Assembly: GCA_902786205.1 (NCBI GenBank)
Contig: CADABQ010000007.1
Span: 1-64,000 of the forward strand
Length of the DNA stretch: 64,000 nt
Direction of reading: 5' to 3'
From: an uncultured Lachnospiraceae bacterium
Lineage (GTDB): Bacteria; Bacillota; Clostridia; Lachnospirales; Lachnospiraceae
The notes below the pieces were generated by a model. It was not told where the DNA came from. It was given only the letters and a program-made list of their open reading frames with translations, and did no database searches. Positions 1-64,000 of this stretch are shown here, in pieces; within the stretch, counting starts at the first letter, position 1; the number at the start of each line of letters is the position of its first letter. Both the position numbers and the translations under genes were made by a program.

Positions 1-3000
1 AGCGGTCGAGCCATGATACTCTGGTGAGGTAATGGCATCACTGTCACTATCTATAGTTGCCTTGTAGGTTACCTTCATATCTGTTACAACTGTCTTATCA
101 ACACTTTCCTCAATTTTGTATTTTGTTCCTACAGGAATACCAGAGATTACAGCTTTTTCTCCCGGATGTAAGGTGATTTTTCCGTCGGTTGTTGTTTGTT
201 CTGTTGTTTGTTCTGTTGTTTCTCCGCTCTTTTTATACTTTCCATTATATACTTGAAAACTCGAACTTGTAGTATCAGATGCTCCAAATACATTTGAAAA
301 AGAAACGGTATAGGTATACGAGTAACTACTATCCGCATTTGCATTTCCCTTTAACTCTTTTGCAATCGTAAGTGATCCCGTCTTTATGGTATTGGTAAAG
401 TTCTCTGTAATATTTAGGTCATCATCAGCAGAACCATTGGTATAATTAAACTGATTATCGTAGGTCACATCGATTGATCCACTTATACTTGCCGCCGTTA
501 CCGTTGTATAATAATAATCACTTGCCTTTCTGATCTTTGCTGTTGGAGATGGTGTTACAAATTTTGTAAGGACAACATCTGGATCACTTGTTTCAGTAAT
601 TTTCCCTGAATAACGACTTGGTTGTAGCAAATTTTCCTGCTGTTCCACCTTCATGCGACTATTCTTAGCAAATTGATTTTTAAACGTTGCACTATCATCA
701 TAGAATAAGTTAAATTCTCCGTTAGCATCCGTAATCCCCGCTGTACTTGCACTATTACTTAAAATTTTAGGAGCTGTAGCGTTTGCATCAGCTGTTGGTG
801 CCAAATATGATTCTTTCAATTCGTAAGAAGTATTGGAAACATTGGAGAAATCATTATTTGCTGCTGAAGGCGAAAAAGTTGGTGCAGGACCAGGAGATTG
901 GTATGGTAGACCTTCACTGTAAGTTGTGTCGCCACCTCCAGAGGGAGGATAGTACAGTTTCTCATTTTCCTTTGGGTCAACTGCTGAATATCTTCTAAAT
1001 ACTATATAATCACCATTAAAAAATTCTATATCAGATATAAAATTTATAATTTTACCATTCATATCTTTATCTGCTGTTATTGTTTGTTTATTATTATTAT
1101 TATCATTATATAGTATAATCCTCAATGATTGATTGCCAAATGAAATACCGTTAGTTTCAAATCCAAATTTTGTTCCAATTTTCACATCAACATAGTATAT
1201 GTTTTTTCCTCTAATATTATCCCTAATTATATAATTGTTCCCATTAATATTCATTTTATTATTATTAGGAAACAAACTGTCTAGATTAAAATTTTCAAAA
1301 TTTACATTATCCTTTCCAGTATATTTTGTATGTAAACCTTTAATTTTTTGTTTCATATCCTCTAAATCAAAATATATCCTTACAGTTGGTTTCGTCCCAA
1401 AACTTAAATACGATTTATTCCCTATCCAACAAGTATTTGAATCATCCGTAATTGTTTTCTGATTCTGCCTTACCGTCAACTTTCCACTCGGATACTGAAT
1501 ACCACTATCTTCCACTTGATCTGCTGTTGTTCCCTTATTTGCAATAGAATAACGGAACACATCATCTTCTGTCATATTATAAACAGTCTGCTGGAAAGCT
1601 GGATTTATAATAGAGTCTCCCTTGTTGTCTGTCATTATTAATTTGTTTTGTATCTTTAGTGAACTTGTACTTACTTTTTGGGGTTCTGGTGTAGCTGTTG
1701 GTGCTGGTGTTGGTGTTGCATTTATTGGTGCCGGAACAAAGTTAAAGGACATATGGAAGTTCGATTCAAACATACCTCGTTCCATATAAAAAATAGTTAA
1801 TACATGCTCTGTATTAGGACCTTTCGTTATATTATCTACAGTTGTAGAAACATTGGATTTTTCCAAAATTTTATCACTCATAACCGTATCTGACGCATTC
1901 GTAGAACCTTTTGCATAAGCAACCTCTGAAACTGTTGTTTTAATCTTTTTTTCTCCACCACCTCCCGCATCACTAAAATCTATGGTTCCGGTAACCGGTT
2001 CATGATCCCCACCTAAATCCAACACTAATTTTCCGTCCAAAAACACCCAAACATCATCATCCCCCCGAAACTCAAATACCATAGGTTTACCATCTTTGGT
2101 TCCATCATCTGAAAGACGGAATGGAATGTTAAATCGAACACCAAAACCGTAGTCTAAATTTTTTTGTTCAGTAGAGTTACTAGCTAATTTTCCCTGACCA
2201 TTCGTGTTATTATAAGGAAAAAATTGAGCCTTATCAGATGCGGCACAGTATACTTTTTGACTATCATAATAATAATGTAATTGATTAGTAGAAGATGTTT
2301 TAAAACGCACCACATCCTTTTCACTATCAAATTCATAATAGCCTTTTCTCTCTCCCGATGTAATTTCTCGAAAAGGAAAACCAACATTTTCTTTTACTTC
2401 TCCAATGGGTATATTATTTACTGTATTTTTCAAAAAATTTTTATCAAAGTATGGCATCGCAACAGTTCCCGTATCAGGATCATTTTTTTCACATTGCAAC
2501 GTTCCTCTTGTTACATCACTCGAAGTATTGTCAAATCCATCTAACTGATTAGCCACAATATTCTGGCATACCGCATCATAAGGTACATGACGATTGGCAA
2601 TATTGGCTGACCAACGGAAATACCAATATCCAGGAAACTCTATTTTTTTTGATGCCAAACCACCATAATAATTATAAAAGTTTCCCGTATAAATACCAAC
2701 CTTAACATTATTATTCTGATAGTAGTTGCTTAATTGCGTATCAAATGCACCAAATGGAACTACCCCACCATCGTAGCAACTTTGCGCACCTTGATCTCTT
2801 CTATTGTGATAAATTTCGTTATCATATTTATAATTATAAAAAGAGGAATTAAAGTAAATGATGTTTTTGATGTTTTGTCCTGATGTATGGTTGAACGGTA
2901 CGGTAACTGTACTCGTACTTTCCCCCTCCGCTTTTGAATGGTTTTCGGCAGACTTCCACCACAAAAAACTTACCATAAATACCGCTATTAAAAAAGTACA

Positions 3001-3036
3001 CAGACCTATTGCTACCCCCATTTTTCTTTTGTTCAT
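1..3036 (-). CDS. Large secreted surface protein with fibro-slime-type domain, 3' end beyond window
   Basis: The reading frame stays open from the ATG at 3036 to base 1 (1012 codons, no stop), so the gene continues off the left edge. An N-terminal hydrophobic stretch (about residues 8-27) acts as signal or anchor. Around residues 316-335 lies an FRGDDDVWVFLDG motif followed by LDLGGDHEP, typical of the fibro-slime/PA14-like carbohydrate- or matrix-binding fold. A Thr/Pro/Ala linker follows near residue 435-450. From about residue 880 a GSLTIAKELKG segment and a PGEKAVISGIPVGTKY motif match the isopeptide-type pilin/adhesin domains (DUF7601/Cna-B like) of Gram-positive surface proteins. An AAGGGG ribosome site precedes the ATG. 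It is inferred to be an adhesin or matrix protein; any sortase motif would be beyond the window. Confidence 0.8.
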   Translation of the reverse strand, partial: MNKRKMGVAIGLCTFLIAVFMVSFLWWKSAENHSKAEGESTSTVTVPFNHTSGQNIKNIIYFNSSFYNYKYDNEIYHNRRDQGAQSCYDGGVVPFGAFDTQLSNYYQNNNVKVGIYTGNFYNYYGGLASKKIEFPGYWYFRWSANIANRHVPYDAVCQNIVANQLDGFDNTSSDVTRGTLQCEKNDPDTGTVAMPYFDKNFLKNTVNNIPIGEVKENVGFPFREITSGERKGYYEFDSEKDVVRFKTSSTNQLHYYYDSQKVYCAASDKAQFFPYNNTNGQGKLASNSTEQKNLDYGFGVRFNIPFRLSDDGTKDGKPMVFEFRGDDDVWVFLDGKLVLDLGGDHEPVTGTIDFSDAGGGGEKKIKTTVSEVAYAKGSTNASDTVMSDKILEKSNVSTTVDNITKGPNTEHVLTIFYMERGMFESNFHMSFNFVPAPINATPTPAPTATPEPQKVSTSSLKIQNKLIMTDNKGDSIINPAFQQTVYNMTEDDVFRYSIANKGTTADQVEDSGIQYPSGKLTVRQNQKTITDDSNTCWIGNKSYLSFGTKPTVRIYFDLEDMKQKIKGLHTKYTGKDNVNFENFNLDSLFPNNNKMNINGNNYIIRDNIRGKNIYYVDVKIGTKFGFETNGISFGNQSLRIILYNDNNNNKQTITADKDMNGKIINFISDIEFFNGDYIVFRRYSAVDPKENEKLYYPPSGGGDTTYSEGLPYQSPGPAPTFSPSAANNDFSNVSNTSYELKESYLAPTADANATAPKILSNSASTAGITDANGEFNLFYDDSATFKNQFAKNSRMKVEQQENLLQPSRYSGKITETSDPDVVLTKFVTPSPTAKIRKASDYYYTTVTAASISGSIDVTYDNQFNYTNGSADDDLNITENFTNTIKTGSLTIAKELKGNANADSSYSYTYTVSFSNVFGASDTTSSSFQVYNGKYKKSGETTEQTTEQTTTDGKITLHPGEKAVISGIPVGTKYKIEESVDKTVVTDMKVTYKATIDSDSDAITSPEYHGSTA

Positions 3037-3088
3037 AGTATCATCCCCTTATTATTCCTCTATATATAATATAAATGTTTTTTCTTTT

Positions 3089-3117
3089 AGTATAGCAAAA
3101 GACCATGCTTTTCTCAA
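3089..3117 (-). promoter_or_regulatory. Sigma-70-type promoter for the surface-protein gene
   Basis: On the minus strand TTGAGA (3112-3117) is followed after 17 bases by TATACT (3089-3094). It lies about 50 bases upstream of the ATG at 3036. The spacing is ideal and both boxes differ little from consensus. Confidence 0.6.
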
Positions 3118-3308
3118 TGCAACCACAAAATATTAAATCTTTTTTAAAGAAATTGTAACGAATTAGAGCGGAAAAAAGCCTCCATTTTATTACAATTTTT
3201 CCCACTAACAAGTTAATTTTTCGTTCACATAGTCCACAACACAATTCCCGCCCTTTTTCAATTTTCCAAATAGTATTTTGTCTACTAGCAATGGCTTGAT
3301 TTCTGTAT

Positions 3309-5381
3309 TTATAACATTCCTTTTTCTTTTAAATATGCTGCACAGGCAGATGTGATTTCCAATGATATTTTTTGTTTTTCCAGTTTTTGTGCTAACAAGG
3401 CAATCTGTTTTTTTACTATTTTTTCTGCCATAGCATCATCCATATAGTTAAATGTGATAATACGGTTTAATCGGTTACGAAATTCCGGTTGAAATACTCG
3501 TTTTACTTCGTCTAATATAGCATCTTTTTGAATGGTACTCTCTCCAAATCCTACCAACGGTTTTCCAACTTTGCTAGCTCCTGCATTCGAAGTCATAATG
3601 AGTATTACATTTCGAAAGTCTGCTTTTCTCCCTTGGTTATCCGTCAGTGTTGCATAGTCCATAACTTGCAGCAAAACATTGAATATGTCTGCATGGGCTT
3701 TCTCAATTTCATCCAGCAGCAGAACACAATGTGGTTTCTTTCGTATGGTCTCTGTCAGAAGACCTCCTTCTTCGTATCCCACATAACCAGCCGGTGAACC
3801 AATAAGTTTTGCAACTGTATGCTTTTCTGCATATTCGCTCATATCAAATCGTACCAATGAAACACCCAATACGTCTGCCAGTGTTTTTGCAACCTCTGTT
3901 TTTCCCACACCGGTTGGTCCTACAAACAATAAACTAGCTAATGGCTTGTCCTCTTCGTTCAATCCTGCTCTTGCAAACTTAACTGCATTTGCAAGTTCTT
4001 TTACGGCTTCATCCTGTCCAAAGACACGTTTTGCAATATTTTTTTCTAACTCCGCCAGTTGCTTTCTTTCGTTTATTTCTATTCGTTTAGATGGGATATT
4101 ACCAATTTTCCCCACTACAGCTTCTATCAGTTTTTTATCAACCGTCTGGGTTTTTCTTTCTGTCGGATGTATCACCCGATAAGCGCCTGCTTCATCGATT
4201 AAATCGATGGCTTTATCTGGCAAATATTTTTCATTGATATATTTTGCACTCAATTCTACGGCATATTCCATTGTTCCCTTGGCATATTTTACTCCATGAA
4301 ACTGTTCGTAATGTTTTCGAACACCCTCTAAAATTTGTACAGCTTCTTCTACTGTAGGCTCTTTTATATCAATGTTTTGGAAACGACGAATCAAACTTTT
4401 GTTCTTAGAAAATGTTTTTTTGTACTCTTCATAGGTCGTAGAACCAATAAAACGTATTTCCCCTAATGCCAGATATGGTTTTAAAAGATTTGCCGCATCC
4501 ATCGTCCCACCATTCGTAGCTCCTGCTCCAACAATATTGTGAATTTCATCTATATAAACAATGATGTTCTTCTCCTTTTGAATCCCATCCATAATCATTT
4601 TCAATCTTTTTTCAAAATCACCGCGGAATTGTGTTCCAGCGATAATTGTTCCCAAATCTAATGCATATACTCGTGTATCTTTCAATTTGTCTGGTACTTT
4701 TCCTTCGTTAATTCGTCTTGCCACTTCGTAGGCAAGTGCAGTCTTTCCAACCCCAGGTTCTCCTATGTGTAATGGGTTATTTTTATATTTTCTACACAAT
4801 ACTTGTAGTGTACGTTCCAATTCATCTTCTCGCCCGATCAATGGCATTTGTTCTTGTACGATATCATTCATACAAACCACATAATCGCTCCAATGTTCTT
4901 TTACTTCTTCTACATTAACCTTACTTTTTGCTTTTTCTATGTGTTGTAGGTTTTCTTCTTCTACTTTTTTTTCACTCATACGAGCTAACAATTCTGTAGG
5001 ATCTACTTTTTGTGTATGAATATAGAACGCAGCATAACTATTATCAAGACTTAACACACCATATAGTAAATGTGTAATTTCCACCACAAAACGATCGCTA
5101 GCTACTGCCTGCCCTTCTGCTTCCATCAATACATCGTTCAATCCAGAACTAAGTTCAGCTTTTCCTTTTGTAATCGTTTCTATATTTTCTCGCATATAGT
5201 TTTCTAAGCTTCCCCGTAATTTATTCACATCTCCACCGCATTCTGTAAAAGAATCAGCAAATATTTCATTGTACGTCAGCACAAATAGCAAATGTTCTGG
5301 GGTTACATATTCATGATGCAGTTTATCTGCTAACAATGCCATATCCGTTAAAAGTTCTTCCACTTCTTTTGAAATCTTCAT
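3309..5381 (-). CDS. clpA: ATP-dependent Clp protease ATP-binding subunit ClpA
   Basis: This 690-residue AAA+ unfoldase feeds substrates to the ClpP peptidase. Residues 1-145 form the Clp N-domain, the docking site for ClpS. The first ATPase domain has Walker A GEPGVGKT (207-214) and Walker B VYIDEIHN. The second has GPTGVGKT and LLLDEIEKAH. There is no long middle coiled-coil insert of the ClpB/ClpC kind, which supports ClpA. It lies 42 bases downstream of clpS in the same direction, so adaptor and unfoldase are probably co-transcribed with the sigma factor gene upstream. The protein ends soon after the second AAA domain, leaving a short D2-small region. No clear terminator is seen after the stop. 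Confidence 0.93.
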   Translation of the reverse strand: MKISKEVEELLTDMALLADKLHHEYVTPEHLLFVLTYNEIFADSFTECGGDVNKLRGSLENYMRENIETITKGKAELSSGLNDVLMEAEGQAVASDRFVVEITHLLYGVLSLDNSYAAFYIHTQKVDPTELLARMSEKKVEEENLQHIEKAKSKVNVEEVKEHWSDYVVCMNDIVQEQMPLIGREDELERTLQVLCRKYKNNPLHIGEPGVGKTALAYEVARRINEGKVPDKLKDTRVYALDLGTIIAGTQFRGDFEKRLKMIMDGIQKEKNIIVYIDEIHNIVGAGATNGGTMDAANLLKPYLALGEIRFIGSTTYEEYKKTFSKNKSLIRRFQNIDIKEPTVEEAVQILEGVRKHYEQFHGVKYAKGTMEYAVELSAKYINEKYLPDKAIDLIDEAGAYRVIHPTERKTQTVDKKLIEAVVGKIGNIPSKRIEINERKQLAELEKNIAKRVFGQDEAVKELANAVKFARAGLNEEDKPLASLLFVGPTGVGKTEVAKTLADVLGVSLVRFDMSEYAEKHTVAKLIGSPAGYVGYEEGGLLTETIRKKPHCVLLLDEIEKAHADIFNVLLQVMDYATLTDNQGRKADFRNVILIMTSNAGASKVGKPLVGFGESTIQKDAILDEVKRVFQPEFRNRLNRIITFNYMDDAMAEKIVKKQIALLAQKLEKQKISLEITSACAAYLKEKGML

Positions 5382-5423
5382 ATCTTATACCAACCCTTTC
5401 ACGTTAAGTTATGTTGTTTTTTA

Positions 5424-5720
5424 CTATTGTTCCACTTTCACAAGAAAAGGATACCCTTCTTTTCTTGCTCTTCTGGTGCATATATCCGCTTTTGTTCTTG
5501 CTATATCGTAGGAATATTCTCCCACAGTTTCTTTTGTACCTTGATGTATCCTAAGCATTATGCACATGGCCTCTGATTCTGTTTTATGAAATACATTTTC
5601 CAGAATATCTACAACAAAATCCATCGGTGTAAAGTCATCGTTATACATAACCACTTTGTATCGTTCCGGTTCTTTTATTTTTTCTTTTAATTTCTTCTTC
5701 ATTTGTATTCCTGTTGACAT
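5424..5720 (-). CDS. clpS: ClpS adaptor of the ClpAP protease
   Basis: This is a small adaptor (about 98 residues) that delivers N-degron substrates to ClpA. The core begins ERYKVVMYNDDFTPMDFVV, the conserved ClpS strand and substrate-pocket segment, and continues through a HQGTKETVGEYSYDIA segment to the C-terminal PFLVKVE. I place the start at the ATG at 5720 (MSTG), which has a GGGA six bases upstream. A GTG at 5732 and an ATG at 5702 (AGGA six bases upstream) are alternatives. The 5' end lies inside the 3' end of the sigma factor gene, in another frame, suggesting coupled translation. Confidence 0.93.
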   Translation of the reverse strand: MSTGIQMKKKLKEKIKEPERYKVVMYNDDFTPMDFVVDILENVFHKTESEAMCIMLRIHQGTKETVGEYSYDIARTKADICTRRARKEGYPFLVKVEQ

Positions 5721-6357
5721 ATCCATTCCCACTTTCCATATTATAACATTCTTTTAGTTTTGCTAACGCTTTTTTTTCTATTCTAGAAACATAACTTCTT
5801 GATATTTTAAATTTTTTTGCAATTTCTCTCTGTGTTTTCTCCTGCTGGTTAAATAATCCATAACGAAGTATTATTATTTCCTGTTCTCTTTTCGTCAGAA
5901 CCTTTTTCATATAAATATAGAGCATACGAATATCTTCCTGCTGATCCATTTTGTTGGCAATATCAATATTTTCGCCCTCCATAATATCAAGCAGGTGTAT
6001 TTCATTTCCTTCTTTGTCTGCACCAATTGGTTCGTATAGATAAACTTCCTTCCCCGTCTTTCTTTCACTACGTAATAGCATCAAAAGTTCGTTTTCGATA
6101 CAGCAAGAGGCATAGGTTGCCAGACGTATTCCCTTGTCTGGGCAGAAACTGTCTACTGCTTTTATCAGGCCAATGGTCCCTACAGATATTAAGTCCTCTG
6201 TATCACGTTCCATGTTATGATATTTTTTTACAATATGTGCTACTAAACGCAAGTTTCTTTCAATTAAAACGTCTCTAGCCTGTTTATCCCCCTTTTTACA
6301 TGCCAAAAGATACTGTTTCTCCTCCTTGGTGCTTAATGGTTTTGGAAAGGATTTCAC
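5641..6357 (-). CDS. sigK: RNA polymerase sigma factor, SigK-like
   Basis: This sigma-70-family protein resembles SigK, the late mother-cell sporulation sigma factor. Region 2 reads DLISVGTIGLIKAVDSF then RLATYASCCIENELLM. Region 4 reads LTKREQEIIILRYGL with a helix-turn-helix TQREIAKKFKISRSYVSRIEKKAL. I prefer the GTG start at 6357 (MKSFPKPLS), preceded by GAGGTG at a good distance; an ATG at 6372 adds five residues. With either start there is no long hydrophobic pro-sequence as in Bacillus pro-SigK, so activation by membrane proteolysis is not expected. The gene is uninterrupted (no skin element). About 30 residues after region 4 form a charged tail encoded over the start of clpS. Confidence 0.85.
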   Translation of the reverse strand: MKSFPKPLSTKEEKQYLLACKKGDKQARDVLIERNLRLVAHIVKKYHNMERDTEDLISVGTIGLIKAVDSFCPDKGIRLATYASCCIENELLMLLRSERKTGKEVYLYEPIGADKEGNEIHLLDIMEGENIDIANKMDQQEDIRMLYIYMKKVLTKREQEIIILRYGLFNQQEKTQREIAKKFKISRSYVSRIEKKALAKLKECYNMESGNGYVNRNTNEEEIKRKNKRTGTIQSGYV

Positions 6358-6590
6358 TGTTAAGCACCTCATATATCACTTTCTTTTACAATATGCAACG
6401 TTTTCTTTTTTGGTGCCTTTCCATTTTCATTTTTATCTTTTTTTGAAAAAACTCTCTATTTTTTATTAGTATAGCAGAAGATTGCCTTTCATTCTAGTAT
6501 ATACTTTGTTTCTTTCTTGGAAAAATTGGTCGAATGTTTACTGCTCACATACCTTTGAACTATAACCGCGAATGACCATGATATTAATAT

Positions 6591-6626
6591 AGCTTCTCCC
6601 ACTGCCTATAGACAGCGAAAGAAGCT
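6591..6626. other. Imperfect hairpin in the 290-base gap between the ABC importer and sigK
   Basis: AGCTTCT (6591-6597) pairs with AGAAGCT (6620-6626), with an inner CTG/CAG. No T-run follows on either strand, so it is not a good intrinsic terminator. It may still mark the 3' end of the ABC importer operon, whose last stop is at 6648. Confidence 0.35.
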
Positions 6627-6647
6627 AATAGAAAATATATGTTTTAT

Positions 6648-7499
6648 TTATTTCACAGCACCATCCACAACACCCTTAATGATCTTTTTCTGTGCTAAAA
6701 TATAGAATATAATTACCGGCAACATGATTAACAACAATGCCGCTGCTGCAACGCCCCAGTTTGTTGTAAAGGAACCGAAGAATTGATAAGTCTGTAGTGG
6801 CAATGTACGTAATTCTGATTTACCAGAAAGTACAATACTTGGCAATAAGTAGTCATTCCATATCCACATAATATTTACAATTCCAACTGTGGTTGTAATC
6901 GGTGCAAGTAACGGTAATACAATTCGGAAGAAAATTCCTGGTGTACTGCAACCATCAATGGCAGCAGCTTCCTCTAATTCTACTGGAATTCCTTTAATAA
7001 AACCATGATATAACATGATAGACATGGCGGACCCAAAACCAATATATGCCAATATCAACCCCTGATGATTCATTAAATCTATTCCAAACTGTCCAAGACC
7101 AAATTTACCCATTATTTTCATAAGTGGCAACATAACACACTGGAACGGAATCAACATGGAAACCGAAAATAACATAAATATAAAGCTGGACATTTTCGTC
7201 TTATTTCTTACCAATACCCAAGCTGCCATTGCAGAAAATATGCAAAGACAAACTGTAGATACAACAGTTACAACAAGTGAATTTTTAAATGCCATCAAAA
7301 AGTCCATGCGTTCAATCGCTAAAGAAAAGTTTTCAAAACCAATCCATTCGGTTGGAACACCTAAAATATTAACAGCTATATCTTTTGCTGATTTAAGAGC
7401 AACCCAGAATAACATCGCAATTGGAAGTATGTAAAGCAATACCAATCCTACGCGATATATAACTTGCCATATACTTCTTAGTATACTTTTTTTCTTCAT
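6648..7499 (-). CDS. Carbohydrate ABC transporter permease, MalG type
   Basis: This is a 283-residue inner permease of a CUT1-type sugar importer. It has about six membrane segments, beginning VIYRVGLVLLYILPIAMLFW. The EAA loop reads ELEEAAAIDGCSTPGIFFRI, the contact site for the ATPase. The protein ends with the usual short cytoplasmic tail. The start has a GGGGGA site upstream. It lies 11 bases after the partner permease and forms an operon with it and the binding lipoprotein. No ATPase gene is present here; CUT1 systems of Firmicutes often use a shared MsmK/UgpC-like ATPase encoded elsewhere. The substrate cannot be read from the sequence. Confidence 0.9.
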   Translation of the reverse strand: MKKKSILRSIWQVIYRVGLVLLYILPIAMLFWVALKSAKDIAVNILGVPTEWIGFENFSLAIERMDFLMAFKNSLVVTVVSTVCLCIFSAMAAWVLVRNKTKMSSFIFMLFSVSMLIPFQCVMLPLMKIMGKFGLGQFGIDLMNHQGLILAYIGFGSAMSIMLYHGFIKGIPVELEEAAAIDGCSTPGIFFRIVLPLLAPITTTVGIVNIMWIWNDYLLPSIVLSGKSELRTLPLQTYQFFGSFTTNWGVAAAALLLIMLPVIIFYILAQKKIIKGVVDGAVK

Positions 7500-7510
7500 A
7501 ATATATCCCC

Positions 7511-8362
7511 CTATGCTTCTACTTCTGCACGTTTTGTGACCGTCAACTGTATCACACTAAAAATAGCAATCGTTATGAAAAAGATCATAGCCTTTGCCTG
7601 TGCCTGCCCCATTTGATTACTATTAAATGCAGAGTTATAAATATTTAACGCTAACATCTCATTTTTATGATTTGGATTTCCTCCTGTTAAAGACATATTT
7701 TGGTCAAACAGTTTGAATGAGTTTGACAAAATAAGGAATAATCCAATCGTAAATGACTGAGCAACCATAGGAATCGTTATTTTAAATAATTTTTTCATAC
7801 CAACTGCTCCATCCAAAGAAGCAGCTTCCATTACGCTATCTGGAATGTTCTGTATTCCAGCAATGTAAATGATCATCATATAACCACTCATCTGCCATAC
7901 CATCAAGATCAACAAACCAATGAAACCAGTTTTATTATCTGCAAGCCAATTTCCTAACATCGGTATATTGGTTGCTGGAAAAATCTTTGTGAAAATAAAT
8001 TTCCAAGTATAACCTAATAATAATCCTCCTACCAAATTTGGCATAAAGAAGATACTACGCATCAATGTCGCTCCACGAAATTTACGTGTTACTAACAGAG
8101 CCAATGCAAATCCCACTCCATTTATTAACAGTACTGCACATACTGTAAATAACGCAGTGTATCCAAAGGAATACCAATATTGTGAATCATGGAATACACT
8201 TACATAATTTTCAAATCCAATAAGTTTTGGTGCCCTTGCAACACCATTCCAATCTGTTAAAGAATAATATAATCCCATTAGTGTTGGTATTAATACAAAA
8301 CCAACAAAACATAATAAACAAGGGGCCAAAAATCCCCAAAATGTCAATTTTGAACGTTTCAT
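7511..8362 (-). CDS. Carbohydrate ABC transporter permease, MalF type
   Basis: This is the partner permease of the sugar importer (about 283 residues). It opens with a membrane segment FWGFLAPCLLCFVGFVLIP and the YYSLTDWNG motif common to MalF/UgpA-like proteins. The EAA loop is VMEAASLDGAVGMKKLFKITIP. The start is the ATG at 8362 (MKRSKLTF), because AAAGGAG lies eight bases upstream; the in-frame ATG at 8380 overlaps that ribosome site. The binding-protein gene is about 110 bases upstream. Confidence 0.9.
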   Translation of the reverse strand: MKRSKLTFWGFLAPCLLCFVGFVLIPTLMGLYYSLTDWNGVARAPKLIGFENYVSVFHDSQYWYSFGYTALFTVCAVLLINGVGFALALLVTRKFRGATLMRSIFFMPNLVGGLLLGYTWKFIFTKIFPATNIPMLGNWLADNKTGFIGLLILMVWQMSGYMMIIYIAGIQNIPDSVMEAASLDGAVGMKKLFKITIPMVAQSFTIGLFLILSNSFKLFDQNMSLTGGNPNHKNEMLALNIYNSAFNSNQMGQAQAKAMIFFITIAIFSVIQLTVTKRAEVEA

Positions 8363-8471
8363 GCATTCTTCTCCTTTCATTTCTCTCTACTTGCGTAAAT
8401 AAACAGGGCATAGCGTGAAGCCACACCCTGTTTTTCCTTATATGCACAATAAGTCTACTAACAGGCGTATC

Positions 8472-9827
8472 TTATTTTGCTCTTCTTGCAGCCCATTCTT
8501 TTGCCGACTGTTCAAATGCCTGATCCCATTTTAATTCACCAGATAGTACACCCTGTACTTTTGCACCAAATACGTTCATTGTATAATCTTCTCCATCCGG
8601 AGCTCCCTGGAATACCATAGAGATACCCTTTCCATTCTGGAAGAAGTCTACCATGCTCTTTGTTAAATTGTCTGATGGCTGTAAATCACCATAGTTATCA
8701 AATACAGGTGTAAATCCAAAATCATTTACAATTATTTTCTTTCCTTCATCAGACTGGTATAACCAATTCAAGAAATGTTTACTGGCTTCTTTTACATTAT
8801 CGTCAGATGTCTTGTTTACGCACCAATAATTTGAAACAATTGAGAAGATAGAATCTTCTTTGTAGCCTTTGATTGGTGCAGGTATAAATACTAAGTTATC
8901 CGCTGTTGTTTGATCGATTTTCTTTACATCGTTATAAATCCAGTTACCTTGCTGGATACAAGCAACCTTTCCTGTTGCAAGCTGTTCCTGTACTGCATTA
9001 TTGTAATCTGTCTTTAATGCTTTCGACCAATCATCCTTTGCAGATGAATAATTTAACTGTAATTCCATAAATGCTTCATAGGCATCCTTGTATTTAAATG
9101 TAACATTCTTTGCTTTTGCACATGCGAAAACATCTTCGTTAAATTCTGGAGACAATGCAACATTACATGCATGGTTACCTAATACCCACGTAGCACCACC
9201 CTGTACAGAAACTACATTTTCTAAGTTAGGAAAATTCTTCTTAAGCTTTCCATCATCAATTGCTTTTTGTAGTGTTGCAAATGCCTGATCAATCTTATCG
9301 TAGCTGTCTAATGTAGATACATCTACTCCCGCAGCATCAAACATTGCCTTATTTACAACCAATCCCATACCTTCTGTAGTAACAGGCATTCCATATACTT
9401 TTCCGTCTATTTTATCCAAATCCAACATACCCTTGTTTGCATGTTCTACCCATGGCTGGTCAGATAAATCTTCCAAATAATCTGCATAAGTTTCACAACT
9501 TACAGGTCCTGCACAGTTAAAAATATCTGGCATAGAACCACTTGCAACTCTTGCTTTATATTTAGTATCTACACTGTCTGCACCTCCGACACTTTCAATA
9601 TTAATTGTAACATTCGGATATAACTCATGATATCTTTTTGCTGCGTCTTTTAATGCATCCTCAATTTCAATCTTGTATTGAAGAATATTGATTTCTACAT
9701 CCTTTCCGTTTGCGACCTCCGTATTCTTTGGCTCCTTTGTTCCAGAATCCTTTGTTCCACATCCTCCCATTGAAAGCACCATTGATGCTAAAAGTAACAT
9801 TGTAGTGAATTTCTTCATTTTTCTCAT
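8472..9827 (-). CDS. Extracellular sugar-binding lipoprotein of ABC importer
   Basis: This 451-residue solute-binding protein captures the substrate outside the cell. The signal sequence ends in the lipobox LSMGGC, so Cys-23 should be lipidated and anchor the protein to the membrane. The mature part has family-1 binding-protein features: VNGKDVEINIL-like first strand, KVYGMPVTTEGMGLVVNKAMFDAAGV in the hinge region, and TGKVACIQQGNWIYNDV. Tryptophan and aromatic residues are frequent, as in sugar sites. It is the first gene of a three-gene operon with its own promoter upstream. No LacI-type regulator or glycosidase is adjacent to reveal the sugar. Confidence 0.9.
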   Translation of the reverse strand: MRKMKKFTTMLLLASMVLSMGGCGTKDSGTKEPKNTEVANGKDVEINILQYKIEIEDALKDAAKRYHELYPNVTINIESVGGADSVDTKYKARVASGSMPDIFNCAGPVSCETYADYLEDLSDQPWVEHANKGMLDLDKIDGKVYGMPVTTEGMGLVVNKAMFDAAGVDVSTLDSYDKIDQAFATLQKAIDDGKLKKNFPNLENVVSVQGGATWVLGNHACNVALSPEFNEDVFACAKAKNVTFKYKDAYEAFMELQLNYSSAKDDWSKALKTDYNNAVQEQLATGKVACIQQGNWIYNDVKKIDQTTADNLVFIPAPIKGYKEDSIFSIVSNYWCVNKTSDDNVKEASKHFLNWLYQSDEGKKIIVNDFGFTPVFDNYGDLQPSDNLTKSMVDFFQNGKGISMVFQGAPDGEDYTMNVFGAKVQGVLSGELKWDQAFEQSAKEWAARRAK

Positions 9828-9975
9828 AATACGCTACCATCCCTTCTTTTATTTATATTTACATTTACATTTTCCGAATGTATCTAATGCCATAAAAAGG
9901 ACAATAAACAAAACAGATTTTAGAGCAAAAGCTTTGTTTCTTCTCTTTTTATGTACTCCCCTACACTCAATTAGA

Positions 9976-10004
9976 AGTATATCACACTTTGTTCACATAT
10001 GCAA
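9976..10004 (-). promoter_or_regulatory. Promoter of the sugar ABC importer operon
   Basis: On the minus strand TTGCAT (9999-10004), a 17-base spacer and TATACT (9976-9981) lie about 150 bases upstream of the binding-protein start. The remaining 10005-10287 is very AT-rich and shows no gene. Confidence 0.5.
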
Positions 10005-10287
10005 ATCATTTTTATTATTTTGCATATCTTCTTTTAAATTTTATTGTATTCTTTATCTGTTTTGCCTAATTTATTTTTTCCTATCTTTGGAAAATAACCG
10101 TAAATTTTACAATTTATTCTCTTTTTTTGCCGAAATTATGGAATAGTTCGCCTTTTAAAAAATTTATTATTGTATTTTTTATCAATTAGAGTTTATTATT
10201 ATTCTATACTCCACATTTTGCAAAGTTCATACAGAAAACATTACCTCCAAGAAAAGCTTTTAGGGAAATTTTTAGAAATTAAATACT

Positions 10288-10376
10288 GTTAAGTTGTTCT
10301 TAAAGCAAATGCAGCAATAACATACAAATGTTATTGCTGCACTATAAAACGGGGTTACCCCCACTCTTAACAACGA
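10288..10376. repeat. Intergenic hairpin repeat, copy 1 of 2
   Basis: This unit of about 89 bases recurs at 35178-35266. It holds a perfect 12-bp stem, GCAGCAATAACA (10311-10322) with TGTTATTGCTGC (10329-10340), and a second small hairpin GGGGTTACCCC (10351-10361). Shared flanks include GTTCTTAAAGC and CACTAT. It begins 22 bases after the purL stop and may serve as its 3' end structure. The family is not one I recognise. Confidence 0.7.
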
Positions 10377-10398
10377 GCCGTTTTTTAATATAAAGAAT

Positions 10399-13300
10399 TT
10401 ATTTAAAATAAGATACACCAGACTCAAATATAAGTTGATTCTGATTTCCGAATATATTTAATGCCACACCATCGCCTCTACGTTCAGAATGAGCCATTTT
10501 ACCTAATACACGTCCATCCGGACTTGTAATACCTTCAATCGCACAATAAGAACCGTTTGGATTGAAATCTTCATTCATAGTAGGATTTCCATCAATATCT
10601 ACATACTGCGTAGCAACTTGTCCATTTTCAAATAACTTTTTAAGCCATTCTTCATTTGCAACAAAACGTCCCTCTCCATGCGAAGCTGGAATAGAATATA
10701 CGCCACCAAGCTCTGCTTTTTGTAACCATGGCGATTTGTTTGTTACAACCTTTGTATAAACAGTCTTTGAAATATGACGTCCGATACTATTCGTTGTAAG
10801 TGTTGGTGAATCTGCCTTCTGTGGTGTAATCTCACCGTATGGAACCAAACCAAGTTTAATTAATGCCTGGAAACCATTACAAATACCAAGCGCTAATCCA
10901 TCTCTCTTTGACAATAAATCATTTACTGCTTCCTTAATCTTCTCATTACGGAATACAGAAGAAATAAACTTAGCAGAACCATCTGGTTCATCACCTGCTG
11001 AGAATCCGCCGGAGAACATTAAAATTTGTGCTTCTTGAATTGCATCAACAAATGCTTTTACTGAATCTGTAATATTCTTCTCTGACATATTCTTAAATAC
11101 AACTGTCTTTGTGTCTGCACCTGCTGCTTCAAAGGCTTTTGCTGTATCGTATTCACAGTTTGTTCCTGGGAATACAGGAATAAATACTTTTGGCTTTGCA
11201 ATCTTATTCTTTGCTACATAGATATTTTTACTATCATAAAGTTTTGTTTCAATCTTCTTTTGTTCCACATCAGATTTTGTAGGGAATACTTTTTCTAATG
11301 TTCCCATCCATGCTGCCAATGCCTCATCCATAGAAACTTCTGCTCCGCCACATACAAATTTAGCATCCGCAAGCACAGAACCAATTTCAACATAATCCAC
11401 ATCAATCTTAGCAATATCCTCTGCTGAAACTTCGGCAATAATATCACCATAAGAAGCTCTGAAGTATTCGCTATTTGGAATCTGTGTTGATAATTCAACA
11501 CCAAGCTTATTACCAAATGCCATCTTGCTAACTGCTTCACATACGCCACCAAAACCAATCGCATAAGTAGAAACTAATACTTTGTCATGAATAAGCTTTG
11601 TAATACCTGCATATAATTGCATTAAGTATTCATAATCTGGTAAATCATACTGATCTTTCTTAATTGAGAAACGTACTAATCTATTTCCTGCCTTTTTCAA
11701 TTCCGGTGTAACAACATCCTGGATTTTGCCAACGTTTACAGCAAAAGAGCAAAGTGTTGGTGGTACATCGATTTCATTAAATGTTCCAGACATACTGTCT
11801 TTACCACCAATAGATGGTAAGCCCAATTTAATCTGTGCATCATACGCTCCTAATAATGCTGCCATTGGTTTACCCCAACGTTTTGGATCTGTTCCTAATC
11901 TCTCAAAATATTCCTGGAATGTAAAACGGATCTTACTATAATCTCCACCTGCTGCTACAATCTTTGCTACAGATGAAATAACCGCATATACAGATCCATG
12001 GTATGGACTCCAACTTGAAAGATATGGATCTAAACCATAACTCATCATAGTAACTGTATCACACTTTCCTTTTAATACAGGCAATTTTGCAATCATTGAC
12101 TGTGTTTCTGTCAACTGATACTTTCCACCATAAGGCATTGTTACGGTTGCTGCTCCAATTGAGCTGTCGAACATTTCTACTAACCCTTTTTGCGAACACA
12201 CATTTAAATCTTTTAAGGTGTCTAACCACTTCTTCTTTACATCTGTCACAGCTACCGATTTTTCTAAAACATTATCCTCTTTTGATGGCATTGGAACAAC
12301 TACGTCTGTTTCCTGATGTGCCCCGTTTGTATCCAAAAACGCTCTGGAAATATTTACGATTTCTTTTCCTCTCCAACTAATAACTAATCTTGGATCTTCT
12401 GTCACAGTTGCAACAACAACTGCCTCTAAGTTTTCTTCTTCTGCATATGCAAGCATCTTATCCACATTACTTGGATCCACTACAACTGCCATACGTTCCT
12501 GTGATTCTGAAATTGCAAGTTCTGTACCATCCAAACCAGCATATTTCTTCGGTACTTTATCCAAGTCAATGGTTAATCCATCTGCCAATTCACCGATTGC
12601 AACAGATACACCGCCTGCACCAAAGTCATTACATTTTTTAATCAATGCACTTACTTCTTCACGACGGAATAAACGCTGAATCTTTCTTTCTGTTGGAGCA
12701 TTTCCTTTTTGTACTTCTGCACCACATGTGTCAATAGAACTTTCTGTATGTGCTTTGGAAGAACCAGTTGCACCACCACAACCATCACGTCCTGTTCTAC
12801 CACCAAGGAGAATAATAATATCCCCTGGATCTGAGTTCTCACGAATTACACTTCTTCTTGGAGCAGCACCCATAACGGCACCGATTTCCATTCTCTTTGC
12901 TACATAATCTGGATGGTAGATTTCTTTTACTAGTCCAGTTGCAAGACCAATCTGGTTACCATAAGAACTGTAACCATGTGCAGCACCTGTTACGATTTTT
13001 CTTTGTGGTAACTTGCCATGCAAAGTATCTTTTAATGAAACAGTAGGATCTGCAGCTCCCGTTACACGCATTGCCTGATATACATAACCACGTCCTGACA
13101 ATGGATCACGAATAGCTCCACCAAGACAAGTAGCAGCTCCACCAAATGGTTCAATTTCTGTAGGATGGTTGTGTGTCTCATTTTTAAAGAATACTAACCA
13201 TTCTTCTTCCTTTCCATCCACCTCTACTGGAACGACAATGGAACATGCGTTGATTTCATCCGAAACTTCCATATCATCCAATTTACCTTCTGCTTTCAAC

Positions 13301-14154
13301 TTTTTCATTCCCATAAGGGCAATATCCATTAAGCAAACAAACTTATCTTTGCGATCCTTATATAAAACTGCACGATCGTTTAAGTATCTTTCATAAGTTT
13401 CCATGATTGGTTCATGATAATATCCATCTTCAAATACAACGTTTTTTAACTCAGTTGAAAATGTTGTGTGACGACAATGATCTGACCAATATGTATCTAA
13501 TACACGGATCTCTGTCATAGATGGATTTCTTTTTTCTTCATTTTTATAATAATTCTGAATGTGTAAAAAGTCCTTAAATGTCATAGCAAGACCTAATGAG
13601 TTATATAATTCCTTAAGGGCTTCCTCTTCCATGTCCTTGAAACCGTCAAAAATCTTTACATCAGCAGGTTCTTCAAAATCTGTGACCAAAGTATTTGGTT
13701 TTGTTTCGTCTGTCTCTCTGGAATCTACCGGATTAATACAATATTCTTTAATTTGGGCAAATTCGTCATCTGTTATAGAGCCAGATAATACATAAGTAGT
13801 AGCGGAACGAATAATTGGATCCTCACTTTCATGAAGCAATTTCACACACTGTTCAGCAGAATCTGCACGCTGATCAAATTGTCCAGGTAAGAATTCTACA
13901 GAGAATGTCTTGTCTCCAGATTCAGACTTAAATTTCTCCTCATATACAATATCAACTGGTGGTTCTGAGAATACAGTTCCTAATGCCTTTTTATAAGTTT
14001 CTTCGCTGACATTTTCAATATCATAACGAATAAGCACACGAACATTTTTCAAAGCAGTGATATCCAAATAGCTCTTTATCTCTGCCTTTAATTCTTTTGC
14101 TGCAACAGCATATGGTGTTTTCTTTTCCACATAAACTCTTCTTACGTTACTCAT
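10399..14154 (-). CDS. purL: Phosphoribosylformylglycinamidine synthase, single-chain
   Basis: It makes FGAM from FGAR, glutamine and ATP in de novo purine synthesis. The 1251-residue chain fuses a PurS-like N-terminus, the ATP-grasp-unrelated synthetase core and a glutaminase domain. The core has NETHNHPTEIEPFGGAATC and the DNGAGGVSVAIGELADG-like segment (FGAGGVSVAIGELADG). The glutaminase starts near residue 987; its nucleophile is Cys-1092 in LGICNGFQAL, and the His-Glu pair is His-1222 and Glu-1224 in AHSERR. All catalytic residues are present. It corresponds to the large clostridial PurL type. It is not beside other pur genes and has its own promoter. Confidence 0.95.
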   Translation of the reverse strand: MSNVRRVYVEKKTPYAVAAKELKAEIKSYLDITALKNVRVLIRYDIENVSEETYKKALGTVFSEPPVDIVYEEKFKSESGDKTFSVEFLPGQFDQRADSAEQCVKLLHESEDPIIRSATTYVLSGSITDDEFAQIKEYCINPVDSRETDETKPNTLVTDFEEPADVKIFDGFKDMEEEALKELYNSLGLAMTFKDFLHIQNYYKNEEKRNPSMTEIRVLDTYWSDHCRHTTFSTELKNVVFEDGYYHEPIMETYERYLNDRAVLYKDRKDKFVCLMDIALMGMKKLKAEGKLDDMEVSDEINACSIVVPVEVDGKEEEWLVFFKNETHNHPTEIEPFGGAATCLGGAIRDPLSGRGYVYQAMRVTGAADPTVSLKDTLHGKLPQRKIVTGAAHGYSSYGNQIGLATGLVKEIYHPDYVAKRMEIGAVMGAAPRRSVIRENSDPGDIIILLGGRTGRDGCGGATGSSKAHTESSIDTCGAEVQKGNAPTERKIQRLFRREEVSALIKKCNDFGAGGVSVAIGELADGLTIDLDKVPKKYAGLDGTELAISESQERMAVVVDPSNVDKMLAYAEEENLEAVVVATVTEDPRLVISWRGKEIVNISRAFLDTNGAHQETDVVVPMPSKEDNVLEKSVAVTDVKKKWLDTLKDLNVCSQKGLVEMFDSSIGAATVTMPYGGKYQLTETQSMIAKLPVLKGKCDTVTMMSYGLDPYLSSWSPYHGSVYAVISSVAKIVAAGGDYSKIRFTFQEYFERLGTDPKRWGKPMAALLGAYDAQIKLGLPSIGGKDSMSGTFNEIDVPPTLCSFAVNVGKIQDVVTPELKKAGNRLVRFSIKKDQYDLPDYEYLMQLYAGITKLIHDKVLVSTYAIGFGGVCEAVSKMAFGNKLGVELSTQIPNSEYFRASYGDIIAEVSAEDIAKIDVDYVEIGSVLADAKFVCGGAEVSMDEALAAWMGTLEKVFPTKSDVEQKKIETKLYDSKNIYVAKNKIAKPKVFIPVFPGTNCEYDTAKAFEAAGADTKTVVFKNMSEKNITDSVKAFVDAIQEAQILMFSGGFSAGDEPDGSAKFISSVFRNEKIKEAVNDLLSKRDGLALGICNGFQALIKLGLVPYGEITPQKADSPTLTTNSIGRHISKTVYTKVVTNKSPWLQKAELGGVYSIPASHGEGRFVANEEWLKKLFENGQVATQYVDIDGNPTMNEDFNPNGSYCAIEGITSPDGRVLGKMAHSERRGDGVALNIFGNQNQLIFESGVSYFK

Positions 14155-14260
14155 TATGTAGCTCCTTTCTATTTATAGCCCAAGGGCTTTTTTCACCATT
14201 TCTTATATTCCCCTTTGCCTTCTTCACTAAATGATAATAAAAAAAGCAAAAACTTCTTAT

Positions 14261-14288
14261 ATTGTAACACATTTTTTTTCATTAGCAA
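14261..14288 (-). promoter_or_regulatory. Promoter of purL
   Basis: On the minus strand TTGCTA (14283-14288), a 16-base spacer and TACAAT (14261-14266) lie about 105 bases before the purL ATG. The leader holds a small AGCCC/GGGCT hairpin (about 14178-14190) but no recognisable purine riboswitch. Confidence 0.5.
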
Positions 14289-14361
14289 AGACCTTCTATT
14301 AAACTTTATTGGAACAATTCATTCAGGCAATATTCCCGAATGCTAGAATATACAAAATCGA

Positions 14362-14403
14362 GTCATACGGATATTTGCAATCCGCTTCGCTACTTGCTCA
14401 TAT
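14362..14403. repeat. Short intergenic repeat, copy A of 3
   Basis: This is a 42-base unit also found at 26857 and 49763. It starts GTCATACGGATATTTGCAA and ends GCTACTTGCTCATA. CGGAT and ATCCG can pair around ATTTGCA. Here it sits between the purL promoter and the PPIase terminator. No gene is seen in 14289-14420. Confidence 0.65.
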
Positions 14404-14420
14404 AAAAGCAGAGTTCAAAA

Positions 14421-14449
14421 AAAGAAGACTGTATCATACAGTCTTCTTT
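14421..14449 (-). terminator. Intrinsic terminator after the PPIase gene
   Basis: A perfect 13-bp stem, AAAGAAGACTGTA with TACAGTCTTCTTT, closes a TCA loop directly after the stop codon at 14456. The minus-strand transcript ends in a T-run. It could work in both directions. Confidence 0.85.
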
Positions 14450-14455
14450 TTCTTT

Positions 14456-15649
14456 TTACATAGCGTATTGTCCAATATGAACATTTTCCCAGTTCGCATC
14501 ATTGACGTTGACCTTATACTTTGATTCGATATTTTTAGAATATTCTTCTTTAAAAGCATCTTCTTCTGCCTTAGTTTTTGCTTCTTTCACTGCATTATTA
14601 TAACTGTCCTGAGAAGTATTTCCTGTAAGCTTGATAATATATAAAGCATCTTCCCCTTCTAATACAGCAGAAATTTCTCCAACTTTCAGCTTTTTAATTT
14701 TTGAATCAATCTTTTTGTCAAAACCATCTTTTTGAATTAACTGACCATTTTCTACAAAATTAATACCATCATCATTTGATGTCTTAGCTTTTCCATCTTT
14801 GTCTTTTCCAAAAAGCGTAGTAAAATCGTCTGCTTTCTTTGCCTGTTTTAAAAGATCAGACATCTTTGTCTTTAATTTTGCGATTTCCTCTTTGCTCAAA
14901 GCTTCGCTCTTACCATCACTATTTGTCTTTGTGGTTGGAACTGTGTAATATTGGAAATCATATTGTTTGTAATCTGCCTTCTTAACTCTTGCTGCTATTT
15001 TCTTATAATCTAATTTTAAGGAAGTAATCTTATCCTTTTTATAACGCTCTCCAATCACCTGCTTTAAGATACAGTTATAAATTTCTGTTTTAGATAATCC
15101 CTTTGTTAATTTCTGTTTCTTTGTCATGTTCTTTAAAGCTTCTTTTGTTTGTTTATCCGCATCTTTCTTATCTGCACTTGTTGCTTCATAACCTTCTGAA
15201 ACAGCCTGCTGGTATAAGATAAAATCTTCTTGTGCGTCTTTAATAATACTTTCTGACAAACTATCTGCAACGTTTGTTGCATCCTCGCCACCCTGTTCCC
15301 AGAAATTAAAATCTTTCATTCCATAGTTTGCATATAAACTCTTATACATAGTGTTATATTGTTCTTCACTCTGGTATACATAGTAACCTAGATTTTTTAT
15401 GGAATATTCTGTTGCTTTTCCATTTTTATCCTTTACTGTCACAATTGTTTTGGTGCGCAATGAGTTGTATCCTACATACACACACGATAAAATAACAACG
15501 ATAGCCCCTAATGTTAATAGTATCGTTCTGGCACTAAGTCCAACAGAGCCACCCACATTCTGCTGCAACCGCTTTGGTTGTTTCTTTTCTGCTTCCTTCG
15601 ATGCTGAAACTTTATTTAATTTCGCATCCTTCACAATTTTGTTACTCAC
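14456..15649 (-). CDS. Membrane-anchored peptidyl-prolyl isomerase, PrsA/SurA-like
   Basis: This 397-residue protein has a Lys-rich cytoplasmic N-terminus, one membrane helix (about residues 42-64, ILLTLGAIVVILSCVYVGY) and a large extracytoplasmic part. The N-terminal portion resembles SurA_N chaperone helices. The C-terminal half carries a parvulin-type rotamase region (FTTLFGKDKDG, then GINFVENGQLIQKDGF and KVGEISAVLEGEDALYIIKL). The expected role is folding of exported proteins at the outer membrane face. It has no lipobox, unlike classical PrsA. It is monocistronic with a strong terminator. Confidence 0.8.
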   Translation of the reverse strand: MSNKIVKDAKLNKVSASKEAEKKQPKRLQQNVGGSVGLSARTILLTLGAIVVILSCVYVGYNSLRTKTIVTVKDKNGKATEYSIKNLGYYVYQSEEQYNTMYKSLYANYGMKDFNFWEQGGEDATNVADSLSESIIKDAQEDFILYQQAVSEGYEATSADKKDADKQTKEALKNMTKKQKLTKGLSKTEIYNCILKQVIGERYKKDKITSLKLDYKKIAARVKKADYKQYDFQYYTVPTTKTNSDGKSEALSKEEIAKLKTKMSDLLKQAKKADDFTTLFGKDKDGKAKTSNDDGINFVENGQLIQKDGFDKKIDSKIKKLKVGEISAVLEGEDALYIIKLTGNTSQDSYNNAVKEAKTKAEEDAFKEEYSKNIESKYKVNVNDANWENVHIGQYAM

Positions 15650-15771
15650 TTTTTTTCCTCCGCTTCCTTCTCGATTTTCAATTTTGCTAAAAAGCCTCCT
15701 TTATCATTCTAAGCAATTTTTCACATAAGTCAAGTCATAACTTTAGCATTAGAAAGCTTTTCACATTTTTT

Positions 15772-15789
15772 TAACAATTCAGCCAAGCA
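15772..15789. repeat. Half copy of the 60185 hairpin repeat
   Basis: TAACAATTCAGCCAAGCA matches the left arm of the hairpin at 60185-60215 except for one base; the right arm is missing. It lies between the PPIase start and the GGDEF/EAL gene end. Confidence 0.4.
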
Positions 15790-15816
15790 AAACCACTACA
15801 TGCCATTTTACAAAAT

Positions 15817-18660
15817 TCACTTTGCAAAATTCCACCCTTTACGTAATAATTCTGTAAATTCTTCTTCCGGCATAGGTTTTGCATATAAATAGCCCTGTGC
15901 AAGATCACATTCAATTTCTTTTAGGAATTCTGACTGGGACTTTGTTTCTACACCTTCTGACAATACTTTCATTTTTAGTTGTTTTGCCATATTTGTAATG
16001 CTCGAAACAATGATTTTTTCTTCTTGCTTCATATCTCCTCCACTAAAAAACTCTTTATCCAATTTCAATACATCGGATGTCATATCTTTTAGTAGATTGA
16101 GTGAAGAATACCCTGCTCCGAAATCATCTATCGATACCAAAAATCCTTTATCTTTAAGTTGATGCATTGTCAAGATTGCACTTTTTGTATTGTCCAAGAA
16201 AATACTTTCTGTCAACTCAAATTCGAGATATTGATGTTCAATTTCATAACGATCTACTAATTCCAATACTTTTTCCACAAAGTCGTCTGTATTCAAATGT
16301 ACACGCGAAACATTTACTGAAATAGTAACTGGTTTAATATTATTTGCTTTCCATTTTTGAATGGTCTTGCAAGCACATTCGTAAATATAGAAATCCAGTT
16401 GTATGATAAAACCATTTCTTTCAAATAGTGGAATAAATTGATCTGGAAACATAAAAGTAGCATCTTTTCGCTTCCATCTTGTCAATGCTTCTGCCCCCGC
16501 AATTTGATTCGTTTCCAAATCAACTTTTGGTTGTAGATACATAATAAATTCCTCTTCATCCAACGCCTGTTGCATAGAATTGCAAATATCCAACTCCATT
16601 TTTACGCGCTTTTCCAATTCATCGTCATAAAAGCAACATTTATTTTCTGCATTTTTCTTTATATGTTTGCGAGCAAGATTTGCATTATCAATTACCGCTT
16701 TTACATTTTTTCCGTAATTGAGTTTTGCAACACCGCAAACAAGATATGTACTTTTCCCAACACTACAAAAATCAATTTTTTCCAAAAATTTATTATTTAA
16801 TTCCTCTAAATTTTTCTTCACTTGCTGTTGATTCTCATAATTCATTAACAACAAAAAATTATCCGAAGATACCCTTGCCATAAGTAAAATATCCAATTCC
16901 TCCGCTGACAGTGTATGAGAAATTTCTCGTAACAATTCATCTCCTGCTTCATACCCTAAAGTATCATTGATATATTTAAATTTATTGATATCCATATATA
17001 CAATAACATATTCATTCTCTTTGTTATTTTCTAAAATTTCCATTACATCATTTTGAAATTTGTACATAGTTGGTAATTTTGTTAATGTGTCATAATTTTT
17101 TAAATGTGCAATTCGATTTTGAATTTTTTCAGATGCACGCAATTTTAATAAATATACGGATAATAATTTTGTAATTGTTAAAAGCGTATCCTTCTCCTCT
17201 AAAGACCATTCATGCACTTTTTTTCTGTGTCCAATGCAAATACAACCTTTTAATTCTTTATTTTCAAAAAAAGCACATTGCAACAAGGCTTTTGCATCGA
17301 TCATTTTCATAAAAACATTGTGTAAAGAATGCTTTCCTGGCATATTAGTATTTTGAAAAACCCGTAATCCATTTTCGTCAAAATAATTATCCAAAGAAGA
17401 ATAATCCTTTAAGTCAACAAAACGCATTGCATTGAAATGGTTTATCCCTTCATTTTTATTCCAGGAATAAGTGGTATGAAGCACCTGATCTTCATCCTTC
17501 TCAATAATTAAAACATCATCACAGCAATAATATTTCCCTATTTTTTCCAAAAGTACCTTGATCGCACTTGTAACATCTTTGGAATCCAGCATAATATCTA
17601 CGGCAAAATCTGTTATCTCACGTCCGAATTTGTTTTCCGGTTCTTTTACTGTTTCTAAAATAGTATAATCATGGAAATACTCTCCCTTTTTCTCATAACC
17701 GTCTAATTTGCAGGATGCATCGAATATTTCACTACCATTTTCGCTATTTTTACTAGAAACAAACATAGCTACATCTGCATTTCGAAATAATGTTTCAAAA
17801 TCTGTACCATCCTTTGGAAAACAAACCATTCCAATGTCACAGAATATTTTTAAGCCTTCACCTGCAAATGCCTCACCAAGACTTTTTCTAACCTGTGCAA
17901 TCTTCCGTTGTAATGCCTCCTGCCCTGCTATATCCTTTAGCAAAACAAGAAAATCATCACCACCTACACGGCATACGATATCTTTTTTTCGAAAGCACCG
18001 AACCAATCGTTCACCTATATTAGATAACACACCGTCTCCAAATACATTGCCATAAGCCTCATTTATTCTGCCGAAATCGCGAATATTAACCAGCATTAAT
18101 GCATGCTTTCCAAAGCTACCTTCTTTTCGTAAAAAGTTTTCAATCAATCCCTGTGCTTTTGTCCTACTATATAATTTTGTAAGTGGATCTAACATCGCCT
18201 GCTCCACAAGCATCTCGCGCATATTTCTTTCGTAATCAATATCCGTAATGCAACCCACTAAAATGCTTAATTGGCCCTCTTCATCACAGATAAAGGAACC
18301 TTTTGCCATACACCACATATAGGTTCCATCTTTTTTTACATATCTAAATTCTATTTTTTCACCACGTTCTCCGTTAAGATATGAGATACAGGCATCCATA
18401 TCATCTTCACAAATTCTTCCAATACGGCGCAATCTGCTCTTAAAATCAGAAATCTTTGTTCCATTCACCCCCAGGATCTCTGTTTCTCTGGATAACCAGA
18501 GAACATCCCGGCGAATATCATATTCGAAAAAACATTCCTGTTTCAGGCTTCTTAATGCATTTTGTTTTTCTTTTGCAGTAAGCATTTTTTCCTTACCAAA
18601 GGATTTTTCTTTTTTATTTTCCTGAAAATGTTCCATAGTTTTTTCCCCATATTCTCTCAT
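15817..18660 (-). CDS. Cyclic-di-GMP signalling protein, PAS-GGDEF-GAF-GGDEF-EAL
   Basis: This is a 947-residue soluble multidomain protein. A PAS domain covers about residues 40-145. A first GGDEF domain (150-310) has GGDDF at 233-237, one conservative change from consensus. A GAF-like sensor follows (about 345-510), then a second GGDEF domain whose site is SSDNF, surely inactive. The EAL domain (705-947) looks complete: EALTRW at 724, Asn in SVNVSR, ELTES, DDFGAGYSS at 845 and SEGVET at 901. The net output is therefore likely c-di-GMP hydrolysis, perhaps modulated by GTP binding to the GGDEF domains. The start is uncertain; an ATG at 18636 has a GGGG upstream, while 18660 lacks a ribosome site. 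Confidence 0.88.
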   Translation of the reverse strand: MREYGEKTMEHFQENKKEKSFGKEKMLTAKEKQNALRSLKQECFFEYDIRRDVLWLSRETEILGVNGTKISDFKSRLRRIGRICEDDMDACISYLNGERGEKIEFRYVKKDGTYMWCMAKGSFICDEEGQLSILVGCITDIDYERNMREMLVEQAMLDPLTKLYSRTKAQGLIENFLRKEGSFGKHALMLVNIRDFGRINEAYGNVFGDGVLSNIGERLVRCFRKKDIVCRVGGDDFLVLLKDIAGQEALQRKIAQVRKSLGEAFAGEGLKIFCDIGMVCFPKDGTDFETLFRNADVAMFVSSKNSENGSEIFDASCKLDGYEKKGEYFHDYTILETVKEPENKFGREITDFAVDIMLDSKDVTSAIKVLLEKIGKYYCCDDVLIIEKDEDQVLHTTYSWNKNEGINHFNAMRFVDLKDYSSLDNYFDENGLRVFQNTNMPGKHSLHNVFMKMIDAKALLQCAFFENKELKGCICIGHRKKVHEWSLEEKDTLLTITKLLSVYLLKLRASEKIQNRIAHLKNYDTLTKLPTMYKFQNDVMEILENNKENEYVIVYMDINKFKYINDTLGYEAGDELLREISHTLSAEELDILLMARVSSDNFLLLMNYENQQQVKKNLEELNNKFLEKIDFCSVGKSTYLVCGVAKLNYGKNVKAVIDNANLARKHIKKNAENKCCFYDDELEKRVKMELDICNSMQQALDEEEFIMYLQPKVDLETNQIAGAEALTRWKRKDATFMFPDQFIPLFERNGFIIQLDFYIYECACKTIQKWKANNIKPVTISVNVSRVHLNTDDFVEKVLELVDRYEIEHQYLEFELTESIFLDNTKSAILTMHQLKDKGFLVSIDDFGAGYSSLNLLKDMTSDVLKLDKEFFSGGDMKQEEKIIVSSITNMAKQLKMKVLSEGVETKSQSEFLKEIECDLAQGYLYAKPMPEEEFTELLRKGWNFAK

Positions 18661-18759
18661 GTTTTATATTTTTACGTACCCGTTCGTATATCTTTATATA
18701 TAGTATACCAAACCGCAACGGGAATCACAATGCTTTATCTGTATATTCTAATAACAGTT

Positions 18760-20013
18760 TTACTGCCCTAACTGATAATACAACTCTTTTGGCAGATATG
18801 CTCGAATAAAAATACCTTCTTCTCTATACTCCTCTTCTAATAGTTGTCCATACTTTCGAATAAGTTGTATCTTTCCTGCATCATTGTAAGTAAAAATTCG
18901 TTCTAAATAAACTTTCTGCTCACGTAATATTTCTTCTATTTCTTGTATTAGATTTTCTAATCCAATCTGCTTTTTGGCCGAAATGCGAACTGTCTTATCT
19001 GCTTTACAATCTTTTATTACCTCTGCATCTTCCGAAAGTTTATCTACCTTATTAAATACAGTAATCACCTTTTTGTCTCCAGCGCCCAATAAATCTAACG
19101 TTTCATATACCGTATGCATATGAACATAAGCAGATGGACTGGAACTATCTACTACATGTAAAATCAAATCTGCATACTTTGCCTCTTCCAGTGTACTGCG
19201 AAATGCCTCTATCAGATGATGTGGCAATTTTCGGATAAACCCAACTGTATCTGTAAGAAGAATCTGTTGACCATCCTCCAATTGCAAATTTCGAGTTGTT
19301 GGATCCAGTGTTGCAAAAACCTTATCTTCTTCCAATACATTTGCATCCGTAAGCGTATTTAATAATGTCGATTTTCCTGCATTTGTATAGCCTACAATAG
19401 CAATAACCGGAACAGGATTTTTATCCCTTTGCTTTCTTGCAACTTCCCTGGATTTTTTGATACCTTCCAGTTCCTTTTTTAATATAGAAATCCTTTCTCG
19501 AATCAATCTTCTGTCCATCTCTAATTTCTTTTCTCCAGGACCTCGGGTACCAATTCCACCACCTAGTCTTGATAAAGAGTTTCGTAATCCTACCAATCTG
19601 GTTGCTCGATATTTTAACTGCGCCAATTCTACCTGTATTTTTCCCTCTCTAGTTGTTGCATGACGGGCAAAAATATCCAGTATCAAAATAGTGCGGTCCA
19701 TCACCTTTGTATCCAATAATTCTTCCAAATTTGATAACTGAGCCGGGGATAATTCATCATCGCAAACAATACCTGTTGCCTGACACTCTTCTATATACTG
19801 TAACAATTCTTCCACTTTACCTTTTCCAATATAAGTTCCCGAGTGTATTTTTTCTCTTTTTTGTATCATCCTTCCAACAACAACAGCTTCAGCCGTATTA
19901 ACCAGTTCCTCTAATTCATCTAAACAGGCTTCCGTATCATCAGATGGATTTTCCTCAACAGAAATCAAAATCAATCTTTCTTCTGAATCTTTTATATCCA
20001 GCATAGTCTTCAT
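18760..20013 (-). CDS. hflX: GTPase HflX
   Basis: This 417-residue ribosome-associated GTPase splits stalled or stressed ribosomes. The N-terminal HflX domain has SGTYIGKGKVEEL and CDDELSPAQLSNLEE, then the Gly-rich RLGGGIGTRGPGEKKLE linker. The G domain has G1 GYTNAGKSTLLN, G3 DTVGFIRKLPHHL, G4 NKVDKL and a G5-like SAKK. It has its own promoter and diverges from thl across a 409-base gap. An AAAGG site precedes the ATG. Confidence 0.95.
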   Translation of the reverse strand: MKTMLDIKDSEERLILISVEENPSDDTEACLDELEELVNTAEAVVVGRMIQKREKIHSGTYIGKGKVEELLQYIEECQATGIVCDDELSPAQLSNLEELLDTKVMDRTILILDIFARHATTREGKIQVELAQLKYRATRLVGLRNSLSRLGGGIGTRGPGEKKLEMDRRLIRERISILKKELEGIKKSREVARKQRDKNPVPVIAIVGYTNAGKSTLLNTLTDANVLEEDKVFATLDPTTRNLQLEDGQQILLTDTVGFIRKLPHHLIEAFRSTLEEAKYADLILHVVDSSSPSAYVHMHTVYETLDLLGAGDKKVITVFNKVDKLSEDAEVIKDCKADKTVRISAKKQIGLENLIQEIEEILREQKVYLERIFTYNDAGKIQLIRKYGQLLEEEYREEGIFIRAYLPKELYYQLGQ

Positions 20014-20033
20014 TGCATTCCAGCCTTTCTTCT

Positions 20034-20062
20034 ATTTTAAGTCATGAAAATATACTTTGCAA
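20034..20062 (-). promoter_or_regulatory. Promoter of hflX
   Basis: On the minus strand TTGCAA (20057-20062), 17 bases and TAAAAT (20034-20039) lie about 20 bases upstream of the hflX ATG. Confidence 0.55.
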
Positions 20063-20296
20063 TTCACTCACAGTCATCACGACAGTCACCAAATTCCTTG
20101 CATATGTGAGAACTCAGCTCATTACCTTCGTATATCAAAAACAACTAACCTTTCAATTGTTGTCATATCATAATTAGTTTTTTAATTTCACCATCTAATT
20201 ATCATTTTAGCAACGCCATACTATAATTGCAAGGGGGTAACCGATGCTTAATCATTTTTCAAATAAAAAAAGAATATGAGAAAAATGTAGAATCTA

Positions 20297-20325
20297 TTGC
20301 AAAACCATTTTGCTTGTGATAAAAT
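20297..20325 (+). promoter_or_regulatory. Promoter of thl
   Basis: TTGCAA (20297-20302), a 17-base spacer and TAAAAT (20320-20325) precede thl by about 100 bases. No other promoter as good is seen before crt, so thl-crt may share it. Confidence 0.55.
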
Positions 20326-20363
20326 TAACACATCATACAGTGCCAAGGGTGCTTGTAACCAAT

Positions 20364-20388
20364 ATGTTAAATTTTTCACGATGTGAAA
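20364..20388 (+). promoter_or_regulatory. Operator-like site in thl leader, Rex-like
   Basis: ATGTTAAATTTTTCACGA (20364-20381) matches 11 of 14 fixed positions of the redox repressor Rex motif TTGTTAANNNNTTAACAA. A perfect palindrome TTTCAC-GAT-GTGAAA (20374-20388) overlaps it. Rex control of butyrate genes is known in clostridia; assignment here is inference. Confidence 0.35.
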
Positions 20389-20422
20389 GAAAAGCAAAAA
20401 AAGAAACGGAGGAATATTTATT

Positions 20423-21604
20423 ATGTCTAGAAAAGTAGTTTTAGCAGGTGCATGTCGTACAGCTATCGGTACTATGGGTGGTTCATTAAGCACTACTCCA
20501 GCCGCTGAATTAGGTGCTATCGTTATTAAGGAAGCTCTTAAGAGAGCAGGCGTACCTGGTGATCAGGTTGATCAGGTATATATGGGTTGTGTAATCCAAG
20601 CTGGTCAGGGACAGAACGTAGCTCGTCAGGCAACAATTAAAGCAGGACTTCCTATCGAAGTTCCAGCCGTTACTATGAACGTTGTTTGTGGTTCTGGTCT
20701 TAACTGTGTAAACCAGGCTGCTCATATGATCATGGCTGGTGAAGCTGATATCGTTGTAGCAGGTGGTATGGAAAACATGTCTATGGCTCCTTACGCTTTA
20801 GACAAAGCTCGTTTTGGTTACAGAATGGGTAATGCTACCATGAAAGATACTATGGTAAATGATGCATTATGGGATGCTTTCAATGATTACCATATGATCA
20901 AAACTGCTGATAACATTTGCGAAGAATGGGGTATCACAAGAGAAGAATTAGACGAGTTTGCTTTAAAGAGTCAGCAGAAAGCAGAAGCTGCTCAAAAGAG
21001 CGGTGCTTTTGATAAGGAAATCGTTCCTGTTACTGTTAAGAAGAGAAAAGAAACAATCGAATTTAAGGTTGATGAAGGTCCTCGTCCAGGATCAACAATC
21101 GAAGGTCTTGCTAAACTTCGTCCAATCAATCCAAACGGATTTGTTACAGCAGGTAACGCTTCTGGTATCAATGACGGTGCTGCTGCTATCGTTGTAATGA
21201 GCGAAGAAAAAGCAAAAGAATTAGGTGTAACTCCTATGGCTACTTGGGTAACAGGTGCTCTTGCAGGATGCAGACCTGAAGTTATGGGTATTGGACCTGT
21301 ATACTCTACAAAGAAAGTTCTTGCTAAGACCGGTATGAACATTTCTGATTTCGATATCATCGAAGCAAACGAAGCTTTCGCTGCTCAGTCTGTTGCAGTT
21401 GGTAGAGACTTAGGAATTGATACTGAGAAACAATTAAATCCAAATGGTGGAGCAATTGCATTAGGACATCCTGTTGGTGCATCTGGATGCCGTATCTTAG
21501 TTACACTTCTTCATGAAATGGAAGCTAAGGATGCAAAGACTGGTTTAGCTACTCTTTGTATCGGTGGTGGAATGGGCTGCTCAACAATCGTTAAGAGAGA
21601 TTAA
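20423..21604 (+). CDS. thlA: Acetyl-CoA acetyltransferase (thiolase)
   Basis: It condenses two acetyl-CoA to acetoacetyl-CoA, the first step to butyrate. The 393-residue chain has the complete thiolase triad: Cys-89 in NVVCGSGLN, His-349 in LGHPVGASG and Cys-379 in LCIGGGMG. It heads a plus-strand block that follows the pathway order. The GGAGGAA ribosome site lies nine bases before the ATG. Codon use is even and typical of a highly expressed gene. A hairpin follows the stop, so distal genes may be expressed at other levels. Confidence 0.96.
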
Positions 21605-21610
21605 TTTTAG

Positions 21611-21638
21611 AACCCATGTCTCATACGGGGCATGGGTT
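21611..21638 (+). terminator. Hairpin after thl, weak or partial terminator
   Basis: AACCCATG (21611-21618) pairs with CATGGGTT (21631-21638). A second small hairpin TATGTG/CACATA follows (about 21640-21657). There is no long T-run, so partial termination or 3' end processing is more likely than a full stop. Confidence 0.45.
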
Positions 21639-21704
21639 ATATGTGTTTCATCACATAACACTGCTCTTCTATTTTAGATTTTATTTAGAAAGGATTTGTA
21701 AAGA

Positions 21705-22496
21705 ATGGAATTTATCACATATGAACAGGAAGAATTCATTGGTATTATTACAATCAATAGACCAAAGGCATTAAATGCATTAAACAGTTCTGTATTAGAT
21801 GAATTAAACACAACTTTGGATAATGTTGATATCAACACAACAAGATGTTTAATTTTAACAGGTGCTGGAGATAAGTCTTTTGTTGCTGGTGCGGATATTG
21901 GAGAAATGAGTACATTAACAAAAGCGGAAGGCGAAGCATTTGGTAAGAAGGGTAATGATGTATTCCGTAAATTAGAGACATTCCCTATTCCAGTAATTGC
22001 TGCTGTGAATGGTTTTGCCCTTGGTGGTGGATGCGAAATTTCACTTAGTTGCGATATTCGTATTTGCTCTGATAATGCTGTATTTGGTCAGCCAGAAGTT
22101 GGTCTTGGAATTACACCAGGTTTCGGTGGAACACAAAGACTTGCTCGTACTGTTGGTGTTGGTATGGCAAAACAGCTTATCTATACTGCTAGAAACATCA
22201 AAGCAGACGAAGCATTCCGTATTGGTCTTGTAAATGCAGTATATACACAGGAAGATTTAATGGCACAGGCTAAGAAGTTAGCTTCTACAATTGCTAAGAA
22301 TGCTCCTATTGCTGTTCGTAATTGTAAAAAAGCAATTAATGATGGATTACAGGTTGATATGGATCAAGCAATCGTTATTGAAGAAAAACTTTTCGGTGAT
22401 TGTTTTGAAACAGAAGACCAAAAAGCTGGAATGGGTAACTTCTTAGAAAAAGATAAAGAAAAGAAATTAAAGGTAGTTCCATTCCAGAACAAATAA
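21705..22496 (+). CDS. crt: 3-hydroxybutyryl-CoA dehydratase (crotonase)
   Basis: It removes water from 3-hydroxybutyryl-CoA to give crotonyl-CoA. The 263-residue crotonase-fold protein has the oxyanion-hole segments AGADIGEM and NGFALGGGCEISLSCDIRI, and FGQPEVGLGITPGFGGTQRL with the catalytic Glu. Its length and motifs fit short-chain crotonases rather than beta-oxidation multienzymes. It lies 100 bases after thl. AAAGGA precedes the ATG. Confidence 0.95.
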   Translation: MEFITYEQEEFIGIITINRPKALNALNSSVLDELNTTLDNVDINTTRCLILTGAGDKSFVAGADIGEMSTLTKAEGEAFGKKGNDVFRKLETFPIPVIAAVNGFALGGGCEISLSCDIRICSDNAVFGQPEVGLGITPGFGGTQRLARTVGVGMAKQLIYTARNIKADEAFRIGLVNAVYTQEDLMAQAKKLASTIAKNAPIAVRNCKKAINDGLQVDMDQAIVIEEKLFGDCFETEDQKAGMGNFLEKDKEKKLKVVPFQNK

Positions 22497-22537
22497 TGAC
22501 AAATTTATGATTTTTTTGTCAATTATTTTCTTTTATA

Positions 22538-22567
22538 TTGACAATATGCTATTATTACAGGTATGAT
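22538..22567 (+). promoter_or_regulatory. Internal promoter before hbd
   Basis: A consensus TTGACA (22538-22543), an 18-base spacer and TATGAT (22562-22567) lie 37 bases upstream of hbd. This is one of the best promoters in the window. Confidence 0.65.
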
Positions 22568-22603
22568 ACCTGTGAACATAAAGAATTTTAAGGAGGATTT
22601 AAC

Positions 22604-23443
22604 ATGAAGGTTGGTATTATTGGCGCTGGAACAATGGGTTCTGGTATTGCACAGGCTTTCGCTCAGACAGAGGGATATGAAGTATGTTTATGTGACATCA
22701 ATGATGAATTTGCTGCAAACGGAAAAAACAAGATTGCAAAGGGATTCGAAAAGAGAATTGCAAAAGGCAAAATGTCTCAGGCTGATGCTGATGCTATTCT
22801 TGCAAAAATCACAACAGGTACAAAAGAAATCTGTACAGATTGCGATTTAGTAGTTGAAGCTGCTCTTGAAGTAATGGACATCAAGAAACAGACATTCAAA
22901 GAATTACAGGACATCTGCAAGAAAGATTGTATCTTTGCTACAAATACGTCTTCTCTTTCTATTACTGAGATTGGTGCTGGACTTGACAGACCAGTTATTG
23001 GTATGCACTTCTTTAACCCAGCTCCAGTAATGAAGTTAGTAGAAGTTATCCGTGGCGAGAATACAACTGATGAAGTTACAAATAAAGTTATCGAAATCTC
23101 TAAAGAAATCGGAAAGACTCCTGTTGAAGTAAAAGAAGCTGCTGGTTTCGTTGTAAACAGAATTTTAATTCCAATGATCAATGAAGCTGTTGGTATTTAC
23201 GCTGACGGTGTTGCTTCTGTAGAAGGTATTGATACAGCTATGCAGTTAGGAGCTAATCATCCAATGGGACCTTTAGCTTTAGGTGATTTAGTAGGTCTTG
23301 ATATCTGCTTAGCTATTATGGAAGTTCTTCAGGCTGAGACTGGTGATCCTAAGTATCGCCCTCATCCATTATTAAGAAAAATGGTTCGTGCTGGTAAATT
23401 AGGTAGAAAAACCGGTATCGGTTTCTACGATTACAGCAAGTAA
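22604..23443 (+). CDS. hbd: 3-hydroxybutyryl-CoA dehydrogenase
   Basis: It reduces acetoacetyl-CoA to 3-hydroxybutyryl-CoA with NAD(P)H. The 279-residue protein has the Rossmann motif [15 protein letters not shown] at the N-terminus and the family signature [16 protein letters not shown]. Active-site His lies in this segment, and Asn in [21 protein letters not shown] lies before the ATG. The gene has its own promoter and is closed by a strong hairpin, so it looks like a separate transcription unit within the butyrate block. Confidence 0.95.
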
Positions 23444-23473
23444 TATAAAGAGTAGCTTACTGCTCTTCCACTA

Positions 23474-23514
23474 TGCCTGATACCTAATTGCAAATAATTA
23501 GGTATCGGCATTTT
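23474..23514 (+). terminator. Intrinsic terminator between hbd and bcd
   Basis: TGCC-T-GATACCTAATT pairs with AATTAGGTATC-G-GCA (23474-23510), about 16 bp with one mismatch, then TTTTA. It should stop most transcripts coming from hbd. Confidence 0.75.
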
Positions 23515-23565
23515 ACGGTTCGAATGTCAGGATGCTTATGCACCTTTCATTACTATAGAAAATAA

Positions 23566-23581
23566 TGAACTCTTAAGTTCA
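23566..23581 (+). promoter_or_regulatory. Palindrome upstream of bcd
   Basis: TGAACT-CTTA-AGTTCA is a perfect inverted repeat 22 bases before the bcd start and next to its GGAGGA ribosome site. It could be an operator or a leader hairpin. I could not place a convincing promoter between it and the hbd terminator. Confidence 0.35.
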
Positions 23582-23602
23582 AATAAAGATGGAGGAATTG
23601 AG

Positions 23603-24772
23603 ATGGATTTTTCTTTAAGTAAAAAACATGAAATGGCAAGAAATCTTTTCAAAGAATTTGCCGAGACAGAAGTAAAACCTTTCGCTCAGGAAACTGACGA
23701 AACAGAACATTTCCCTACTGAAATCGTTAAAAAGATGCAGAAATACGGTTTTATGGGTATTCCAGTTGAAAAAGAGTATGGCGGACAAGGTTGTGATCCT
23801 TTAACATACACTATGTGTGTAGAAGAACTTTCTAAAGTTTGCGGTACTACAGGTGTTATTGTTTCTGCTCATACATCATTGTGTGCAGATCCAATTCAGA
23901 CTTTTGGTACTCCAGAACAGAAGGAAAAGTTCTTAGTTCCATTGGCAAAAGGCGAAAAGCTTGGTGCTTTCGGTTTAACTGAGCCAGGTGCTGGTACTGA
24001 TGCACAGGGTGTTCAGACGAAAGCTGTATTAGATGGTGATGAATGGGTATTAAATGGTTCTAAGTGCTTTATCACAAACGGTAAAGAAGCTGATATTTAT
24101 ATCATCATTGCTTATACAGATATCGTTGAAAACAAACGTGGAAAGAAGCAGAAGAAATTCTCTGCATTCATCGTTGAAAAAGGAACTCCAGGATTTACTT
24201 TTGGTACAAAAGAAAAGAAAATGGGTATCCGTGGTTCAGCTACTTATGAATTAATTTTCCAGGATTGTAGAATTCCAGCTGCTAACCTTCTTGGACAGCG
24301 TGGCAAGGGATTCCCAATCGCTATGCATACTCTTGATGGTGGTCGTATTGGTATCGCTGCTCAGGCTCTTGGTCTTGCTGAGGGTGCTCTTGAGCGTACA
24401 ATCGAATACACAAAAGAGAGAAAACAGTTTGGTCGTTCTATTGCTCAGCAACAGAATACTCAGTTCCAGCTTGCTGATATGGCAACAAAGGTGGAAGCTG
24501 CTAAATTATTAGTATATCAGGCTGCTATGAAGAAAGAACAGTATATGAAGGATCATAGAACTTCTTATTCTGTAGAAGCTGCTATGGCTAAATTAATGGC
24601 TGCTGAAGTTGCTATGGAAGTTACAACAAAAGCTGTTCAGTTATTCGGTGGATACGGATACATTAGAGAATACGACGTTGAGCGTATGATGCGTGATGCT
24701 AAGATTACTGAAATCTACGAAGGAACAAGTGAAGTTCAGCGTATGGTAATCTCTGCTAACCTTTTAAAATAA
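23603..24772 (+). CDS. bcd: Butyryl-CoA dehydrogenase
   Basis: This FAD enzyme reduces crotonyl-CoA to butyryl-CoA; with EtfAB it can bifurcate electrons from NADH to ferredoxin. The 389-residue acyl-CoA dehydrogenase fold shows FGLTEPGAGTDAQG, the FITNGKEAD segment, MGIRGSATYELIF and the C-terminal YGYIREYDVERMMRDAKI followed by EIYEGTSEVQRMVI, which includes the catalytic Glu region. It forms a tight group with etfB and etfA, the partner electron-transfer subunits. Confidence 0.95.
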   Translation: MDFSLSKKHEMARNLFKEFAETEVKPFAQETDETEHFPTEIVKKMQKYGFMGIPVEKEYGGQGCDPLTYTMCVEELSKVCGTTGVIVSAHTSLCADPIQTFGTPEQKEKFLVPLAKGEKLGAFGLTEPGAGTDAQGVQTKAVLDGDEWVLNGSKCFITNGKEADIYIIIAYTDIVENKRGKKQKKFSAFIVEKGTPGFTFGTKEKKMGIRGSATYELIFQDCRIPAANLLGQRGKGFPIAMHTLDGGRIGIAAQALGLAEGALERTIEYTKERKQFGRSIAQQQNTQFQLADMATKVEAAKLLVYQAAMKKEQYMKDHRTSYSVEAAMAKLMAAEVAMEVTTKAVQLFGGYGYIREYDVERMMRDAKITEIYEGTSEVQRMVISANLLK

Positions 24773-24798
24773 TTTCTACAACTGGTAGATAAACAGAA

Positions 24799-24813
24799 CG
24801 GGATCAAATCCCG
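24799..24813 (+). other. Small intercistronic hairpin between bcd and etfB
   Basis: CGGGAT-CAA-ATCCCG forms a compact 6-bp stem followed by an A-rich stretch and the AAGGAG of etfB. Likely an mRNA stability element. Confidence 0.4.
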
Positions 24814-24839
24814 AATAAAAAAATAAGGAGTGAATGACT

Positions 24840-25622
24840 GTGAAAATCGTTGTATGTATTAAACAGGTTCCAGATACAAAAGGCGGCGTTAAATTTAACC
24901 CAGATGGTACTTTGGACAGAGGTGCAATGCTTACTATCATGAACCCAGATGATAAGGCTGGTTTGGAAGCTGCACTTAGATTAAAAGATCAGTATGGTGC
25001 TGAGGTCACTGTATTGACAATGGGACTTCCTAAGGCTGAGGAAGTTCTTCGTGAAGCTATGGCTATGGGTGCTGATAATGGTATTCTTGTAACAGATAGA
25101 GTTTTAGGTGGAGCTGATACATGGGCTACTTCTACTACTATCGCAGGTGCTCTTAGAAATATTGATTATGATTTAATCATCACTGGTCGTCAGGCTATTG
25201 ATGGTGATACTGCTCAGGTTGGTCCTCAGATTTCTGAGCATCTTGATATTCCTGTTATCTCTTACGCACAGGATATTAAAGTTGATGGAGATTCTGTTAT
25301 TGTTCAGCGTCAGTATGAAGATAGATATCATGAAGTAAAGGCTAAAATGCCTTGCTTAGTTACTGCACTTTCTGAATTAAACGAGCCTCGTTACATGACT
25401 CCAGGTGGAATTTTCGATGCTTACGATAAGGAAATTACAGTATGGGGAAGAGCTGATCTTAAGGATGTAGATGATTCTAACCTTGGATTAAAAGGTTCTC
25501 CTACAAAGATTGCCAAAGCATCTGATAAGGTAAGAAAGGGTGCTGGTGAAAAAGTTACTCTTGATCCAGATGAAGCAGTTAAATACTTAATCGGTAAGTT
25601 AGAAGAAAAACATGTAATCTAA
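24840..25622 (+). CDS. etfB: Electron transfer flavoprotein, beta subunit
   Basis: This small ETF subunit carries electrons to butyryl-CoA dehydrogenase. It begins MKIVVCIKQVPDTKGG, the typical EtfB N-terminus, and has ITGRQAIDGDTAQVGPQISEHL, the AMP/FAD-binding signature. I choose the GTG at 24840, nine bases after AAGGAG. The ATG at 24834 is in frame but only three bases from the ribosome site. About 260 residues, normal for the family. It is translated next to etfA, 25 bases apart. Confidence 0.95.
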   Translation: MKIVVCIKQVPDTKGGVKFNPDGTLDRGAMLTIMNPDDKAGLEAALRLKDQYGAEVTVLTMGLPKAEEVLREAMAMGADNGILVTDRVLGGADTWATSTTIAGALRNIDYDLIITGRQAIDGDTAQVGPQISEHLDIPVISYAQDIKVDGDSVIVQRQYEDRYHEVKAKMPCLVTALSELNEPRYMTPGGIFDAYDKEITVWGRADLKDVDDSNLGLKGSPTKIAKASDKVRKGAGEKVTLDPDEAVKYLIGKLEEKHVI

Positions 25623-25647
25623 TTATTAAAGGAAGATGGTGACAAGA

Positions 25648-26691
25648 ATGAATTTAGAAGAATATAAAGGTGTATTTGTCTTTGCTCAGCAGGTAGACAA
25701 TGAGATTAGCTCAATCGCATTCGAGTTACTTGGAAAAGCAAAAGACTTAGCAAGTGATTTAAATACTGATGTAACAGCTGTATTAGTTGGTTATAATGTA
25801 AAAGGATTAGCTGATCAATTAGCTGAATATGGTGCTGATAAGGTTATCGTTGTTGACGATCCAGAATTAAAGGATTACAGAACAGAACCTTATACACATG
25901 CATTGGCTTCTGTAATCAATGAATACAAGCCAGAAATCGTTTTAGTTGGTGCTACTGCTATCGGTAGAGATTTAGGACCTAGAGTATCTGCTCGTGTTAA
26001 GACAGGTCTTACTGCTGACTGTACAGTTCTTGAAATTGGTAACTTCCCAATTAACAAGATTGGTAACCAGCCACAGAAAGAAAACCAGTTATTAATGACT
26101 CGTCCTGCATTCGGTGGTAACACAATTGCTACTATTGCTTGCCCAGACAACCGTCCTCAGATGGCTACTGTTCGTGCTGGTGTTATGCAAAAGATTGACC
26201 CAATCAAAGGTGCTAAGGCTGAAGTAATTGAATTTAACCCTGGATTTACTCCAGATAATAAGTATGTAGAAATCTTAAACATTGTAAAAGAAGTAAAAGA
26301 TGTGGTTGATATTTCTGAAGCTAAGATTTTAGTATCTGGTGGTCGTGGTGTTGGTAGTGCTGAAAACTTCAAGTTATTAGATGATCTTGCAGAAGTTCTT
26401 GGTGGTACAGTAAGTTGTTCTCGTGCCGTTGTTGATGATGGTTGGAAAGAGAAAGAACTTCAGGTCGGACAAACAGGTAAGACTGTACGTCCTCAGGTAT
26501 ACTTCGCAATCGGTATTTCTGGTGCTATTCAGCATACAGCAGGTATGGAAGATTCAGATCTTATTATCGCAATTAACAAAGATGAGAATGCTCCAATCTT
26601 TGACGTAGCTGACTACGGTATTGTTGGTGATTTAAATAAGATTGTACCTATGTTAACAGAACAATTAAAGGCTGCAATTGCAAATAAATAA
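25648..26691 (+). CDS. etfA: Electron transfer flavoprotein, alpha subunit
   Basis: This is the large ETF subunit. Its C-terminal FAD domain has VSGGRGVGSAENF, SCSRAVVDDGW, VGQTGKTVRPQVYFAIGISGAIQH and the closing VADYGIVGDL. The N-terminal part is the adenine-nucleotide-hydrolase-like domain. I prefer the ATG at 25648 (MNLEEYKGVFVF, as in relatives). The in-frame ATG at 25636 directly touches AAAGGAAG. There is no N-terminal ferredoxin domain as found in some bifurcating EtfA proteins. Confidence 0.94.
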   Translation: MNLEEYKGVFVFAQQVDNEISSIAFELLGKAKDLASDLNTDVTAVLVGYNVKGLADQLAEYGADKVIVVDDPELKDYRTEPYTHALASVINEYKPEIVLVGATAIGRDLGPRVSARVKTGLTADCTVLEIGNFPINKIGNQPQKENQLLMTRPAFGGNTIATIACPDNRPQMATVRAGVMQKIDPIKGAKAEVIEFNPGFTPDNKYVEILNIVKEVKDVVDISEAKILVSGGRGVGSAENFKLLDDLAEVLGGTVSCSRAVVDDGWKEKELQVGQTGKTVRPQVYFAIGISGAIQHTAGMEDSDLIIAINKDENAPIFDVADYGIVGDLNKIVPMLTEQLKAAIANK

Positions 26692-26710
26692 TTCTGTTTT
26701 AACAGTTTTT

Positions 26711-26744
26711 GAGGGATTCAAGTTATCTTGAATCCCTCTTTTCT
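26711..26744 (+). terminator. Terminator of the butyryl-CoA synthesis genes
   Basis: GAGGGATTCAAG (26711-26722) pairs perfectly with CTTGAATCCCTC (26727-26738), loop TTAT, followed by TTTTCT. A strong intrinsic terminator 20 bases after etfA. Confidence 0.9.
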
Positions 26745-26856
26745 ATTACATACTAGGCACATTAAAACCTTAGTCTTCTCTATTTCTTATTAAATCTAAT
26801 AAAAGGGCTTCTACACACCCTATCATCCGTATTCACATTAGTATATGAATTGCTTA

Positions 26857-26898
26857 GTCAAACAGATTCGCAATCCACTCTGCCACTTGCTGTGATAT
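26857..26898. repeat. Short intergenic repeat, copy B of 3
   Basis: GTCAAACAGATTCGCAATCC then CTCTGCCACTTGCTGTGATA is a diverged copy of the 14362/49763 unit. It lies in the 350-base gap between etfA and buk, where I see no gene. Confidence 0.55.
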
Positions 26899-27015
26899 TT
26901 TCTTTTAATTGAATGTCCCGTTTTTATTAAACTTATTCTCACAAACTTATAAAATTAACGAATAGAATATCCTTATAAAACGAATCTTCACTGATAAAAC
27001 TTGTTTTTATAAGCA

Positions 27016-27063
27016 AAAATGTTTCTCCCCAGGTAATATACTTACCTAGAAAGAAACATTTTA
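27016..27063 (-). terminator. Terminator of buk
   Basis: AAAATGTTTCT and AGAAACATTTT enclose an inner AGGTAA/TTACCT hairpin. It lies about 30 bases beyond the buk stop. T-rich bases on both sides mean it could work in either direction. Confidence 0.65.
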
Positions 27064-27091
27064 TAATAATTATATTTAATTATTTCAGCTT

Positions 27092-28159
27092 TTAGTATTC
27101 CATAGCTTTTTCTTCACCACTCAGTACACGAATAGCGCCTTGTGCCAAAGCTAACAACTCATCCTCACCGCCATATACAGTAAAGTCAGAAATCCATGCT
27201 GTACGCTCTTTTAATGCGTTTACAACAACATCTGAATATGCAATACCACCTGTAACAACAATCTGGTCTACTTTTCCTTTTAATACAGTAGCCATCTCTC
27301 CGATATCCTTTGATACTTGATAAATAAAGGCATCAAATACCATCTTGTTGTCTGCATCGCCTTCTGCCATTGCTTTTAAAACATCACGCATATCATTTGT
27401 ATGAAGGTATCCGTTTAATCCGCCATTTCCTACAAACATCTTATATACTTCCTGTTCTGTATATTTTCCACTAAAGCAAAGCTTAATCAAAGCTCCTGAA
27501 GGTGCTCCACCAGCTCTTTCTGGAGAGAATGCTCCATCACCGTCTAATGCGTTGTTTACGTCTACAACCTTACCATGATCATGTGCTCCAACAGAAACAC
27601 CGCCACCCATATGAACAACGATTAAATTTAAGTCCTCGTATTTCTTTCCGTTTTCTTTTGCATATCTCTTTGCTACTGCTTTCTGATTTAATGCATGAAA
27701 TACACTTGTTCTAGGTAATTCTGGAACACCAGATAATCTTGCTACAGGAGCTAACTCATCTACTACTACAGGGTCAACAATAAATGAAGGCACTCCTAAT
27801 TCATCGCCGATTTCACGAGCAAGAATACCACCAAGGTTAGATGCATGCTGTCCCTGTTTACCAATCTTTAAATCCTCTAATAAAGCGTCTGATACTGCAT
27901 ATGTACCACCTGGTATTGGCTTTAACATTCCACCGCGGCCAACAACAACATCTAACTTCTTCAAATCAAAATCCTTATCTTTTAATACAGAAAGGATAAC
28001 ATCCTTACGGAAATCCTTCTGTGCATAGATAGAATCATACTTTGCAATTTCCTCTGTAGAATGACGAAGTGTCTCTTCAAATAATAATGTTTCGTCTTCC
28101 ATAACACCAATCTTTGTTGATGTAGAACCTGGGTTCAAAATTAAGCTAATATATGCCAT
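27092..28159 (-). CDS. buk: Butyrate kinase
   Basis: It converts butyryl phosphate and ADP to butyrate and ATP, the last step of the pathway. The 355-residue protein belongs to the acetate/butyrate kinase (ASKHA) fold. Its phosphate-1 loop has [16 protein letters not shown]. The phosphate-2 region has [18 protein letters not shown] then [28 protein letters not shown] is the adenosine motif. It follows ptb by about 180 bases with a hairpin between them. A GGAGGA site precedes the ATG. The pair converges on the thl-etfA block. Confidence 0.95.
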
Positions 28160-28267
28160 GTTCCTATGTCCTCCTTATATCTAGTTATAAAATGCCCATG
28201 ATATGAGCCTCTTAATTCCAACTTTGGATTGAAAGTTCTTCGTTTCAAATGTAAAAATACATAATTA

Positions 28268-28311
28268 CTGTTCCTGCTCATGCAACATAACAGCTACCAA
28301 AACAGGAACAG
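28268..28311. other. Hairpin between ptb and buk
   Basis: CTGTTCCTG (28268-28276) pairs with CAGGAACAG (28303-28311). The T-run lies on the plus-strand side (TTTGCTATTTTTTT), so on the ptb-buk message it should act as a folding or processing element rather than a terminator. Confidence 0.45.
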
Positions 28312-28340
28312 TTTGCTATTTTTTTAAGCTATTCTATTTA

Positions 28341-29252
28341 CTATTTGTTCATTGTTTCAGCAACAACCGCTGCTAATGCAATAGAATTTACTTTTGTTTC
28401 AAATGTATCCGAACGCGATGTTAAAATAACTGGTGCCTTTGTTCCTGTTAAAATGCAACCATTTTTAACTTCAGCAGTATGAACCAACGCTTTATATACC
28501 AAGTTTCCAGCATGAATATCAGGGAACAAAAGAATATCAGCATCACCCTGAATTTTTCTATCAAGTGCACCTTTATGTTTTGCTGCTTCTGGGTCAATTG
28601 CAAGGTCTAAAGACAAAGGTCCATCAACAATACAATCTTTAATCTTTCCTTCTTCACACATCTTAGTCAATTCTGCAGCTTCAACAGTAACTGGCATCTT
28701 AGGATTTACAACTTCAACTGCTGCAAGAGGTGCAACCTTAGGACAATCTATGCCACATGCCTTTGCAACAGGAACAGTATTTTGAATAATCTGTACCTTT
28801 TCTTCTAAAGTAGGATATGTCATAAATGCTACGTCTGTTAAAAATAATAAATGATCAATTCCCTTAATATCAAATACGCAAACATGAGATAATGCATTTC
28901 CTGTTCTTAAACCAACTTCTTTGTTTAATACGCTCTTTAAAAAGTTCTTTGTATCAATAAGTCCCTTCATATACATGTCAGCTTTTCCATCATGTACAAG
29001 CTTTACAGCCTTTAATGATGCCTCAATTGTATCTGGCTCATTGATAATCTCAAATTGAGATAAATCAATTTTTAAAGAATCAGCAATTTCTTTCATCTTT
29101 GCTTCGTCACCAACAAGAATTGCATCTGCAATATTTTTTTCCTTTGCTTCACGAACAGCCTGTAACACTTCTGAATCCTGTGCTACTGCTACTGCTACCT
29201 TTTTACGGCTACACTGTGAAACCTTTGCTAATAAATTGTCAAAATTACTCAT
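28341..29252 (-). CDS. ptb: Phosphate butyryltransferase
   Basis: It swaps CoA for phosphate on butyryl-CoA, giving butyryl phosphate for Buk. The 303-residue protein is of the phosphate acetyl/butyryl transferase family: VAVAQDSEVLQAVREA at the N-terminus, a MKGLIDTKNFLKSVLN segment, VDGPLSLDLAID and the C-terminal GCILTGTKAPVILTSRSD. I use the ATG at 29252 (MSNFDN), six bases after GAGGTG, rather than the GTG at 29261. It is the first gene of the ptb-buk operon. Confidence 0.95.
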   Translation of the reverse strand: MSNFDNLLAKVSQCSRKKVAVAVAQDSEVLQAVREAKEKNIADAILVGDEAKMKEIADSLKIDLSQFEIINEPDTIEASLKAVKLVHDGKADMYMKGLIDTKNFLKSVLNKEVGLRTGNALSHVCVFDIKGIDHLLFLTDVAFMTYPTLEEKVQIIQNTVPVAKACGIDCPKVAPLAAVEVVNPKMPVTVEAAELTKMCEEGKIKDCIVDGPLSLDLAIDPEAAKHKGALDRKIQGDADILLFPDIHAGNLVYKALVHTAEVKNGCILTGTKAPVILTSRSDTFETKVNSIALAAVVAETMNK

Positions 29253-29281
29253 TTTTTGCACCTCGTATTCTATTTTTTTCT

Positions 29282-29310
29282 CATATATCCGAATATGTAC
29301 CCTTTTGCAA
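29282..29310 (-). promoter_or_regulatory. Possible promoter of ptb-buk
   Basis: On the minus strand TTGCAA (29305-29310), 17 bases and TATATG (29282-29287) lie 30 bases upstream of ptb. The -10 box is weak. Confidence 0.4.
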
Positions 29311-29322
29311 CATATCCTTCAT

Positions 29323-29383
29323 AACTGTTTCTAATTGGAAACAATTACACTCCATATATCTTTTGATTTTGTTACAACAAAAC
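29323..29383. promoter_or_regulatory. Two palindromes upstream of ptb
   Basis: AACTGTTTC-TAATTG-GAAACAATT (29323-29346, one mismatch) lies just upstream of the ptb -35. TTTTGTT-AC-AACAAAA (29368-29383) is perfect and lies further up. Both look like operators. The rest of 29384-29557 shows no gene. Confidence 0.4.
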
Positions 29384-29557
29384 GCTGTACCATACATTAT
29401 GATAGCACTTTCACCCAAAAAGGTCAAGAATTTAACAAAGATACGATTGCGTAAATTTACTGTAGGAAAATGAGGTCGAAACACCTCGAACGATTTTTTG
29501 ATTTGATAATTTTATAATAATAAAGCCAATTGTATGTGTCAATAATAATTTTCAATA

Positions 29558-29595
29558 AAGTGCTAGTGATGTTGTGAAACAATACACCAGCACTT
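29558..29595 (-). terminator. Possible terminator after the immunity-like gene
   Basis: AAGTGCT (29558-29564) pairs with AGCACTT (29589-29595), with an inner GTG/CAC and TTGT/ACAA. The following T-run on the minus strand is short (TTTATTG). Confidence 0.4.
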
Positions 29596-29608
29596 GTTAC
29601 GTTTTCCC

Positions 29609-29998
29609 TTAATCACTTATTATTTTATTTGCCAGTGGAACCAAGGAATCATACTTGTATCCAATGACATCTAATTGTTTTTTTGCATCTTTAATTGTCC
29701 AGTTTTCAATTCCTTCTTCTTTAGCCCATTTGAATGGACATCCTTTTTTTACCCACGCAAGTCTTAAAAATCTCCATGTTATATCACGTGCTACTTCTTC
29801 TTCATCATCAACACCATCTAATTCAGGCGCAATGATGTGTAATTTTTCTTTGTCATTACCACAATACTTCTCTAAAATTTCTTCTTTTTCCAAACAGTCT
29901 GAAAAGTCATATTCACTACCACAGCATGAGCATATATCACCTCCAGAATAGGTTTCTTTAAAATTCCAACCACAAACGTAACATAATGTCATATTCAT
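29609..29998 (-). CDS. Small zinc-ribbon-like protein, probable immunity partner
   Basis: This is a 129-residue cytoplasmic protein with no signal sequence. The N-terminus has two Cys pairs, CYVCG (6-10) and CSCCG (about 23-27), that can hold one zinc ion. The rest is acidic and helical with conserved-looking tryptophans (ITWRFLRLAWVKKGCPFKWA, then ENWTIKDAKKQL). Small Cys-rich ICSCCG-type proteins of this kind often sit downstream of secreted toxins in Firmicutes and are regarded as immunity or accessory proteins. Here it begins 22 bases after the stop of the toxin-like gene. The function is inferred only from this context. Confidence 0.55.
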   Translation of the reverse strand: MNMTLCYVCGWNFKETYSGGDICSCCGSEYDFSDCLEKEEILEKYCGNDKEKLHIIAPELDGVDDEEEVARDITWRFLRLAWVKKGCPFKWAKEEGIENWTIKDAKKQLDVIGYKYDSLVPLANKIISD

Positions 29999-30020
29999 AA
30001 ATTTATCAGCCCTTTCTGTC

Positions 30021-30974
30021 TTATCGAATTCGTCTTAATGCATAATCTAGTGCCTTTCGAGCCCATTCTGCATAATGACGAGCATTATATGCAGAATGTT
30101 TTGGAAGATAATAAGAAATTATCTTGCCGGTTTCCTTTTCGTACACTAAATATTCTAATGTTTTTTTATTAAATTTTGCCATTCTATCGGAATGACCAGC
30201 ATTTTCACCTTCTATAATATCACGTCCTCTAGCTTTCTTAAATCTTCGAGCCTTATTATAATACTTATTCCTGTTTGGCTTCTTTCCGTTTCCGCCAGGC
30301 AAATCTTTGAATTCATGAGCATGATCACTATAATGCTTTTCAAACCTGTTAAAAGTCCTTGAATAATAAACATTCTGCACCTTTATCTTTATCTTGCCGA
30401 ATGCCTTTGTCACCTTAGATTTCATTCTTTTAAAACATTTTTGAAATGCTTTTACGATCTTCGGCCATTTCTTTTCTATTTTTGGCCAGTTATAAGCCAG
30501 AACAGCGACTCCTCCCAATGCAACTACAATACCTACAATATCGGCAACAGGTAAAGGACCATCCACTGCTCCTGCCGACATACCGCTGGCTATTGCCATT
30601 AAAGCATACCGTACAGCACATGGTATATTTAATGCACTCAAATCCGAATTTAATCTGCCAAGCTCATCCAAAACAGCTACGGACTGAGTGGAAAAAGCTG
30701 CTCTCTTATACTTTTTGTTTACATGTTTTCGGTGATACTTATACAATGCATCATCTTTTTGCAGCACAGTATTAAAGTATTTCTTTCCCTTCGAAGAAAG
30801 ATTGTTATACAGTTTTTTGATTTTCTTGTCAGAGAGTTTTGTTGCGGCATAGACTTTCTTTGATCCACCATCGTATCTTTGTATATCGGGAACCTGTACA
30901 ACCGATGTCACAAAAATAATAGCCAGGATCATGCTGATAATCCGTTTCAACTTCCCTTTCGTTGTTCTTTTCAT
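30021..30974 (-). CDS. Exported protein with C-terminal toxin-like domain
   Basis: This 317-residue, very basic protein has a signal sequence (about residues 11-28, possible cleavage after VYA at 43) and a second hydrophobic helix (about 143-162, ADIVGIVVALGGVAVLAYNW). After a Lys-rich region the C-terminal 110 residues look like a nuclease-type polymorphic toxin: His-214, His-218 and His-220 in KHYSDHAHEF, NKYYNKARRF, RDIIEG, then RMAKFNKKTLEYLVYEKETG and KIISYYLP. This order (HxxxHxHEF, YxxxAR, TGKIxSYY) resembles BECR-type RNase toxins. I do not know a named family. Its promoter is unclear; a mobile-element relic starts about 20 bases upstream. Confidence 0.55.
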   Translation of the reverse strand: MKRTTKGKLKRIISMILAIIFVTSVVQVPDIQRYDGGSKKVYAATKLSDKKIKKLYNNLSSKGKKYFNTVLQKDDALYKYHRKHVNKKYKRAAFSTQSVAVLDELGRLNSDLSALNIPCAVRYALMAIASGMSAGAVDGPLPVADIVGIVVALGGVAVLAYNWPKIEKKWPKIVKAFQKCFKRMKSKVTKAFGKIKIKVQNVYYSRTFNRFEKHYSDHAHEFKDLPGGNGKKPNRNKYYNKARRFKKARGRDIIEGENAGHSDRMAKFNKKTLEYLVYEKETGKIISYYLPKHSAYNARHYAEWARKALDYALRRIR

Positions 30975-30995
30975 AAATAAAATCCTTTTGGTTTT

Positions 30996-31416
30996 GTAGG
31001 CGGAAACCCACTGCCCTTGGGCGGTGGGAGGAGCCTTGTGAATTGTTATCCATAAACATATGTGCTATAATATATTTAACAGCAATCCCCAAGAGAAAAC
31101 CGTTAGGTGCGCTGTTCACCATAGGCACTCTTTGTTCTTTGACAAGTATATATGAGGTTGTAGCACATAAGCCTTGGTGTTACGTAAAATATACTCAAGC
31201 ATTCGCATTTACTGTACGGCATGGGAATATGTAATCCGTGAGGTTTACATACAGAGTACCTGATACAGTTGCAGATGAGTATATCTTGTCTGCAAAGGGT
31301 GTTGTCAACCATCCTATGATGCAACCCCACGGAAGTTACACCGACAAAATGTAGGAGTTAGCCAACGCACTACAGGGGAGTTGCAAGCCCATTACCTTTA
31401 GGTGATGGGTAGTTGA
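30996..31416 (+). mobile_element. Relic or non-autonomous IS200/IS605-type element
   Basis: About 420 bases without a gene are bounded by two similar hairpins. The left is CCCACTGCCC-TT-GGGCGGTGGG (31007-31028). The right is CCCATTACC-TTTA-GGTGATGGG (31388-31409), set in GAGTTGCAAGCCCATT...GGGTAGTTGAC. The latter is the usual right end of clostridial TnpB-type elements, overlapping the omega-RNA scaffold. A promoter lies just inside the left end. No tnpA or tnpB remains. Exact borders are uncertain by a few bases. Confidence 0.6.
31043..31071 (+). promoter_or_regulatory. Promoter inside the IS200/IS605 relic
   Basis: TTGTTA (31043-31048), 17 bases and TATAAT (31066-31071) would start an RNA running to the right-end hairpin. 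Confidence 0.5.
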
Positions 31417-31509
31417 CAAATTCCTCCCTCTATTATAAAATGTACTCATATGAGCCTATATTATAATAACACAGTAACTCTGATATGACAATCAGCAGAA
31501 ATTTATAGT

Positions 31510-32985
31510 TCAGTAGATTCCTCGTATCTTTTTTCTAAGCCAAAACTGCTTGGAAATGTTATCTGTGACAGATGCCTGTACTGCTTCATAATATTTTCCA
31601 ATATCGTAATTTCCATTTTTTTCAGATGCCTGTATTTTCGCCATACTCAATACTTCATAATCATTCTCTGCCCCAGCAGCCTTTGCAAGTTTTTTTGGCT
31701 GACTCCGCACTAATTGCAACATATCCCCTTTGTTAAGATGATATGCTCTTAAATGAGACATTTTATCACATCCAAGCCGGCTCCAGCCCATCGGTCTGGA
31801 ACTCATGCGTGAAGATAATATATGGCTCACATGACATTCCGTACTACTTCCAATCACAGTTTCACGATCACGAAGTCGGATTTTTGCAGCTGTCCAGTTT
31901 GAAAGAATATAATTTTTTGTTTCCATAACCCGGTTTGCACAAGATACCGTCTCCGCATATTCAGCAACCTCATCCATGAGTACTTCAAAATCTGCTTTTG
32001 TTCCATCTTTAATTGTGTCTCTGACAGCTTTTGCGGCATCCCCCTGGCTATCCAGCATATGTGAGGTTGCCCTGAGAATGTATTTGTTCAAGTGGAACTC
32101 ATCCAGTACATATGTTATCCCTGCAATCCTGTTCTTTCCTGATTTGATCCATGCACCACCATCTGCATTCAGATATATCTTTTTGACTTTATCTAAATCA
32201 TAAGTTGTTTCCAAATATTCATAAACCTCATCCCAAAGTTTTTGATTTTCAGCACCATCATATACACCACAAAAATAATGTGGTTCAATCAGTCTGTGCC
32301 GTTTGCTCTTAGGAGTTTCTTGCTCTATTCCTTCATAAACATACACGATTTTGGATAATACACAGTTATTTTTCCGGTTGTTTTCATCTTTTTCAAGGTC
32401 TCCTTTTGTTTCGTTAAACTGTAAATGTACATGGTCTTCATCTGCATCAATATACAGATAGTCAACCACTTTTTTATCTCTTTCCACATTGTATTTTGGA
32501 AACTCAAGTTTGTGTATCTTATTCTTTACGGTCTGCTTGGATACGGAAGACTGCAGACTTGTTTCTTCCCCGGCTTTACGGTAAGGAGCCTCTACAACCT
32601 CCTGCAGCATTTTAGCCTCAGCATCTTCCGTCAGCCTTTCGTGGGAATCTATTTCCAATAGTCTGTCCAAAAGATACTCATACTCCCCGGTTGTTTTGTT
32701 TTGATAATAAGTCTTGCGAAAGCGGACATCTCCCAATGAAGTAGTAAGACATTTATTATCGCTGCGTTCTACATACCAGCTTTCCTTTCGTTTACTGTCC
32801 TTCCGGATTTCCTCATCCATAAACTCCAAGGTTTCCTTTATCATTTCCAGTCCTAGCTTATGGACTTCCTCCGTAATTCCAAGGACAAATGAAGCCATAT
32901 CCGTAGGATTGGTCAAAAATGCTTTTTCTACTTTCTTTAATCTTTCGATTCCTTTTTCTAAAAAATGTTGTATACTAATATACAT
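31510..32985 (-). CDS. ISLre2-type transposase
   Basis: This roughly 491-residue protein matches the UPF0236/ISLre2 transposase family: N-terminal ISIQHFLEKGIERLKKVEKAF, then ESWYVERSDNKCLTTSLGDVRF, the VVDYLYIDADEDHVHLQF segment with acidic residues, VKKIYLNADGGAWIKSG, VLDEFHLNKYI and ECHVSHILSSRMSSRPMGWS near the end. The frame is intact, so it may be active. The start is likely the ATG at 32985, after AAGGAAGG; an upstream ATG at 33021 would put the ribosome site inside the gene. I could not identify the terminal inverted repeats. Confidence 0.88.
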   Translation of the reverse strand: MYISIQHFLEKGIERLKKVEKAFLTNPTDMASFVLGITEEVHKLGLEMIKETLEFMDEEIRKDSKRKESWYVERSDNKCLTTSLGDVRFRKTYYQNKTTGEYEYLLDRLLEIDSHERLTEDAEAKMLQEVVEAPYRKAGEETSLQSSVSKQTVKNKIHKLEFPKYNVERDKKVVDYLYIDADEDHVHLQFNETKGDLEKDENNRKNNCVLSKIVYVYEGIEQETPKSKRHRLIEPHYFCGVYDGAENQKLWDEVYEYLETTYDLDKVKKIYLNADGGAWIKSGKNRIAGITYVLDEFHLNKYILRATSHMLDSQGDAAKAVRDTIKDGTKADFEVLMDEVAEYAETVSCANRVMETKNYILSNWTAAKIRLRDRETVIGSSTECHVSHILSSRMSSRPMGWSRLGCDKMSHLRAYHLNKGDMLQLVRSQPKKLAKAAGAENDYEVLSMAKIQASEKNGNYDIGKYYEAVQASVTDNISKQFWLRKKIRGIY

Positions 32986-33021
32986 AAAGAGAACACCTTC
33001 CTTTGTACGATTATTTGGCAT

Positions 33022-33330
33022 AAATCTATTTCGTCACAAACTGGTGTTCTCTTTTTCTGTTTCCTACAAAAATTTTACGCTAACCAAAGATACCTTAGTA
33101 GATAAATTTTTCCCCCTGATTTCAAGCATACTGACCCCACTATGCCTATCTATACATGTTTTAATGGCAAAAAAATGTATTTCTTTAAAATAGTCTATAA
33201 ATTATTAATAATGTAGCTATTACTCTTATATCCATATGACTTTTTGTATTTTTGGGTGTGTCACACTTGTAACTAACGACCTCAAAATACTACCTATTAA
33301 CATAAGTTTTCTGAGTTTTCTGAACATATC
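33022..33330. other. Gap between the transposase and gdhA
   Basis: About 310 AT-rich bases with no gene. It should hold the right end of the ISLre2 element, but I find no clear inverted repeat pair with the left flank. Confidence 0.4.
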
Positions 33331-33337
33331 AAAAAAA

Positions 33338-33361
33338 CGCCGAAACCATTAGTTTCAGCGC
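33338..33361 (-). terminator. Terminator of gdhA
   Basis: CGCCGAAACC pairs with GTTTCAGCG around ATTA, flanked by A- and T-runs on both sides. It lies 30 bases beyond the gdhA stop and could act in both directions. Confidence 0.85.
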
Positions 33362-33390
33362 TTTTTTTAGAATACGATATAATTTTTTTA

Positions 33391-35177
<1,787 letters not shown>

Positions 35178-35266
35178 GTTAACCTGTTCTTAAAGCCGAA
35201 ATGTAGTAATAACATACAACTGTTATTGCTACACTATGAAATTGGGTTACCCCCACGCTTGACAAA
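35178..35266. repeat. Intergenic hairpin repeat, copy 2 of 2
   Basis: Matches 10288-10376 over its length, with a two-base insertion near position 20. The stem is GTAGTAATAACA (35203-35214) with TGTTATTGCTAC (35221-35232). One C-G pair of copy 1 has become T-A, and another became a T-G wobble, so pairing is preserved. GGGTTACCC (about 35244-35252) is kept. Confidence 0.7.
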
Positions 35267-35270
35267 GTGC

Positions 35271-35353
35271 AAAAAAGAACAACATACAGCTGTATCTGCC
35301 AGCCATCAGCAAAAATACTAATGGCTGAAACAAACACAAACCTATGTTGTTCT
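35271..35353 (-). terminator. Branched terminator of glgP
   Basis: An outer 11-bp stem AGAACAACATA (35276-35286) with TATGTTGTTCT (35343-35353) encloses an inner AGCCAT/ATGGCT hairpin. On the minus strand a T-run follows (35271-35276). It starts about 30 bases beyond the glgP stop. Confidence 0.75.
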
Positions 35354-35384
35354 CTATTTTATCACAAACATCTATGACGTATAA

Positions 35385-37655
35385 TTAGTCGTTTAATTTC
35401 CAAATATCATCATTGTACTGTTTAATTGTTCTATCAGATGAGAAGAATCCAGCTTTTGCAATGTTTACTAACATCTTCTTAGCCCATGTCTTACGATCTG
35501 CATAATCAGCAAATGCCTGATCTTTTACTCTAACATAATCCTTGAAGTCAAGTAATGTCATGAACCAGTCCTTAGTAACTAATTCCTTATGAAGTCTAGC
35601 AAGGTGATCATAGTGACCAACGCTTAACATTTCAGGGCTTAATAAGAATCCTACACATCTAGCGATTTCTGGATCTTTCTTGATGTAATCAAATGAGCAA
35701 TAATCAGCCTTTGCGTAATGTTCAATAACCTGGTCAGAAGACTCACCAAAGATATAGATGTTTTCGTCTCCAACAAGTCCATGAATTTCTACGTTTGCTC
35801 CATCGTCTGTACCTAAAGTAACTGCACCATTTAACATAAACTTCATGTTACCTGTTCCAGAAGCTTCCTTAGATGCAAGTGAAATCTGCTCAGAAATATC
35901 ACATGCTGGGAATAACTTCTCTGCTGCAGTAACATTATAGTTTTCAACCATAACAACCTTCATGTATGGACTTACTTCTGGATCATTGTTAATCAAATCC
36001 TGTAAGCAGATAATCGTATGGATAATATCCTTTGCAATAATGTATGCAGGAGCTGCCTTTGCACCAAAAATAAAGTTGATTGGTGTTGCAGGTTTCTTTC
36101 CTTCTTTGATTTCTAAATACTTATGAATAATGTATAAAACATTTAACTGCTGACGTTTATACTCATGTAAACGCTTAATCTGGATATCATAGATAGCTTC
36201 ATCATCTAAATCCTGATTAACATTTGACTTAATAAATGCCTGTAATCTCTTCTTAGCACTCTTCTTAATGTTTAATAATTCTTCTAATGTTGCATCGTCA
36301 TCAACAAACTGTAATAACTTTTCTAATTCGTCTGCATTCTTCTTAAATCCATCACCAATTTTAGATGTGATAAAATCAGTTAATTCATGGTTACAATGCA
36401 TTAACCATCTACGGAATGTAATACCGTTTGTCTTATTGTTAAACTTCTCTGGATAAATCTTATAGAAGTTATTTAATTCGCTTTCTTCCAAAATACGTGT
36501 ATGGTCAGCAGCAACACCGTTTACACTGTAAGAGAAATGAATATCCATATGAGCCATATGTACTCTGTTTGTGTCATCAATAATTGCTACAGATGGATCG
36601 TTGTACTGTGCCTTTACACGAGCATCTAAATCTCTGATGATTGGTAATAAGTGTGGTACAACTTCTTCTAAGTAATCAATTGGCCATTTTTCAAGAGCTT
36701 CTGCCAAAATTGTATGGTTTGTATATGCACATACCTTCTTTACAACTTCGATTGCTTCATCTGTTGAAAGACCTTCTGCTGTCATTAAACGAATTAATTC
36801 AGGAATTACCATACTTGGATGTGTATCATTGATCTGAATTGTTACGTAATCTGCTAATTCGCGTAAATCCTTCATTCCTCTTTCTTTTGCTTCATCGATT
36901 GCTAACTGTGCACCGTTTGAAACCATAAAGTACTGCTGATAAATACGAAGAAGCTGACCTTCTCTTGTACTATCATCAGGATAGATGAATAATGTAAGGT
37001 TCTTAGCAATATCATGCTGATCAAAGCTGATACCGTCACCCTGTACTAAATTCTCATCTACTGTATCTACATCAAATAAGTGTAACTTGATAGATTTGCT
37101 ATCATATCCACTTACATCAATATCATATAAAGTAGACTTTAATTCGAATCCCTTGAAAGGTACTGTGTAAGATCTTTCTGGTACCTTTGTAGACCAGCAG
37201 TTGTCTGTGATCCATGGATTTGGAGTTTCTTTCTGTAATTTATTTTCAAATACCTGCTTAAATAAACCTAAGTGATAGTTCAATGAAACACCAGCACCAT
37301 TCATGCCAAGTGTAGCAATTGAGTCAATAAAACATGCAGCAAGTCTTCCTAAACCACCGTTACCAAGTGATGGCTCCATTTCAACTTCTTCAATCTCTGC
37401 AATGTTCTTTCCATTTTCTGCAAGTTCTTTACTAATTTCATCATAAATTCCAAGATTGATCAAATTGTTAGATAACAATTTACCAATTAAGAATTCTGCT
37501 GAAATATAATAAATTTTCTTCTTTCCTTCGTTATAACCCTTGTTCTTAAGTGCATCCTTTGTAAGGCTTAATAAACTAACATAAACTTCTTCGTTGGTAC
37601 ATTCTGCGATTGATCTACCAAACTGTTTCTTTACTACTTCTGCTAAATTTGACAT
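35385..37655 (-). CDS. glgP: Glycogen/starch phosphorylase
   Basis: It releases glucose-1-phosphate from glycogen or maltodextrin. The roughly 756-residue GT35 enzyme has [19 protein letters not shown], the [12 protein letters not shown] segment, ITFRRWL and the PLP-lysine motif [14 protein letters not shown] followed by [11 protein letters not shown]. The start is the ATG at 37655 (MSNLAEVV), because AAAGGAG lies ten bases upstream; the longer in-frame start at 37739 would precede the likely transcription start. It has its own promoter with an operator-like palindrome. No other glg genes are adjacent. Confidence 0.94.
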
Positions 37656-37737
37656 TAAATGTGCTCCTTTCTTATGTGCCTGCTTATTTGAAAAATCCAT
37701 ACGGACTTTACATCTCAAAATCGGCTTAATCTCTAAC

Positions 37738-37772
37738 ATTATACACTATAAGTACTAATTATGCTAGTACTT
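37738..37772 (-). promoter_or_regulatory. glgP promoter with palindrome over the -35 region
   Basis: TATAAT (minus strand, 37738-37743) lacks a good -35 box at 17 bases (TAGCAT). In its place lies a perfect inverted repeat AAGTACTA-ATTATGC-TAGTACTT (37750-37772). The layout suggests an activator or repressor site. The rest of 37773-38028 shows no gene. Confidence 0.5.
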
Positions 37773-38028
37773 CTTTTAACTTTTTGTTATCATTCTAACA
37801 ATTCTGCTAAATTTGTCTATCGCTTTTCACGTAACAAACTCAACAATCTATTTATACAATATCTACGACACTATTTCAAGTACATATCTAACCTGTTCTT
37901 GTACAATTCTGTTCTTTTTTCTTTTTTCGCAACGATTTTACCCTTTTTTTAGGAATCTAAATTGTACAGTACTTACCTTCTCGAATTTTCACTTCTTCTT
38001 ATAGAAAATAATAACACTTTTTCCTATC

Positions 38029-39201
38029 TTATTTGGTACAAATAGCCTTTATAATTGATTGCGCTTTAAATTTCACACTACTCGTGAGGGTCTTCTCTAT
38101 CTTTTCAAGATTTTCATCTGAATGCTCAATTTCTCTCGCAAATTGGTATGTGATTGCAACCCAGTCTGCTTTTATATTTCTTGTTTTACTAATAATCCAT
38201 TTTGCAAATAGCATTTCTTCAATTACAAAAGCAGAAATAACTGCCAACTTCGTTTTTGACAAAATAGCATCGTCATATACTGCTCCACAATAATAATGCA
38301 AAAGAAAATAGATGGTTAACTGCTCCTGATATAATGCAGTATTATATTGGGAATCTTCCCATTCTACACTCTTTGCCTCATATTGCTTTCGCATCTCCAT
38401 GTATGTAGTATATTTTTCTTTATGTAATACAGTATGACACTTTTCCAACCATTTTTTCCATTCTAAACGACGAATTTCCAGAGATTGTAGCAACGCAAAT
38501 ACATTTTGTGATAATGCATATCTTTCCTTCCATTCCTTCTGAAAGATTTTTCTCTTTTCTTCAAAAAAATGCATACTGTCTGTATCTGTATATTTTTCAA
38601 GTAAAGAATCCATTTGAAAAACAGCATCCATCCGTAAACGCCTTTGCATGTCATGACCGAATGCAACAAGGCAAGCCATTCTTGTTTCTATATTATGCTC
38701 TCGCTCCTGTAACATTTTCAATAAATATTCTCTGCTATCCTGTAATTTTGTAAACAAAAAGAAGTCAAAATCCTCATAACATTCTTCCTCTTCCTCTATT
38801 TCTGTTATCTTTAAACTTACCTTTTCTTTTCTTCCAAGAAGCATATCCGCCACAACCGGGCAGGAAATACAGAGAAACTCCTCCCTTACTCCTTCAAATT
38901 CTTCGATATATCTTGGATATTTTTTACAAGTTTCACATAATGCCTCTTTTCCCAATTCACTATAGATATCGCACAAACCCATTTCATTTAGAAATGCACA
39001 ATTCCCATTGTATTGACAAAAGGATTTTTCTTTCCAATCAATCTCATTTGTCAAACGATTCCCAAATCCACCTGTTGTTTTTTGGTAACGTTTTAAACTT
39101 TCTTCATCAATCATTATTTGCCATCCAGCACAGCAAGTATCTGGACAGACATCAGCAATGCATTGAAATTCTTCATAATAATTTGGTCGGATCCATTCCA
39201 T
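38029..39201 (-). CDS. fliB: FliB-like flagellin lysine-N-methylase family protein
   Basis: This 390-residue protein has the Cys-rich N-terminus of the FliB family: CPDTCCAGW at 19-27, CQYNGNCAFLNEMGLCDIY, then CETCKKYPR and CISCPVVADML. These cysteines probably bind an iron-sulfur cluster or zinc. The C-terminal two-thirds is helical and variable. FliB methylates flagellin lysines in enterobacteria; in Firmicutes the family is wider and its substrate is not always known. No flagellar gene is in the window. AGGGAAAA precedes the ATG. Confidence 0.75.
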   Translation of the reverse strand: MEWIRPNYYEEFQCIADVCPDTCCAGWQIMIDEESLKRYQKTTGGFGNRLTNEIDWKEKSFCQYNGNCAFLNEMGLCDIYSELGKEALCETCKKYPRYIEEFEGVREEFLCISCPVVADMLLGRKEKVSLKITEIEEEEECYEDFDFFLFTKLQDSREYLLKMLQEREHNIETRMACLVAFGHDMQRRLRMDAVFQMDSLLEKYTDTDSMHFFEEKRKIFQKEWKERYALSQNVFALLQSLEIRRLEWKKWLEKCHTVLHKEKYTTYMEMRKQYEAKSVEWEDSQYNTALYQEQLTIYFLLHYYCGAVYDDAILSKTKLAVISAFVIEEMLFAKWIISKTRNIKADWVAITYQFAREIEHSDENLEKIEKTLTSSVKFKAQSIIKAICTK

Positions 39202-39371
39202 ATTATTTTCCCTCCATCTTTAATTCTCCAAAGCCATTTTCGTCACACATACCGCTGATTATCTTTTACAAATGTCTTTCTCTTTTCTAAACTGCCTTAT
39301 ATCATTTAACAAGTAAGAATAGCAACTCGCACAAAACGCAAATATTCAAATGGTATCAAATTTGAAATAAC

Positions 39372-39404
39372 AGAAAGGAGTCTCCCGCTAAGAAACTCCT
39401 TTCT
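39372..39404 (-). terminator. Possible terminator of the aspartate kinase gene
   Basis: AGAAAGGAGT (39372-39381) pairs with ACTCCTTTCT (39395-39404). It is about 90 bases beyond the stop, and the T-run on the minus strand is short. Confidence 0.45.
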
Positions 39405-39493
39405 AACCTATTTTATAAATTTACCAATCAAGAATATTCACAATATGCTTTGTCACCTAATCCTATACAGCAACACTACCTACCTGAAAACTT

Positions 39494-40807
39494 TTATTCT
39501 TGCACAAACGCATCATAAATAGCTTTAATTGCTGCTTTAAAATCGCAATTACTTACACCAATAATAATATTTAACTCACTAGAACCCTGGTCAATCATCT
39601 TTACATTTACTTTTGCATACGCTAATGCGGAGAAGATACGTCCTGCAGTACCTCTTGTTGCCTTCATACCGCGTCCAACAACAGCAATCAAGGCTAAGTC
39701 ACTTTCCAAATCAACAGAATCTGGTTCTACCTCACGATCAATGCCCGCTAAAATGCGTTGCTCTTTTCCTTCAAATTGTTCCTGATCCACAAAAATTGTC
39801 ATAGTATCAATTCCAGATGGCATATGTTCAAAAGATACACCATTCTTTTCAAATACACTTAATACTTTACGACCAAAACCAATTTCTGAATTCATCATAT
39901 CTTTTTCGATATTTACAGCAACAAATCCCTTTGTACCAGCAATACCTGTAATTACATATTCTGGTGTATGACATGTGCTCTTTACAATCATTGTTCCTGG
40001 ATCTTCTGGTGCATTTGTATTACGGATATTAATTGGAATTCCTGCCTGTCTTACTGGGAAGATTGCATCTTCGTGTAATACAGAAGCTCCCATATATGCC
40101 AACTCACGAAGCTCCTTGTAAGTGATCACTTTAATTACCTTTGGATGCTTGATAATTCTTGGATCTGCAACAAGGAAACCAGAAACGTCTGTCCAGTTTT
40201 CATACAAATCTGCTTTTGCAGCCTTTGCAACAATAGAACCTGTCACATCAGAACCACCTCTTGAAAATGTACGAACCGATCCATCTGGATTTGCACCATA
40301 AAATCCTGGAATTACTGCACGATTTTCTTTTGCTAAACGTTCACTTAACACTTTGTGTGTCTTATCTGCATCAAATGTACCTTCTTCATCAAAGAAAATA
40401 ACCTCAGCAGAATCAATAAAGTTATAACCTAAATAATCAGCCATAACAATACCATTTAAATATTCACCACGGGAAGCAGCATAATCAGAACCGGCTTTTT
40501 CTTTAAAATTCTTTTCTACCACCTTAAATTCTTCATCTAATGATAGCTTTAAGCCCAATCCTTTGATAATTTCTTCATATCTTGTCTTAATGGCCTTTAA
40601 TTCCTTCGTAAAATTCTTACCAGCCTCAGCCAAAGCATAGCATCCATATAACATATCTGTAACTTTGATATCCTCTGGAAAACGTTTTCCAGGAGCAGAT
40701 GGTACAACAAACTTTCTGCTTTCATCTGCACGGATAATATCTCCAACTTTCTTAAACTGTTCTGCACTTGCTAACGAACTTCCACCGAATTTTACAACTT
40801 TTTTCAT
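39494..40807 (-). CDS. lysC: Aspartate kinase
   Basis: It phosphorylates aspartate, opening the lysine, threonine and methionine branch. The 437-residue protein starts KVVKFGGSSLASAEQFKKV, the amino-acid kinase motif, and has PGFYGANPDGSVRTFSRGGSDVTGSI and YENWTDVSGFLVADPR. Two ACT domains follow near 300-437 (VNIEKDMMNSEIGFGRKVLSVFE, and VVGRGMKATRGTAGRIFSALAYAKVN), the allosteric part. No lysine riboswitch is seen in the leader. Single gene with its own promoter. Confidence 0.93.
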   Translation of the reverse strand: MKKVVKFGGSSLASAEQFKKVGDIIRADESRKFVVPSAPGKRFPEDIKVTDMLYGCYALAEAGKNFTKELKAIKTRYEEIIKGLGLKLSLDEEFKVVEKNFKEKAGSDYAASRGEYLNGIVMADYLGYNFIDSAEVIFFDEEGTFDADKTHKVLSERLAKENRAVIPGFYGANPDGSVRTFSRGGSDVTGSIVAKAAKADLYENWTDVSGFLVADPRIIKHPKVIKVITYKELRELAYMGASVLHEDAIFPVRQAGIPINIRNTNAPEDPGTMIVKSTCHTPEYVITGIAGTKGFVAVNIEKDMMNSEIGFGRKVLSVFEKNGVSFEHMPSGIDTMTIFVDQEQFEGKEQRILAGIDREVEPDSVDLESDLALIAVVGRGMKATRGTAGRIFSALAYAKVNVKMIDQGSSELNIIIGVSNCDFKAAIKAIYDAFVQE

Positions 40808-40997
40808 TACTTAACACCTAAGCCTTTCTTTTTCTATTCTTCTATAGTATAGAGAAATTTGTTTTCAACTTCTCCTTTATACAATATACAATAATCAGAA
40901 TCATGAAAACGAACCTTTTCATAATTACAAAATGTGATTTTAACTTGTTTCTTCCTATTGCTTATAGGATAACTGTCTATTTACACATACTTCTTTT

Positions 40998-41026
40998 ATA
41001 CTACACACCATTTTAATGCTTGTCAA
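40998..41026 (-). promoter_or_regulatory. Promoter of aspartate kinase gene
   Basis: On the minus strand a consensus TTGACA (41021-41026) is followed at 17 bases by TAGTAT (40998-41003), overlapping TATAAA. About 190 bases of leader remain before the ATG, with no recognised riboswitch. Confidence 0.5.
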
Positions 41027-41085
41027 GAAAAAAGTGGATGATGAAATCGTTTTACCTTTAAAAACAATTCCATCATCCACTTTTT
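41027..41085 (-). terminator. Terminator of the exporter pair
   Basis: GTGGATGATG (41034-41043) pairs with CATCATCCAC (41071-41080), with extra inner pairing and a T-run on the minus strand. Just after the ABC stop at 41105. Confidence 0.85.
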
Positions 41086-41104
41086 CATGTTTCACGCTTT
41101 TCAA

Positions 41105-43012
41105 TTATTCTAATTCAAATGCGCCAGTATATAACTGATAATATTTTCCTTTTTGTGCAATGAGATCATCATGACTTCCACGCTCAATAATTCTTCCCTG
41201 CTCCAGTACCATAATCACATCAGAATTTTTTACCGTGGATAAACGATGGGCAATTACAAAAACGGTTCTTCCTTTCATTAGAGAATCCATTCCCCTTTGT
41301 ACAATAGCCTCCGTACGAGTATCAATAGAAGAAGTTGCTTCATCCAATATCATAACCGGAGGATCTGCCACCGCCGCACGGGCAATTGCAATCAATTGTC
41401 TCTGTCCTTGTGAAAGATTTGCACCATTTCCAGAAAGCATTGTATCATATCCTTCTGGCAATCGATCAATAAAATCGTCTGCCCCAGCTAATTTTGCTGC
41501 CGCTATACATTCTTCATCCGTTGCATCTAGTTTACCATATCGAATATTATCCATCACAGAACCAGTAAACAAATTTGTCTCCTGCAAAACAATTCCAAGA
41601 GAGCGACGTAAATCTGCTTTTTTAATCTTATTGATATTAATACCATCATAACGAATTTTTCCATCTGCAATATCATAAAATCGATTAATCAAATTTGTGA
41701 TTGTTGTTTTTCCTGCACCAGTTGAACCAACAAAAGCAACTTTTTGTCCAGGTTTTGCATATACATCAATATTATGCAATACCAATTTTTTTTCTGTATA
41801 ACCAAAATCTACATCGAACAAACGAACATCCCCGGTTAATTTTGTATACGTAACCGTTCCATCTGCCGCATGTGGATGTTTCCAAGCCCACATTCCAGTA
41901 TGTTCTTTACATTCTACAATAGATCCATTTTCTTCTTTTGCATTTACTAATGTAACATATCCCTCATCTACTTCCGGTTTCTGATCAGCCAGATTAAAAA
42001 TACGATCCGCACCTGCAAGCGCCATAACAACAGAATTTACCTGCTGAGATACCTGACTGACATTACCGGAAAATTGTTTTGTCATATTTAAAAATGGAAC
42101 AACAATGCTTACGCCCATTGCCAAACCTGAAATACCTATATTCGGCACTTTTAAATAAATAAGCAGACCACCTACTGCTGCCACTAAAACATAAAGAATA
42201 TTTCCTATATTATTCAAAATAGGCATAAGCATATTAGAAAAACTATTGGCCGCCTCTGCATCTTGAAACAGCTTTTCATTGATAGAATCAAATGCTTTTT
42301 CTGTTTCTTCTTCGTGACAAAAAACTTTTACAACTTTTTCGCCATTCATAATCTCTTCAATATAACCTTCCACTTTTCCTATTGCATTTTGCTGTCTGAC
42401 AAAGTATTTTGCAGAAGCTCCACCTATCTTTTTTGTGACAACCGTCATAATAATAACACCCACAACAACTACCGCTGCCATCCAGAAACTAAAATATAAC
42501 ATCAAAAAGAATGTAGTACAAACGACCACCACCGCATTGATCAACTGTGGTATACTCTGTGAAATCATCTGACGAAGCGTGTCAATATCATTTGTGTAAT
42601 AACTCATAATATCTCCATGATTATTCACATCAAAATATTTAATTGGTAAATCCTGCATACCATTAAACATTTTTTCACGCATCTTCATCAAAGAACCTTG
42701 CGTAATCACTGCCATCATCTGATTATAGACAAAGCATGCAATTAAAGATAATATATAAAATATACCCAAGATTGTTACAAGATGAATAATCCTTCCAGAT
42801 ACTCCATTCCAATCTCCTGTCTTATATGTCTGATCTATCAAAGAAACAACCTGTTGCATAAAAACACTTGGTATAGAAGAAACCACTGCACTAAAAACAA
42901 TGCAAATCAATACAACCGGCATCATAACAGGATAAAATTCAAATAATGTTTTTATCAAGCGTGGCAACGTACCTTTTTTCACTACACCCTGTTTTCCGTT
43001 TCTTTTATTCAT
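41105..43012 (-). CDS. ABC exporter half-transporter, canonical ATPase site
   Basis: This roughly 635-residue membrane-ATPase fusion is the canonical half of a heterodimeric multidrug-type exporter. Six membrane helices are followed by an ATPase domain: Walker A GSTGAGKTT, signature LSQGQ, Walker B VMILDEATSSIDTRTE with the catalytic Glu, and AHRLS. Between the two halves a 40-residue insert (near WAWKHPHAADGTV) lies at the start of the ATPase domain, as in many clostridial exporters. The start is the ATG at 43012, with AGGTG six bases upstream. Its first eight bases overlap the stop of the partner gene, so the two are translated together. Confidence 0.92.
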   Translation of the reverse strand: MNKRNGKQGVVKKGTLPRLIKTLFEFYPVMMPVVLICIVFSAVVSSIPSVFMQQVVSLIDQTYKTGDWNGVSGRIIHLVTILGIFYILSLIACFVYNQMMAVITQGSLMKMREKMFNGMQDLPIKYFDVNNHGDIMSYYTNDIDTLRQMISQSIPQLINAVVVVCTTFFLMLYFSFWMAAVVVVGVIIMTVVTKKIGGASAKYFVRQQNAIGKVEGYIEEIMNGEKVVKVFCHEEETEKAFDSINEKLFQDAEAANSFSNMLMPILNNIGNILYVLVAAVGGLLIYLKVPNIGISGLAMGVSIVVPFLNMTKQFSGNVSQVSQQVNSVVMALAGADRIFNLADQKPEVDEGYVTLVNAKEENGSIVECKEHTGMWAWKHPHAADGTVTYTKLTGDVRLFDVDFGYTEKKLVLHNIDVYAKPGQKVAFVGSTGAGKTTITNLINRFYDIADGKIRYDGININKIKKADLRRSLGIVLQETNLFTGSVMDNIRYGKLDATDEECIAAAKLAGADDFIDRLPEGYDTMLSGNGANLSQGQRQLIAIARAAVADPPVMILDEATSSIDTRTEAIVQRGMDSLMKGRTVFVIAHRLSTVKNSDVIMVLEQGRIIERGSHDDLIAQKGKYYQLYTGAFELE

Positions 43013-44747
43013 CTTCTTCACCTGCCTTATTTTGTGACATAAATACTTCACGATATATTTCATTTGTTTTTAATAGTTCCTCATGTGTACCAATTCCATT
43101 AATGGTACCCCCATCCATAACAACAATACGATTCGAATCCTGCACAGATGAAATTCGCTGTGCAATAATTATTTTTGTTGTCTCTGGAATAAATTGTGCA
43201 AAAGCCTGCCGAATCAATGCATCTGTCTTCGTATCTACTGCACTGGTCGAATCGTCCAAAATAATTACTTTGGGTTTTTTCAACAAAGCGCGGGCAATAC
43301 ACAAACGCTGCTTTTGTCCTCCTGATACATTCGCTCCACCTTGCTCAATGTATGTATCATACTTATCTGGGAATCTTTGAATAAATTCATCTGCTTGTGC
43401 AAGCTTGCATGCCTCTATCATTTCTTCGTCTGTTGCCTCTTTATTTCCCCAACGCAAATTGTCTTTAATCGTGCCAGAAAATAATACATTTTTCTGTAAT
43501 ACAACTGCAACTTGATTACGCAATGTATCAAGATCATATGCTTTTACATTTTCTCCACCAACTTTAACTACACCTTCCGTTACATCATACAAACGAGAAA
43601 TAAGCTGAATCAGGGAAGACTTAGAAGAACCTGTTCCTCCAATAATTCCGATAGTTTCTCCAGACTTGATATGAAGATCAATGTTCGATAAGGCATTTTT
43701 ATGAGCCGTCTTTGCATACTTGAAATTAACACCTTCAAAATCAATAGAACCATCCTCAACTTGCATCAAAGGATTTTCCGGATTTTTAATTGTACTTTCA
43801 TCCTCCAGTACTTCAACAATACGTTTCGCTGACTCCATTGACATTGTTACCATAACAAAAACCATAGATACCATCATAAGGCTCATTAAAATTTGAAATC
43901 CATAAGTAAGTAAAGAAGACAATTGCCCTACATTAACTGTTGCCCCTTTTGTGGAAATAATAAAATATGCACCAAAATACATTACAAATAACATAACCAC
44001 ATATAGACAAAATTGCATAACAGGCGCATTTATCGCTAAAATTCTCTCTGCTTTTGTAAAATCTTTGCATACGTCCTCTGCTGCAACCTGAAATTTTTGT
44101 TTTTCATAATCTTCACGAACAAAAGATTTTACTACTCGCATTGATTTTACATTTTCTTGAATAGAATTGTTTAATTTATCATATTTTTTAAATACTGCCC
44201 GAAATAATGGCATTGTTATCTTTAATACAAATCCCAATACCAAAATAAGAATTGGAACAACTGCAACAAAAATAGTAGCAAGTTTTCCCCCCATAATAAA
44301 TGCCATTATGATAGCAAATAGAAACATAAGCGGAGCTCGAACCGCAAGACGAATCGTCATCATAAATGCCATCTGCACATTCATAACATCCGTCGTCATT
44401 CTAGTCACCAATGAAGAAGTAGAAAAACGATCAATATTTTCAAACGAAAACTCCTGTACCTTATAAAACATATCTTTTCTTAGGTTCTTCGCCAAACCAC
44501 AGGATGCTGTAGAAGCTGTCTTTCCTGCCAAACCTCCAAACAAAAGAGAAAGACAAGCCATTATCACCAATATAACTCCATATTTTCCAATTACGTCCAA
44601 TCCACATCCACTTTGAATTTCATTGACAAGATTTGCAATAATCAACGGAATTATGCACTCAAGAACTACTTCAAAGATAATAAAAATCGGTGTAATAACC
44701 GCAGAATGTTTATATTCTCGTAAACATCCAGTCAATTGTTTTATCAT
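43005..44747 (-). CDS. ABC exporter half-transporter, degenerate ATPase site
   Basis: This is the partner of the 41105 gene. It has six membrane helices then an ATPase domain with Walker A GGTGSSKSS, VSGGQ signature and Walker B VIILDDSTSAVDTKTD. Asp replaces the catalytic Glu, and the switch His is replaced by Gln (AQRIS), as in the degenerate site of TM287/288- or BmrCD-like heterodimers. The start is the ATG at 44747, nine bases after AAGGAG; the ATG at 44756 touches that site. The substrate cannot be told; drugs, lipids or peptides are all possible. Confidence 0.92.
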   Translation of the reverse strand: MIKQLTGCLREYKHSAVITPIFIIFEVVLECIIPLIIANLVNEIQSGCGLDVIGKYGVILVIMACLSLLFGGLAGKTASTASCGLAKNLRKDMFYKVQEFSFENIDRFSTSSLVTRMTTDVMNVQMAFMMTIRLAVRAPLMFLFAIIMAFIMGGKLATIFVAVVPILILVLGFVLKITMPLFRAVFKKYDKLNNSIQENVKSMRVVKSFVREDYEKQKFQVAAEDVCKDFTKAERILAINAPVMQFCLYVVMLFVMYFGAYFIISTKGATVNVGQLSSLLTYGFQILMSLMMVSMVFVMVTMSMESAKRIVEVLEDESTIKNPENPLMQVEDGSIDFEGVNFKYAKTAHKNALSNIDLHIKSGETIGIIGGTGSSKSSLIQLISRLYDVTEGVVKVGGENVKAYDLDTLRNQVAVVLQKNVLFSGTIKDNLRWGNKEATDEEMIEACKLAQADEFIQRFPDKYDTYIEQGGANVSGGQKQRLCIARALLKKPKVIILDDSTSAVDTKTDALIRQAFAQFIPETTKIIIAQRISSVQDSNRIVVMDGGTINGIGTHEELLKTNEIYREVFMSQNKAGEEDE

Positions 44748-44876
44748 GTATTCCATCTCCTTTTTTATTTTTGCAACTGTTTCAAGGGTGCGTCTGTGAT
44801 ATTTTTAACTAATAACAAAATTTCTTAGCCATTTTACAAATGTCCCTCTGAATAGTCACTTATTTTTATATGAAGA

Positions 44877-44913
44877 AGAAAGGGTATTCCCGCACATACG
44901 GAAAACCCTTTCT
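44877..44913 (-). terminator. Terminator after the HAD gene
   Basis: AGAAAGGGT (44877-44885) pairs with ACCCTTTCT (44905-44913). It separates the two exporter operons. Confidence 0.6.
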
Positions 44914-45005
44914 AAGTCAGCCTATCTATTTTAGCACTAAAAATATAATTTTTCAAATACTTTTTTTACAAGCAGATTGAAAAACTAGCATTATTCCTAT
45001 TTTAT

Positions 45006-45623
45006 TTATTCTGCTATTTTTTCCGGTAATTCTGCAAAAGTATTGATTCGTTTTACATCTGCATCTACCGTACCAAATCCATATGCCGCATGAATAAACT
45101 CAAACCCTGCTTCCATTGTTGCCTCATAATCACCCTGAATATCGCCCACATAGATCACATGGTCTAATCGATTTCGTTTTGCAACAAGTTTTTGATTATA
45201 TGCTTTTCCTTTCCCAGTATTTCCAAAACATTCAAAATCATCAAAATATTTTTCAAATTTATAGAATTTCAAAAATGCTTCTATATAGCCGCTTTGACAA
45301 TTGCTTACGATATACAAAGGATATTTTTCCTTTAATTGCTTGAGTGTTTTTTCTAAATCCGGATATAAAACACCTCCATGCTGTTCTAAATAAACATTTT
45401 CAACTTGTAAACAACGATCAAATATTTCTTTTCTCTCTTCTACTGTTTTCTCCGGCATAACATTTTCTGCAATCACATCCATCGTCTTTCCCATAAGACT
45501 TTGTAAATGTTCCATGCTCAATTCTACTCCGTATTCCTTTAACACTTCATTCCATATATAACATATTTCTTTTGTTGAATCCCATAAGGTTCCATCCATA
45601 TCAAACATAATACCTGTTTTCAT
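45006..45623 (-). CDS. HAD-family phosphatase
   Basis: This is a roughly 205-residue haloacid dehalogenase-like hydrolase with DMDGTLWDS (motif I), SNCQSGY (II), a Lys in the AYNQKLVAKR region (III) and VGDIQGDYEA (IV), and a helical cap of the phosphoglycolate phosphatase type. The start is the ATG at 45623, ten bases after GGGAGG, rather than the TTG at 45629. It lies 18 bases after an exporter gene and is the last gene of that operon. Its substrate is unknown; the linkage to the exporter may be physical only. Confidence 0.82.
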   Translation of the reverse strand: MKTGIMFDMDGTLWDSTKEICYIWNEVLKEYGVELSMEHLQSLMGKTMDVIAENVMPEKTVEERKEIFDRCLQVENVYLEQHGGVLYPDLEKTLKQLKEKYPLYIVSNCQSGYIEAFLKFYKFEKYFDDFECFGNTGKGKAYNQKLVAKRNRLDHVIYVGDIQGDYEATMEAGFEFIHAAYGFGTVDADVKRINTFAELPEKIAE

Positions 45624-45641
45624 TTTCAAATTGCCTCCCTT

Positions 45642-47396
45642 TTATGATTCTGTTGTCGCAAACTGACTATTATAAAGGTTTGCATAAAATCCATTTTGCG
45701 CAAGCAATGTATCATGATTTCCCTGTTCTATAATATTACCATCTTTCATAACTAAAATCACGTCTGCTTCACGAATGGTAGATAAACGATGCGCAACAAT
45801 AAAACTAGTCCTTCCCTGCATCATGTGACTAAATGCCTCCTGAATTTTTACCTCTGTACGGGTATCTATAGAAGAAGTTGCCTCATCCAATATCAAAATT
45901 GGTGGTAGACAAAGCATAACCCGCGCAATACAAAGTAACTGTTTTTGTCCTTGTGAAAGCGAAGCACCACTTTCTCCAATAACTGTATCATACCCATTTG
46001 GAAGTCTTTTTATAAAATTATGTGCATGAGAATCCTTAGCTGCCTGTATAATTTCTTCTCTTGTAGCATTCGGTTTCCCCATAGATATATTTTCCAATAT
46101 CGTGCCTGTTTTTAGCCAGGTTTCCTGTAATACCATACCAAAATTGCTTCGCAAATCTTTTCTAGAAATATCTCTGATATCCACTCCATCAATTTTAATA
46201 CTTCCTTGATCCACATCATAGAAACGCATCAACAAATTGATCATCGTCGTTTTTCCACAGCCAGTCGGTCCTACAATTGCAATTCTTTGTCCAGGCTTTA
46301 CAGATAAGTTAAAATCCTGTATTAATTTTTTTTCTGGAACATAAGAGAAAGATACATGTTCTAGGTCAACTTTTCCGGTTGCATTTTGCAATCTGCAAGT
46401 TACCTCTGTTTCTCTTTCCGGTTCTTCCTCAATCAAAGCAAATACGCGCGCTGCACATGCCAATGCATTTTGTAATTCCGTAATTACTCCTGAAATCTCA
46501 TTAAAAGGCTTTGTATATTGATTTGCGTAACTCAAAAAGCAAGATAATTCACCAACTGTCAACATACCACCAATAGCAAAATACGCTCCCGTCAAACCAA
46601 CTCCAGCATAAACTACACTATTTAAAAATCTAGTCACTGGATTGGTAAGAGAGGAAAAGAATGTCGCCTGCAACGAACATTCTGCCAAACGTTCATTAAT
46701 TTCATCAAATTGTTCCATAGCTTCCTTTTCATGATGATACGCTTTTACAACCTGCTGGTTTCCAACTAATTCTTCCACCAATGAAGTTTGTTCCCCTCTT
46801 GTCTCTGATTGTTTTAAAAACAAATGATAAGTTTTCCCGGAAATAAAACGTGCTACAAAAAGAGATAACGGAGTTAATAACACCACTACAAAAGCAATCC
46901 AAATATTGATAGAAAACATAAAAAGCAAGGTTGCCAAAATCGTTACAACTCCTGTAAATAGTTGTGTAAATCCCATCAAAAGTCCATCCGCAAATTGGTC
47001 TACATCCGCTATTACCCTGCTTACAATATCTCCATGAGACTGCGCATCTATATACTTTAAAGGTATTTTTTGTATTTTCTCAAAGGCCTCATTTCGAATA
47101 TCCTGCACAACCTGATACGTTATTTTATTATTTATTGTGTTCATAATCCATTGGAAAAATGCGGTAATAAAGGCAACAATGACAATGCGTATCAATAATG
47201 GAATGATTGTTTGGTCCACCTTTCCCGGACCTACAATTTTGTCAATAGCATTTCCTACAACAACTGGAATATACAAGGTCAAGAGTACACTTAAAAAAGC
47301 AAGTAAAATAGAACAAAAAAGCAAAAAACGATACTGTTTGATATACGTAAGTACCTTTTGAATTGTAGCTTTTGAAGTATTCTTTTTATTTTCCAT
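45642..47396 (-). CDS. ABC exporter half-transporter, canonical ATPase site (second pair)
   Basis: This roughly 584-residue half-transporter has six membrane helices and a full ATPase: Walker A GPTGCGKTT, LSQGQ signature, Walker B ILILDEATSSIDTRTE and AHRLS. It is the canonical half of the second heterodimer. The start is the ATG at 47396, nine bases after AAGGAGG; it overlaps the 3' end of the partner gene. Layout and motifs mirror the 41105/43005 pair, suggesting an old duplication. Confidence 0.92.
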   Translation of the reverse strand: MENKKNTSKATIQKVLTYIKQYRFLLFCSILLAFLSVLLTLYIPVVVGNAIDKIVGPGKVDQTIIPLLIRIVIVAFITAFFQWIMNTINNKITYQVVQDIRNEAFEKIQKIPLKYIDAQSHGDIVSRVIADVDQFADGLLMGFTQLFTGVVTILATLLFMFSINIWIAFVVVLLTPLSLFVARFISGKTYHLFLKQSETRGEQTSLVEELVGNQQVVKAYHHEKEAMEQFDEINERLAECSLQATFFSSLTNPVTRFLNSVVYAGVGLTGAYFAIGGMLTVGELSCFLSYANQYTKPFNEISGVITELQNALACAARVFALIEEEPERETEVTCRLQNATGKVDLEHVSFSYVPEKKLIQDFNLSVKPGQRIAIVGPTGCGKTTMINLLMRFYDVDQGSIKIDGVDIRDISRKDLRSNFGMVLQETWLKTGTILENISMGKPNATREEIIQAAKDSHAHNFIKRLPNGYDTVIGESGASLSQGQKQLLCIARVMLCLPPILILDEATSSIDTRTEVKIQEAFSHMMQGRTSFIVAHRLSTIREADVILVMKDGNIIEQGNHDTLLAQNGFYANLYNSQFATTES

Positions 47397-49122
47397 TTTC
47401 CATCGCCTCCTTTTTAAACTGCGAATAATAAATCTCCTTATATACATCACAACTTTCTAGTAATTCTTCATGTTTTCCCTTGCCAACTAGCTTTCCATCC
47501 TCTAAAACTAAAATGCAGTCAGCATGCTGTATGGAAGATGTTCTCTGTGATACCATAAATATGGTCATTTTCTTTTCCATTTTTGCTAATGCAATTCGCA
47601 AAGCTGCATCGGTTGCATAATCAAGTGCAGAAGAACTATCATCTAAAATCAATACATCTGCATCCTGTACCAATGCTCTAGCTATAGTAAGGCGCTGTTT
47701 TTGTCCTCCGGATAGATTTTTTCCGCCCTGTTCAATCATATAATCCAATCCGCCATCTTTTGATTCTACCACATCTTTTGCCTGTGCAATAGAAAGAGCT
47801 TCCCACAATTCCGCATCTGTAGCATCCTTCTTTCCCCAAAGCAAATTTTCGCGAATGGTACCATGAAATAGTACTGCCTTTTGCAAACAAGTAGATACCT
47901 TTGTACGAAGCGCTGCATAAGTATAGGATTTTACATTTTCACCATCTACCAAAACTTCCCCCTCTGTAGCTTCGTAAAAACGAGGGATTAAATTTACCAG
48001 AGAAGATTTACCAGAACCAGTTCCACCAATAATACCAATTACCTGTCCGGGTTTTGCTGCAAAAGAAATATTTTCCAACGCAGCTTCTCCACCACCCTGA
48101 TACTGCATACTCACATTTCGGAACTCTACCATGCTTTCATTTTTACTTTTTCCAGCCGTTTCCCTTCCTTCTTCCATATCAGAACTGGTTTCAAAAACAC
48201 TTTGAATACGATTTCCACATGCAATTGTTTTGGTTATACTGATAATCAAATTAGCAAGTTTAATTAACTCTACCAAAATCTGTGACATATAATTATAAAG
48301 TGCTACAACGGCTCCCTGTGTCAATACGCCTGCCGCTACACGTATTGCACCATTCCAAATTAAAATAGCAATGGCTATATTAATAATAATATACGTAACC
48401 GGATTCATCAGTGCAGAAATACAACCTACCTTTTTTTGTATATTCGTCAAATCTTCATTATATAGACCAAATATTTTTATTTCTTCCTCTTCTTTACAAA
48501 ACGCACGAATTACCCTTGTTCCCTCTAGATTTTCTCTAGTAGTAGACAATACACGATCTAATTTTTCCTGTACTTTACGATATTTTGGAATACAAAATAA
48601 CATAATCCCAAATATTACAATGAATAAAACCGGAATCGTAACTACAAAGATCAACGCTGCCTGCACATCAATTGTAAATGCCATGATCATTGCGCCAAAT
48701 ACCACAAATGGAGAACGTAAAAGCAAACGCAATGTTATATTAACGCCTGTTTGCACCTGATTCATATCACTTGTCATTCTTGTAATCAAACTTGAAACTC
48801 CAAGTTTATCCATTTCAGCAAAAGATAATGTTTGAATATGCTCAAATAATGCATGTTTTACTTCTTTTGCAAATCCAGTTGCCGCCTTTGCCGCAAAATA
48901 CTGTGCGCTAATGGATGCTGCCAATCCACACACACCAAAAAGAATCAAAGTTGCAAACATTTTTAGGATATATTCACGATCATGCATTCCAATACCCTTG
49001 TCAATCAAAGACGCCATAACAATTGGAACCATTAATTCAAATATAACCTCCACCAATTTAAAAAAAGGGCCTAAAAGACTCTCTTTTTTGTAATTTTTCA
49101 AATAGACCAGTAATTTTTTCAC
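47386..49122 (-). CDS. ABC exporter half-transporter, degenerate ATPase site (second pair)
   Basis: This is a roughly 578-residue half-transporter with Walker A GGTGSGKSS, LSGGQ signature and Walker B VLILDDSSSALDYATD. Asp takes the place of the catalytic Glu and Gln replaces the switch His (SQRTS). It is the non-hydrolysing partner of the 45642 gene. I choose the GTG at 49122 (MKKLLVYLK), eight bases after AGGAG; the TTG at 49128 is in frame. First gene of the operon; no MarR- or TetR-type regulator is adjacent. Confidence 0.9.
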   Translation of the reverse strand: MKKLLVYLKNYKKESLLGPFFKLVEVIFELMVPIVMASLIDKGIGMHDREYILKMFATLILFGVCGLAASISAQYFAAKAATGFAKEVKHALFEHIQTLSFAEMDKLGVSSLITRMTSDMNQVQTGVNITLRLLLRSPFVVFGAMIMAFTIDVQAALIFVVTIPVLFIVIFGIMLFCIPKYRKVQEKLDRVLSTTRENLEGTRVIRAFCKEEEEIKIFGLYNEDLTNIQKKVGCISALMNPVTYIIINIAIAILIWNGAIRVAAGVLTQGAVVALYNYMSQILVELIKLANLIISITKTIACGNRIQSVFETSSDMEEGRETAGKSKNESMVEFRNVSMQYQGGGEAALENISFAAKPGQVIGIIGGTGSGKSSLVNLIPRFYEATEGEVLVDGENVKSYTYAALRTKVSTCLQKAVLFHGTIRENLLWGKKDATDAELWEALSIAQAKDVVESKDGGLDYMIEQGGKNLSGGQKQRLTIARALVQDADVLILDDSSSALDYATDAALRIALAKMEKKMTIFMVSQRTSSIQHADCILVLEDGKLVGKGKHEELLESCDVYKEIYYSQFKKEAMENGK

Positions 49123-49229
49123 AAACAAAACTCCTATCTTTATTCATTTTCTCACTCAGAGAATTTTTGCTCATCTACAATTTTTTATCATATCACTTTT
49201 TGCTTTCTCTTTCAATCTTTTCCTATAGA

Positions 49230-49288
49230 GCAAAAAAATTCCCCTTAAGCAGTTTTTGGTTCTTTACCATATCTACTCAAGGGGAATT
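49230..49288 (-). terminator. Terminator of the DUF2325 gene
   Basis: AATTCCCCTT (49237-49246) pairs with AAGGGGAATT (49279-49288) over a large loop, then a T-run on the minus strand. Confidence 0.8.
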
Positions 49289-49307
49289 CTATCCTTTTCA
49301 ATTTTTT

Positions 49308-49589
49308 TTATGCATACGCCTTTTCTAAAATTGCAGTGAGTGCATTTCCACTACTTGTATGGCATCTTACTACATCTGCATTACACTTAGCAGCCTCTGC
49401 AACCGCACAGCGAACCATTTTATGAGAAACCGTATTCGTAAATAAAACAACCAAATCCGGACTTCCAATTTGACTACTCAAATTTCCGCTCATTTGTGTA
49501 AATACTTTTGCCTTACAATTATGCTGCTTACATATTTTTTTATATTGACATACCATACGGTCATGTCCGCCAATAATTACTACGCTCAT
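49308..49589 (-). CDS. DUF2325 family protein
   Basis: This 93-residue soluble protein starts MSVVIIGGHDRMVCQYK, the typical DUF2325 opening, and has DLVVLFTNTVSHKMV, then NADVVRCHTSSGNAL. The conserved Gly-Gly-His and Cys/His residues suggest nucleotide or metal binding; the biochemical role of the family is not settled. The ATG at 49589 has TGGAGGA just upstream; a longer frame to 49631 has no ribosome site. It has its own promoter with an operator-like palindrome and lies downstream of the metal ATPase, which suggests a link to metal supply. Confidence 0.8.
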   Translation of the reverse strand: MSVVIIGGHDRMVCQYKKICKQHNCKAKVFTQMSGNLSSQIGSPDLVVLFTNTVSHKMVRCAVAEAAKCNADVVRCHTSSGNALTAILEKAYA

Positions 49590-49660
49590 TTTATTCCTCC
49601 AATACTTCGGGTGTTTTGAGATTCTACCCAATCTTATGTAGTATACTCTGTTAAAAGGTT

Positions 49661-49714
49661 GTTAGTCTTAACTAACTTCTTTTTTATCATACCGAAATAT
49701 CGTGAAAGAATCAA
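49661..49714 (-). promoter_or_regulatory. Promoter and operator-like palindrome of the DUF2325 gene
   Basis: On the minus strand TTGATT (49709-49714), 17 bases and TATGAT (49686-49691) are followed by a palindrome GTTAGT-CTTA-ACTAAC (49661-49676), over about +3 to +18. The core resembles boxes of DtxR/IdeR-type metal repressors. Confidence 0.55.
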
Positions 49715-49762
49715 GTATTCTATTGACGATTTTTTTTCAGATGTAATAAAATGTACTCCTTT

Positions 49763-49804
49763 GTCAAACGGATATTCGCAATTCGCTCTGCTACTTGCTC
49801 ATAA
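49763..49804. repeat. Short intergenic repeat, copy C of 3
   Basis: GTCAAACGGATATTCGCAA then TTCGCTCTGCTACTTGCTCATA is the closest relative of copy A (14362). It lies immediately beyond the ATPase stop codon. Confidence 0.65.
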
Positions 49805-49813
49805 CACTATCTT

Positions 49814-51895
49814 CTATATATCCGTTAACAAATTGCTCATATTTTTTAGTGAAATGACAAGTGTAGATGAGTTATGCAACATTGCAGTTGTCGTCGGTGC
49901 CATCACACCTGCTACCCCTAACGCAATAAGCCCTGCGTTAAATCCAACAATGTTTCGATAATTGCTTTTAATACGTTTCATCAAAGCATTACTTAAGCGT
50001 TTTAAAATTACCAATTGATTTAAATTATCTGCCTGAATGGTTATATCCGCAATTTCTCTTGCAATTTCTGCTCCATCACTAATTGCAATTCCTACATCTG
50101 CCGCAGATAATGCCGGAGAATCGTTAATTCCATCTCCAACCATAATTACAGTATTACCATTTTTCTTTTCTTCTTCTACAAAATGTGCCTTATCTTCTGG
50201 TAACACTTCTGCATAATATTGATCCACTCCAACACGTTTTGCTATTGCCTTTGCAGTATGTTTGCTATCTCCTGTCATCATAACAATATTTGAAATGCCT
50301 GCCTCACGCAACGCCTGAATTACATCCGCTGCTTCTTCGCGCAGTGGATCTTCTACACAAATAACGGCAACTAATTTTCCTTCTATTACAAGATATAAGT
50401 GAGAGTATTCCTTTGGAAGAGAAGCAAATAGTTCTTCCTTTCCCTCTGGAATTACACAACCCTCATCTTCAAAAATAAAATGATAACTACCAATAACAAC
50501 TCGTTTATCCTTTATGGTACTAGCAATACCATGTGCGACTACGTATTGTACCTTAGAATGCATTTCTTCATGTTCTAACTGCTTTTTCTTTGCAGCGGTC
50601 ACTACTGCATTTGCCATAGAATGTGGAAAATGTTCTTCTAAACAGGCAGCAATACGAAGAGATTCATCCTCTGTGTATTGAGCAAATGGTATCACTTTTA
50701 CAACCATTGGCTGTGCTTTTGTCAATGTACCTGTCTTATCCAACACAATGGTATCTGCTTGTGCCACTGCCTCTAAAAATTTACCACCCTTTACAGTTAT
50801 ATGATGCGCATTTGCCTCACGAATAGCCGAAAGAACAGAAATTGGCATTGCAAGTTTTAATGCACAAGAGAAATCAACCATCAATATTGCCAATGCTTTC
50901 GTTACATTTCTTGTAAAAAGGTAGGTAAGCCCAGTACCAAGTAAACTATATGGAACCAATTTATCTGCCAAATGCGATGCTTTTCCCTCAATGGAGGATT
51001 TTAATTTTTCTGACTCTTCGATCATTTTTACAATCTTTTCAAATCGACTAGATCCACCTGCATTTCGAACACGAAGCGTAATTTCTCCCTCTTCCAAAAC
51101 TGTTCCAGCATATACAATATCATCTTCTGCCTTTCTGACAGGCATGGATTCGCCAGTAAGAGAAGCTTGATTTACCATACCTTCTCCTTCTACCACTACA
51201 CCATCAAAAGGAATGACTTTTCCCATATGTACAACAACAAGATCATCTGCCTGTATCTGTGAAACCGGAACTAAAACCTGCTGTTCTTCCTGTTTGACCC
51301 AAACTTTCTTCACATTGAAAGACATACTTCTTGCCAAATCATCCACTGATTTTTTATGTGTCCATTCCTCTAACAATTCTCCAATGCCCAAAAGCCACAT
51401 AATAGATGCCGCTGTTTCAAAATTACCTCTTGCTATAGAAACACCAATTGCAGTTGCATCCAAAACGGGAACTTCAATTTTCCTTTTCCATAAAGTTTTG
51501 ACACCAATCCAAATATATTTTACAGAACGAATTATAGCAATTCCTGTTCGAATTGGAACTGGAAGAAACATTTTTCCCATGCATCTGGTAACAACCTTTT
51601 CCACAAGTTTTTCTTGATAATGCGCATTCATTTCTCTTCCAAAATTTTCAACTATACCCTCTGGTACAACACATCTCTCATAGGAAAATTTTTGTATTGC
51701 AGTGATAATCTCCTGACGATTTCCTGTAAAACAAATCGTAGCATCTGCAGTTCTTTCATATACTTTTGCGTAATTGACACTCTCTAAATTTTGCAAATAA
51801 TACAATAATATATCTGCCTGCGCATAAGACATTTTCCTTTGTGCCAAATGAATACGCATTCGATTCTTTGCCTCATGTAAAATTTGAAATTTCAA
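49814..51895 (-). CDS. P1B-type metal ATPase with SC-type membrane motif
   Basis: This is a 693-residue heavy-metal-type P-type ATPase. An N-terminal ferredoxin-like domain without CxxC covers residues 1-75. SLTGES is at 245-250, the phosphorylated Asp-386 lies in VLDKTGT, and MVGDGINDSPALSAADVG is near the C-terminus. The metal-site helix reads DFSCALKLAMP (341-351), so the usual CPC or SPC is replaced by SC. That is the pattern of the P1B-6-like group, to which the ferrosome ATPase FezB belongs. Iron is therefore the best guess for the metal. It follows the small DUF6110-like gene by about 120 bases. AAAGGGGAT precedes the ATG. Confidence 0.85.
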   Translation of the reverse strand: MKFQILHEAKNRMRIHLAQRKMSYAQADILLYYLQNLESVNYAKVYERTADATICFTGNRQEIITAIQKFSYERCVVPEGIVENFGREMNAHYQEKLVEKVVTRCMGKMFLPVPIRTGIAIIRSVKYIWIGVKTLWKRKIEVPVLDATAIGVSIARGNFETAASIMWLLGIGELLEEWTHKKSVDDLARSMSFNVKKVWVKQEEQQVLVPVSQIQADDLVVVHMGKVIPFDGVVVEGEGMVNQASLTGESMPVRKAEDDIVYAGTVLEEGEITLRVRNAGGSSRFEKIVKMIEESEKLKSSIEGKASHLADKLVPYSLLGTGLTYLFTRNVTKALAILMVDFSCALKLAMPISVLSAIREANAHHITVKGGKFLEAVAQADTIVLDKTGTLTKAQPMVVKVIPFAQYTEDESLRIAACLEEHFPHSMANAVVTAAKKKQLEHEEMHSKVQYVVAHGIASTIKDKRVVIGSYHFIFEDEGCVIPEGKEELFASLPKEYSHLYLVIEGKLVAVICVEDPLREEAADVIQALREAGISNIVMMTGDSKHTAKAIAKRVGVDQYYAEVLPEDKAHFVEEEKKNGNTVIMVGDGINDSPALSAADVGIAISDGAEIAREIADITIQADNLNQLVILKRLSNALMKRIKSNYRNIVGFNAGLIALGVAGVMAPTTTAMLHNSSTLVISLKNMSNLLTDI

Positions 51896-52013
51896 AGGAT
51901 TAATCCCCTTTCTTTGTTTGTTCGATAACTACATTTATTCCTTATCCACCATACCTCTGTAGAGGAAAAAAGACCCCCATATTACACAGGCGCCTTTTCC
52001 ATCTTTCCACAAA

Positions 52014-52334
52014 TTATGCTTCTTCTGTCTCTGTAGTTTCTTCTTCTGTCACTTCTTCGTTTTCTTCATCATATGCATCTTCAAATTCTGCTGCTGCCTC
52101 GCGTTCTTCATTGATAATCTTTGCATCTGCATAAATATCTTCTGCATTTTCCTGAACAGAAGATGCTACCTTCATCAAACAATCCTTACCTCTTAAAATT
52201 GCAGCTGTACAATTTGTATAAAATTTCTTTGCATCACTGCTAGACAAAACCTTAAGTCCTGCTGTACCAAATAATACACCTGCTGTAAAAATCCCCGTTT
52301 TCTTCCATGTTATTTTCTTTAAACAATCTAACAT
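52014..52334 (-). CDS. Small DUF6110-like membrane protein with acidic tail
   Basis: This 106-residue protein has one membrane helix (about 13-31, TGIFTAGVLFGTAGLKVLS), then SSDAKKFYTNCTAAILRGKDCLMK, a helical part and a very acidic tail from residue 75 on (Glu/Asp-rich to the end). It matches the DUF6110-like proteins commonly encoded next to P-type metal ATPases in gut Firmicutes. It may help build or recruit the ATPase complex; the acidic tail could bind metal. AGGAGG lies before the ATG. First gene of the operon. Confidence 0.7.
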   Translation of the reverse strand: MLDCLKKITWKKTGIFTAGVLFGTAGLKVLSSSDAKKFYTNCTAAILRGKDCLMKVASSVQENAEDIYADAKIINEEREAAAEFEDAYDEENEEVTEEETTETEEA

Positions 52335-52402
52335 AATTGTACCTCCTATAATTAATTTTTCTTTTTGTAAAGAAAATTTGCAATCCTTTTTTTAACGTAG
52401 CA

Positions 52403-52437
52403 ATAGCAAAGTAGGAACACCCTTTCTACTTTGCTAT
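52403..52437 (-). promoter_or_regulatory. Perfect 12-bp leader hairpin of the metal ATPase operon
   Basis: ATAGCAAAGTAG (52403-52414) pairs with CTACTTTGCTAT (52426-52437) around an 11-base loop. It lies between the promoter and the DUF6110-like gene. No T-run follows, so it is not a plain terminator. Confidence 0.55.
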
Positions 52438-52467
52438 AACATTGCATATTTTCTTTTAATGCTTTTT

Positions 52468-52496
52468 ATTATAACCATATCTCGTTCTAAGAACAA
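52468..52496 (-). promoter_or_regulatory. Promoter of the DUF6110-ATPase operon
   Basis: On the minus strand TTGTTC (52491-52496), 17 bases and TATAAT (52468-52473). A GTTCT-T-AGAAC palindrome overlaps the -35. The leader is about 125 bases. Confidence 0.6.
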
Positions 52497-52626
52497 CATC
52501 CTTTGCATTTATTGATAAAACTTCTCATTAATATCCTGCTATCGTTTTTATTACAAAGAAACTACCATTTAGGGGTGCCATTCAAAAAATATCAGCTATA
52601 CAAACACATCCTCTAAACACTAGTAT

Positions 52627-52659
52627 AAAAAGCGCCGCAATTACTTGCGACGCTTTTTT
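52627..52659 (-). terminator. Terminator of the Ig-like surface protein gene
   Basis: GCGCCGCAA (52632-52640) pairs with TTGCGACGC (52645-52653) around TTAC, with A- and T-runs outside. About 60 bases beyond the stop. Confidence 0.85.
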
Positions 52660-52716
52660 CCGTATTATTTTATAAAATAACCGACTTACTTAATTATTAT
52701 ATCTACTATTCAAAGA

Positions 52717-55584
52717 TTAGTTTGCATCTGCAACAAACTCATTTTCAAAGCTTCCAATCAAAGTATTGCCCTTAATTGATTTAATGCTCTTGTCAACATT
52801 TAATACATAACTCTTTTTTGTACGAAGAGTTCCTGCTGGAACGGTAAATACAAGAACATAATATCCAACATATTCATTTCCAGTCTGCTTATCAACTTCA
52901 ACTGAAGAATCTGTTGGAAAATTATAACCATCTAACTTCCATCTTGTAATATCTAATGGTTCTGAATTTTCTGCAACACCCTGTGTTAACTTAACTGTAA
53001 TAATATCATTTTCTTTTTTATTTACCGCTGCCGTTGTTCCCTTTACATATTCAAACGAGAATAAACCAGATGTTGGCTGTACTTCAAATCTTGCTACCTT
53101 TGTCTCAGCCGCATTCTTTACATCATCGTATACATATGTCAATGCAATCGTCCATGATGTACCATACCCTTCATCTACCAACTGTTGAATTGTTTTTCCT
53201 TTGTAAAGAGCTTCTACCTGCAATAAAGTATCTGTCTTCTTCTTTGTTTCGGTGTCGTAATAACCACATACAGCACCATCAAAAGTTACAACATCACCAT
53301 TTGGCTCGTTGCCCTTAAACTCAGCCTTTGCAATCTGAAGAGATTGTGTCTCTGCCAATGTAATATTATTACTTTCTTTACCATCTTTAGAAAATGCAAC
53401 TGGTTCAGACATCTGCACTGCAAAATACTGATCCTCATCAGTCTGCATAATAGCCTGAATTTGTGGACTTACATCATCCTGTTGATTCATAGGAGAACCT
53501 TCTGAATTTAAATCAAGCTTAATAACCGTATCATTTGTCAAACCATTATTGTCGTTATAAACCGTATCTTCTGGCAATTCAAACTGATATAAATCATTGT
53601 AGTAATTACGATTTGTTAAAGATGTTGTATAGAACTTTGTCCAGTCTTCTGTTAACTCAATTACAAATTCGCCATCGCTAACCTGTGTTACCTTTAAGAA
53701 ACTATTTAATCCAGCTTCTAAAGTAGGTTTTACTTTCTTTCCTTCTTCTGTTCCTAACTCTACTTTGGAATTAAATGTACTTACAGTATCCATTAATGAG
53801 ATGTATTTACCTCCCACTTTTACCTTTAATGCTTTTGAGAAATATTCCACTGCATCAATCTGTGTTTTATTCTTATCTTCGGTAAAGAATATAGGACACT
53901 CTTTTTCGTTTTTATCCCCAGTAAACTTAACACGATACTGTTCCGGCGATTCAACAGTAATATTGGCAACTGGTTTATTTGCATCCTCCGTAATTTCAAA
54001 GTCCTTTACTTGATTTGAAATTACATTTTTACCAATATCTGTAATGCCAGCATAATCAATAACATTTGTTACTGCTAACTTGGCCGTACCTGCCCTAAAA
54101 TAAGACTGTATTCCCTTATCATTTTTTCCTAATGTTAACATTACAACAGCACGATTATCCTCAGCAGTAGCAGGATTATACGTTCCATATGTTGCATTCC
54201 CTAATTTATATGTCGAACCATTTATTGTATATCTTGCTTTTTCTGTGTTCTGTGTTGCAGGGATTGCCTCTGAAAAAGTAACTTTAATTTTTTTCATACC
54301 AGCAGATTCAATTGCAGTAACCTCTGGATTCTTTGCATCTGTTAAAATGAAAGAAATATTTGTATTGATACCACATGGTTTATTTGTATAATTTACATAC
54401 ACTCTGTTGTTATCGTCCAAAACATTATCTTCTGCAATCAAAAGCTGTAATGCTTTCTTATTAGCAACTGTACCATGATCACCATTTACTGTTGCCAAAC
54501 CAACTACTGGATACTCAACTGGTTTTGCTTCTCCGTTCACTTTCTGAGAAATTGTAAATATTGGTTTGTTTGCACTGTTTGCAATAAATACCTGTTTACC
54601 ATCTACTACTTTGTATGTACCAGTTGCAGCATTTTTAACTACAAAATCCTCAATCGATACTTCGCGGTCAAAGAATAATGTTACACGGTCTGCCTGAGCT
54701 GATTCTGCTTTTACAAGCTTTGGCGATTTATCTTCAGATATTTTAAATGGCTCAAAAGTAATATATGTTTCGCCAAAAACCTTTCCAACTAAGTCAGTTC
54801 CATTATTGGACTGTCTGGAAATATCAGCAGTAACCTTTGTTGTTATTTCCTTTGCGGAAAATTCTGAATTTAATACAAGCGTACCTGTACCATTCTTAAT
54901 TGTAATAGACGGATTGGAAAGTTGACCATATGATGTTCTTACATCTAATGTAATATCATTTGCTGCTGTATCTACCTTCTGAGTTTTTGTATTGATCATC
55001 TTAAAGGTTAATACTGTATTATCCCCACCATCTGCAATCAAAGTCTTATCATTTGCATCGATTACCAATGCCCAATTCTTATCGTTATTTGATGTAATTG
55101 GTGTTGCTGTTGGTGCCATAGTTGGTGTTACCTCTGGTACAACGGTTGGTACAACAGGTGTTGTGGATGTTGATGGTGTTGGTGTTGTTGGTGTTGTTGG
55201 TGTTGTTGGTGTTGCGGTTGGTTTTGCTGTAGCAACTACACGTTTTGCATTAACTGTAACGGTTTTCTTTAATGTCTTAACAGTCTTCTTCTTTTTATTC
55301 TTTACAACTGCCTTAATTACTGTCTTTCCTTTGCTCTTTGCCGTTACAACACCTTTGGCTGTTACGGTTGCCACTGCTTTCTTCGAACTGCTAAAAGAAA
55401 CTTTTCCACCAGCTGGCTTATTCTTAACTGTAAATGTATATTTCTTACCTACAGTCATTGTCTTTACTGTCTTTCCCCAGCTTGGCGCCTTTGCTGCAGA
55501 GGCATCAATTGGATTGGATGAAAGAACCAACGCACATGCCAAACCAGCAGCAACTGTTCTTGATAGTTTGCTTTGCTTTTTCAT
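52717..55584 (-). CDS. Secreted surface protein with Ig-like domain and Thr/Pro linker
   Basis: This 955-residue exported protein has a signal sequence (VAAGLACALVLSSNPIDASAA). Residues about 34-112 form a Big_2-like Ig domain (SWGKTVKTMTVGKKYTF, ATVTAKGVVTAKSKGKTVIK). A Thr/Pro linker (about 120-165) leads to a long beta-rich region with several DSP-like strands (DAKNPEVTAIESAGMKKIKV, a SbsA-like Ig pattern, recurs). No LPXTG motif or membrane anchor is seen at the C-terminus, so it may be released or bound non-covalently, like an S-layer-type or matrix protein. Single gene with promoter and terminator. Exact function unknown. Confidence 0.75.
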   Translation of the reverse strand: MKKQSKLSRTVAAGLACALVLSSNPIDASAAKAPSWGKTVKTMTVGKKYTFTVKNKPAGGKVSFSSSKKAVATVTAKGVVTAKSKGKTVIKAVVKNKKKKTVKTLKKTVTVNAKRVVATAKPTATPTTPTTPTTPTPSTSTTPVVPTVVPEVTPTMAPTATPITSNNDKNWALVIDANDKTLIADGGDNTVLTFKMINTKTQKVDTAANDITLDVRTSYGQLSNPSITIKNGTGTLVLNSEFSAKEITTKVTADISRQSNNGTDLVGKVFGETYITFEPFKISEDKSPKLVKAESAQADRVTLFFDREVSIEDFVVKNAATGTYKVVDGKQVFIANSANKPIFTISQKVNGEAKPVEYPVVGLATVNGDHGTVANKKALQLLIAEDNVLDDNNRVYVNYTNKPCGINTNISFILTDAKNPEVTAIESAGMKKIKVTFSEAIPATQNTEKARYTINGSTYKLGNATYGTYNPATAEDNRAVVMLTLGKNDKGIQSYFRAGTAKLAVTNVIDYAGITDIGKNVISNQVKDFEITEDANKPVANITVESPEQYRVKFTGDKNEKECPIFFTEDKNKTQIDAVEYFSKALKVKVGGKYISLMDTVSTFNSKVELGTEEGKKVKPTLEAGLNSFLKVTQVSDGEFVIELTEDWTKFYTTSLTNRNYYNDLYQFELPEDTVYNDNNGLTNDTVIKLDLNSEGSPMNQQDDVSPQIQAIMQTDEDQYFAVQMSEPVAFSKDGKESNNITLAETQSLQIAKAEFKGNEPNGDVVTFDGAVCGYYDTETKKKTDTLLQVEALYKGKTIQQLVDEGYGTSWTIALTYVYDDVKNAAETKVARFEVQPTSGLFSFEYVKGTTAAVNKKENDIITVKLTQGVAENSEPLDITRWKLDGYNFPTDSSVEVDKQTGNEYVGYYVLVFTVPAGTLRTKKSYVLNVDKSIKSIKGNTLIGSFENEFVADAN
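55170..55216. repeat. Tandem GGTGTTGTT repeat encoding a Thr/Pro linker
   Basis: Short tandem units of GGTGTTGTT lie within the 52717-55584 gene and encode (ThrThrPro)n on the minus strand. Such runs can change length by slippage, altering the linker in steps of three residues. Confidence 0.7.
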
Positions 55585-55706
55585 TTCTCATTTCTCCTTT
55601 ATAAAACCTAAATATACTTCTTGTGCTTATTTCCTTTTTGTGAAGTTTTGTGCTCTATCCTTCCTTTTTCGCAACAAAAACTACACATATGAAACAGAAT
55701 AATTTA

Positions 55707-55735
55707 ATATTATCAAAAAGCGTAAAAAATTGCAA
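55707..55735 (-). promoter_or_regulatory. Promoter of the Ig-like surface protein gene
   Basis: On the minus strand TTGCAA (55730-55735), 17 bases and TAATAT (55707-55712), about 120 bases before the ATG. Confidence 0.5.
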
Positions 55736-55831
55736 GCACATTTTAATAAACCCAAAATATTTTTTACTTTTTTTTAATATTTTCTTCACATAATTATGAT
55801 GTATTTTTATATTTTAAATTTGCATATGTAA

Positions 55832-57607
55832 CTACTTTAATATTGGTAAAAGATTTTTTATCTCGTTTTTGCTTGTAGTTGTCTGAAAAGAGTCATAACG
55901 ATAAAACGCGAAACCAGATACACGTTTTTCACTTCTTCCATAGATTACCTGACGTTTTAAAACGGTATTGGAAGTACTCCATTCTTTTTCAATTGTTGTT
56001 CCGGCACGATATACCGCTAAACCAATATACAAGTCTACCGAAATGCTTGTTTTTAAGTCCGCCCAACGTTTTACTGTTGCCTTGTATGGACACACAGAAT
56101 TGTTAAAGCTCCAATATATTTGTGGGCAAACATAATCCACATAATTATTTTTCGACATCCAAGTTTTGATATCTACATAATAAGCAGAAGAACTAGATAG
56201 ATTATCAATATTTCCTGCCGGACTAATTCCGAACTCTACCTTAGGATTTATTTCTTTTACAGCTGCATACACACCTTTTACTAAAGTGTTCACATTATTA
56301 CGACGCCATTTTACAATGGTATTTGCTGTTTTCCCTTTTTCTTTACAAGATGCAACATACGCATTATATTCTGTTGCGTCAAAATTTGTCTTATACGCAG
56401 AACCTAAGTTTGGATAAAAATAATCATCAAAGTGAATACCATCCACATTATAATTTTTTACAATTTCCTTTACCCCATTTATGATAAGCGTGCGTACCTG
56501 TGAACTAGAAGGATTATAATATAGATTTCCTTCATAACTAAGTACTCTTCTTTTTACACTGCTTGTGGTACTATTCGCCCATTTTTTAGCCGGATGATTA
56601 GATGGCAGACCAGAAACATTTGTAACACCAGTCGTAATACGATACGGATTTAACCATGCCTGAATTTTCAAACCTTTTTTATGTGCTAAATCTACCATGA
56701 TTTTTAATGGATCATATCCTGGATTTTTTCCTAGTGTGCCAGATGCATATTTTGACCAAGGGAAATAATCTGAACGATACATTGCATCACTAAACGGACG
56801 AACCTGTACAATCACAGTATTCATTCCATAAGAAACACAATTGTCAAACATCTGTGTCATCTTTTTTCTGAATTGCGTCTCTGTTTTTGCACTGCTTCCA
56901 AACTCCAAATAAGAGATCCACATAGCCTTCATTTCTGTTTTGCTTTCTGGCGTCTTTGTCGGTGCAATGGTTGGTGTTTCTGTTGGAGCTTTTGGTGTCT
57001 CTGTAGCTGTATTCTGTGGTTTTTTTGTTGCTTCTGGGGTCGTGGTTACATTCGGCTTTTTTGTCGGTGTTGCTGTTGTGGTCACCTTATCAACAATGGA
57101 ACAACTTTGGCTATTCTGCTGCCATGTGTATGTAAAACCAAATGTTTCAAACACAAATCTCGCCGGAAGAATATTATAATATTTCTTTTTTTCTATGTAA
57201 TATACTCTTTGTGGCGCTGTGCTTAACTTAACATTCTTTCCATTTACCTTGGCTATTTTTTTCCCCATTGTTACTATAATGCTTTTATTTCCCTGTTTTA
57301 AAGTTACCTGTTTTTTTGCACTACTGTAACTATAAGAAATTCCCAATTTCTTTACTTTTATGACGGTCGGACAAACAAAATTTGTTCCATCAATAATCAC
57401 CCCCGGAATCGGGGTATTCACCTTTTTCCCATTTACTTTCGCTGTTGTCTGTTTTTTGGAAGAAAATGTATACTTTTTTCCTCCATATTTTAGCGTAATT
57501 GGTGCCTTTGCTGCTTTTGCACTTCCATAAGGAATATTGGGTATACTCAGACATAACAACAATACCACTGCTATAATCTGAAATACTCTTTTCTTTCTCC
57601 AATTCAT
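55832..57607 (-). CDS. Secreted GHL10 (DUF187) glycoside-hydrolase-like protein
   Basis: This 591-residue protein begins with a signal sequence (FQIIAVVLLLCLSIPNIPYGSA). Residues about 35-175 form two stalk-like domains of the copper-amine-oxidase N-terminal type (YGGKKYTFSS, then YYNILPARFVFETFGF). A Thr/Pro/Lys linker follows (about 180-225). The catalytic-like domain (228-591) has MKAMWISYLEFG, GMNTVIVQVRPFSDAMYRSDYFPWS, KIQAWLNPYRI, VDGIHFDDYFYP and FGISPAGN, the TIM-barrel GHL10 pattern with acidic residues at strand ends. The domain is thought to act on cell-wall or surface glycans; substrate unknown. Gram-positive surface hydrolase, probably loosely attached to the wall. Confidence 0.85.
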   Translation of the reverse strand: MNWRKKRVFQIIAVVLLLCLSIPNIPYGSAKAAKAPITLKYGGKKYTFSSKKQTTAKVNGKKVNTPIPGVIIDGTNFVCPTVIKVKKLGISYSYSSAKKQVTLKQGNKSIIVTMGKKIAKVNGKNVKLSTAPQRVYYIEKKKYYNILPARFVFETFGFTYTWQQNSQSCSIVDKVTTTATPTKKPNVTTTPEATKKPQNTATETPKAPTETPTIAPTKTPESKTEMKAMWISYLEFGSSAKTETQFRKKMTQMFDNCVSYGMNTVIVQVRPFSDAMYRSDYFPWSKYASGTLGKNPGYDPLKIMVDLAHKKGLKIQAWLNPYRITTGVTNVSGLPSNHPAKKWANSTTSSVKRRVLSYEGNLYYNPSSSQVRTLIINGVKEIVKNYNVDGIHFDDYFYPNLGSAYKTNFDATEYNAYVASCKEKGKTANTIVKWRRNNVNTLVKGVYAAVKEINPKVEFGISPAGNIDNLSSSSAYYVDIKTWMSKNNYVDYVCPQIYWSFNNSVCPYKATVKRWADLKTSISVDLYIGLAVYRAGTTIEKEWSTSNTVLKRQVIYGRSEKRVSGFAFYRYDSFQTTTSKNEIKNLLPILK

Positions 57608-57778
57608 ATTTTACCTCCCTTGAAAAAGAAACTTTTTTTACTTTTGTTACCATTCTTCCACAAAAAACATTTTCCGCCACATCCCTGTCCAACCATTTTC
57701 ATCATACTTGCATTTTATGGCAATTTTATGTAACCGTTCAGTCTAGTAGAAAGAATTGTGAAATTGCCTATATCTTGT

Positions 57779-58438
57779 TCACACCGTTTCTACAGCAAGT
57801 AACGGGATTACCTCCTTTAAATCCTGTGCCAGTCCGTACAACATCTTTTTTGTTTTCTCGTCTGGTTGATCTAAGTCTGGAACCATAATTGGCTTACACC
57901 CTGCACGATATGCAGATAATATTCCATTCGGAGAGTCCTCCATTGCAAAACATTGGCATGGTTCTAATTGCAATCTCTTTGCAGCCTCCAAGTAGATATC
58001 TGGTTCTGGTTTCCCATTTTTTACCATTGGACCACATACAATCTCATCAAAATAAGAAAATTTTTCTATAGAAGTTAAATACTTTTCTGTTCGCTCATAA
58101 TCAGTAGCGGTTGCCACTGCCATTCGATATCCCTGTTCTTTTGCAAACGTTAAAAGTTCATCCAATCCTTTCTTTTTTTCCACTCCATATTTTTCAACAT
58201 GTGCTGCCATAAGTTCCATTCGTTTGGCACGAACTTTATAATAATCAAAATCCTCTCCTAGCATCTCCTTCAATTTTGGAATTGCATATTTTGCGGCCAA
58301 ACTTCTTATTTGTAATACATGTTCTTTCTTCATTGGATAGCCATATGCATTCGCCGCTTCACACCAATATTTATGTAGCAATTTTTCTGTATCAATCATC
58401 AGACCATCCATGTCAAAAATAATACCTTTCATTTCCAT
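57779..58438 (-). CDS. HAD-family hydrolase, beta-phosphoglucomutase-like
   Basis: This 219-residue protein has DMDGLMIDTEKL (motif I with both Asp), a helical cap, VATATDYERT (II), a Lys in VKNGKPEPDIYL (III) and AMEDSPNGILSAYRAG (IV). The DMDGxxxDTE and EDSxxG patterns place it in the beta-PGM/phosphatase subfamily. The substrate may be a sugar phosphate. GGAGGAG lies six bases before the ATG. It follows the GH25 gene by 26 bases and shares its direction. Confidence 0.85.
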   Translation of the reverse strand: MEMKGIIFDMDGLMIDTEKLLHKYWCEAANAYGYPMKKEHVLQIRSLAAKYAIPKLKEMLGEDFDYYKVRAKRMELMAAHVEKYGVEKKKGLDELLTFAKEQGYRMAVATATDYERTEKYLTSIEKFSYFDEIVCGPMVKNGKPEPDIYLEAAKRLQLEPCQCFAMEDSPNGILSAYRAGCKPIMVPDLDQPDEKTKKMLYGLAQDLKEVIPLLAVETV

Positions 58439-58464
58439 ATTCTACTCCTCCATATTGTTAGCAA

Positions 58465-59211
58465 TTACTCCAAATTGAAGTATCGCAAAAAGCCATCCAT
58501 ACTTCCTGCAAATACATTCATATCTACATATTTTTCTGTTTTTGTTTTACCATAGGGCCAATTTCCTTTTTCAGAATACTGCCAAAAAGTCCATTGTCTG
58601 TTTTTCATCAGAAAAGGACGATAATACACATTTCGTATCCATAACGGATAACTGTTATAATATTCATTGATATATTTCTGGTATACAGATATGGTTGTAT
58701 AAATAATTGGCTTGCAGTTGTATTCCTTTTCCAGTTCAAACAACAAATCATCTAACTCTTTTCGAACAACTTTTACCTTTGGTGGATTATTTGCCTTTTT
58801 TCCATAATATTCTACATCTACCACTGGGGGAAGCATATTCTTCTTTTTGGGCACATGAGAAATAAAATTTTTTGCCTGCCTTTTCCCATCACTGTCAAAA
58901 CTAAAAAAGTGATAGGCTCCTATATACAAACCACTTCCCGTTGCCTTTTCCCAATTTTCTTCAAATTTTTCGTCTATATGGCTACTACCTTCTGTTGCCT
59001 TAATAAAAGCAAAAGATATCCCTAAATCCTTTTGAATAGAAGCCCATTTGATTTCCCCTTGATAATGGGATACGTCAATTCCTTTTACTGGGTATTTACT
59101 TTCGATTGGGTTTGTGATAAAACAAATGCCCTCCCACACAAGAAAGGCAAACAAACAACCTATCACAATAAAAGCTCCTGCTAAAATTTTTACTATTTTT
59201 CTCCAATTCAT
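58465..59211 (-). CDS. GH25-family lysozyme, membrane-anchored
   Basis: This is a 248-residue muramidase-like protein. One N-terminal membrane helix (about 9-33) keeps it at the cell surface. The GH25 domain starts KGIDVSHYQGEIKWASIQ and continues FAFIKATEG, IGAYHFFSF, PPVVDVEYYG with the catalytic Asp-Val-Glu pair, IIYTTISVYQKYI and WTFWQYSEKG. It should cut the MurNAc-GlcNAc bond of peptidoglycan during wall remodelling. No cell-wall-binding repeats are present. Confidence 0.9.
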   Translation of the reverse strand: MNWRKIVKILAGAFIVIGCLFAFLVWEGICFITNPIESKYPVKGIDVSHYQGEIKWASIQKDLGISFAFIKATEGSSHIDEKFEENWEKATGSGLYIGAYHFFSFDSDGKRQAKNFISHVPKKKNMLPPVVDVEYYGKKANNPPKVKVVRKELDDLLFELEKEYNCKPIIYTTISVYQKYINEYYNSYPLWIRNVYYRPFLMKNRQWTFWQYSEKGNWPYGKTKTEKYVDMNVFAGSMDGFLRYFNLE

Positions 59212-59470
59212 ATTCTATTTCCTCACATTGTATTTTGTTTACTAATCAGAATATACACTTGTATACTTGGTATTTTTTCAAATGCACTTTGAACTGTAAC
59301 TTTATCAGCCATCTCTAAAACCATCTTTTATTTTGCTTTACAATATTTTTCTGGCGAACCGTTTCATTTTATCATACTTTACTCTATCACTCAAGGTAAG
59401 CTTTACTATCATCTCTATCCACTTTTGTATAAAACCATCCTATGAAACAAAAAGTATCCAGGAAACAAGG

Positions 59471-59499
59471 TTTACAATAAATTGTTTTTTCTCTATAAT
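59471..59499 (+). promoter_or_regulatory. Promoter of the DUF5662 gene
   Basis: TTTACA (59471-59476), 17 bases and a perfect TATAAT (59494-59499). The transcript would begin near 59506, leaving a leader of about 110 bases. The other half of the gap (59212-59470) shows no gene. Confidence 0.65.
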
Positions 59500-59529
59500 A
59501 AAGTAGTAACAATTTAGCCAAAATCATAA

Positions 59530-59573
59530 GGTTCTTCTTCCATTCCTGAATGAAAATGGAATCAGACCTTTTG
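59530..59573 (+). terminator. Leader hairpin with T-run before the DUF5662 gene
   Basis: AGGTTCT and TTCCATT on the left pair with AATGGAA and AGACCT on the right (59530-59570, one bulge, small internal loop), followed by TTTT. It sits between the promoter and the gene, as an attenuator would. Confidence 0.5.
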
Positions 59574-59614
59574 ACACGGTAAGCACAAAATACATCATTA
59601 TTAGGAGGTTACCT

Positions 59615-60166
59615 ATGATAACAGATGAGAAAATTCATCTTTCAAATATATGGAAACATTTCAGAACGATCACCAAACATCGACATCTGGTTATTTACAA
59701 TTGTTATCGTGCTGGAATTTTATGGCAGGGACTTCGTCATGATCTTTCTAAGTATAGCCCTACGGAGTTTTGGGTTGGTGCAAAATATTATCAAGGCTAT
59801 CGTAGTCCAAACGAAGGGGAACGAGATGCCTATGGTTATTCAAAAGCATGGATGCACCATAAAGGTCGAAACAAACATCATTTTGAATATTGGACGGATT
59901 ACAGCAGGGAGACAAAACAATTAGAACCTTGTCCCATGCCTATGCGATATATAATTGAAATGTTCTGTGACCGAGTCGCTGCAAGTAAAATATATATGAA
60001 AGAAAATTATTCAGACCGATGCCCACTCGAATATTTCAGGCAACGAAAAAATCATCGCATGATTCATCCCGAAACAGCAAATATTCTAGAAAATTTACTT
60101 GTCATGCTGGCAGAAAAAGGAGAAAAAGAAACTTTTTCTTATATTCGATCCATCAAAAAAAAATAA
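59615..60166 (+). CDS. DUF5662 family protein
   Basis: This 183-residue soluble protein has a DUF5662 pattern: an N-terminal TITKHRHLVIYNC helix, RHDLSKYSPTEF (a His-Asp pair), WMHHKGRNKHHFEYW and MRYIIEMFCDRVAAS. The rich set of His and Asp residues suggests a metal-dependent hydrolase of the HD type, but no function is known. AGGAGG lies before the ATG. It has its own promoter with a leader hairpin and is followed by a repeat-type hairpin. Confidence 0.8.
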   Translation: MITDEKIHLSNIWKHFRTITKHRHLVIYNCYRAGILWQGLRHDLSKYSPTEFWVGAKYYQGYRSPNEGERDAYGYSKAWMHHKGRNKHHFEYWTDYSRETKQLEPCPMPMRYIIEMFCDRVAASKIYMKENYSDRCPLEYFRQRKNHRMIHPETANILENLLVMLAEKGEKETFSYIRSIKKK

Positions 60167-60184
60167 ACATACACAGTTATATAC

Positions 60185-60215
60185 GGTAACAATTCAGCCA
60201 GGCAGAACTGTTACC
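60185..60215. repeat. Hairpin repeat after the DUF5662 gene
   Basis: GGTAACAATTC (60185-60195) and GAACTGTTACC (60205-60215) pair with one wobble around AGCCAGGCA. Weak T-run downstream. The left arm recurs at 15772 and, more diverged, near 59507. It resembles a family of short hairpins seen in Lachnospiraceae. Confidence 0.5.
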
Positions 60216-60248
60216 CATATACTACTTTTTAACTAGGAGGTATTCACT

Positions 60249-61997
60249 TTGGCTTTTGACGGAATTGTAATTGCAAATATCGTAAAAGAACTACAGGAAC
60301 ACTTAATTGGAGGCAGGATCAATAAAATTGCACAACCAGAAAAGGATGCATTATTATTGACAATCAAAGGAAAACAGGGACAGGAACGTTTATTTATTTC
60401 TGCCAATGCAAGTCTTCCTCTTATCTATTTAACTGCAAAAAATAAACCAAGCCCTATGGTTGCACCCAACTTTTGTATGCTACTGCGAAAACACCTAAAC
60501 AGCGCACGTATCCTTTCTGTTACACAACCAGATATGGAACGTATCATTCAGTTTGAAATCGAACATCTTAATGAACTTGGTGATATTTGTACAAAATATC
60601 TCATTGTCGAAATAATGGGAAAACACAGCAATATTATTTTTTGTAATCAAGATTATACCATTGTAGATAGTATTAAACATATCTCCAGCATGGTAAGCTC
60701 TGTAAGAGAAGTTTTACCGGGACGTTCCTATTTCATCCCAAAACAGCAGGAAAAGAAAAATCCTTTAACCATTTCTGAAGAGGATTTTATCCAAACTGTT
60801 TTTTCCAAAAACAAACCATTGGCAAAAGCAATCTATTCTTCCCTTACTGGATTTAGCCCGCTAATGGCAAATGAAGTTTGTTATAGAGCTTCTATTGATT
60901 CGGAAACTCCAGCAAACACTTTGTCAGAAATGGAACAGCTACATGTACACCACAATTTTTCCCGTATTATGGAACAGGTTGCGGCTGGTGATTTCCAACC
61001 GAATATCATATATAAAAAAGAGCGTCCAAAGGAATTTTCCGCCCTGCCTCTCTCCTGTTATCAAACATTAGAAAGCAAACAAAATAATTCCATTTCTTAT
61101 ATACTTGAAAACTATTATGAAACAAAAGATTTATACTCTCGTATGCATCAAAAATCTGCTGATTTAAGAAAGATCATTAATAATGCTTTAGAACGAAATC
61201 GTAAGAAATACGACCTACAAATGAAGCAATTAAAAGATACAGAAAAACGTGAAAAATATAAAGTATATGGAGAATTGATCAACACTTATGGCTATACAGT
61301 TCCAGAAGGGGAACGTTCTATGACCTGTTTAAATTATTATACCAATCAAGATATAACCATTCCTCTAGATCCTACACTTACACCTTTGGAAAACGGAAAA
61401 AAATATTTTGATCGTTATGGAAAATTAAAACGAACCTATGAAGCTTTAACAGTTCAGACAAAGGAAACTGCTGAAGATATCCAACATCTAGAATCCATTA
61501 GCACTTCTTTGGATATTGCTGTAAATGACTGCGATCTAGCCGATATTAAAGAAGAATTAATTTCCTATGGTTATATGAAGCGAAAAGGTGGAAATTCCAA
61601 AAAGAGAAAAGCAAAAACTGTAAATAAGCCTTTACATTTTCTTTCCTCTGACGGTTTTCATATGTATGTTGGTAAAAATAATTTTCAAAATGACGAACTT
61701 ACATTTAAATTTGCTTCAGGAAATGACTGGTGGTTTCATGCAAAAGGAATTGCCGGCTCCCATGTAATTGTAAAAACAAACGGAGAAGAACTCCCAGATC
61801 GAACTTTTGAAGAGGCCGGGCGCCTTGCCGCCTTTTATTCAAAAGGTTCCGCACAAGATAAAGTAGAAGTCGACTACACAGAAAAGAAAAATATCAAAAA
61901 ACCAAATAAAGCAAAACCTGGTTTTGTTGTTTATTATACCAATTACTCTTTGGTTATCTCTCCTTCTATTAAAGGAATCGAGCAGATCAACGATTAG
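60249..61997 (+). CDS. rqcH: RqcH / NFACT family protein
   Basis: It binds split 50S subunits carrying stuck peptidyl-tRNA and adds C-terminal alanine tails that mark the chain for destruction. The 582-residue protein has the NFACT-N domain (AFDGIVIANIVKELQEHLIGG then PNFCMLLRKHLN), a central coiled-coil (about 290-420) and the NFACT-R domain (GFHMYVGKNNFQNDELTF, DWWFHAKGIAGSHVIVK). The start is a TTG with AGGAGG nine bases upstream. In this family the protein is often annotated as fibronectin-binding. Confidence 0.93.
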   Translation: MAFDGIVIANIVKELQEHLIGGRINKIAQPEKDALLLTIKGKQGQERLFISANASLPLIYLTAKNKPSPMVAPNFCMLLRKHLNSARILSVTQPDMERIIQFEIEHLNELGDICTKYLIVEIMGKHSNIIFCNQDYTIVDSIKHISSMVSSVREVLPGRSYFIPKQQEKKNPLTISEEDFIQTVFSKNKPLAKAIYSSLTGFSPLMANEVCYRASIDSETPANTLSEMEQLHVHHNFSRIMEQVAAGDFQPNIIYKKERPKEFSALPLSCYQTLESKQNNSISYILENYYETKDLYSRMHQKSADLRKIINNALERNRKKYDLQMKQLKDTEKREKYKVYGELINTYGYTVPEGERSMTCLNYYTNQDITIPLDPTLTPLENGKKYFDRYGKLKRTYEALTVQTKETAEDIQHLESISTSLDIAVNDCDLADIKEELISYGYMKRKGGNSKKRKAKTVNKPLHFLSSDGFHMYVGKNNFQNDELTFKFASGNDWWFHAKGIAGSHVIVKTNGEELPDRTFEEAGRLAAFYSKGSAQDKVEVDYTEKKNIKKPNKAKPGFVVYYTNYSLVISPSIKGIEQIND

Positions 61998-62037
61998 AGA
62001 ATTGCAGCACATATTTTTATAAGGATTGGTGACTATT

Positions 62038-62859
62038 ATGAAACTTATTTCGGATTATCATGTACACTCAGCATTTTCTGGCGATTCGGAAACTCCTATG
62101 GAAGAAATGATAAAAAAAGGAATTTCTATTGGATTGCAACGCATTTGTTTTACCGATCATATCGATTATGATTATCCTACTCAATATTTGGATTATGGTT
62201 GCGTCTTTGAATTTGAGGTAGAAAACTATTTTAAAGAAATATCTCTTTTGAGAAAAAAATATGAAGGTCAAATAAAAATATTGGCAGGAATTGAATTAGG
62301 TATGAAACCGGATTTAGCCAACCGATTAGAAAAACTTGTTTCTGCTTTTCCCTTTGACTTTGTGATTGCGTCTTCCCATCTATTAGACAATTATGATCCG
62401 TATTATCCAGACTATTGGGACAGCATTCACAACAATACCGAATACGGAATACGAAGATATTTTCAATCGATTCGCGAAAATGTAGAAGCTTTTCAAAATT
62501 TTGATGTATATGGACATTTAGATTATATTGTCCGTTATGCACCAGACAAAAATTTTGTCTATGATCCTGCTTGTTTTCAGGAGGAAGTGGATGCTTTATT
62601 AAAAGCAATCATTCAAGCTGGCAAAGGAATTGAAGTAAATACAGCTGGTTTAAAATACGGTTTGCCATTTGCACACCCGAAAGAAGAAATATTAAAACGT
62701 TTTTTTGCCTTAGGTGGCACCTATTTTACAGTAGGCTCCGATGCACACAAACCAGAACATCTGGCATATGATTTTTCGAAAGAAGCAGAACGATTAGAAG
62801 CTTTACAAATTTCTTCTTACTATAGAATATTTGAAAATAGAAAACCTATGATACCATAA
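62038..62859 (+). CDS. hisJ: Histidinol-phosphatase-like PHP-domain protein
   Basis: This 273-residue protein has the PHP metal sites: DYHVHSAFSGDS at the start, FTDHIDYD, GIELGMKP, DFVIASSHLLDN, DVYGHLDYIVRY and TVGSDAHKPEHL at the end. The set fits HisJ, which dephosphorylates histidinol phosphate, or a broader phosphoesterase. The start is the ATG at 62038 (MKLISDYHVH); a TTG at 62026 and a GTG at 62029 are in frame. No other his genes are here. Confidence 0.8.
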   Translation: MKLISDYHVHSAFSGDSETPMEEMIKKGISIGLQRICFTDHIDYDYPTQYLDYGCVFEFEVENYFKEISLLRKKYEGQIKILAGIELGMKPDLANRLEKLVSAFPFDFVIASSHLLDNYDPYYPDYWDSIHNNTEYGIRRYFQSIRENVEAFQNFDVYGHLDYIVRYAPDKNFVYDPACFQEEVDALLKAIIQAGKGIEVNTAGLKYGLPFAHPKEEILKRFFALGGTYFTVGSDAHKPEHLAYDFSKEAERLEALQISSYYRIFENRKPMIP

Positions 62860-62951
62860 TTTTTTCGTTAATGTCCAGATGGTGTGTCTACATATACCTG
62901 ACATTATGTGAATAACACTATGAACCGCATGAGGTTTTCCATATTTTAACA

Positions 62952-62991
62952 AAGGGAAAGGAACTCTATTATGTTTCTTTCCCTTCTTTTT
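62952..62991. terminator. Bidirectional terminator between hisJ and the YdjM-like gene
   Basis: AAGGGAAAG (about 62952-62960) pairs with CTTTCCCTT (about 62977-62985), then CTTTTTCTC. It serves the plus-strand gene and, with the A-run, the minus-strand gene too. Confidence 0.75.
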
Positions 62992-62998
62992 CTCTATA

Positions 62999-63598
62999 CT
63001 ATAAAACAAAAAAACAAATTATTTCTAATCCTACTGCTATCGTTGCAGTATATCCCAATACAGCATTGGTTATTCCATCTGCCTTACATAAGTGCAAGCA
63101 AATCCCTTTCTTCTTTGGATAAAATAATTGTATTTTCTTTTTATTAAATAAATCTAGCAAAATATGCGTACAATATCCCACAAAAAAATATGGTGCTATA
63201 ACTGGAACTGCAATCCAAACAGCCGCCGTTATTGTGAGCATCCCAAAAAGGGAATGCATAAATGTTCGATGTGGCTTTTCCTTTCCATAGAGACACAATC
63301 CCATAAAGGCAAACACACCTATCAATATTCTCAAATAGGAGCTATTATTTCGAATAGCATTACAGATTCCCATATTCATCTTGTTATCCATAAACAAAAT
63401 ACATAGGACGATTGCAACTGCAGTTGTAGCAATCCGATCTGCATCTTTATGACTCTTTGAAGTTGCGCTATCTATATCTGCAATTTCTGATCCGATTGCT
63501 CCAGCGGCAAGTGACATAATAAATGTCGCACAGTCTCTCGGCTGAAAAACAGCTACTGTTACTGCACACCCTACCATCACATGGGTATGTCTTAACAT
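62999..63598 (-). CDS. Metal-dependent membrane hydrolase, YdjM/DUF457-like
   Basis: This 199-residue membrane protein starts MLRHTHVMVGCAVTVAV and has SEIADIDSATSKSHKD, HRTFMHSLFGMLT and YCTHILLDLFNKKKIQLFYP. These His/Asp motifs between several membrane helices are the mark of the YdjM (DUF457) family, predicted zinc-dependent membrane hydrolases. In enterobacteria YdjM is induced by DNA damage; no SOS box is visible here. Confidence 0.85.
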   Translation of the reverse strand: MLRHTHVMVGCAVTVAVFQPRDCATFIMSLAAGAIGSEIADIDSATSKSHKDADRIATTAVAIVLCILFMDNKMNMGICNAIRNNSSYLRILIGVFAFMGLCLYGKEKPHRTFMHSLFGMLTITAAVWIAVPVIAPYFFVGYCTHILLDLFNKKKIQLFYPKKKGICLHLCKADGITNAVLGYTATIAVGLEIICFFVL

Positions 63599-63634
63599 CT
63601 TTTCATTCCTCTTCTCTTTTGTAAGCTATTTCTA

Positions 63635-64000
63635 TTATAATTTTATAACCCTTACCGGTATCGGCGGATGGTTTTGTCTGTTGTAATATTCTGTAACTAA
63701 CACTAAATATTTTTTCTGGTCTAATTGCTTTAACCAAGACAAAACAGCATCCTTTTCCTCAAATCCACTATCGCCACCACTATAAATCGTAACACTTAAA
63801 AGGCCATTCTTTTTTAAAAGATTTAATGCAACCTGCATTGCCTCAATACTACTTTTTGCATGAGTTGCCTTTGCATGATCTCCTCCAGGCAAATACCCAA
63901 GATTGAAAACAATACAGTCCACTGTGTTTTCTTTCGCATATGCTGCCATATGTATATGGGAATCTAAAATGACCTCTGCCCGTCCAGACATTCCTTGCCC
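63635..64000 (-). CDS. mnmM: MnmM/YtqB-like tRNA methyltransferase, 5' end beyond window
   Basis: The C-terminal 122 residues of a class I SAM-dependent methyltransferase are present. The frame is open to base 64000, so the N-terminal SAM-binding motif I lies beyond the window. Visible are the acidic VDCIVFNLGYLPGGDHAK motif (with NLGYLPG in place of NPPY), NGLLSVTIYSGGDSGFEEKDAV and the closing NRQNHPPIPVRVIKL. These match YtqB of Bacillus, which methylates the nm5s2U34 wobble base of tRNA. An ATG at 63991 is internal. Confidence 0.8.
   Translation of the reverse strand, partial: GQGMSGRAEVILDSHIHMAAYAKENTVDCIVFNLGYLPGGDHAKATHAKSSIEAMQVALNLLKKNGLLSVTIYSGGDSGFEEKDAVLSWLKQLDQKKYLVLVTEYYNRQNHPPIPVRVIKL

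Follow-up and report, generated by a model that had tools for sequence, protein, structure and literature searches.

A probable fezAB ferrosome gene pair in a Lachnospiraceae bacterium

The locus described here, part of a window of 64,000 nucleotides (the whole stretch of DNA analysed), is very probably fezAB, the ferrosome gene pair of a gut-type Lachnospiraceae bacterium, which is the best explanation of the evidence as a whole; such a system is already known from Clostridioides difficile, whose corresponding two genes build ferrosomes, iron-storing organelles enclosed by a membrane. Three minus-strand genes had been proposed in an initial annotation of the sequence, and both their strand and their coordinates were confirmed:

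52014..52334, minus strand: fezA-type gene, DUF6110 protein of 106 aa, ATG start (Pfam PF19605, E 3.2e-38)
49814..51895, minus strand: fezB-type gene, P1B-6 ATPase of 693 aa, TTG start (identity to C. difficile, tree, motif survey and structure model)
49308..49589, minus strand: DUF2325 gene, 93 aa, small Rossmann-like domain, ATG at 49589 and stop at 49308 (PF10087, E 2.4e-35)

The ATPase carries FSCALKLAMP in its fourth transmembrane segment (TM4) and HN in TM6, and its N-terminus is HMA-like, also in the structure model; CxxC is absent from the N-terminal domain, where RMR is found in its place. The SCALKLAMP motif is present and CxxC is missing, as had been claimed, and all the marks of the P1B-6 group (SC[A..] in TM4, HN in TM6, no N-terminal CxxC) occur in the window protein. 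A motif survey of the relatives' ATPases gave a similar picture, CxxC being missing in 75/77 and [FY][SC]CA[LM]K kept in all. In the tree, the window and C. difficile ATPases share one 20-row clade (SH-aLRT 99), which upholds the earlier assignment to the P1B-6 kind and the grouping with FezB; all DUF6110-linked ATPases, those of Deinococcus included, form a clade with support of 100, and the sister of this clade consists of the ATPases of proteobacterial and Arcobacter multi-gene fez-like clusters (83, inside a group supported at 99). The PacL-linked (CtpC-type) pumps are the sister group to the whole FezB-type clade, and the copper and the zinc/cadmium/cobalt pumps stand apart from the clade of the window ATPase; the phylogeny that had been proposed as a test of the assignment revealed no grouping with copper, zinc or manganese exporters.

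The window ATPase and the sole P1B-6 ATPase of the C. difficile genome compared share 59% identity over 688 residues, and the other P1B ATPases of that genome reach 32% identity or less, the next best having CPC. The RpoA of the compared genome shares 99% identity with PDB 7l7b_A, from the C. difficile RNA polymerase. By elimination, the P1B-6 ATPase of this genome appears to be FezB, and the gene directly upstream of it encodes a DUF6110 protein (E 1.2e-20); the C. difficile FezA was recognised by position, order and content, together with published locus tags, and not by accession. In C. difficile, the FezA and FezB genes adjoin (CD630_05910-05920; PMC11651100), and the formation of ferrosomes requires both proteins, which are Fur-repressed (PMC12574912).

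The window DUF6110 protein scores 130 bits, the curated PF19605 cut-off being 26 bits. In agreement with the earlier description of a small membrane protein with a long acidic tail, it has a single hydrophobic segment (residues 13-31), with the small-residue motif GVLFGTAGLK in the transmembrane helix, an amphipathic region (TAAILRGKD...ENAEDIYADAKIIN), and a tail with a net charge of about -16 in the last 40 residues; neither His nor a C-terminal metal-binding motif was found on inspection of the protein sequence. A DUF6110 gene lies directly upstream of the ATPase gene in all 77 relatives with upstream sequence. When the 106-residue protein is set against FezA, as had been recommended, it falls into the same Pfam family as the C. 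difficile gene in the FezA position, and since both are DUF6110 proteins, the locus is to be regarded as fezAB and not as a variant; the suspicion that the partner proteins might differ from known Fez proteins has to be dropped, the window partner being a member of the FezA family. The ferrosome link, which had been a guess, gains support from the apparent orthology of the ATPase to C. difficile FezB, derived by elimination, and from the DUF6110 partner. At the level of sequence, the present comparisons demonstrate the orthology of both Fez proteins, the gene order and, in relatives, the company of iron genes and a common operator, while organelle formation, Fe(II) cargo and timing may be ascribed to the window fezAB by analogy with the named relatives.

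Two other readings of the ATPase and its partner concern metal export. That of an ordinary copper, zinc, cadmium or cobalt exporter is disfavoured and very improbable: the ATPase does lie above the general TIGR01525 and the TIGR01512 (cadmium family) cut-offs, but its position in the tree, the SCALK motif instead of CPC/SPC together with HN in TM6 and the absence of CxxC, the constancy of the DUF6110 partner and the iron genes as company all argue against it. According to the other, the DUF6110 protein would be a scaffold that clusters the P1B-6 ATPase in the cell membrane into a PacL-like efflux platform, exporting Fe(II)/Zn(II) without any organelle. Boudehen et al. 2022 relate DUF6110 to DUF1490/PacL, report that the genes of such proteins typically accompany those of P1B-6 ATPases and suggest that platforms are assembled, a 2026 paper names DUF6110 proteins PacL-like, and the place of the PacL-linked ATPases as sister group makes export at the cell membrane compatible with the sequence; nevertheless, C. 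difficile FezAB, the closest pair that has been characterised, forms ferrosomes, the fez loci share their operator and neighbours with feoB, flavodoxin and fur, which are genes to be expected in iron scarcity and not in metal excess, and the window FezA is devoid of the His residues or C-terminal metal-binding motif, so that an efflux platform is considered unlikely.

The relationship between the two scaffold families is a separate matter. By Pfam, the window small protein belongs to DUF6110 and not to DUF1490; between the two families, hhalign detected a weak in-register similarity (probability 6-35%, score 21-27 versus <=25.9 in column-shuffled controls), and the best hmmsearch result was 13.5 bits, so that the similarity of the profiles is suggestive only. 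That FezA (DUF6110) and PacL (DUF1490) constitute one homologous family of ATPase-clustering scaffolds is a tentative proposal, to which we would give somewhat under an even chance; if true, ferrosomes and mycobacterial metal effluxosomes would be two outcomes, organelle and membrane platform, of an ancestral module of scaffold plus P1B-6 ATPase. None of the literature searched treats ferrosomes and DUF6110/PacL together, the DUF6110/PacL papers making no mention of ferrosomes, and the identification of FezA with DUF6110 renders the link between ferrosome and PacL effluxosome testable.

Upstream of fezA, the following elements were located:

52468..52496, minus strand: promoter-like site TTGTTC-17-TATAAT, overlapping the palindrome GTTCTTAGAAC (read from the sequence)
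52403..52437, minus strand: leader hairpin of 12 pairs without a T tract (leader fold z = -4.0)
52513..52527, strand not assigned: weak Fur-box-like site TGAGAAGTTTTATCA, 12/14 (12 reached by 15/2000 shuffles)

The -10 box TATAAT (52473-52468) is perfect and the -35 box TTGTTC, 17 bases upstream, is weak. The promoter, hairpin and palindrome that had been interpreted as signs of metal control do exist in the window, but the latter two are not conserved in relatives and are therefore weak evidence of such control. The other 76 upstream regions all lack the palindrome GTTCTTAGAAC (52494-52484), which was rejected as an operator; the hairpin, in spite of its strong fold in the window, was discarded as a conserved regulatory RNA, since none of the 14 relatives examined has a counterpart and no Rfam family came close to its threshold. 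The Fur-box-like site TGAGAAGTTTTATCA is probably a chance occurrence. A perfect TGATAAA-N-TTTATCA is found in three relatives (L007, L008 and L043), and the window's genome shows no evident regulon of this box (3 sites versus 2 for the control, all inside coding genes); with at most a slight excess, a classical Fur box upstream of fezA was likewise rejected.

Iron-type boxes do occur at fezA in relatives, around whose fez loci feoB, fur, dtxR, flavodoxin-DUF3793 and the operator GTTAG-N6-CTAAC are frequent: a match of 9/10 or better lies within 300 bases of fezA in 20/77 regions, versus 0.45 in shuffles, and of 40 fez loci with roughly 5 kb of flanking sequence at either end, 20 contain genes for feo, fur, dtxR, flavodoxin or DUF3793. 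The window's genome contains 15 sites of this operator, versus 3 for the reversed control, and there the operator fronts dtxR/feoA-feoA-feoB, fur and DUF3793-flavodoxin; at the window's own fezA there is no DtxR-type box, the best match being 6/10.

Two elements precede the DUF2325 gene:

49661..49676, strand not assigned: DtxR-type operator GTTAG-N6-CTAAC, GTTAGTTAAGACTAAC, 10-25 bases past the -10 box
49686..49714, minus strand: promoter-like site TTGATT-17-TATGAT (from a consensus scan only, which overall gave no more sites than shuffles)

The operator GTTAGTTAAGACTAAC had gone unmentioned in the initial annotation and is a better operator than the palindrome at fezA. It is present before DUF2325 in the window and in all 8 relatives in which a DUF2325 gene follows fezB. 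The DUF2325 gene, the only copy in the genome, does lie beside the ATPase gene on the minus strand, but it is not a constant part of the locus. On sequence grounds it is regarded as a transcription unit of its own within the iron-type regulon. It is quite unlikely that its product is a third ferrosome component, with the three genes forming one operon: the common strand and the proximity to fezAB, the iron-type operator before the gene and a further DUF2325 gene beside the fez-like cluster of an Arcobacter plasmid could be taken in that sense; however, DUF2325 is near fezAB in only 9/80 relatives, is preceded in the 225-base gap by a promoter-like site and an operator of its own, heads a DUF3793-flavodoxin run in several relatives, and is represented in Campylobacter by Cj1384c, which adjoins katA and is PerR-regulated (PMC9426514). 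A function could not be deduced from the fold, since the structure model (pLDDT 88.6) matches generic Rossmann structures only, and the PDB search with the protein gave no match.

In the mechanism proposed for the fezAB pair, iron scarcity would lead to the production of FezA and FezB, and ferrosomes would keep the iron that arrives later in mineral form. FezB, as a P1B-6 ATPase, would move cytosolic Fe(II) into the lumen of a compartment bounded by membrane; FezA, whose single membrane helix has a face of small residues (GxxxG-like) and whose acidic tail would lie in the cytosol, would pack the ATPase into clusters and shape or stabilise the membrane; and the adjoining DUF2325 gene would be a separate iron-starvation gene. 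Besides C. difficile, Lachnospiraceae, Oscillospiraceae and further gut-type anaerobes may thus have the FezAB type of ferrosome, and the fezAB gene pair, as a pair only, reaches Deinococcus; two uncharacterised families, DUF2325 and DUF3793, appear tied to an iron regulon of the DtxR type. Iron storage in ferrosomes by commensals, if it occurs, would call for a different view of the competition for iron in the gut.

Among known systems, the PacL-CtpC zinc effluxosome of Mycobacterium (DUF1490 plus a P1B6-like ATPase) resembles the window locus in the one-helix scaffold-type protein directly before the P1B ATPase and in the HN of TM6, and differs from it in the CPC of TM4, where the window has SCALK, in tails that are in many cases metal-binding (His or acidic), in the CsoR or ArsR regulators of the (plasmid) loci sampled, and in its ATPases, which form a sister clade that does not include the window's. 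Shewanella has a six-gene fez operon, and the fez-like cluster of Azospirillum also comprises six genes. A six-gene fez operon has been described in Rhodopseudomonas as well. In these proteobacterial clusters, the FezB of the sister clade carries SCALK, and directly upstream of fezB lies a one-helix protein with a stretch, F..G.L.G....YVLS, that resembles the window FezA (hhalign score 29, versus <=15.6 in column-shuffled controls); this protein is not a DUF6110 member, and the window differs in the lack of HMA_2 and of the other small genes, only DUF6110 preceding the ATPase. Compared with fezAB of C. difficile, the window has, immediately downstream, an additional DUF2325 gene preceded by a DtxR-type operator, its FezA has a shorter and more acidic tail, and a clear Fur box was not found at its fezA; nevertheless, both loci consist of two genes in matching order, with ATPases 59% identical and FezA proteins of a common Pfam family that share the motif KKTGIF..GVL.GT.G.K.LSS.

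The three minus-strand genes at 49308-52496 are a true fezAB pair, of the type known from C. difficile, and a DUF2325 gene. The initial annotation described these genes correctly in all main points, and the features are as follows:

52334-52014, minus strand: DUF6110 protein, 106 aa (Pfam E 3e-38)
51895-49814, minus strand: P-type ATPase, 693 aa, TTG start behind an AAGGGG ribosome site (Pfam E1-E2 ATPase and hydrolase)
49661-49676: GTTAG-N6-CTAAC operator, 87 bases before the DUF2325 ATG, serving the DUF2325 gene
49589-49308, minus strand: DUF2325 protein, 93 aa (Pfam E 2e-35)

For the DUF2325 gene, an ATG preceded by a GGAGG site makes the longer, TTG-initiated form of the ORF list unnecessary. 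Directly 3′ of it lie three successive ABC exporter genes with a HAD hydrolase gene in between (43005-49128, minus strand). Immediately upstream of the fez locus is the gene of a secreted surface-type protein of 955 aa, rich in Thr and Pro (52717-55584), with a terminator-like hairpin near 52640. The window lies on contig C7 of a 3.37-Mb genome.

FezB is a P1B-6 ATPase. The SCALKLAMP motif and the absence of an N-terminal CxxC, both noted initially, are seen in the window ATPase, which carries DFSCALKLAMP in TM4, HNSST in TM6 and no CxxC in its first 120 residues; among 77 intact relatives, [FY][SC]CA[LM]K is present in all, HN-x-[ST]-T in 73 and an RxR-like motif near residue 12 in 74, and CxxC is absent from 75. 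Its AlphaFold model (mean pLDDT 78), read by eye, has eight predicted membrane helices and an N-terminus whose strands and helices (3-17, 24-35, 40-46, 51-56, 60-69) follow an HMA-like arrangement. The closest ATPases are those of Roseburia inulinivorans (71%) and Velocimicrobium (68%), which mark the bacterium as a Lachnospiraceae-like gut anaerobe; three CPC-type P1B pumps occur among the other P-type ATPases read in the window's genome. Genome G770 is taken as C. difficile because its RpoA shares 99% identity with PDB chain 7l7b_A, 7L7B being the polymerase of that species; its ATPase is 59% identical to that of the window over 688 residues (E 1e-270), whereas its second-best P1B, with CPC, reaches 32%. 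In a tree of 47 sequences (LG+C20, SH-aLRT support), these two ATPases fall within one 20-row clade (99), in agreement with the ferrosome-type pump proposed initially, and a clade with support of 100 unites all DUF6110-linked ATPases, the proteins from two Deinococcus plasmids included. Its sister comprises four ATPases of multi-gene fez-like clusters from Azospirillum, Arcobacter, Cereibacter and Vibrio plasmids (83, inside a 99 group), and the next branch holds ATPases encoded behind DUF1490 (PacL) (98). Copper and Zn/Cd/Co pumps lie elsewhere, so the grouping that the initial annotation had named as speaking against its proposal was not found. A P1B-like ATPase encoded on a Deinococcus plasmid (L180, 2165-4669) has the unusual sequence DFASGIRVSAP in TM4 and forms a long branch next to the Fez clade.

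Among 80 relatives surveyed, the DUF6110 gene directly precedes the ATPase gene in 77/77 with enough upstream sequence, the other three ending at contig ends. DUF6110 is rare and patchy (8/398 genomes in a phylum sample, 29/391 in a class sample), and at 32 of the 35 loci from these samples the ATPase is in reach of a 1.5-kb flank. Of the two DUF6110 genes in genome G069 (L090, L095), one has no ATPase gene inside 1.5 kb, and the same holds for L111 in genome G821. Genes for feo, dtxR, fur, flavodoxin or DUF3793 occur at 20 of the 40 loci having about 5 kb on each side, and one locus (L008) reads feoA-feoA-feoB-fur-fezA-fezB.

GTTAG-N6-CTAAC is the most frequent palindrome upstream of fezA in the relatives, matching at 9/10 or better in 20/77 upstream regions vs 0.45 expected from dinucleotide shuffles. 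The 80 fez loci (0.78 Mb) hold 56 perfect sites (reversed control, 0) and the window's genome 15 (reversed control, 3), a density about 16 times higher in fez neighbourhoods, roughly, since different genomes are compared. In the window's genome, one site separates feoA-feoA-feoB from the gene of an iron-dependent repressor of the DtxR family, and others precede a Fur-family gene and a DUF3793-flavodoxin pair. This genome-wide DtxR-type regulon (L158-L172) further includes several genes of ABC transporters, an FMN-binding protein, and a Gfo/Idh protein whose C-terminal domain is of the thiazolinyl imine reductase (Irp3-like) kind, a hint of siderophore-like synthesis. Upstream of the window fezA, no such box was found (best match 6/10); the best Fur-like site there scores 12/14, and no supporting regulon for this site type was found in the window's genome. 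Iron control of fezAB is supported by gene company and by sites in relatives, and for the window fezA it may be inferred.

The DUF2325 gene, the sole copy in its genome, was initially placed in the iron locus. Its iron-type operator recurs (at least 9/10) in 8/8 relatives having DUF2325 downstream of fezB; DUF2325 is near fezAB at only 9/80 loci. Several times it heads a DUF2325-DUF3793-flavodoxin run; at L044, L054, L066, L070, L073, L077 and L080, DUF2325 is followed by DUF3793 and mostly then flavodoxin, behind an iron-type box, which points to a recurrent iron-scarcity gene run. The predicted fold is a small Rossmann-like domain, and fold comparison gave no telling match. Campylobacter Cj1384c, of the same family, is Cys-rich, PerR-regulated and located by katA (PMC9426514). 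We take the DUF2325 protein to act in iron or oxidative stress and not to be a Fez component.

DUF6110 has been related to DUF1490 and paired with P1B-6 ATPases (Boudehen et al. 2022; 2026 paper); ferrosomes are absent from both papers, and the literature searched held no relevant paper treating PacL and ferrosomes together. Against eight DUF1490 sequences, with column-shuffled controls, the profiles align in register but weakly (probability 6-35%, score 21-27 vs a shuffled maximum of 25.9), and the DUF6110- and PacL-linked ATPases are sister groups in the tree, so that a link is suggested at most. For the protein encoded before FezB in the multi-gene clusters, the match to DUF6110 is stronger (score 29 vs a shuffled maximum of 15.6). 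One such cluster (L098, 2506-7106, Arcobacter plasmid) contains a DUF2202 ferritin-like gene and has a DUF2325 gene as its neighbour; another (L099, 4179-8647, Cereibacter conjugative plasmid) lies near FeoA, TonB receptor and FecR genes, its ATPase having YACPVK in TM4 instead of YSCALK.

In the proposed mechanism, FezB would load Fe(II) into vesicles, and FezA would cluster FezB via a small-residue helix face and an acidic cytosolic region. By comparison, PacL, to which DUF6110 has been called related, clusters CtpC via conserved TM glycines and Glu/Ala repeats (Boudehen et al. 2022; 2026 paper). Since the operator is shared with feoB and flavodoxin in relatives, expression would occur at iron scarcity, which suits storage on refeeding and argues against the alternative of a metal exporter induced by excess.

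C. difficile FezA and FezB (CD630_05910-05920; PMC11651100) are needed for ferrosomes and are repressed by Fur (PMC12574912, review). Directly before the G770 ATPase gene, a DUF6110 protein of 133-138 aa is encoded (E 1.2e-20), and the motif common to the small proteins reads KKTGIFTAGVLFGTAGLKVLSSSDAKK in the window and KKTGIFLGGVLLGTVGVKILSSDCVKK in C. difficile. Because FezB is P1B-6, this ATPase is the sole P1B-6 found in G770 and fezA is its neighbour, C. difficile FezA is most probably the DUF6110 protein, identified by position and content, not accession. The initial suggestion that the partner proteins may differ from known Fez proteins thus falls away for the 106-aa protein, and this identification and the possible effluxosome link raise the interest of the locus. 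As in G770, the window has a DUF6110 gene directly before a P1B-6 ATPase gene, the arrangement of C. difficile fezAB.
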